A DNA stretch of 24,428 nt from a virus, in IMG/VR virus record IMGVR_UViG_3300025128_000321, positions 1-24,428 of that record; one strand, 5' to 3'. Within the stretch, counting starts at the first letter, position 1. Each line of letters opens with the position of its first letter. A model generated the notes under the pieces. That model was not told where the DNA came from. It did no database searches and saw nothing but the letters and a program-made list of their open reading frames with translations. Below are positions 1 through 24,428 of the stretch, piece after piece. A program made the position numbers and the translations under genes.

Positions 1-480
1 TACCATACCGTCCTCACGGTGGAGTGGTGTGTGGCAGTTGGCTATCACGTCCTCGAAAGGTGTGCCAGCAGGGCTGGGTTCGGTCAGTTGGAAGAGTCCA
101 TCGAAGCGTCTGCTCTCGATGTAGCTTTCTACCATCTCCATGCCTTGGTGTTGCGCTTCGATGGACATGCATAGCTTGCAGTGCTTGAGTGTCTCTTGCT
201 TGATGAAGGTTATGACCTCATCGATGTCATTGGTACACAGTAGCTGCTCTTGGGAATCGCAATGCTCTATCACGTACTGATACCATATCGACGGATCCCA
301 AGTCACGGTGGAGTGTGGTATTGGGAAGTCTACCCATACCGTGCAGTTGATGTCCTTGTGTGACCAACCGGGGCAGGCGTTGTTGGTGGGGCTGGTATCT
401 CCCACAAACCCTAATGCCTCAAGTTTCTCCAGTCCCTCTGGTCGTACCCAGTTATTCGGATATGTATTCTCTTGTGCCAT
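1..480 (-). CDS. Hypothetical phage protein, partial (C-terminus off the left edge)
   Basis: The reverse strand is open for 160 codons from an ATG at 480 to the window edge without a stop, so the protein continues outside. It begins MAQENTYPNN, and the first five residues match those of the next gene upstream. A GGGAGAG ribosome-binding site lies 7 bases before the ATG, inside a leader nearly identical to that of the gene at 525-1151. A short Cys motif (HCKLC) occurs around residues 104-108. I do not recognise a family and give no function. It is the third visible cistron of a minus-strand, probably early, operon. The reading frame, ribosome-binding site and conserved leader make it a confident gene, but its product is unknown. 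Confidence 0.75.
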   Translation of the reverse strand, partial: MAQENTYPNNWVRPEGLEKLEALGFVGDTSPTNNACPGWSHKDINCTVWVDFPIPHSTVTWDPSIWYQYVIEHCDSQEQLLCTNDIDEVITFIKQETLKHCKLCMSIEAQHQGMEMVESYIESRRFDGLFQLTEPSPAGTPFEDVIANCHTPLHREDGMV

Positions 481-502
481 GTCGTTACTCTCCCAAGTTT
501 TA
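466..502 (-). repeat. Leader repeat copy 1 (ribosome-binding site plus start codon)
   Basis: This 37-base block matches 1137-1173 at 35 positions. Read on the minus strand it holds AAAACTTGGGAGAGT, a short spacer, then the ATG and codons for MAQEN. It sets the start of the gene ending at 480. The core ACTTGGGAGAGT occurs a third time at 1786-1797. Confidence 0.85.
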
Positions 503-524
503 GATTAAGTGAGGTCCGGGGCTA

Positions 525-1151
525 TTAGATGGCGTCGCAGTCGCAGCGGACGCATTCGCAGTCACATGCATTGCCCTTCACGTAGCAGTCATGGACGCAC
601 TTGGAACCGTCTGTTAACTCTTTATCCCTGATGACCTGTGCAATCTTGGCGACCATCTGCTCAAGGCTCCAGCCTTTGCTATCGTCCGCTACTCCCATGC
701 CGATGTACTCGTCAAGGTATGGCTTGTCATCTTCAATGCCTGTCCGGTGCATGTTCCAATCGAGGTAGCCGTTGCCGTCCCATTCAAGATTCTCACCGTG
801 TATGCCGAAGTACCAACTGTAGTCAGGCGTGAAAATAATCACGCCATCATCGTCTGTTAAGGATGTGATGTCTATCACTCCATCGTTTGGGATGTGATGT
901 CTAATGAGTGCATCAAGTAGGTTTTCGGGCGTGATGCCTGAGTCCTGATTCAGGCTAGGGACTAACAGCTTGACGGCTACAGCCAAGGCGCAATCGTCAT
1001 CATGTCTGGTGGACATTAGCGCATCATCATCCTCGATGTACTCACCGCCACAGTCTGGGCAATTTTCGCCGTTGCTATGGATGTTGTAGTAGCTATCTAC
1101 TAGTCCAGATAGTGCCTGTTCCAGTCGTAGTTCCCGATTCTCTTGTGCCAT
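525..1151 (-). CDS. Hypothetical protein with Cys-rich C-terminal tail
   Basis: This is a 208-residue acidic protein starting MAQENRELRL. The ATG at 1151 sits 7 bases after a GGGAGAG ribosome-binding site. Near residues 31-54 there is a CPDCGG motif followed by H-x3-C, which could bind zinc. The last 24 residues contain seven cysteines in C-x3-C-x6-C-x-C-x-C-x2-C-x-C order, resembling a metal-binding tail. The middle is rich in Asp, Gly and aromatic residues with no family I recognise. It lies 45 bases from each neighbour in the minus-strand operon. The first five residues and the leader are shared with the downstream gene, suggesting duplication of the start region. Metal binding is an inference from the cysteine pattern only. 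Confidence 0.75.
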   Translation of the reverse strand: MAQENRELRLEQALSGLVDSYYNIHSNGENCPDCGGEYIEDDDALMSTRHDDDCALAVAVKLLVPSLNQDSGITPENLLDALIRHHIPNDGVIDITSLTDDDGVIIFTPDYSWYFGIHGENLEWDGNGYLDWNMHRTGIEDDKPYLDEYIGMGVADDSKGWSLEQMVAKIAQVIRDKELTDGSKCVHDCYVKGNACDCECVRCDCDAI

Positions 1152-1173
1152 GTTGTCACTCTCCCAAGTTTTA
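1137..1173 (-). repeat. Leader repeat copy 2 (ribosome-binding site plus start codon)
   Basis: This 37-base block differs from 466-502 at two positions. It carries the GGGAGAG ribosome-binding site, start codon and first codons of the gene ending at 1151. The two differences lie in the spacer between the ribosome-binding site and the ATG. Confidence 0.85.
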
Positions 1174-1196
1174 ATATGCCTGTGTCCTGTGGTTGG

Positions 1197-1778
1197 CTAG
1201 TGTAATGCAAACCCTACGTGTCCACGGGTTTTGATTGGGCAGTATCCGCAAGCTTCGCAGTCTGGCATCTTGCCTGTCTGCTCAAGGCAAGGCATGCCCC
1301 GGAATCTATCATCACCGATTATATAGCTAACACGCCAATCTTCTGGCGGTAGTGGCATGGTCGTGTCACATGATGCGAATAGTTGCATGTTAGGTAATGC
1401 GCGTAGTGTCTCAAGGTGTGGCAGTAGTTCGGGCACGTTCCAGCTGCGCGTGTACGCCCAAAAATGTGTGTTCGGATTGTTGCGCACAACCTCGATTGCG
1501 AAGTGTATATATTCCACACTGTCGAAATCGCCTGATACATGGAAACGGAAGAGATCCCTGAGTTTCGAGGGTAGGTTGATTGTGCCTTGTGCGAATTTCG
1601 CCTGTAACTTGAACCGCTGGAAGTTTCCTTTTTTCGCGTAGCAGTCAACGCAGAAATCGGAAGCACCGGGGCAAGTCTCTCCCGCTTCCCTATTGATGAC
1701 TGATACGTGTTTACCCAGTTTGCTATTCCCATTGTGTGCATATGTCCCGCTGAATTGTGCTAGTGTGGTAGCTACCAT
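1197..1778 (-). CDS. GP88-like phage protein
   Basis: This 193-residue protein fits the phage gene-product-88 family. It has NSKLGKHV near residues 18-25, a CPGASDFCVDCYA cluster at 36-48 (C36, C43, C46), the hallmark FRFHVSGDF at 77-85, and an FWAYTRS strand-like motif around 106-112. A second Cys cluster, C164 and C174-x2-C177-x2-C180, lies near the C-terminus and suggests a metal site. The biochemical role of the family is not established to my knowledge. The ATG at 1778 is preceded by GGGAGAG with an 8-base spacer. It is the promoter-proximal gene of the minus-strand operon, and a TATAAT-containing promoter candidate lies about 115 bases upstream. The family call rests on motif memory, not on a search. 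Confidence 0.72.
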   Translation of the reverse strand: MVATTLAQFSGTYAHNGNSKLGKHVSVINREAGETCPGASDFCVDCYAKKGNFQRFKLQAKFAQGTINLPSKLRDLFRFHVSGDFDSVEYIHFAIEVVRNNPNTHFWAYTRSWNVPELLPHLETLRALPNMQLFASCDTTMPLPPEDWRVSYIIGDDRFRGMPCLEQTGKMPDCEACGYCPIKTRGHVGFALH

Positions 1779-1785
1779 TTTTAAA

Positions 1786-1797
1786 ACTCTCCCAAGT
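1786..1797 (-). promoter_or_regulatory. Leader core copy 3 (ribosome-binding site of GP88-like gene)
   Basis: The minus strand reads ACTTGGGAGAGT here, identical to the core of the two longer leader repeats at 466-502 and 1137-1173. GGGAGAG lies 8 bases before the ATG at 1778. All three minus-strand genes therefore share the same ribosome-binding element. Confidence 0.7.
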
Positions 1798-1813
1798 GTT
1801 TTTTAGTGGTGTC

Positions 1814-1849
1814 AGCCCGTAACCATTCGCAGTGGATACGGGCTTTTTT
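1814..1849 (+). terminator. Intrinsic terminator-like hairpin, plus orientation
   Basis: AGCCCGTA (1814-1821) pairs with TACGGGCT (1837-1844). After an A/A mismatch, CCA pairs with TGG, leaving a 7-base loop. Six T residues follow at 1844-1849. The shape is a strong intrinsic terminator for rightward transcripts, although no rightward gene is visible to its left. In the leftward transcript it would be a leader hairpin of the GP88-like operon, without a U-run after it. Confidence 0.6.
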
Positions 1850-1886
1850 GTGTGCGCGGTTTACCTCTCCATTTATTTAGAATGTA

Positions 1887-1899
1887 CGTATATTATACG
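1887..1899. promoter_or_regulatory. Palindrome over the leftward -10
   Basis: CGTATA, one central base, then TATACG form a perfect inverted repeat that covers the leftward -10 hexamer. It could be an operator, but part of the symmetry comes from the -10 itself. Confidence 0.35.
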
Positions 1900-1920
1900 C
1901 GCCCGGGTGTAATCATACAA
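1892..1920 (-). promoter_or_regulatory. Candidate leftward promoter
   Basis: On the minus strand TTGTAT (1920-1915) and a perfect TATAAT (1897-1892) are separated by 17 bases. The -35 matches the bacterial consensus only partly, while the -10 and the spacing are ideal. The -10 lies inside the 13-base palindrome at 1887-1899. It would drive the minus-strand genes starting at 1778. Confidence 0.5.
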
Positions 1921-1928
1921 GTCATTTG

Positions 1929-1946
1929 AATGTATATCCATACATT
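1929..1946. promoter_or_regulatory. Operator-like inverted repeat between divergent promoters
   Basis: AATGTAT and ATACATT form a perfect 7-base inverted repeat with a 4-base gap. It lies between the leftward -35 (1915-1920) and the candidate rightward -35 (1950-1955). A dimeric regulator bound here could control both directions. A CATTTGA direct repeat (1923-1929 and 1943-1949) overlaps its ends. Confidence 0.45.
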
Positions 1947-1949
1947 TGA

Positions 1950-1979
1950 TTGACTAATTTCAGCTGCGGATGCTATGTT
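1950..1979 (+). promoter_or_regulatory. Candidate rightward promoter
   Basis: TTGACT (1950-1955) matches five of six -35 bases. After 18 bases comes TATGTT (1974-1979), preceded by TGC as in an extended -10. Transcription from here would give a leader of roughly 370 bases before the terminase small subunit gene. Confidence 0.4.
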
Positions 1980-2073
1980 GGTCGAAGCATTCGAACTTGC
2001 ATAATCTGGAAGCGCCAGAACGGGCTGGGGACCTTACACGTTGGCGAATGTGTAGGGTGTGCGCACAAGTTCA

Positions 2074-2109
2074 CCACTGACACACCCGGAAATAGCACAG
2101 TGTCAGTGG
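2074..2109. other. Perfect 10-bp inverted repeat (hairpin) in the leader region
   Basis: CCACTGACAC (2074-2083) and GTGTCAGTGG (2100-2109) are exact reverse complements separated by 16 bases. No T-run follows on either side, so it does not look like a terminator. It may be an RNA hairpin of the long leader or a protein-binding site. A separate 10-base palindrome, TGTGCGCACA, lies just upstream at 2058-2067. Confidence 0.6.
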
Positions 2110-2157
2110 CAATTGCGTTAAATCCGCCATAGGTACAGTGGGCGAAATACGCCTAAA

Positions 2158-2227
2158 GAATACTAGTTAACTAGATATCTAGATAACTAGAACACAGTAA
2201 ACAAAGCTTACAAGTTAACTAGTATTC
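2158..2227. repeat. CTAG palindrome array upstream of terminase small subunit
   Basis: CTAG occurs at 2163, 2171, 2179 and 2187, exactly 8 bases apart, and again at 2219, 32 bases further on. The first four sit in a 28-base near-perfect palindrome (2163-2190, one A/A mismatch, core CTAGATATCTAG). The outer arms 2158-2172 and 2213-2227 form a perfect 15-base inverted repeat. Short direct repeats ACAGTGGGCG flank the structure at 2135-2144 and 2267-2276. The position, about 135-200 bases before the small terminase gene, suits a packaging-initiation site or a regulator-binding site. It is AT-rich and non-coding. Confidence 0.7.
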
Positions 2228-2280
2228 ATCCTTTTAAAGGCAAAATCTCAAGATCGGAAAATCGCCACAGTGGGCGTATA

Positions 2281-2330
2281 AGCTACGTACAACGGTCTTA
2301 TTAAAAGCCGACCTGGGCGTAGCTAGACCG
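2281..2330 (+). other. Interleaved inverted repeats, possible pseudoknot leader
   Basis: AGCTACG (2281-2287) can pair with CGTAGCT (2318-2324). CGGTCT (2293-2298) can pair with AGACCG (2325-2330). The arms are interleaved in A-B-A'-B' order, so both stems together would form a pseudoknot, or alternatively they are mutually exclusive hairpins. The element ends 30 bases before the terminase small subunit start. Confidence 0.4.
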
Positions 2331-2337
2331 AGAATTT

Positions 2338-2353
2338 ACACCCAAACAGGTGT
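2338..2353 (+). promoter_or_regulatory. Hairpin masking the ribosome-binding site of terS
   Basis: ACACC (2338-2342) pairs with GGTGT (2349-2353) around a 6-base loop. The only Shine-Dalgarno-like sequence for the ATG at 2361 is AGGTG (2348-2352), 8 bases upstream and largely inside the stem. Translation of the small terminase could therefore be limited or regulated. Confidence 0.4.
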
Positions 2354-2360
2354 TCTAAAA

Positions 2361-2843
2361 ATGAGTACACAAGATAACCCGGATTCACACGCACCGGCAG
2401 CTGTTTCGAGTGTGGGAATAGTTCCTAAAGAATCTGAGATATATAAAAACACTACTGCTAGAAAGAAAGCTTTTTTAGTTGCATATGCCAAGTGTGGAAC
2501 CGTAACACAAGCCTCGAAAGCTATCGGTATTAACCCGGCTACGCCTTATGACTGGCTCAAACACGATAACGATGGATTCAAAGCTAACTTTGAACATGCA
2601 AAGCAAAGCTTTGCAGATTCATTGGAAAGCATAGCTTTCGAGCGTGTGCAAACAAGAGATACCAACGATGTCCTACTGATAACGCTTTTGAATGCACATA
2701 AACCTGATAAGTACAGACCAAACACACAAGCTACCAATGAACAGGCATCGGAAGTGATTGCAAAGTTAACAAGGTTGACAAGGAAGTCAGTCGGGGGTCA
2801 GGAGGAGACAGTTGAGATAGCAGAGGTACGAGGTGGGGGGTAG
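2361..2843 (+). CDS. terS: Terminase small subunit-like protein
   Basis: This 160-residue protein has the usual small-terminase helix-turn-helix layout. KKAFLVAYAKCGTVTQASKA leads into GINPATPYDWL (about residues 35-66), followed by a helical segment (NFEHAKQSFADSLESIAFER) and then DVLLITLLNAHKPDKYRPN, a pattern common in small terminase and phBC6A51-type homeodomain proteins. The helix-turn-helix would bind the packaging site, and the protein would recruit the large subunit encoded at 5229-6614. A palindrome array lies just upstream and is a candidate target. The gene is visibly richer in A+T than its downstream neighbours up to about 2760, after which it turns G-rich. Four genes separate it from the large subunit, which is unusual. 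It could instead be a regulator with the same fold. Confidence 0.68.
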   Translation: MSTQDNPDSHAPAAVSSVGIVPKESEIYKNTTARKKAFLVAYAKCGTVTQASKAIGINPATPYDWLKHDNDGFKANFEHAKQSFADSLESIAFERVQTRDTNDVLLITLLNAHKPDKYRPNTQATNEQASEVIAKLTRLTRKSVGGQEETVEIAEVRGGG

Positions 2844-2851
2844 GGCTTAGG

Positions 2852-2893
2852 AGTTGGTGTGTGGTGGGATGGATACCCCCAACTAAGTTTTTT
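2852..2893 (+). terminator. Weak terminator-like hairpin after terS
   Basis: AGTTGG (2852-2857) pairs with CCAACT (2879-2884), with a possible inner GGG/CCC stem. After AAG, six T residues follow at 2888-2893. The large bulge and the gap before the T-run make it only a moderate terminator candidate. It ends 13 bases before the next start codon, so it may also affect translation of that gene. Confidence 0.4.
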
Positions 2894-2905
2894 AAGTAAA
2901 AAGGC

Positions 2906-3373
2906 ATGTTTGATTACAACTGGTTACCAGTAAACAAAGCGGACAGGAGAGCAGTGGGACTAGCGGACCGACACTATAGCCGGCAGACGCCGGGTAGTCG
3001 TGAGATAGGCCCACCGGGTCAAAAGATAATCTTGATGACCCAGGACTGTCGGGCGTTATGGGGATCACACAGGCCGGCGCCGTGGGCCGAGGTAAAGAGG
3101 GCAGACGGCTTTGAAGGTCATACGTGTTTCATCTTCAGGAACGAGGGTGAGGAGTTATCGAGCGGTTTGATACGAGAAGCTGTTGGGTTGACGAGGGAAA
3201 TGTGGGGAGATGCTGATTTTATGACCTATGTTTCTGCTGAGAAGGTAAAGAGTATCAACCCTGGATATTGTTTCTTGAAGGCTGGATTTGAGCCTGATGG
3301 TTGGATCAACGGCAAACATGGTCGGATGAGGCGGTTAGTGATGTCGCTTTCAGAAGTCAAGGAATGTAAGTAA
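2906..3373 (+). CDS. GNAT-like phage protein, possibly Mom-like DNA modification protein
   Basis: This 155-residue protein has ADRHYSR (20-26), a PG-turn at 37-38, FRNEG (77-81), SSGLIREA (85-92), a TYV strand (107-109) and NPGYCFLKAGF (118-128). The pattern belongs to a common phage family that I associate with the GNAT acetyltransferase fold and with Mu Mom, which modifies adenines to block restriction enzymes. If so, it would act on phage DNA before packaging. The ATG at 2906 is the only upstream start in this frame, because a TAA lies at 2897-2899. Its AAAAAGG sequence ends one base before the ATG, too close for normal initiation, so translation may be poor or regulated. A Com-like zinc ribbon at 15484 is a possible partner. 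The fold call is moderate and the Mom role is inferred. Confidence 0.55.
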   Translation: MFDYNWLPVNKADRRAVGLADRHYSRQTPGSREIGPPGQKIILMTQDCRALWGSHRPAPWAEVKRADGFEGHTCFIFRNEGEELSSGLIREAVGLTREMWGDADFMTYVSAEKVKSINPGYCFLKAGFEPDGWINGKHGRMRRLVMSLSEVKECK

Positions 3374-3387
3374 AAAGAGGTCTTAGA

Positions 3388-3642
3388 TTGCAGGGATACA
3401 GCAGCAGCGGTGTACAGACGAACCCAGGTTGGCAGTTGCAGGGGAACTGTGTGATCTGTGGGCTCTGGGGGGTACTGGAGCATCGTTGTAGTAGGTGTGA
3501 GAACAGGTCATGTGGGAGTGAGAGGTGTAAGAAATTGGTGAAGGAAGTGTCGATGTGTGCAGTGCCTGAGAGGACGTTAAAGAACCGATGGGGTGACCTG
3601 GTTGAGTCCCCCTCGTCCTTGGTAGCCCCATCGGTGTTGTGA
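3388..3642 (+). CDS. Small Cys-rich zinc-binding protein (HIT-finger-like spacing)
   Basis: This 84-residue protein starts at TTG 3388, with AGAGG 7 bases upstream, so the weak start codon is well supported. Cysteines fall as C21-x2-C24-x9-C34-x2-C37-x4-C42-x4-C47, ending in CKKL. The HRCSRC...C...C pattern resembles the treble-clef HIT zinc finger, although the match may be convergent. It most likely binds one or two zinc ions. The C-terminal part (RTLKNRWGDLVESP) is not recognised, and its codons overlap a long inverted repeat at 3584-3635. The gene sits between the GNAT-like protein and the C5 methyltransferase and may belong with DNA modification. Function is unknown. Confidence 0.6.
   Translation: MQGYSSSGVQTNPGWQLQGNCVICGLWGVLEHRCSRCENRSCGSERCKKLVKEVSMCAVPERTLKNRWGDLVESPSSLVAPSVL
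3584..3635. other. 10-bp inverted repeat at the end of the zinc-finger gene
   Basis: ACCGATGGGG (3584-3593) and CCCCATCGGT (3626-3635) are exact reverse complements separated by 32 bases. No T-run follows. It lies in the last codons of the gene ending at 3642 and may be an mRNA stem. Confidence 0.5.
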
Positions 3643-3722
3643 TGCTTCCCGGATCGAAGGCCACACCCGTTTAAATGTTTTCGGGATTGTTAAGACATGA
3701 AGACGCCTAGGTCCGGGTATGT

Positions 3723-4265
3723 ATGTTAAGGGAGTTGAGTCTGTTCTCCGGGTACGGGGGCATGACGTTGGGATTGAGACTGGCTGGTTGGCCGGTTCGG
3801 ACGGTGGCGTATGTGGAGAGTGACCCTTGGTGCCAGAGGGTATTGAGGGCGAGGATAGAGGACGGGAGTCTGGACGGTGGTGATATACACGGGGACATCA
3901 GGGAGTTCGGAGCGGAGCGGTACGTTGGAGAGGTCGATCTCGTCAGCGCCGGGTTCCCGTGTCAGCCGCACAGTTTTGCCGGAAGTAGAAGAATTGCCAA
4001 AGGGGAGTTCGACCCAAGGAACCTCTGGCCCGAGACACGAGAGATCATTCGGGTGGTGGGACCCGAGTGGGTCGTGCTTGAGAACGTACCAGGCATCCTT
4101 TCTGGAAATGACGGAAGGCAGGGGTACGGGATCAGTGTACTCGGAGAGCTTTCCGAGTTGGGGTTTGATGCTAGGTGGGGAATTCATAGCGCAGCCGACG
4201 CCGGGGCACCCCATCTCAGGAAACGGTGGTGGGTGTTGGCACATACCCACGCCTACGACCGCTGA
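3723..4265 (+). CDS. C5 cytosine DNA methyltransferase, catalytic half (motifs I-VIII)
   Basis: This 180-residue frame contains the catalytic half of a C5 cytosine methyltransferase. It has motif I LFSGYGGMTLGL (7-18, S-adenosylmethionine binding), E32, motif IV GFPCQPHS (77-84, catalytic Cys80), motif VI ENVPG (120-124) and motif VIII GAPHLRKRWW (161-170). It stops at 4263-4265, right after motif VIII. The target-recognition region and motifs IX-X are absent here but lie downstream in the +1 frame (to 5004). Either the gene is frameshifted by mutation or sequencing error, or a +1 ribosomal shift joins the halves, or this is the alpha subunit of a split enzyme like M.AquI. No restriction enzyme is nearby, so it would be a solitary protective methylase. 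The start has no strong ribosome-binding site. Confidence 0.85.
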   Translation: MLRELSLFSGYGGMTLGLRLAGWPVRTVAYVESDPWCQRVLRARIEDGSLDGGDIHGDIREFGAERYVGEVDLVSAGFPCQPHSFAGSRRIAKGEFDPRNLWPETREIIRVVGPEWVVLENVPGILSGNDGRQGYGISVLGELSELGFDARWGIHSAADAGAPHLRKRWWVLAHTHAYDR

Positions 4266-4281
4266 CGTGTATACGGGGAAT

Positions 4282-5004
4282 ATGAAGAGTTCCCAGCAGT
4301 CGGACGGGTCTATGCACTCGGTCAGCTTGCCTGATTATGTGGAGATGTTCCCTACGCCCAGCACCATGGACCATATCGAGAGGAAGGGCATGAGGCCCAG
4401 CAGGGCGGCTACGAACCGCACCACGGGGTATCTGAGCGAAGAGGTGGTCAGGTGGGCCACGCCCACGGGGGAAGACGCCAAGAACACCGGCAATGAATCA
4501 AGAGAGAAGAGACACGGCCCGATGCTGAATTTACAGGTCACCAAGTGGCCTACGCCTACAGGGGATGACGCTAACAACGTCACCCGTGCCAGTGGGGACT
4601 TCCAGAGTCTAAGCAGGGAAGCCCAGCTTTGGCCCACGCCTGCGACCAGCCAGGACTACAAGCCGGTCAGACCGTCAGCACCTTCCGAGGCTGAAGGAAT
4701 GCACGGTAAACGTCTGGTGGGTGCGGTCGGTGACGTGGAGCCTGAGAATATAGGCGGCTCACTGAACCCGGACTGGGTCGAGCAGCACCTGATGAGCCTA
4801 CCAGAGGGCTGGACGAGACTGGAGCCAGTACCTGACGGGGCGTATGACGAGTGGTTCGACGCGATGAGGGACGGCACCTGGTGGGATACGGAACGTGGAC
4901 TGCCACGGGTCACCACGGGCGCCGAGAACAGGGTGAATAGACTGAAGATGTTGGGTAACGGGATAGTGCCGGCCACGCTGGCATTGTTCTTGATCGACGA
5001 TTGA
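4282..5004 (+). CDS. C5 methyltransferase target-recognition half (motifs IX-X), shifted frame
   Basis: This frame carries the missing half of the methylase. It has repeated (W/F)-P/A-TPT-type units (IPTPTTAD, MFPTPST, WATPTGEDA, WPTPTGDDA, WPTPATSQD) typical of the target region of one phage and actinobacterial methylase subfamily, then SLNPDWVEQHLMSLPEGW (motif IX-like) and NRLKMLGNGIVP (motif X). The frame is open upstream, overlapping the catalytic half. I place the start at ATG 4282, preceded by ACGGGGA, if it is translated separately. A +1 shift near 4239-4245 (CAT ACC C) would instead give one 426-residue protein reading LAH-PTPTTAD, which matches normal family length. Split enzymes with the same break after motif VIII are known. 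The sequence is certain, but the translation mode is not. Confidence 0.65.
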   Translation: MKSSQQSDGSMHSVSLPDYVEMFPTPSTMDHIERKGMRPSRAATNRTTGYLSEEVVRWATPTGEDAKNTGNESREKRHGPMLNLQVTKWPTPTGDDANNVTRASGDFQSLSREAQLWPTPATSQDYKPVRPSAPSEAEGMHGKRLVGAVGDVEPENIGGSLNPDWVEQHLMSLPEGWTRLEPVPDGAYDEWFDAMRDGTWWDTERGLPRVTTGAENRVNRLKMLGNGIVPATLALFLIDD

Positions 5005-5014
5005 TGCGGCTAAC

Positions 5015-5052
5015 TACTTCTTCTCCCCTTATATAAGGATGAAGAAGAAGTA
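5015..5052. other. Long near-palindrome with CCTTATATAAGG core
   Basis: TACTTCTTCT (5015-5024) pairs with AGAAGAAGTA (5043-5052). Between them is a perfect 12-base palindrome CCTTATATAAGG (5027-5038). A-residues, not T-residues, follow on the plus strand, so it is not a standard terminator. It may be an RNA processing hairpin, a protein-binding site or part of a promoter. It lies 10 bases after the methylase stop codon. Confidence 0.5.
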
Positions 5053-5067
5053 AAAAGGACATCGGTG

Positions 5068-5229
5068 ATGGTGAGAGTGAGGAATGAAGGGCGCCGGAAG
5101 CTGGAGGAGGGACCAGCAACGGTGCCCTTTTTGTCTTTAAAGGGTGATGACCGATGCGACACCAGTGTCGCTAGTGCGACATGTGTGTCGCATGTCGTGC
5201 CTGAGAATTGCAGGGAACGGGGGTTTTAG
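5068..5229 (+). CDS. Possible 53-residue ORF ahead of terminase large subunit
   Basis: An ATG at 5068 has AAGGA 8 bases upstream, and its stop codon TAG (5227-5229) overlaps the GTG start of the large terminase, which would allow translational coupling. The product (MVRVRNEGRRKLEEGP...) is basic at the N-terminus and matches no family I know. Against it, the reading frame runs through a strong terminator-like hairpin (5089-5132) and a regular array of DNA sites (5156-5191), so the sequence may be constrained for other reasons. I regard it as uncertain. If translated, it may serve mainly as a leader peptide for the terminase gene. Confidence 0.33.
   Translation: MVRVRNEGRRKLEEGPATVPFLSLKGDDRCDTSVASATCVSHVVPENCRERGF
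5089..5132 (+). terminator. Intrinsic terminator-like hairpin before terL
   Basis: GGGCGCCG (5089-5096) pairs with CGGTGCCC (5120-5127), with one G-T wobble. An inner GCTGG/CCAGC stem closes an 8-base loop AGGAGGGA. Five T residues follow immediately, then GTCTTT. It is a strong terminator candidate after the methylase genes. The loop itself is Shine-Dalgarno-like. Confidence 0.6.
5156..5192. repeat. GCGACA/TGTCGC array with 10-bp period
   Basis: The hexamer GCGACA and its reverse complement alternate at 5156, 5166, 5176 and 5186, exactly 10 bases apart. They form two palindromes: GCGACAC-CA-GTGTCGC (5156-5171) and TGCGACA-TGTG-TGTCGCA (5175-5192). Spacing of one helical turn places all four sites on the same face of the DNA, as expected for cooperative protein binding. 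The array ends 36 bases before the terminase large subunit start. It could be an operator or part of a packaging site. Confidence 0.7.
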
Positions 5230-6614
5230 TGGTAACGCAGACCCAGAATACCTACTTCGATGAGCGTTCTGATTTCTTGTTTGACGCGGTTGGTTTCGTG
5301 CCGACGCCGCCCCAGACCGAGATATTGAAGGCTGATAAGCGGTTCGTGCTGGTGACCGGCGGTGAGCAGGCCGGGAAGTCGATGATGGCCAGTAAGTATC
5401 TGCTGTATCGGTGGCTGGACGTTGCGACCCAGGTAGAGAAGGGCGAGATCGAAGGGCCGGGACTGTTCTGGTTGGTGGCTGCGGACTACGAGAGGACCAG
5501 GGCGGAGTTCGAATATCTGGTACAGGACTTCGCGAACCTGGGCGTATTGGCTGAATCGAGTAAAAGGGTAGACCCAGGTCACATATTACTGGCGGACGGG
5601 ACGAGGATAGAGACTAAGAGTGCCCGTGATCCCCGTACATTGGCCATGAAAGCCCCAAACGGCATCATCGGTTGTGAGGCTAGTCAGTTAGACCTAGAGA
5701 CTTTCTACCGTCTAAGGAGTAGGTGCGCCCCTAGAAAGGCGTGGATGCTGCTTACAGGGACGATGGAGGGGTCATTGGGTTGGTATCCGCAGCTCAGACA
5801 AGCCTGGGCACACGGTGTCGGGGACGAGATAGCCTTCTCACTACCCTCTTATACCAACACACACCTATATCCAGGGGGCAAGGATGACCCTGAGATACAG
5901 AGATTGAAGGAATTATCCTCCGATGACTTCTATATGGAGCGTATCGAGGGGATACCCATGCCGCCGAGAGGGCTGGTCTTCCCTGAATTTAGGCCAGATA
6001 TCCACGTACAAGAGGTGAATTACGTCCCGAATGAGCCCGTATATATCTGGATGGACCCTGGATATGCCGGCGCCTACGCCATCGTGGCCTCACAAGAGAT
6101 AAATGGGGTGGTTCAGATATTCGATGAGGTCTATGAGACGGGACTGATCACCTCACAGATGATCGAGGTCTGCCAGACCAGGCCCTGGTGGAGAGATGTC
6201 CACGGTGGGGCCATAGATATCGCAGGAACCCAGCACCAGGCCATGGCTGCGCCCGTAGAAGTCTGGGCTAGCGAGGGTGGGATATACCTGAACTCCAGAC
6301 GGGTCAAGATAAACGAGGGGATCGAGCGGATGAAGTCCTTCTTGAAGGTAGACCCGCTGATAAATGTACCCAAATTGGTCATACACCCCGAATGCTACGG
6401 GATATTGAGCGAATTCGGGGCGGCTCCTAGCCCACTTGACGGCCAGACACGGGCCTACCGCTGGAAGATGGACCGGGACGGCATGATCGTGGGTGATGAG
6501 CCCGATGATAGGAACAATCACGCCATCAAAGCGACCATATACGGCCTGGTGGACAGGTACGGGTTCGTACAGAGCCAGGACCGGCGGGTCATCAAGGTAA
6601 AAAGGTGGAATTAG
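5229..6614 (+). CDS. terL: Terminase large subunit
   Basis: This 461-residue protein is the ATP-driven DNA-packaging motor and headful or cos nuclease, which docks on the portal. The ATPase domain has Walker A GGEQAGKS (44-51), a Walker B-like IIGCEA (146-151) and the coupling motif LLTGT (174-178). The RNase H-like nuclease domain has WMDPG (Asp276), AIDIAG (Asp330) and DDRNNHAIKA (Asp426/427, His431). I chose GTG 5229 because it overlaps the stop of the small upstream frame and has a GGGGG stretch 5 bases before it. The TTG at 5208 gives 468 residues but has no ribosome-binding site. The gene directly abuts the portal gene. The canonical Asp of Walker B is a Cys here (GCEA), a tolerated variant in some families. 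Confidence 0.93.
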   Translation: MVTQTQNTYFDERSDFLFDAVGFVPTPPQTEILKADKRFVLVTGGEQAGKSMMASKYLLYRWLDVATQVEKGEIEGPGLFWLVAADYERTRAEFEYLVQDFANLGVLAESSKRVDPGHILLADGTRIETKSARDPRTLAMKAPNGIIGCEASQLDLETFYRLRSRCAPRKAWMLLTGTMEGSLGWYPQLRQAWAHGVGDEIAFSLPSYTNTHLYPGGKDDPEIQRLKELSSDDFYMERIEGIPMPPRGLVFPEFRPDIHVQEVNYVPNEPVYIWMDPGYAGAYAIVASQEINGVVQIFDEVYETGLITSQMIEVCQTRPWWRDVHGGAIDIAGTQHQAMAAPVEVWASEGGIYLNSRRVKINEGIERMKSFLKVDPLINVPKLVIHPECYGILSEFGAAPSPLDGQTRAYRWKMDRDGMIVGDEPDDRNNHAIKATIYGLVDRYGFVQSQDRRVIKVKRWN

Positions 6615-8444
6615 ATGCTAACTTGCACACCAGATGAGATAGCCGGGGCCGTTGAGGACAACGATCTGGCTACCAGGCCACTACGTGACCGCATGGATAG
6701 GGACTATGAACTCTGGCGGCTAGAGAAATACGACGCCGGCGACGATTTCAAAGCCTATACCAGCAACCAACCAAGGACTTTCGCCCTGAAGGTCATGTCT
6801 ATCCTTGCCTCAAGCAAGCTGAACATACGTGTACCCCACGATGAGAGCTTCAGGGACGAGAGAGAACGTAACGACAACAAAGAGAAGTTTGCCTACGGGA
6901 TATTGAAGGCCAACGACGAGCGACTTCTCCGTATCCTGGCCCAGAGACTACAAGACCAGATGTCCTGGTACATACCCATGCGCGGCTGGTACGCCGGCAG
7001 GGCCGTACTGAACAAGAGGAAGGACGGCTCTACCTACGCTGACATCACACCATGGGACCCAAGGCACGTCTACTGGTCTGTTGGCAGCGAAGGGCTGGCC
7101 TGGGCCTGCTACAAGGTCAGGAAGACACGCTCAGAACTAGAAGACCAATACAACGTCGATCTCTCCGACCACTCATTCGATTCGGCAGAGACGATAGAGA
7201 TATACGACTACTACGATGACGAGATGAACGCGGTCTGCACCCGGAACATGATGCTGAAGAAGCCGTCAAAACACGGTCTAGACAGGGTGCCTGTGTTTCT
7301 GGGCGCCGTAGGCCCGACCCCCATGGTGCAGTCTTATTCCGCCGATGACCGCCAATGGTCAGCTTCGGAAGGGTTCGCCGACTACGGTGAGTCCATATTC
7401 CAGTCGAACCGGGAGGTATTTGAGAATACCAACGAACTCATGTCGGTCTACCTAGAACTGGTCAGCCGTACCAGACAGGGCGGCTACACCCTGACCAGCA
7501 GGGACGGGTCGAAGACACTAGATGAGAACCCGTTTGTCGAGGGATCAGAGGTGCCACTGGCCGATGGGGACAGGTTAGACCTACTTCCCCTGCCCGAGAT
7601 GACCAAGGACGCAGCGGCTTTGCTATCACTGGTCACCGGGGAGAACCAACGGGGCGCACTGCCCCACATCTTGTATGGTGAGACACCCTTCAGTCTGAGC
7701 GGGTACGCCATGAATACCCTCAGACAATCGGTCTTCGGTATCCTCCAGCCCCTGCTGGTAGCGTTCCAGAACGCCTACGCTCAGGTGCTAGACATACTGG
7801 TAGACCACTACACCACCAACCAGTACGAGGTCATGGAACTAGCAGGGCATGACTCCAAGAGTTATTTTTCCCAGATCATTACCCCGGAGTCCATGATCGG
7901 ACTGCCACCTTTCGAGGTCGAGGTGATACCAGACGTACCGCAAGACGAGATGTCCAAGATACAGATGGCCCAGATGGCAAGGGACGGCCAGGTGCCGCTA
8001 CTGCCAGACCGCATGATCCTAGAGAAGATACTTGAGATTCAAGACACAGGCTCGGTGCAAGACCGCATCAACGAGCAGATGGCCGAGAGGATGCTGCCAG
8101 AGGCCCAGCTTTACAACCTGATGGCGTCCCTAGAGAACACGGGAAGATCGAACCTGGCGATGATGTACTACGGAGAACTCCTGAACATCATCCAGCAGAA
8201 ACAACAGCAGGGTGGTAGGCCGATGGAACCTTTGGCGCCTAACCCCGTTGCACACACCAACGGGCAGACGGCACCGCCTATCGATCCACGATTGTTCCCG
8301 CCAGGGGGTATGGGTAACCCACCTCCTTCCCCGTTCCCCCAGGCGGGTCCTAACGTCCCACCTGGAACACCGAGGCCAGGGAGCCAAGGCACGACTGAAC
8401 AAAGATTAGCTAACGCCGGCCTGTTCGGGCCGGGAGGAGCATAA
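6615..8444 (+). CDS. Portal protein
   Basis: This 609-residue protein follows the large terminase with no gap (TAG then ATG). Its ribosome-binding site AAAAGGTGG lies at the end of the terminase gene. Length, position and architecture fit a dodecameric portal: an alpha-rich N-terminal region, a wing-like region (ITPWDPRHVYW near residue 140), a long-helix region with the pattern SGYAMNTLRQSVFGILQPLL (about 360-380), and a C-terminal crown-like helical and low-complexity tail. The last 70-80 residues are rich in Pro, Gly and Gln. The portal forms the DNA entry channel at one capsid vertex and binds the terminase and the neck proteins. I do not see a protease or MuF fusion. The call rests mainly on context and general resemblance. 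Confidence 0.85.
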   Translation: MLTCTPDEIAGAVEDNDLATRPLRDRMDRDYELWRLEKYDAGDDFKAYTSNQPRTFALKVMSILASSKLNIRVPHDESFRDERERNDNKEKFAYGILKANDERLLRILAQRLQDQMSWYIPMRGWYAGRAVLNKRKDGSTYADITPWDPRHVYWSVGSEGLAWACYKVRKTRSELEDQYNVDLSDHSFDSAETIEIYDYYDDEMNAVCTRNMMLKKPSKHGLDRVPVFLGAVGPTPMVQSYSADDRQWSASEGFADYGESIFQSNREVFENTNELMSVYLELVSRTRQGGYTLTSRDGSKTLDENPFVEGSEVPLADGDRLDLLPLPEMTKDAAALLSLVTGENQRGALPHILYGETPFSLSGYAMNTLRQSVFGILQPLLVAFQNAYAQVLDILVDHYTTNQYEVMELAGHDSKSYFSQIITPESMIGLPPFEVEVIPDVPQDEMSKIQMAQMARDGQVPLLPDRMILEKILEIQDTGSVQDRINEQMAERMLPEAQLYNLMASLENTGRSNLAMMYYGELLNIIQQKQQQGGRPMEPLAPNPVAHTNGQTAPPIDPRLFPPGGMGNPPPSPFPQAGPNVPPGTPRPGSQGTTEQRLANAGLFGPGGA

Positions 8445-8445
8445 G

Positions 8446-10182
8446 ATGGTTAGATGGGTAGAAGATCCAGATTTCGGTTGGTACGACGCTGATGACCCTT
8501 TAGGTAACGTGCCTTCTGGCCCTACAGTCATAGCCGGCACACAACTTGCGATGGACCCAAATATGGTGAACGCCGCTTTATCTAACCTTGATCTTCGGAA
8601 CGTAGGCGGCACCTATCACCCTGACGTGGTCATGCCAGACCCGGTGATAACCACGGAAAATATCCAAAGAGGATATATGCCAACGGCGGTAAACCAGAAC
8701 ACCGCTATTTTCTTGAACGCTCTAAACGCCCTTGCAACAGGTCGTGACGCATCAGTCCCCGCTGGAACTCCTGTGTTACCTACCATCACGCCTACACCAG
8801 TGGTTACGCCGGACCCTACGCCTACGCCTACGCCAGCATTAAGCGATGCTGATGTACGAGCAAGAGGTTGGGAACAGCTTTACGGCGCTCCTGGTTCGGC
8901 TATGGCTTTTAACTCATTTAGCAATTTAAACCGTCAGCAATTGACGGCGTTACTAGCAAATCCAGACTTTGCCCTTCTATATCCAAGCGCCAAAGAGATA
9001 TTGGATGCACGGCCTCCGCTTCAATCAACCACTGGTCAAGTACCGTGGGATACGATGCCGAATAATAGCTTGGAACAACTTGTAGGCAAGATGAATCAGG
9101 GCTTTTATACCACCGATACAAGTGGTCATTACAATTCGTTGACAACGTTCTATAACGATGCCGAAGCATTTTTAAGATCGCAGGATATGGACCCAACCGA
9201 TCAAGAAATCTATGACGCTATGGCACTCATAGCACAAGGAGCGGCTACCGCAGCTGGTTCGACTGTTGGAGATGAGTACTTCTGGTACGACAGGAACATT
9301 GAAAGTTGGAGGAATGAGGGGCGTCCTGTTCGACCTGGGGGTCCTGCTACAGCCCCGATTCCATCTGCAACTCCTGAGATACAAACGGGAGATACGACAG
9401 TAACTTCTACCGATGCTTCAGGAAATATTCTTGACCCAATGTTCAATGTGGATACCACTAGCGTTCCTGCTGGTTTTACGGCAGAAGAATGGAACGGATT
9501 AACAGACGAACAAAGAACCGATTTCAGAACACAATTCGGAGATGGAGTCACAACTACGGCTACGCCTGCTGAGACTCCATTCACTGGTAGTACGGCTGAT
9601 GCTGGAGTCGGTGGCCCAAGTACTATGGATATCTTTGGGCAGATGCAGACCCAAGAGAATTTTCCAGCAGACGTTTTCAGAAGGTTCTTAGCAGAACAGG
9701 TATCACCATCGGGTGCACCACGAGCCCTGTCTCCTTTCATGATGCGTGGCGCTCAAGACCTAGCTCCACAACTCATGTCCGAATATAACGCCAGTATGTA
9801 TAACCCGAGTAATTGGACCGATGCTGGTAACCAAACCACATTCGGTGATTGGCTCCGGGCAGGAGAACGACCTACAAGACAAGGGATGTTCAACACCTTA
9901 CAAGATATCGGAAGCGTGATCTCTGGTGGTCAACAAGGAATCACTGCCCCAGGTTTGTCCCTTGGCGAATCACTGCGTCGACAAAACATATTTGATCAAT
10001 TCGGAACCGAAACAGCAGATTCAAGAAAAGCTCTGCAAGGGCTATTTAGCAGCGCCGCCCTTAGTGGTGTAGCCCCTGCATTTCGTTACCCGGTTCAAAG
10101 TGCGGCACAAAATCTTTTTCAAACCCAGAGGGCACTGCAACCTGAGCAGTCGTTCCTATCTTTCTTGGGTGAGAGGTTGTAA
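8446..10182 (+). CDS. Hypothetical virion-associated protein with Thr/Pro-rich linkers
   Basis: This 578-residue protein starts at ATG 8446, one base after the portal stop, with GGAGGAG 6 bases upstream. A Thr/Pro linker at about residues 108-130 is encoded partly by tandem CCTACG units, and a second Thr/Pro-rich stretch lies near 288-330. No signal peptide, transmembrane segment or catalytic motif is evident. The C-terminal third (SPFMMRGAQDLAPQLMSEYN and onward) is mixed helical. It lies between portal and the giant virion protein, is translationally linked to the next gene by TAATG, and so is probably a minor virion or internal protein. Codon use is more A/T-tolerant than in the portal gene. 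I do not recognise a family. Confidence 0.75.
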   Translation: MVRWVEDPDFGWYDADDPLGNVPSGPTVIAGTQLAMDPNMVNAALSNLDLRNVGGTYHPDVVMPDPVITTENIQRGYMPTAVNQNTAIFLNALNALATGRDASVPAGTPVLPTITPTPVVTPDPTPTPTPALSDADVRARGWEQLYGAPGSAMAFNSFSNLNRQQLTALLANPDFALLYPSAKEILDARPPLQSTTGQVPWDTMPNNSLEQLVGKMNQGFYTTDTSGHYNSLTTFYNDAEAFLRSQDMDPTDQEIYDAMALIAQGAATAAGSTVGDEYFWYDRNIESWRNEGRPVRPGGPATAPIPSATPEIQTGDTTVTSTDASGNILDPMFNVDTTSVPAGFTAEEWNGLTDEQRTDFRTQFGDGVTTTATPAETPFTGSTADAGVGGPSTMDIFGQMQTQENFPADVFRRFLAEQVSPSGAPRALSPFMMRGAQDLAPQLMSEYNASMYNPSNWTDAGNQTTFGDWLRAGERPTRQGMFNTLQDIGSVISGGQQGITAPGLSLGESLRRQNIFDQFGTETADSRKALQGLFSSAALSGVAPAFRYPVQSAAQNLFQTQRALQPEQSFLSFLGERL

Positions 10183-10511
10183 TGACTCAACAGAATATGT
10201 ACGGCACACCGTTTCTAGACGTTCTGGAGTATCAACCTGAAGCTGCGTATTTCGGGATGCTTAACCGTCAGCCACGTATGGGTGGTCAACAAGAGAAGTA
10301 TTTCCAGAACCAGTTCCAGAACTACTACAACCGTTACCTTGGCAACCTGGCTAACCAGATAACCTCTGGTGAGGCGCCGACCCAACGGTTCACTGATTAT
10401 CTTTCTGATCAGAACCCGATGGATCAGTACCGCTCGATGGCGCCTTCCTTACGGAATGACTACGGACGTACCTCGTCTTTCTCACCTTCGACGAGGTTCT
10501 TATATAGATAA
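10182..10511 (+). CDS. Small hypothetical virion-associated protein
   Basis: This 109-residue protein is rich in Gln, Asn, Tyr and Arg (YFQNQFQNYYNRYLGNLANQ). Start and stop codons overlap both neighbours by one base (TAATG at 10180-10184 and again at 10509-10513), so the three genes are likely translated as a coupled set. No known motif is seen. Its place before the giant protein suggests an accessory virion component or chaperone, but this is inference from order only. Confidence 0.7.
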   Translation: MTQQNMYGTPFLDVLEYQPEAAYFGMLNRQPRMGGQQEKYFQNQFQNYYNRYLGNLANQITSGEAPTQRFTDYLSDQNPMDQYRSMAPSLRNDYGRTSSFSPSTRFLYR

Positions 10512-13500
10512 TGCCTACACCTGAAGAGATAGAAGCCTGGAAACGTCAGAACATCCCTAACTACCAGCCTGCCGCACAGGTCGTTTCGCCAGCGGCGACT
10601 CCTGCTTTACCGCCAGCCGCGCCCAGTCCAAGGCCGTGGGACGTATGGGGTGAGCTTGGCAGGGACATAAAGTCCGTTGCGGCACCTGTGACCGATTTCT
10701 TGTCTGAAATCTTGGGACCATACTTCAGTATGGCCGGGCCGATCCCACAGGTAGATATACCTAAAGTCAGTCCTGCGATTCGAAGCATCGATCCTAATCT
10801 GGCATGGGGTGTGATCCCACAGGTCGAAGTCCCAGGTGTATCCCCTGCGATTCGTACTGGTGTTGATTATGCCGTCAAGCCGTTTGAGATGGGTGCCGAA
10901 ACCGTGACAGGTATAGTCGGGGCTCAAGAAGCTTTACAAGAAAGGCTCGGTATACCCAACTGGGTATGGAACCCTGACATGTTGAATGTAGCATCGGATA
11001 TATTCACCAGGCCCGAGACTTACGAGATGTCACCTGGTGAATTAGCAGGGACATTGGTCGAAGATTTCCGTGATCGGCCCTGGTATCAACAGCTACTTTT
11101 AGGTATAGCCACTGACCCTACTGCATTATTACCAATAGGAACGTTTGCTAGAGCGGCACGGGGAGCGAATGTACCAACTGCTGTTTCTAGTCGTTTTGTC
11201 GGACCAGGGATGACTCCCGGTCTACGTGCGGCTGACCGTGGTGACGTTGCAAGAACCAGGTTCCCTGCTCCGGCAGGACCGACACCAGCGGATATCCCAG
11301 ATAGGCCGATGCTTGCTTTGCAGGCCGGTCAGGAACAGGCGCCAATAGCGTTGCCACCTGGCCGCCCTCAAGTCGATCCGTCGATCATACCTGAGACTCC
11401 ACGTCCCGCAGCCCCAACTCCGCAAAGAGCGTTGGGGCCAGGTATCCCACCTCCTCAACCATCGAGGATTGGCCAAGCGATACCGTTGTCTGGGAATATC
11501 TATGAAGCTGCCATCTCCGACCCACGTATAGAGAACTATGCGCCAAGGGTTCAAGGTCAAAGACTGGCACAAGGCGTCGAACAGCCGGCGGTATTCTATC
11601 GTTCCACAGGCACGGCTGGTCAGCAACGGATGGTCACTTACAACGAAGCGCGGCCAGGAGCTATGTTACTAGAGGACACGGCTTCTACCGTCCCGCCAGG
11701 TGGAGCGATTGAAGCGGTAGGTGTAAGGACTGGTTCGAACATCTTGCAAGAAGGGAGCCGTGAGTTCCAGACGTTGGCCAGACGAAGTGGTACTGGTAAT
11801 CGTGATGCTGGTGAGTCTGTTGCAGACTTTGTGAAACGGGTAGCAAACTCCGCTAAAATCGGAAAATATGACATCGTCAGGTTCACACGTCAACCAGGTG
11901 TGAACGCCGTCGTACTCAACGAAGATGCGCTGATCCGCAACTACACCGCACCCAGGTCAGAGAATGAACTATACAGACAGTTAGGTCTGATCACCGACGC
12001 GCCAAGACCTGGTCAACAGGCATTGATGCCGCCGCCAGGTATAAGACCGGCAGGCTTTGCGACTCAACAAAACCCAGGAGTTCAAAGGGTAGCCGTTATC
12101 CGCGAACCAAGCATCCCTTACGAAGCAGCAGGACGTGGGGAAGGGTTTGCCAGAGAGATGCTTAGAGGCGAAGTAGCCGCTGCTTCTGATACTGGTACGC
12201 CTGTATGGTCGGTGTCCCCAGATGGACAGGTCTTCCAAGCCACCCGTGGCCCCGAGGCCCAAGCCCTCCGCCAACCTACGGTTAACTTTGAGGTTGGACC
12301 TAACGGCGATGCGGTAATGATCCCGTGGGGCACACAACGCTCTCGGCCTTTGTCGGACGCCGCCAAGCGCAGTCAAGTCCAAGAGTTTGATAAACGTTTG
12401 ATGAGTGGCGAAACGCAAGGCACCGTTGCTGGAGCTAGCAGTTATGATGAAGCTGCCAGAAGGGTTGAAGCCGCAGAGATCGCAAATCGTCTTGACACGA
12501 CTGCTCCTGAAGCGCCTCGCCCCCGTGAAGAAGGCACTGCTTTCGGTGCTAACGCAGACTTACCGCCGCCCCGTGACCCGGCCAACGCCTTGCTTGAAGA
12601 TTTGGATGTGCCTTCCCATGAATCTGTAAAGATCGCGATTATGCGGAAATTCGACGGTGCAAGGAATGCCATTGGTCTTGAGTTAGAGAACTTTGTGACT
12701 GCTGGCAGGCAACTGCTCTTACGTGCTGCTGGTCGTGGAGTGCCGATAGACCGGCAAGGTATGACTCCTTTGTTCCAAGCCCTGCACGGTGAGATACCCA
12801 AAGAGAGTCTTTCCCCTGCGCTTCGGCAGATGTTCGACCAGATCGATGAGGTCAGGAAGTTAGAGGAAGCCGATATGAAGGCTTTCCTTGAGAACGCTCG
12901 GGGCACAGAGTTTGAGGATTACATCGCATTCGACCTTGACCAGTTCCAAGACAGGATGCTTGCCACTCCAGACTACTTCCCCCAACTTTGGAAGAAGGAT
13001 GGTGTGGAGATAGCCACCGGCGAGATCGGTGCGCGTCCAGGTTTCACCCTCCCTCGTGAGGGAACCTTTTCCGAGATGGTTGCACAGGGTTACACCCCTA
13101 TGTCGTGGGACCCGTACAAGATGATGGCGTTACGCAAACTGGCCGGTGTGAACTGGCGGGAGACAGTAAATTTCTTAGGTCGATCCAAACGTAATAACCT
13201 TGCAGTGCCTGTTTCGGAATTAGAAAACCGTGGCTTGACCAAAACACACAGGGTTCCTAAAGGTGTGGGTTCAGCGTTTGAAGGTAGGTTAGTCCAGACC
13301 ACCGATGTCGGCGGTGTACCTCAGTCCATACGCACTCCCCAGTGGGCATTACCCAACGAGATGGCCAGCTTCGTTGAGACGATGTGGGGTAGAAGGCCCA
13401 CGGCTTACATAGGGGATAAGGAGATCATCGGGTACATAAGGAAGTTCAGGAACGGTTTCAAGAGCGCCAAACTATTTGCTTCCTTCTTCCAGCACATGGA

Positions 13501-15487
13501 TATCAGCCTACGTACCTCGGCATCCCTTTTCACACTGCATGGGTTGAAACGTGGTGGGCCTTTGCGTTTACCGTCTTTGGCCGCACGTATGATCTCGGCC
13601 CAGTGGAATACTGGATACCGAGACACTATCAGGCAACGGTATCTAAGTACCGCTCCAATCAAAGGACATGAAGACCTTGGCATCAGTTACAAGATGCTTG
13701 TGGAAGAAGGTCTGGGTGTTCAGGGTGATATCACGGTCATCCAGCGTGAGATCGCAGACACGTTGACCGATATAGAAAGAGCAACGAACCCGGTAGGTAA
13801 AGCCAAACAGAAGATCAAGAACGCTAATGAGTTCTTTCAATCAGGTCTGTTTGACGGTGTGTACCGGGAAGGCATCTCATGGAGCTTAGAAAGCTTCATC
13901 ATCCCGGCCATCAGACGGCAGCACCCAACGTGGAATGCCCGTCAGGTAGCAGCTGAAGCCGCTTCTACCGCTAACATGATGTACTCGTCACTGCCCCAGT
14001 GGCAGTCGGTATTGAAAGACCCTTGGGTAAGGGAGTTCGGTCAGACCTTATTCTTCTCCACCAACGAGACTGAAGGTCTACTCAGGTCTTTCTTCGGCAC
14101 GATGGTAGGGCCAAGAAAATCGTTCTGGCTCCAGTACTACGGCGGCATGATGTTAAGTTTGGCACTGTTCGGCAACCTGATCAACGTGGCTGCCACAGGC
14201 AAACCACTGCCACCTGAAGCGTATTCTCCGATAGACGTAGGTAACCCATACTCAACCTTCGGAGTCGGGTACAGCACCCAGTTCATGTCACCTCAGTTGC
14301 CAACGTGGCTGGGTATCGTAGGGCGTGAAGGTAGTCCGATGCACCTAGATATAGTAGGTCAGATGGACACCGCATTCAGGGTGGTGAGCGATCCTGTGGG
14401 AGCTACCGCTGCCCGTGTGAACGTACCTGTACGTGCCGTGGTGAACCAGGTGCGGGGCACCAACTTCTTTGGTGAGGAACTTAGCGTGGCGCAAAGGCCA
14501 GGTCAATTGATGACCGACCTTTACGGGCCGATAGGTCTGACCTCGGCACTAGGTGCCATCACTGAAGCCGTACCGCAGTTAAAGACCGTACTACCTGAAG
14601 GTGAAGGCCGCATGGGTATTAGGGGCCAATTACTTGAAGGATTAGCCGGCGTAGGTATGAGGGCCGAGCGCACCGGGGATTACCTAACTCGCATATCAAC
14701 AGGTGTCTACGGTACGGATACGAATTACAGTGACCTTGAACGCTACCAGAAGCTGGATATCCGCAGACTTCCCCAGGTAGAGAGGGAACTGGGACTGCGG
14801 CAGGAGTCTGCGCTTAAACGTGAGGGCGCCGAGGCCAAGTACTACGCGGCTTTAGATGATATCGATGCAGAGCGTACCACCAAGCTAGGTAATCTGGTCA
14901 TGGATATACGCATGGGTCTAGAGGATTACCAGATCAAAGACCGCTACTACGACATCGAGACTTATTCCCGTGGGCGCAGAAGACAGGCTGGCGTAGACAA
15001 AGAGTTTGAAGCACCCAACGTGAACGACACCAACCCTAACAAACGGGCACTAGCCCAGCACTATGCCATCTACGATGACCCGAGGGTGAAGCGTCCCGGT
15101 GATGACCTGGACTTCGCTATGTTCGATACGATCTTAAAACAGACGTACCTCGATCCCAGTTCAGACCAGGCATGGACCAAGGAACAGTTTGAATTCGTAC
15201 AGCGAAATATAAATACCAGACCGATACCAGCAGAGATATTCGCCCAGCTTGGTGCGAAGTCTCAAGCCAAACAGCTTACGTCCCAGATGTTACGGGAACA
15301 GGCTTATCGTGAGGACGGTAGGGATGATCTGGCTGAAGCATCGCGGATCAGGTTCTTCATGCTGGACGCACCGTTCATGATGCAGCCAACACCGACACCG
15401 CAGCCGGTACAACCGACACCACCGACACAACGCCGGCAGACCATCGAAGAATGGAAAGCTGCCAATCTAGTAGGTGCAGGACGATGA
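10511..15487 (+). CDS. Giant (1658-residue) putative internal virion or polyvalent protein
   Basis: This single frame is the largest gene in the window. The N-terminal 400 residues are Pro/Ala-rich, with a hydrophobic segment LLLGIATDPTALLPIG near 195-210. The middle (about 700-1000) has charged helical stretches and DYFPQLW-type motifs seen in large phage internal or polyvalent proteins. A possible membrane segment, WLQYYGGMMLSLALFGNLI, lies near 1206-1225. The C-terminus has a Pro/Thr-rich stretch and ends IEEWKAANLVGAGR, echoing the N-terminal IEAWKRQNIPNY. In short-tailed phages, proteins of this size are often ejected with the DNA to form a trans-envelope channel or carry cell-wall enzymes, but I see no clear catalytic motif. 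It could also be a tape measure-like protein. The role is inferred from size, position and the hydrophobic segment. Confidence 0.55.
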   Translation: MPTPEEIEAWKRQNIPNYQPAAQVVSPAATPALPPAAPSPRPWDVWGELGRDIKSVAAPVTDFLSEILGPYFSMAGPIPQVDIPKVSPAIRSIDPNLAWGVIPQVEVPGVSPAIRTGVDYAVKPFEMGAETVTGIVGAQEALQERLGIPNWVWNPDMLNVASDIFTRPETYEMSPGELAGTLVEDFRDRPWYQQLLLGIATDPTALLPIGTFARAARGANVPTAVSSRFVGPGMTPGLRAADRGDVARTRFPAPAGPTPADIPDRPMLALQAGQEQAPIALPPGRPQVDPSIIPETPRPAAPTPQRALGPGIPPPQPSRIGQAIPLSGNIYEAAISDPRIENYAPRVQGQRLAQGVEQPAVFYRSTGTAGQQRMVTYNEARPGAMLLEDTASTVPPGGAIEAVGVRTGSNILQEGSREFQTLARRSGTGNRDAGESVADFVKRVANSAKIGKYDIVRFTRQPGVNAVVLNEDALIRNYTAPRSENELYRQLGLITDAPRPGQQALMPPPGIRPAGFATQQNPGVQRVAVIREPSIPYEAAGRGEGFAREMLRGEVAAASDTGTPVWSVSPDGQVFQATRGPEAQALRQPTVNFEVGPNGDAVMIPWGTQRSRPLSDAAKRSQVQEFDKRLMSGETQGTVAGASSYDEAARRVEAAEIANRLDTTAPEAPRPREEGTAFGANADLPPPRDPANALLEDLDVPSHESVKIAIMRKFDGARNAIGLELENFVTAGRQLLLRAAGRGVPIDRQGMTPLFQALHGEIPKESLSPALRQMFDQIDEVRKLEEADMKAFLENARGTEFEDYIAFDLDQFQDRMLATPDYFPQLWKKDGVEIATGEIGARPGFTLPREGTFSEMVAQGYTPMSWDPYKMMALRKLAGVNWRETVNFLGRSKRNNLAVPVSELENRGLTKTHRVPKGVGSAFEGRLVQTTDVGGVPQSIRTPQWALPNEMASFVETMWGRRPTAYIGDKEIIGYIRKFRNGFKSAKLFASFFQHMDISLRTSASLFTLHGLKRGGPLRLPSLAARMISAQWNTGYRDTIRQRYLSTAPIKGHEDLGISYKMLVEEGLGVQGDITVIQREIADTLTDIERATNPVGKAKQKIKNANEFFQSGLFDGVYREGISWSLESFIIPAIRRQHPTWNARQVAAEAASTANMMYSSLPQWQSVLKDPWVREFGQTLFFSTNETEGLLRSFFGTMVGPRKSFWLQYYGGMMLSLALFGNLINVAATGKPLPPEAYSPIDVGNPYSTFGVGYSTQFMSPQLPTWLGIVGREGSPMHLDIVGQMDTAFRVVSDPVGATAARVNVPVRAVVNQVRGTNFFGEELSVAQRPGQLMTDLYGPIGLTSALGAITEAVPQLKTVLPEGEGRMGIRGQLLEGLAGVGMRAERTGDYLTRISTGVYGTDTNYSDLERYQKLDIRRLPQVERELGLRQESALKREGAEAKYYAALDDIDAERTTKLGNLVMDIRMGLEDYQIKDRYYDIETYSRGRRRQAGVDKEFEAPNVNDTNPNKRALAQHYAIYDDPRVKRPGDDLDFAMFDTILKQTYLDPSSDQAWTKEQFEFVQRNINTRPIPAEIFAQLGAKSQAKQLTSQMLREQAYREDGRDDLAEASRIRFFMLDAPFMMQPTPTPQPVQPTPPTQRRQTIEEWKAANLVGAGR

Positions 15488-15636
15488 ACGAGATAAGGTG
15501 TCCTTACTGCAACAAAAAGATACTAGAACATGCAGAAGGTGTAGTGGCTTTCAGATGTAATAACTCTCGTTGCAAGAGGAGGACGGGAGATAGAATAACT
15601 GTTATTGACACTAAGGAGCTTGTCGCTGTAAATTAG
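15484..15636 (+). CDS. Com-like zinc-ribbon protein
   Basis: This 50-residue protein reads MNEIRCPYCNKKILEHA, then RCNNSRCKRR. C6-x2-C9-x15-C25-x4-C30 forms a zinc ribbon. The sequence resembles the Mu Com family, whose founder is an RNA-binding activator of mom translation. I chose ATG 15484 because it overlaps the stop of the giant gene (ATGA) and follows a GCAGG ribosome-binding site. An ATG at 15451 would add 11 residues but has no such support. A Mom-like gene occurs at 2906-3373, so a Com/Mom pair is possible even though they are 12 kb apart. Com-like ribbons are also common in phages without Mom, so the role is uncertain. Confidence 0.6.
   Translation: MNEIRCPYCNKKILEHAEGVVAFRCNNSRCKRRTGDRITVIDTKELVAVN
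15605..15634 (+). promoter_or_regulatory. Possible promoter inside the Com-like gene
   Basis: A perfect -35 TTGACA (15605-15610) is followed after 18 bases by TAAATT (15629-15634), which matches four of six -10 bases. It would start transcripts just before the hairpin at 15667 and could serve the capsid genes. The -10 is weak and the -35 is part of coding sequence, so chance is possible. Confidence 0.3.
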
Positions 15637-15666
15637 ACGCATAACATAACCTTAGTGCGCCTAGTC

Positions 15667-15712
15667 GCCGTTCACGCAGTGCGTTTTTCGCCAGCGTTGG
15701 ACGGCTTTTTTT
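15667..15712 (+). terminator. Terminator-like nested hairpin before the scaffold gene
   Basis: GCCGT (15667-15671) pairs with ACGGC (15701-15705). Inside it ACGC (15674-15677) pairs with GCGT (15694-15697), and GCG pairs with CGC around five T residues. Seven T residues follow at 15706-15712. Only 16 bases separate the T-run from the next start codon, so downstream genes depend on readthrough or an antitermination mechanism. Confidence 0.6.
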
Positions 15713-15728
15713 ATTTTCGGGGGAGAGC

Positions 15729-16454
15729 ATGGTCACTCAAAACGAAGAACCACAGACTGAACAACCACAAGATGTTGTAGTTGAACCTACTTCTGACGTT
15801 ACAGTTCCAACGCCGGACCCGACGCCAGAGCCAGAGCCACAGCCAGAACCAGTTCCAGCGGTGGTGCAACCAGACCAATCTGCGGAGATTGCCAGGTTGC
15901 AGGCACAGAACGCCCAGTATGCTCAACAGGCTGCAGCTGCGGAACAGCAGCGTCAACAACAGGAACAACAGAACCAGTTAAGGACTCTTCAGACTGAGCG
16001 CCAAAGACAGCTTGAAGCATCAGGCTGGTATTCCGAGCAAGCGGCACAAGAAGCCGCTTCCTGGGCTAGAGCGCAACAACTTGAACAAGGTTACGCCCAA
16101 AAAGAAGCATTGGATGAACAGCGCGCGAAAGGCGTTGCTGCCCATAAGATCGCGTTGGATATGCGGGATAAGTATAACGTCCAGATCGATCCAAACCAGT
16201 TACTGGTTTATAACCGTCCAGAAGATATGGTACGTGCTGCTGAGAGTATGGTCACGGCTAATGGCCACATCAAGCAGCTAACCGAGCGGATAGCGCAACT
16301 AGAAAAGGCGCAACAACCGGCACAGACCTATGACTCCGGGCAAGGGACTGCGGTTGGCGGATACGGTTCCCGAGACGCCGTGGAGTCAGCATATATTCGG
16401 GGTGACATCAACACCGATGCATACCGAAAAGAAATGGCACGATACGAAAGATAA
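15729..16454 (+). CDS. Capsid scaffolding protein
   Basis: This 241-residue protein has an acidic, Pro-rich N-terminus (TPDPTPEPEPQPEP, about 28-45), a long Gln/Ala-rich coiled coil (about 50-110) and a helical, Gly-containing C-terminus. It lies directly before the major capsid gene, the usual place for a scaffold that guides procapsid assembly and is then removed. The start at ATG 15729 follows a GGGGGAGAG ribosome-binding site. No protease motif is seen, so a separate protease or none is used. Composition and context make the call good, although such proteins share little sequence. Confidence 0.85.
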   Translation: MVTQNEEPQTEQPQDVVVEPTSDVTVPTPDPTPEPEPQPEPVPAVVQPDQSAEIARLQAQNAQYAQQAAAAEQQRQQQEQQNQLRTLQTERQRQLEASGWYSEQAAQEAASWARAQQLEQGYAQKEALDEQRAKGVAAHKIALDMRDKYNVQIDPNQLLVYNRPEDMVRAAESMVTANGHIKQLTERIAQLEKAQQPAQTYDSGQGTAVGGYGSRDAVESAYIRGDINTDAYRKEMARYER

Positions 16455-16467
16455 AGAGGGGTATTAA

Positions 16468-17367
16468 ATGGCCTCCGTAACAAACACAGGTATAACGATT
16501 TCAACTACAGATTCTCTGTCTTCAGGGCAGAAAATCTTTATCGCCGCTGCTAAAGAAGCTTACGAGCCAGCGGCTCCAGACCCGGATTTGATCTCGTCTG
16601 AGCGTATGCCGTCAGGCCACAAACAGTGGGACATCCTCACATACGCACGACTGAGTGACGCTACAGCTTTGACTGAAGGCGTGGACATGACCACGGTCCA
16701 GCAGCTGTACGCCAACTACCTTTCCATCAACCCGTCTGAACACGGTGTGATAGTCACTCTTTCCAAGAGAGCTATCAGCCGTCAGCCAGACTCGCTAGAA
16801 AGGCAGGCTGGTTCCCAGATGGGAGTCTCCATGAGGGCTCGTCAGGCCAAGGACGTGATCGCCCTCTACGACGGTTTCTCCAAGTCAGTCGGTGGAGCAG
16901 GCACGACTCTGGACATCACGCACTTCCGGGGCAGCGTTGCTTATCTCATGACCGATAACGACTCGGAGTTTGGCCCAGCGCCGATGCCTCTACGTATGTC
17001 GGCACAATCAGAGATGATATCTGACCTGATCCTTGACCTGACCGATGCGGGTTCCCGTGTTGGCGGTGTGGAAGACGGTCTTTCTTCTGACCTCGTACAA
17101 CGTTGGTGGCGTGGAGCAGACCGGGCTTATGGTGTCCAGGTCTTCAACTCCGCTTATATCAGCCTTGATAGTGGGAATGATGCTAAGGGCGGACTGTTTG
17201 CCCAAGAAGCACTTCACATGGTGCTTGAAGGCAATGACGAGTCCACCCGTGAGACTGACGAGAGCCGACGTACAACCGAGTACGGTTTGTTCAAGTCCTG
17301 GGGTGAAGCAGAACGCGCTGACCCTCACGGTGTAGAAATGTACTTCGATGCTGAGGCCACTGTCTAG
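16468..17367 (+). CDS. Major capsid protein (HK97-like fold)
   Basis: This 299-residue protein follows the scaffold gene by 13 bases with a GAGGGG ribosome-binding site. The N-terminal arm, a region with ERMPSGHKQWDILTYARLSDAT (about 45-66), a spine-helix-like stretch RQAGSQMGVSMRARQAKDVIALYDGF (around 112-137), and alternating strands at the C-terminus (GVQVFNSAYISLDS, HGVEMYFDAEATV) fit a small HK97-fold capsid subunit. It would form the icosahedral shell. The assignment relies on size, gene order and secondary-structure pattern rather than a family signature I can name. Confidence 0.82.
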   Translation: MASVTNTGITISTTDSLSSGQKIFIAAAKEAYEPAAPDPDLISSERMPSGHKQWDILTYARLSDATALTEGVDMTTVQQLYANYLSINPSEHGVIVTLSKRAISRQPDSLERQAGSQMGVSMRARQAKDVIALYDGFSKSVGGAGTTLDITHFRGSVAYLMTDNDSEFGPAPMPLRMSAQSEMISDLILDLTDAGSRVGGVEDGLSSDLVQRWWRGADRAYGVQVFNSAYISLDSGNDAKGGLFAQEALHMVLEGNDESTRETDESRRTTEYGLFKSWGEAERADPHGVEMYFDAEATV

Positions 17368-17930
17368 TGACCACCGCTTCTGAAAGGGACCGACTCGCGG
17401 AGGACCATGGGTATTTCGTTACCCCTGTCTCCCGGTCACCCAATGACCCTCGCCCGATACAGTTATGGGATGTGATCGACCAGCAATGGACGGCACCCCT
17501 ACCTTTATACATGCGGGAGAGACACCTACTTAAAAAGGTGTTTGCCTGCACGGCGGTGGGTTGTACTGAGACATCGGTCAGATCGGGGCAGATCGTATCG
17601 CATATCGCTAAAGCTAGTGAACTGGCGTCGGCACATAAGAATGCCGAAGTACACCAGACCCCTGTCCCAGGTGGGGGGTTCACCCTTGTCTGCATGGGTT
17701 GCGCTGCGACATTCAAGTCCCGGTTAATAGCTGACCGACATTTAAAGACAGTCAAAGAAGCTGGCCCGAATCATCTTCAGGCCGGTGAGGTATTGATGAA
17801 TAGATTCACTGTCAATGAACAAGAGATGGAGCGTCGGGTGCCAGCAGTAGCCGCTGCTAGCCCTGTCGAAGGAGCCGTCAAACGTCCGCGCAGGCGTAAT
17901 AGACGGCGTAGTCGGAGAAGTGTGGCATGA
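17367..17930 (+). CDS. C2H2-like zinc-finger protein with Arg-rich tail
   Basis: This 187-residue protein starts at GTG 17367, which overlaps the capsid stop (TAGTG). It contains two fingers with almost identical spacing: C61-x4-C66-x12-H79-x10-H90 and C109-x2-C112-x12-H125-x10-H136. The last His interval is longer than the 3-5 residues of classic C2H2 fingers. The C-terminus (about 173-185) is a run of Arg and Lys that could bind DNA or RNA. It sits directly after the major capsid gene, in the place of head-completion or decoration genes, and overlaps the next zinc-finger gene. Virion DNA binding or a host-directed regulatory role are both possible. I know no named family. Confidence 0.7.
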   Translation: MTTASERDRLAEDHGYFVTPVSRSPNDPRPIQLWDVIDQQWTAPLPLYMRERHLLKKVFACTAVGCTETSVRSGQIVSHIAKASELASAHKNAEVHQTPVPGGGFTLVCMGCAATFKSRLIADRHLKTVKEAGPNHLQAGEVLMNRFTVNEQEMERRVPAVAAASPVEGAVKRPRRRNRRRSRRSVA

Positions 17931-18736
17931 CCACCACGATGGAGTCCCTGAACTGGGACACGTATGCCTCGGATGATCCACATTCTAAAGCTGGTCTTGA
18001 GCGTTTCCGCCGCTCGGTCTGGCCAAGGATGCGTCGGCAATTGGCCCTGGAACTCCTTTGGGAAGTCCCAGACGGTGCTGAACCTCATTGGTTCGACGCC
18101 GGCACGGCCCGTTTCTGGCATCAGTTGGTTTCACCCAGAGGTGTCCAGGGTCCGTGGGAATTGACTTCCCCTCTCCCTGCCAATACGGCTGGTCAGATCG
18201 CCCATTATCTGTCAAAAGGATTCCGCTTGCGGCCTCCGCATTACAGCGTTGAGGCCCGTCGCGTCGAGTCCGCCGAAGAGCCCGTAGCTCCATCTAAGCC
18301 ACCGGCTAAACCAGTCTTCTGGTGTCATAGGCACGGTCAACACCACTATGGTTTTGCGACCTGGTCTGGTTACCTGGCCCATTGCGCCAAGATGATGGAG
18401 TCGTTGGAAGAAGACTTACCGGCGGAAGAGTTAGAACGATTAACCAAGGCACCGTATGCCTGTATGGTCCACGGCCTGACGTTCACCAATGAACGCTCGG
18501 CGAAACAGCACCACCGAGAGGCGATGCGTAAGCCGGGACGGGCTGTTCACCCATCGGTAGCGGAGATGGAAATGAGGCCCACTATCACGACAGTGGTGGA
18601 GGAAGCGGAAGAGCCACCCCGTGAGATGAGTAAGGGCCACAGGCACAGGTTTGAGAATAATAAAGCGGGAGCCCCGTGTTTGGTAAGAGGGTGCGTCAGC
18701 ACTCGCAACCGGGTCACCCGAACAAGGAGAAAATAA
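17927..18736 (+). CDS. Second zinc-finger protein
   Basis: This 269-residue protein overlaps the previous gene by ATGA. Its N-terminal 110 residues are rich in Arg, Trp and Leu (RFRRSVWPRMRRQLALELLW) with no family I recognise. The second half carries metal-binding patterns: C133-x2-H136 with H152/C153; C179-x2-H182-x12-H195-x12-H208, close in spacing to the fingers of its neighbour but with CxxH in place of CxxC; and H238/H240 with C251-x4-C256. The C-terminus (RNRVTRTRRK) is basic. The two genes probably arose by duplication or work together. Their place next to the capsid gene suggests a virion or head-assembly role, which is inferred. Confidence 0.68.
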   Translation: MTTTMESLNWDTYASDDPHSKAGLERFRRSVWPRMRRQLALELLWEVPDGAEPHWFDAGTARFWHQLVSPRGVQGPWELTSPLPANTAGQIAHYLSKGFRLRPPHYSVEARRVESAEEPVAPSKPPAKPVFWCHRHGQHHYGFATWSGYLAHCAKMMESLEEDLPAEELERLTKAPYACMVHGLTFTNERSAKQHHREAMRKPGRAVHPSVAEMEMRPTITTVVEEAEEPPREMSKGHRHRFENNKAGAPCLVRGCVSTRNRVTRTRRK

Positions 18737-18737
18737 A

Positions 18738-19478
18738 GTGCTTTCTGGATATGTAGAACTAATCCACGGCGAAGCAAAACGAGAATCATCGGTTCAACAA
18801 CACCCTCTGGGCACTCGGGGTATCGATCCTAACGGAAACGTGTTTCGGTACGCTAGTGCCGGTGAAGCTCTAGCCCAAGGTAAGGTGGTCATGCAGGCCG
18901 CTGGTGTAGCCAACCACGACATGGACCTGGTGACCGCTGCTGCCGCACAGGATGCGACCAGCGTAACGGTGACCCTTGGTGGCACGGCAGCAACGCTTGA
19001 TCAGTACAAAAATGGTTATCTCTACGTCAATGACGGTCCAGGCGAAGGCCAGATGTTTTCCGTAGCCGGCCACCCTGCCGCTGACGCAAGCGCCACACTG
19101 GCACTTCGGTTGGAAGACGGGGACGATGTAAGGGTAGCCCTTACCTCTTCTAGCCTTTGCGGTCTGATGGCCAACCCGTATTCTAGCGCAGAGATATGGG
19201 ACGCCGACGATGTTGACGGCCCTGCTCTTGGTGTGACTCCTACTTTGATCACCAGTGGTTACTACTTCTGGTTACAAACTTGGGGGTACTGCGCTTGTTT
19301 GGTGGACGTAGCAGGCGTGATCGGTCAACCAGTCAAAGTCTCTGATGGAACTGACGGCGCTACCGAGTTGCTGAACCGCGATGCTACCGACGAGAACGAC
19401 ATGGTCGTTGGTGTGGCTGCTCATATAGCGGCGGTAAGTGGTGACTACGGCGTACTCTTCTTGCAGATCAGCCCATAG
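18738..19478 (+). CDS. Virion structural protein, possible head decoration protein
   Basis: This 246-residue protein starts at GTG 18738 with AAGGAGA 8 bases upstream. It has a beta-rich sequence: GNVFRYASAGEALAQGKVV (about 34-52), ATSVTVTLGGTAATLDQY (about 74-91) and GYYFWLQTWGYCACLVD (about 175-191). The pattern of a flexible N-terminus followed by VFRYA-AG and repeated Thr/Val strands recurs in phage head-decoration or capsid-associated proteins near the capsid gene, but I cannot name a family firmly. No signal peptide or membrane span is seen. Confidence 0.6.
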   Translation: MLSGYVELIHGEAKRESSVQQHPLGTRGIDPNGNVFRYASAGEALAQGKVVMQAAGVANHDMDLVTAAAAQDATSVTVTLGGTAATLDQYKNGYLYVNDGPGEGQMFSVAGHPAADASATLALRLEDGDDVRVALTSSSLCGLMANPYSSAEIWDADDVDGPALGVTPTLITSGYYFWLQTWGYCACLVDVAGVIGQPVKVSDGTDGATELLNRDATDENDMVVGVAAHIAAVSGDYGVLFLQISP

Positions 19479-20000
19479 ATGGGACTGCGAGTAGAACGCG
19501 CCAAGCTTTTACCTCGGGGTATCAATCACCCGTGGGCACACGTCACCTATGACGTAGATGGGCATACGCACATCTATGCGACAGGTGGTGTGGATTCACT
19601 TGAGGAATGCGCCGAGGGTTTGGCTGATGCGGTCTTGATATGTTCTGACTCCCGTCATAACGGTCATGGCATAAAGCATGACACGTCTGAAGGGGAGAAG
19701 GCTTACAAGTCGGCCATCGGTCAGATGCTGACGCGGGACTACTGGAGCGAGTACGTCGATCTCCAGCGCAAGATAGAACATTATGAGATTTGGGGTGGCC
19801 CCGTCCCGGCGATGGTGTTGCAGCCTAGTGTGGATGATGTGGAGCAGTGGCAGTTGGCCGTAACCCATCCCGAGACGGGTCTTCCTCATTTCTATGACAT
19901 AGGGGACGCATTGAAGGCGCCCCCGCCCAACCCTGACAAATTTGTAAAAGGGCAGTTGGGTCACTACCGGCGACGGGGTGCCACTGCCAGGGAGCGATGA
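19479..20000 (+). CDS. Hypothetical protein of the head-tail module
   Basis: This 173-residue protein begins immediately after the previous stop codon. It has mixed composition with several His residues (HVTYDVDGHTHIYATGG, about 21-37) and a central helical stretch (WSEYVDLQRKIEHYEIWGG). The C-terminus is basic (GQLGHYRRRGATARER). I recognise no family. It is translated in a coupled set with its neighbours (ATGA overlap at 19997), between the presumed head and neck genes, and may be a head-completion protein. Its His-rich N-terminal segment could bind metal, but no standard motif is present. Confidence 0.65.
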   Translation: MGLRVERAKLLPRGINHPWAHVTYDVDGHTHIYATGGVDSLEECAEGLADAVLICSDSRHNGHGIKHDTSEGEKAYKSAIGQMLTRDYWSEYVDLQRKIEHYEIWGGPVPAMVLQPSVDDVEQWQLAVTHPETGLPHFYDIGDALKAPPPNPDKFVKGQLGHYRRRGATARER

Positions 20001-20377
20001 GGTTGAATAAGAGCGTAAATGTATTCGCATCATCCGCCCGTACTGCAACTGAGAACTCTAGCGACCAGACAAATGATTGTGCCCGAGGGGTGCGGTTGTT
20101 TCTCGACATCACTGCTGCCAGCGGATCGAGTCCGACGCTGGACGTGAAGGTCCAGACCAAAGACCCGGTGTCTGACAGTTACGTTGACCTGACGGGAGCG
20201 GCATTCGCCCAGCAGAACAGTACTGCCACGTTAGACCTGGTGATCTATCCAGGGGTCGGAGAGACGAGCAACCGTGCCGTGTCCGATGTCCTCTCATCCG
20301 TATGGAGGGTGGTAGCCACCTTCGGTGGTTCAAGTCCTTCATTCACATTCTCAGTAGGCGCGGAGTATATAACCTGA
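19997..20377 (+). CDS. Small beta-rich virion structural protein
   Basis: This 126-residue protein consists of alternating short strands: RGVRLFLDITAASGSSPTLD, VKVQTKDPVSDSYVDLTG, then WRVVATFGG and SFTFSVGAEYI at the end. This resembles a family of small phage structural proteins with a beta-sandwich fold, found among neck and tail genes. It starts at ATG 19997, overlapping the previous stop, with an AGGGAG ribosome-binding site. Its precise position in the virion is not evident. Confidence 0.62.
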   Translation: MRLNKSVNVFASSARTATENSSDQTNDCARGVRLFLDITAASGSSPTLDVKVQTKDPVSDSYVDLTGAAFAQQNSTATLDLVIYPGVGETSNRAVSDVLSSVWRVVATFGGSSPSFTFSVGAEYIT

Positions 20378-20493
20378 TGCCAAAAGTAAAGATGAACGGA
20401 AAGACAAAGAAATTTCCGTATACCAAATCTGGTATGAAAGCTGCGGCCAGTGCCAAGCGTAAGGCTACTGGAACTAAACGGAAGAAGTACTGA
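20377..20493 (+). CDS. Small Lys-rich basic protein (38 residues)
   Basis: The sequence MPKVKMNGKTKKFPYTKSGM continues with an Ala/Lys-rich tail. The KFPYT-K-GM-AA pattern is common in tiny basic proteins of phage structural operons, whose role is unknown (possibly DNA or RNA binding, or packaging). ATG 20377 overlaps the previous stop (TGATG), which fixes the start. A longer reading of the same frame upstream is out of register with the neighbouring gene and unlikely. Confidence 0.65.
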   Translation: MPKVKMNGKTKKFPYTKSGMKAAASAKRKATGTKRKKY

Positions 20494-20501
20494 GGTGAGT
20501 T

Positions 20502-21764
20502 GTGCCTGTAATACAGGGGCGGACACGCCAACAACTACGTCAGTCCATAGGCTACAACCTGGGAGCCCTGACCGCTTCGACGGTTACGAGCAACGGATCG
20601 ACCACGACCTTGATCGACAACCTAGTAAGGGGCGGTGACGATTCCCAGAACGGCAAATGGATCTACTACACCACCTCGGGTAGTAACTCGGAGAAAGTAA
20701 CTAGGGTCAGCGACTACGTACAGTCTACAACGACCATGACGTTATCGCCGGCACTGGCTGCTTCCACCGCAGCGAATGATACCTACGAGATATGGGACGA
20801 TGCTTACAGTCCCTCGGTCATAAACGAGTTCATCAACCAATCCATCATCGATGCGACTGGTCATGCTTATGACCCGGTAGAGAAGCTGGACCTACACGGT
20901 GACGGTTACACTGCACGGTTCGATGTGCCTAGCGGTATGTCGATGATCAGTAAGGTGGAATACCGGGCCGCTGTTGATTCGGTGGACGTACACGACTGTG
21001 AGTCTACCTTCGATGAGAAGACCGACAGTGACTTCACCCAGTCTCTAGACACCGAGCATAGGAAGTCGGGTAACTCTGCGTTGAAGTTTGTCATAGCCTC
21101 TGGCGCATCTGCCGGGGATTTTGTGACTGACTCCATAACCAGCCTCGACCTATCCAAGTTCGATTACCTTGAGTTCTGGATAAAGTCCACGGTCGCTACC
21201 TCAGCTTCCAACCTGAAGATACTGCTGGACGATAGTGCCAGCTGCGCTTCGCCCTTAGAGACACTGAGTGTGCCGGCCCTTACGGCTGACACATGGAAGT
21301 TCTGTAGGGTGAGTCTGGCTAATCCTGAGACTGACACGGCCATCATATCGGTTGGCCTTGAATACGACTCAGACCTTGGCGCTTGTACCGTCTGGCTTGA
21401 CGAGATCAAAGCAGTACGGAACGACTCGGCCATCTGGGCCACACTATCTCGCAGGGCGTGGAGAGTGGACAAGGAAGCAGCCGACATGGTCCTCACCATG
21501 GACGGTCGGACAAGCGTGGGCAGCCGGTTGATAAAGCTGGTGGGTGGTGACAAGCCTGCGCTGCTTACGGCTGACTCCACCGCAACCGAGGTGGATGACC
21601 AGTTCGTTATAGCCAGGGCTACAGCACTTGCTCTCAGTGCCGCATCAGGTGGGCCTAACACAGACCCTGACCAACGGCGTGGACAAGCGGCCTTCTGGTT
21701 TGGTGTGAGTGAACAAGCACGTAAGACCTTCAGACCTCTGGTCAACGCAAGGCTGGTTACCTGA
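20502..21764 (+). CDS. Tail adaptor-like protein with a jelly-roll insert
   Basis: This 420-residue protein starts at GTG 20502, after a GAGGTG ribosome-binding site. The N-terminal 150 residues (GRTRQQLRQSIGYNLG, later SPSVINEFINQSIIDATG) and the C-terminal helices (FVIARATALALSAA, then QAAFWFGVSEQARKTFRPLV) resemble head-tail adaptor proteins. Between them, about residues 165-305, lies a beta-sandwich region (SGNSALKFVI, LSKFDYLEFWIKS, TWKFCRVSL, CTVWLDEIKAV) with the look of a carbohydrate-binding module or jelly roll. Such inserts often decorate the outside of virions. It is followed by a TGATG-coupled beta-propeller tail gene, the same order as the adaptor and nozzle genes of short-tailed phages. 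The fold calls are pattern-based. Confidence 0.6.
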   Translation: MPVIQGRTRQQLRQSIGYNLGALTASTVTSNGSTTTLIDNLVRGGDDSQNGKWIYYTTSGSNSEKVTRVSDYVQSTTTMTLSPALAASTAANDTYEIWDDAYSPSVINEFINQSIIDATGHAYDPVEKLDLHGDGYTARFDVPSGMSMISKVEYRAAVDSVDVHDCESTFDEKTDSDFTQSLDTEHRKSGNSALKFVIASGASAGDFVTDSITSLDLSKFDYLEFWIKSTVATSASNLKILLDDSASCASPLETLSVPALTADTWKFCRVSLANPETDTAIISVGLEYDSDLGACTVWLDEIKAVRNDSAIWATLSRRAWRVDKEAADMVLTMDGRTSVGSRLIKLVGGDKPALLTADSTATEVDDQFVIARATALALSAASGGPNTDPDQRRGQAAFWFGVSEQARKTFRPLVNARLVT

Positions 21765-23665
21765 TGGCAGTGGTCGAGACACAGAATGAGGTAAGTCTAA
21801 ACGGTATACGGTATCCCGTTACTGGGCCTGTACAGTCGATCCTTGCCTCTATATACCCGGCCAAGGTGGTCATAGGGGATACGACCAGAGATAGCCAGCA
21901 ACGGGCTTCTGTGGTTGCCTGGAGCGATTGGCGCGGTGGGGTCGGCATCGAGCGGATGGAAGGTGCGGTAGACGTTGACCGTGCATGGTGGTCTACCTGT
22001 CAGCTGCGCTATAAACAGCACCTCGTACTCCCAGGTTTAGCTAGCCAGACGGCAGCCTCTGGGAAGTCCGGGGTCTTCGACATAGGTGTGATCGGGGAAT
22101 ACGACTCGGTCATCTACACCAGTTACGGTCTGGATGTCTACAGTTATTCCAACGTAGCAGACTCATGGACCGACACCTCCCATGACCTGGGCGCCGCTGG
22201 CACTGATGCTTTGAACTTCAACATCGCTGGCACCGAGTACCTGGCCATCGCCTACACCACTGGTTACAGTTACTACAACGGGAGCAGCTGGTCTACGGAT
22301 ACCTCATATGCTACCAAGTACCTTGCCTTCTGGGACGATAGGTTGTGGGGTATCTCTGCTGCCGGTCAGTTATGGTACGCCCTTGCTCCGGGTACTGAGA
22401 CTACCGATGCTCTGATCCCTCTAGGTTCGGACTCGGTGACCGACCTATTCGTAGGACGTAACGGGCAAGGTGAACCAAACCTCTTTGCCATGACCACTGA
22501 AGGTCTGTGGGCACACGATGCCGCAAACGCGAAGTGGATAGCAACAGAGTTAGAACTACCAAGACACCCTGATAACGGCAGAGGGACTACCAGGTGGCGT
22601 GACGCTATCTACATCCCGTCTGGCCTGGGTATCTACAAGTACACCAACGGCGCCAACTCTGCCGTGGTAAGTATCGTAGGTCCTGACCGCGACCACGGTA
22701 TCCCGTCCAACAAGCGGGGCACGGTGCGTCAGTTGATAGGCACACACAACGAACTGCTAGCTTTGGTGGACGCCACCGCTTCCCAGACCATCGATAGCAT
22801 CTTTGACGGTGGAGCCATGGGCTCCCATCACGGTGCTGGTGGTATCAACCCGGCCAGCGTAGTCAGCCCGGACGTGGGATTCAGCCACATCATGGGTTGG
22901 AACGAGACAGGGTGGGAGGTCAAATGGCTCTCTGATTCTAGTGTGAAGGCCGTCAACTACGCTCACGTCTCAAACGCTTATGACAAGTACAGGCTCTGGT
23001 GGGCCATCGATGAGCGGGTCTATCACTTGACCCTGCCCAAAGACATCATCAACCCGTCGGAGATCAGTGACTTCGACTACGCTGCCAGCGGCACACATGA
23101 GACACCGTGGTTCAGTGCCGACCAGGTGGACATCGACAAGCTAGCCCTAGAGTTACGGGTAGAGACGGCAAGTTGCACATCTACTGAGACTGTAGAGGTC
23201 TATTACCGGCTGGACTATTCGGACTCCAGTACCTATCAGACCACACAGATGGAGACGCCCATCACCTCTAACGGGGTGACTACCTATAAGTTCCCCAACG
23301 ATACGACACCTACTGGTACTTCGTTTCGGTCTATCAAGTTTGTCATAGATTTGGTGCGTGGCAGTACCACCACCAATTCCCCAGACGTGATCAGCACCAC
23401 ATTCGTATACCGAAAGAAGTTGCCGGCCAAATGGGGGCACTCGGTCGAGGTCGATCTGAACAATGACTATGCCGGGAACAATGCCATGCAGCTGAGGAAC
23501 AATCTGGTATCGGCCATCGAGAGTACCAGTCTGGTCGAGTTCACCTTCCGCTCAGACAGTGGAGGTACTAGGAACTACTACGTCGATGTGGTCAGCGCCA
23601 CGGGCATGGAGTTCACAGGACTAGATGAGAGAGGTACGTCCCGTATCACGGTGGTGGAGCCATGA
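21764..23665 (+). CDS. Tail protein with predicted beta-propeller (nozzle or hub-like)
   Basis: In this 633-residue protein, residues about 100-400 form repeated blade-like strands (DSVIYTSYGLDVYSY, TEYLAIAYTTGYSYYNG, DRLWGISAAGQLWYAL, PNLFAMTTEGLWAHD, RWRDAIYIPSGLGIYKYT, NELLALVDA), each about 40 residues apart, as expected for a beta-propeller. The C-terminal 200 residues are a beta-sandwich-like region (VEVYYRLDYSDSSTYQ, SIKFVIDLVRG). Short-tailed phages use a propeller protein as the tail nozzle, and some siphophages have similar hub proteins. It starts at ATG 21764, overlapping the upstream stop. No enzymatic motif is evident. Confidence 0.65.
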   Translation: MAVVETQNEVSLNGIRYPVTGPVQSILASIYPAKVVIGDTTRDSQQRASVVAWSDWRGGVGIERMEGAVDVDRAWWSTCQLRYKQHLVLPGLASQTAASGKSGVFDIGVIGEYDSVIYTSYGLDVYSYSNVADSWTDTSHDLGAAGTDALNFNIAGTEYLAIAYTTGYSYYNGSSWSTDTSYATKYLAFWDDRLWGISAAGQLWYALAPGTETTDALIPLGSDSVTDLFVGRNGQGEPNLFAMTTEGLWAHDAANAKWIATELELPRHPDNGRGTTRWRDAIYIPSGLGIYKYTNGANSAVVSIVGPDRDHGIPSNKRGTVRQLIGTHNELLALVDATASQTIDSIFDGGAMGSHHGAGGINPASVVSPDVGFSHIMGWNETGWEVKWLSDSSVKAVNYAHVSNAYDKYRLWWAIDERVYHLTLPKDIINPSEISDFDYAASGTHETPWFSADQVDIDKLALELRVETASCTSTETVEVYYRLDYSDSSTYQTTQMETPITSNGVTTYKFPNDTTPTGTSFRSIKFVIDLVRGSTTTNSPDVISTTFVYRKKLPAKWGHSVEVDLNNDYAGNNAMQLRNNLVSAIESTSLVEFTFRSDSGGTRNYYVDVVSATGMEFTGLDERGTSRITVVEP

Positions 23666-23955
23666 AGTTCGATGCCATCACCATCAATGTCGGCACTGCC
23701 GGCACCAGGGTACAGGTATCTAACACCACCCAGAAGGTGCGGTACATCAAGTTCTCGGCCAAGGCTGGGAACTCGGGGCTCACCTACGTGGGTATCAGTG
23801 ACGTGGCAGCGGCCAACGGTTATGAGCTTTCAGCCAACGATACCCTGGAACTCAACTTCGGGGAGCATGGCGGGAGCGAGGTACTGAACGTTTTCTATGT
23901 GGATGCGGCCAGCAACAATGACAAGGTGGACGTAGCCATGATCTTGGACGGCTGA
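23662..23955 (+). CDS. Small beta-sandwich virion protein
   Basis: This 97-residue protein has KVRYIKFSAKAGNSG and TYVGISDVAAANGYELSAND at its centre. This pattern is shared by small structural proteins encoded near phage tail and fibre genes. It overlaps the previous gene by ATGA and has GGTGGAG just upstream. It may be a spike, decoration or accessory tail protein. Its function is not established. Confidence 0.6.
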   Translation: MKFDAITINVGTAGTRVQVSNTTQKVRYIKFSAKAGNSGLTYVGISDVAAANGYELSANDTLELNFGEHGGSEVLNVFYVDAASNNDKVDVAMILDG

Positions 23956-24353
23956 TGACTACACAACAACCATTACAGAAACCAGCAGACTGGCCGGGCT
24001 CGTTACCCGAGTACCTGGTCAATGAAGCTTTGATAAAGCTAGGTAAGGAACCTGACGTTGATTTCTTTTACCAGTCACCCTTCGCGGGTGGTCGGATGCA
24101 GCGTGGCGGGTTGGTTATCGACTTCATATTCGTTAACCCACCTGACCTGGCGATCAACGTACAGGGCGAGTACTACCACTATGAGATGGGCGCCGACATC
24201 CGGGCAAGGGACTTGATAGCCCGTTCCATGCTGGCCGGCGACGGGATCACACTCATCTTCATAGATGAATCAGATGTCTATAAAGATGCGATCGGCTATA
24301 CACGGGACGCTCTGAGATACAGGGACCGTTCTAGGCTAGGCGGAGGAGTTTAA
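23955..24353 (+). CDS. PD-(D/E)XK nuclease-fold-like protein
   Basis: This 132-residue protein has an N-terminal helix with Glu24 (YLVNEALIKLG), then GGLVIDFIF (Asp56), LAINVQGEYYHYEMG (66-79), RARDLIARSMLAGDGITLIFIDESD (84-107). This matches the core of small endonuclease-like proteins (Vsr/DUF559-like) with an Asp before a strand and a VxGxYxH strand. The usual Lys after the E/Q strand is not in its place, so catalysis is uncertain and the protein may be structural. It is TGATG-coupled to the previous gene and precedes a probable fibre gene, an unusual place for a nuclease. Packaging-associated DNA trimming or a virion role are both possible. Confidence 0.5.
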   Translation: MTTQQPLQKPADWPGSLPEYLVNEALIKLGKEPDVDFFYQSPFAGGRMQRGGLVIDFIFVNPPDLAINVQGEYYHYEMGADIRARDLIARSMLAGDGITLIFIDESDVYKDAIGYTRDALRYRDRSRLGGGV

Positions 24354-24428
24354 ATGTCCGACATCCACCACGTAGGATTCTTATACGACGATAGCGGTGA
24401 CCCGATAGTCGGGGCCACGGTCCAAGCA
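24354..24428 (+). CDS. Probable tail fibre or structural protein, partial (N-terminus only)
   Basis: An ATG at 24354 follows the previous stop with GGAGGAG upstream. The 25 codons visible read MSDIHHVGFLYDDSGDPIVG and continue to the edge. FLYDDSGDPIVGATVQA resembles the start of a carboxypeptidase-regulatory-like or Ig-like beta domain, common in fibre and receptor-binding proteins. The rest lies outside the window. Confidence 0.55.
   Translation, partial: MSDIHHVGFLYDDSGDPIVGATVQA

Follow-up and report, generated by a model that had tools for sequence, protein, structure and literature searches.

The cos site of phage lambda (cosQ-cosN-cosB) couples a conserved cut site to repeated terminase-binding R sites beside terS, the R sites being few and non-palindromic. 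In one published account, cos measures about 200 bp and is divided into subsites (PMC4669245). The pac site of SPP1 extends across the terS promoters and includes direct repeats in several sets; its boxA repeats have no counterpart in SF6 (PMC4737164), and a cleavage core lies between binding arms (PMC6316719). In this system, the small terminase is thought to select DNA shape via many weak contacts (PMC4737164; PMC6316719), and TerS has been described as the most enigmatic packaging factor (PMC9611059).

With these systems we compared a non-coding locus in the window, that is, the whole 24,428-nt stretch of viral DNA under analysis (IMG/VR record IMGVR_UViG_3300025128_000321). A motif search placed CTAG at positions 2163, 2171, 2179, 2187 and 2219, bearing out the five copies within 60 b, four of them 8 b apart, of a preliminary description; its 28-b near-palindrome holding four CTAG and its framing perfect 15-b inverted repeat were recovered as well (Table 1). 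The apparent gap between the fourth and the fifth CTAG also keeps the 8-b phase, implying the repeat unit to be the degenerate octamer CWAGWTAA and not CTAG alone. The array is hence longer and more regular than five CTAG tetramers, and it is real, beyond chance. Its 64-b block of eight in-phase octamers has the strongest 8-b periodicity in the window, with 32 of 56 lag-8 matches (mean 13.9, sd 3.3) as the window maximum. A constant-spacing run of four CTAG compares with a longest run of three, seen in three of 400 dinucleotide shuffles of the window, and five CTAG per 60 b were reached in one of the 400; among the categories listed for 2,000 shuffles of the local intergenic sequence, the run of four with the count of five never occurred. 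Intrinsic bending at the array, estimated with an approximate wedge model and approximate parameters, was not unusual (27 degrees at 2163, the 63rd percentile of the window), a difference from the bent DNA of the SPP1/SF6 model. The ACAGTGGGCG direct repeats said to flank the array are present on both sides (2135-2144 and 2267-2276, read from the sequence), each as part of a separate small inverted repeat.

Table 1 Features of the array locus, with positions in the window unless stated otherwise
Feature	Position	Strand	Remarks
Sigma-70-like promoter	1950..1979	+	TTGACT-18-TATGTT, TG before second hexamer; consensus match alone; the region has 3 such matches where 1.4 would be expected
RNA-A, structured leader/ncRNA	1975..2155 (L003: 4518-4697)	+	Compensatory changes relative to L003
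Left small hairpin	2139..2155	+	GGGCG-AAATA-CGCC (inverted repeat GGCG-AAATA-CGCC); left of array; carries left ACAGTGGGCG copy; conserved
Perfect 15-b inverted repeat	2158..2227 (arms 2158-2172/2213-2227)		Arms enclose the array
28-b near-palindrome	2163..2190		Four CTAG; 94% (repeat search)
Octamer array	2163..2226		CTAGTTAA CTAGATAT CTAGATAA CTAGAACA CAGTAAAC AAAGCTTA CAAGTTAA CTAGTATT; consensus CWAGWTAA, 8-b phase
Right inverted repeat	2263..2276		CGCC-ACAGTG-GGCG; carries second ACAGTGGGCG copy; not conserved in L003
terS, small terminase subunit gene	2361..2843	+	phrog_4044
Terminase-linked core	2836..2903	+	GGGGGTAGGGCTT-N25-TACCCC...AAGTTTTTTAAGTAAAAAGG; overlaps terS stop codon; candidate packaging recognition/cleavage site

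When viral contigs were scanned with TerS, a single close relative (L003) emerged; scans with TerS, a TerS profile, ORF155 or the RNA-A pattern, and a scan of genome contigs, returned no second close relative carrying the region. Across the 140 residues matched, the two TerS proteins show 88% identity, and they have the segment INPATPYDWLKH in common. At the nucleotide level, identity is 82% in RNA-A and 76% in terS, dropping to 46% in the array region, where the relative carries CAAGTTAA seven times, one unit being CAAGTTCT. This is the best lag-8 block of its locus, with 48 of 56 matches. The proposed check for an 8-bp phase in related phages thus came out positive for the spacing and negative for the letters: the phase and the unit core CWAGWTAA are kept, but L003 lacks CTAG and the perfect 15-b hairpin, and of the two ACAGTGGGCG copies it retains the left one alone. 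Given that L003 and most other relatives use other letters, the exact CTAG design can be ruled out as a conserved signal. The presence of CAAGTTAA units alongside so similar a TerS, with INPATPYDWLKH in common, further suggests that TerS is not obviously reading CTAG. An AlphaFold model of TerS (mean pLDDT 74) predicts an HTH region at the N terminus, together with a long helix. In a comparison of this model with PDB structures, all E-values were 0.001 or higher; by probability, the small terminase of Sf6 ranked among the best matches (0.96, E 0.28), a likeness of the predicted fold that is suggestive only. In INPHARED, no phage record had a significant match to TerS, to the array region or to either of two versions of the core described below, and TerL had distant matches only. 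Two DNA methyltransferase ORFs (PHROG matches) lie between terS and terL, at 3723-5004.

Repeats upstream of terS are not confined to this pair. A TerL scan returned 79 related loci, most with terS just upstream of terL, and many of these relatives carry upstream units of GTTACTAGTAAC types, TTTACTAG (8 b), CACTAGT (7 b), GTACTA and GTAACA (6 b) or others. Across 51 terS groups, repeat-dense sequence windows were concentrated 0-1.5 kb upstream of terS. Absence of the array with terS kept, which the preliminary description had named as evidence against its proposal, was seen in two relatives (L016 and L019, in which no upstream array was found). Many others have arrays spelled in other letters. 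Between the arrays and the terS operon, relatives carry another conserved structured-RNA-like element, RNA-B (L026:456-572, L032:3493-3612, L059:4831-4968 and about 45 other loci). A column scan of RNA-B gave two stems with several pair types; RNAalifold returned no structure, because the alignment is gappy, and Rfam had no match at the gathering score in the ten relatives' loci tested.

In relatives, a core of ~65 b, GGGGGTAKGKCTT-N25 (25 or 26 b)-TACCCG followed by an AT-rich tail, is very conserved and always near terS/terL on the same strand, before the terS operon in most and after terS in the window, in L003 and in the distant L090. Scanning with the DNA pattern alone yielded 28 loci (one of which, L088, has 473 b downstream only and is on the same contig as L071). 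Core loci with a 25- or 26-b spacer and enough flanking sequence had terS/terL of this phage family within 2.1 kb, and five matches with other spacers had neither. The core is a possible marker for the family. CTAG occurs near the core at about 2.5x background and GTTAC/GTAAC at 7x, and the same palindromic 6-mer is found at least three times in 150 b in 12 of 32 core zones as compared to 1 of 236 control segments, the p value not being literal as the loci are related. The palindrome concerned varies from lineage to lineage (ACTAGT, AGTACT, TCATGA, CTTAAG, ACATGT, CATATG). The arrays of relatives lie on either side of the core. That of the window lies ~610 b upstream, with terS in between, and that of L003 likewise; both fall outside the zone in which relatives' arrays crowd, which weakens the link between array and core for the window itself.

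Contig ends scatter upstream of the core: in a sample biased to contigs with terL, 10 of 36 lie within 450 b, not at one base. One 39,869-b contig (G008, whose ends are the starts of L033 and L115) has a 13-b terminal direct repeat, CCCTTGACAATCC, which sits between its array and RNA-B, and two contigs from other samples (L034, L037) start at most 6 b from that place. Either assembly or a cos overhang that was filled in could account for this repeat. Contig ends make an uncertain guide to cos ends: one contig alone has a short terminal repeat, and the ends of the others are scattered, perhaps because assemblies broke within repeats. TTGTCAA near the G008 ends looked like a cos candidate but was not taken as one, since several relatives have it as the -35 box of a promoter directed leftward.

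What do these observations say about function? The array had been proposed as a packaging-initiation site, an idea that our results partly support. In favour of this proposal are its position 134 b 5' of terS, the 8-b array in L003 and the palindromes upstream of terS and around the terminase-linked core; against it, CTAG is not conserved, some relatives (L016, L019) show no array, and the core, absent from the preliminary description, is the better candidate, more likely than the array to be a recognition/cleavage site. We therefore tentatively regard the CTAG array as the fast-evolving repeat arm of a packaging-initiation region, a reading to which we give somewhat less than an even chance. 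We infer a scheme in which the core, as a pac- or cos-like packaging site, would be recognised and cut, and the iterated palindromes around it or 5' of terS, the present array included, would position TerS, touching the array, or a partner protein. Such positioning would proceed through repeated weak contacts, not through one fixed sequence.

It is the combination of a conserved core, variable repeats and terS adjacency, resembling SPP1 pac (pacL-pacC-pacR, headful packaging), that favours a packaging-initiation region. In both cases, sets of repeats occur in the region of the terS promoter or leader, the array here being next to terS and downstream of a promoter-like site, and the location of the repeats is kept while their letters are not (CTAG octamers here, CAAGTTAA octamers in L003, other palindromes elsewhere). 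A cleavage core with binding arms beside it would be a further likeness. The two differ in that gene 1 of SPP1 begins within pac, whereas most relatives have the core ahead of the terS operon and the window has it at the terS 3' end, and in that the units here are iterated short palindromes with a 6-11-b pitch. Lambda cos offers a possible parallel, with a conserved core, here a candidate cut site, and repeats beside terS; its few, non-palindromic R sites contrast with the palindromic iterated units of this locus. A search of the open-access literature did not find such an array described. The earlier remark that no described pac site has this design was nonetheless too strong, in view of the direct-repeat sets across the SPP1 terS promoters and of the boxA repeats not retained in SF6 (PMC4737164).

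The leader between promoter and terS invites a regulatory interpretation. L003 has an aligned promoter-like site, TTGACT-18-TAAGAT, and RNA-A differs between the two phages by five both-side pair changes (including 75-98, 119-148, 121-146 and 122-145) and three one-side changes, with no pair broken. No known RNA family was recognised: Rfam gave no match at or above the gathering score at 1780-2400 of the window or in the loci of ten relatives. With a promoter-like site and RNA-A upstream, the array is probably transcribed, between RNA-A and terS. The region is also divergent, leftward early genes (GP88-like in the window) facing away from rightward packaging genes. An array of operators, tandem symmetric sites for a phage regulator of the terS promoter or of an early/late switch whose repeats change with the regulator, would fit this setting: the palindromic units suit dimers, a strong leftward promoter-like match (11/12) is present in L003, and the leftward early genes of the relative G018 include exonuclease and AAA genes. 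Yet the array begins ~180 b downstream of the promoter-like site, past RNA-A and without overlap, no regulator gene was identified beside it, and relatives' arrays flank the terminase-linked core, not a promoter, leaving this interpretation unlikely. A further conserved hairpin, CCCGTAAC-loop-GGATACGGG, is found at 1815-1850 (L003, about 4112-4138). It belongs to the leader of the GP88-like gene at 1197-1778, which runs leftward, and a T run comes after it on the plus strand.

Repeat turnover could also be neutral, with short palindromes in a non-coding spacer expanding and contracting without function at a slippage hot spot. Copy number indeed differs among near relatives, near-identical strains included (L035/L041/L082; L005/L006; L066/L071/L073/L085), and letters turn over while flanks stay. 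Recurrence of arrays at the same place in many lineages, their rarity elsewhere in the same contigs, and the 8-b phase and unit core that the window shares with L003 make neutral slippage distinctly unlikely, however.

A replication origin, consisting of iterons and an AT-rich core bound by a phage initiator, appears improbable. The locus shares with iteron origins its tandem short repeats beside AT-rich DNA, there is one such region per genome, and in G018 the leftward exonuclease and AAA (RecA-fold; AAA_25) genes lie to its left. The core, however, follows terS/terL through rearrangements, a search of window ORFs recognised no initiator gene, and classical iterons are longer than the 8-b palindromic units seen here.

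Least probable of these rivals is an RNA-level role, in which the 15-b hairpin would form the 3' end or an RNase III-type cleavage site of the upstream RNA or control terS translation: the hairpin lies downstream of the promoter-like site and the covarying RNA and folds strongly (single-strand DNA fold z = -5.5), but the L003 repeats fold less well (z = -3.4), survival of the 8-b phase where the perfect hairpin is lost favours a role at the DNA level, and no intrinsic terminator (GC stem, then T run) was found in 1780-2400.

Returning to packaging initiation, the way in which small terminases locate the start site has yet to be settled, and a family with a stable core, changing repeats and a kept terS provides natural variants for separating sequence reading from repeat spacing. 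Very speculatively, and with only a slim chance of being right, the lineage-specific palindromes that accompany the core might act as a fast-changing identity tag, letting each lineage package its own genome in preference to those of satellites or of relatives infecting the same cell, perhaps with help from the adjacent structured RNAs. Should the core prove to be the packaging site, genome ends could be marked by it in many contigs of uncultured phages.
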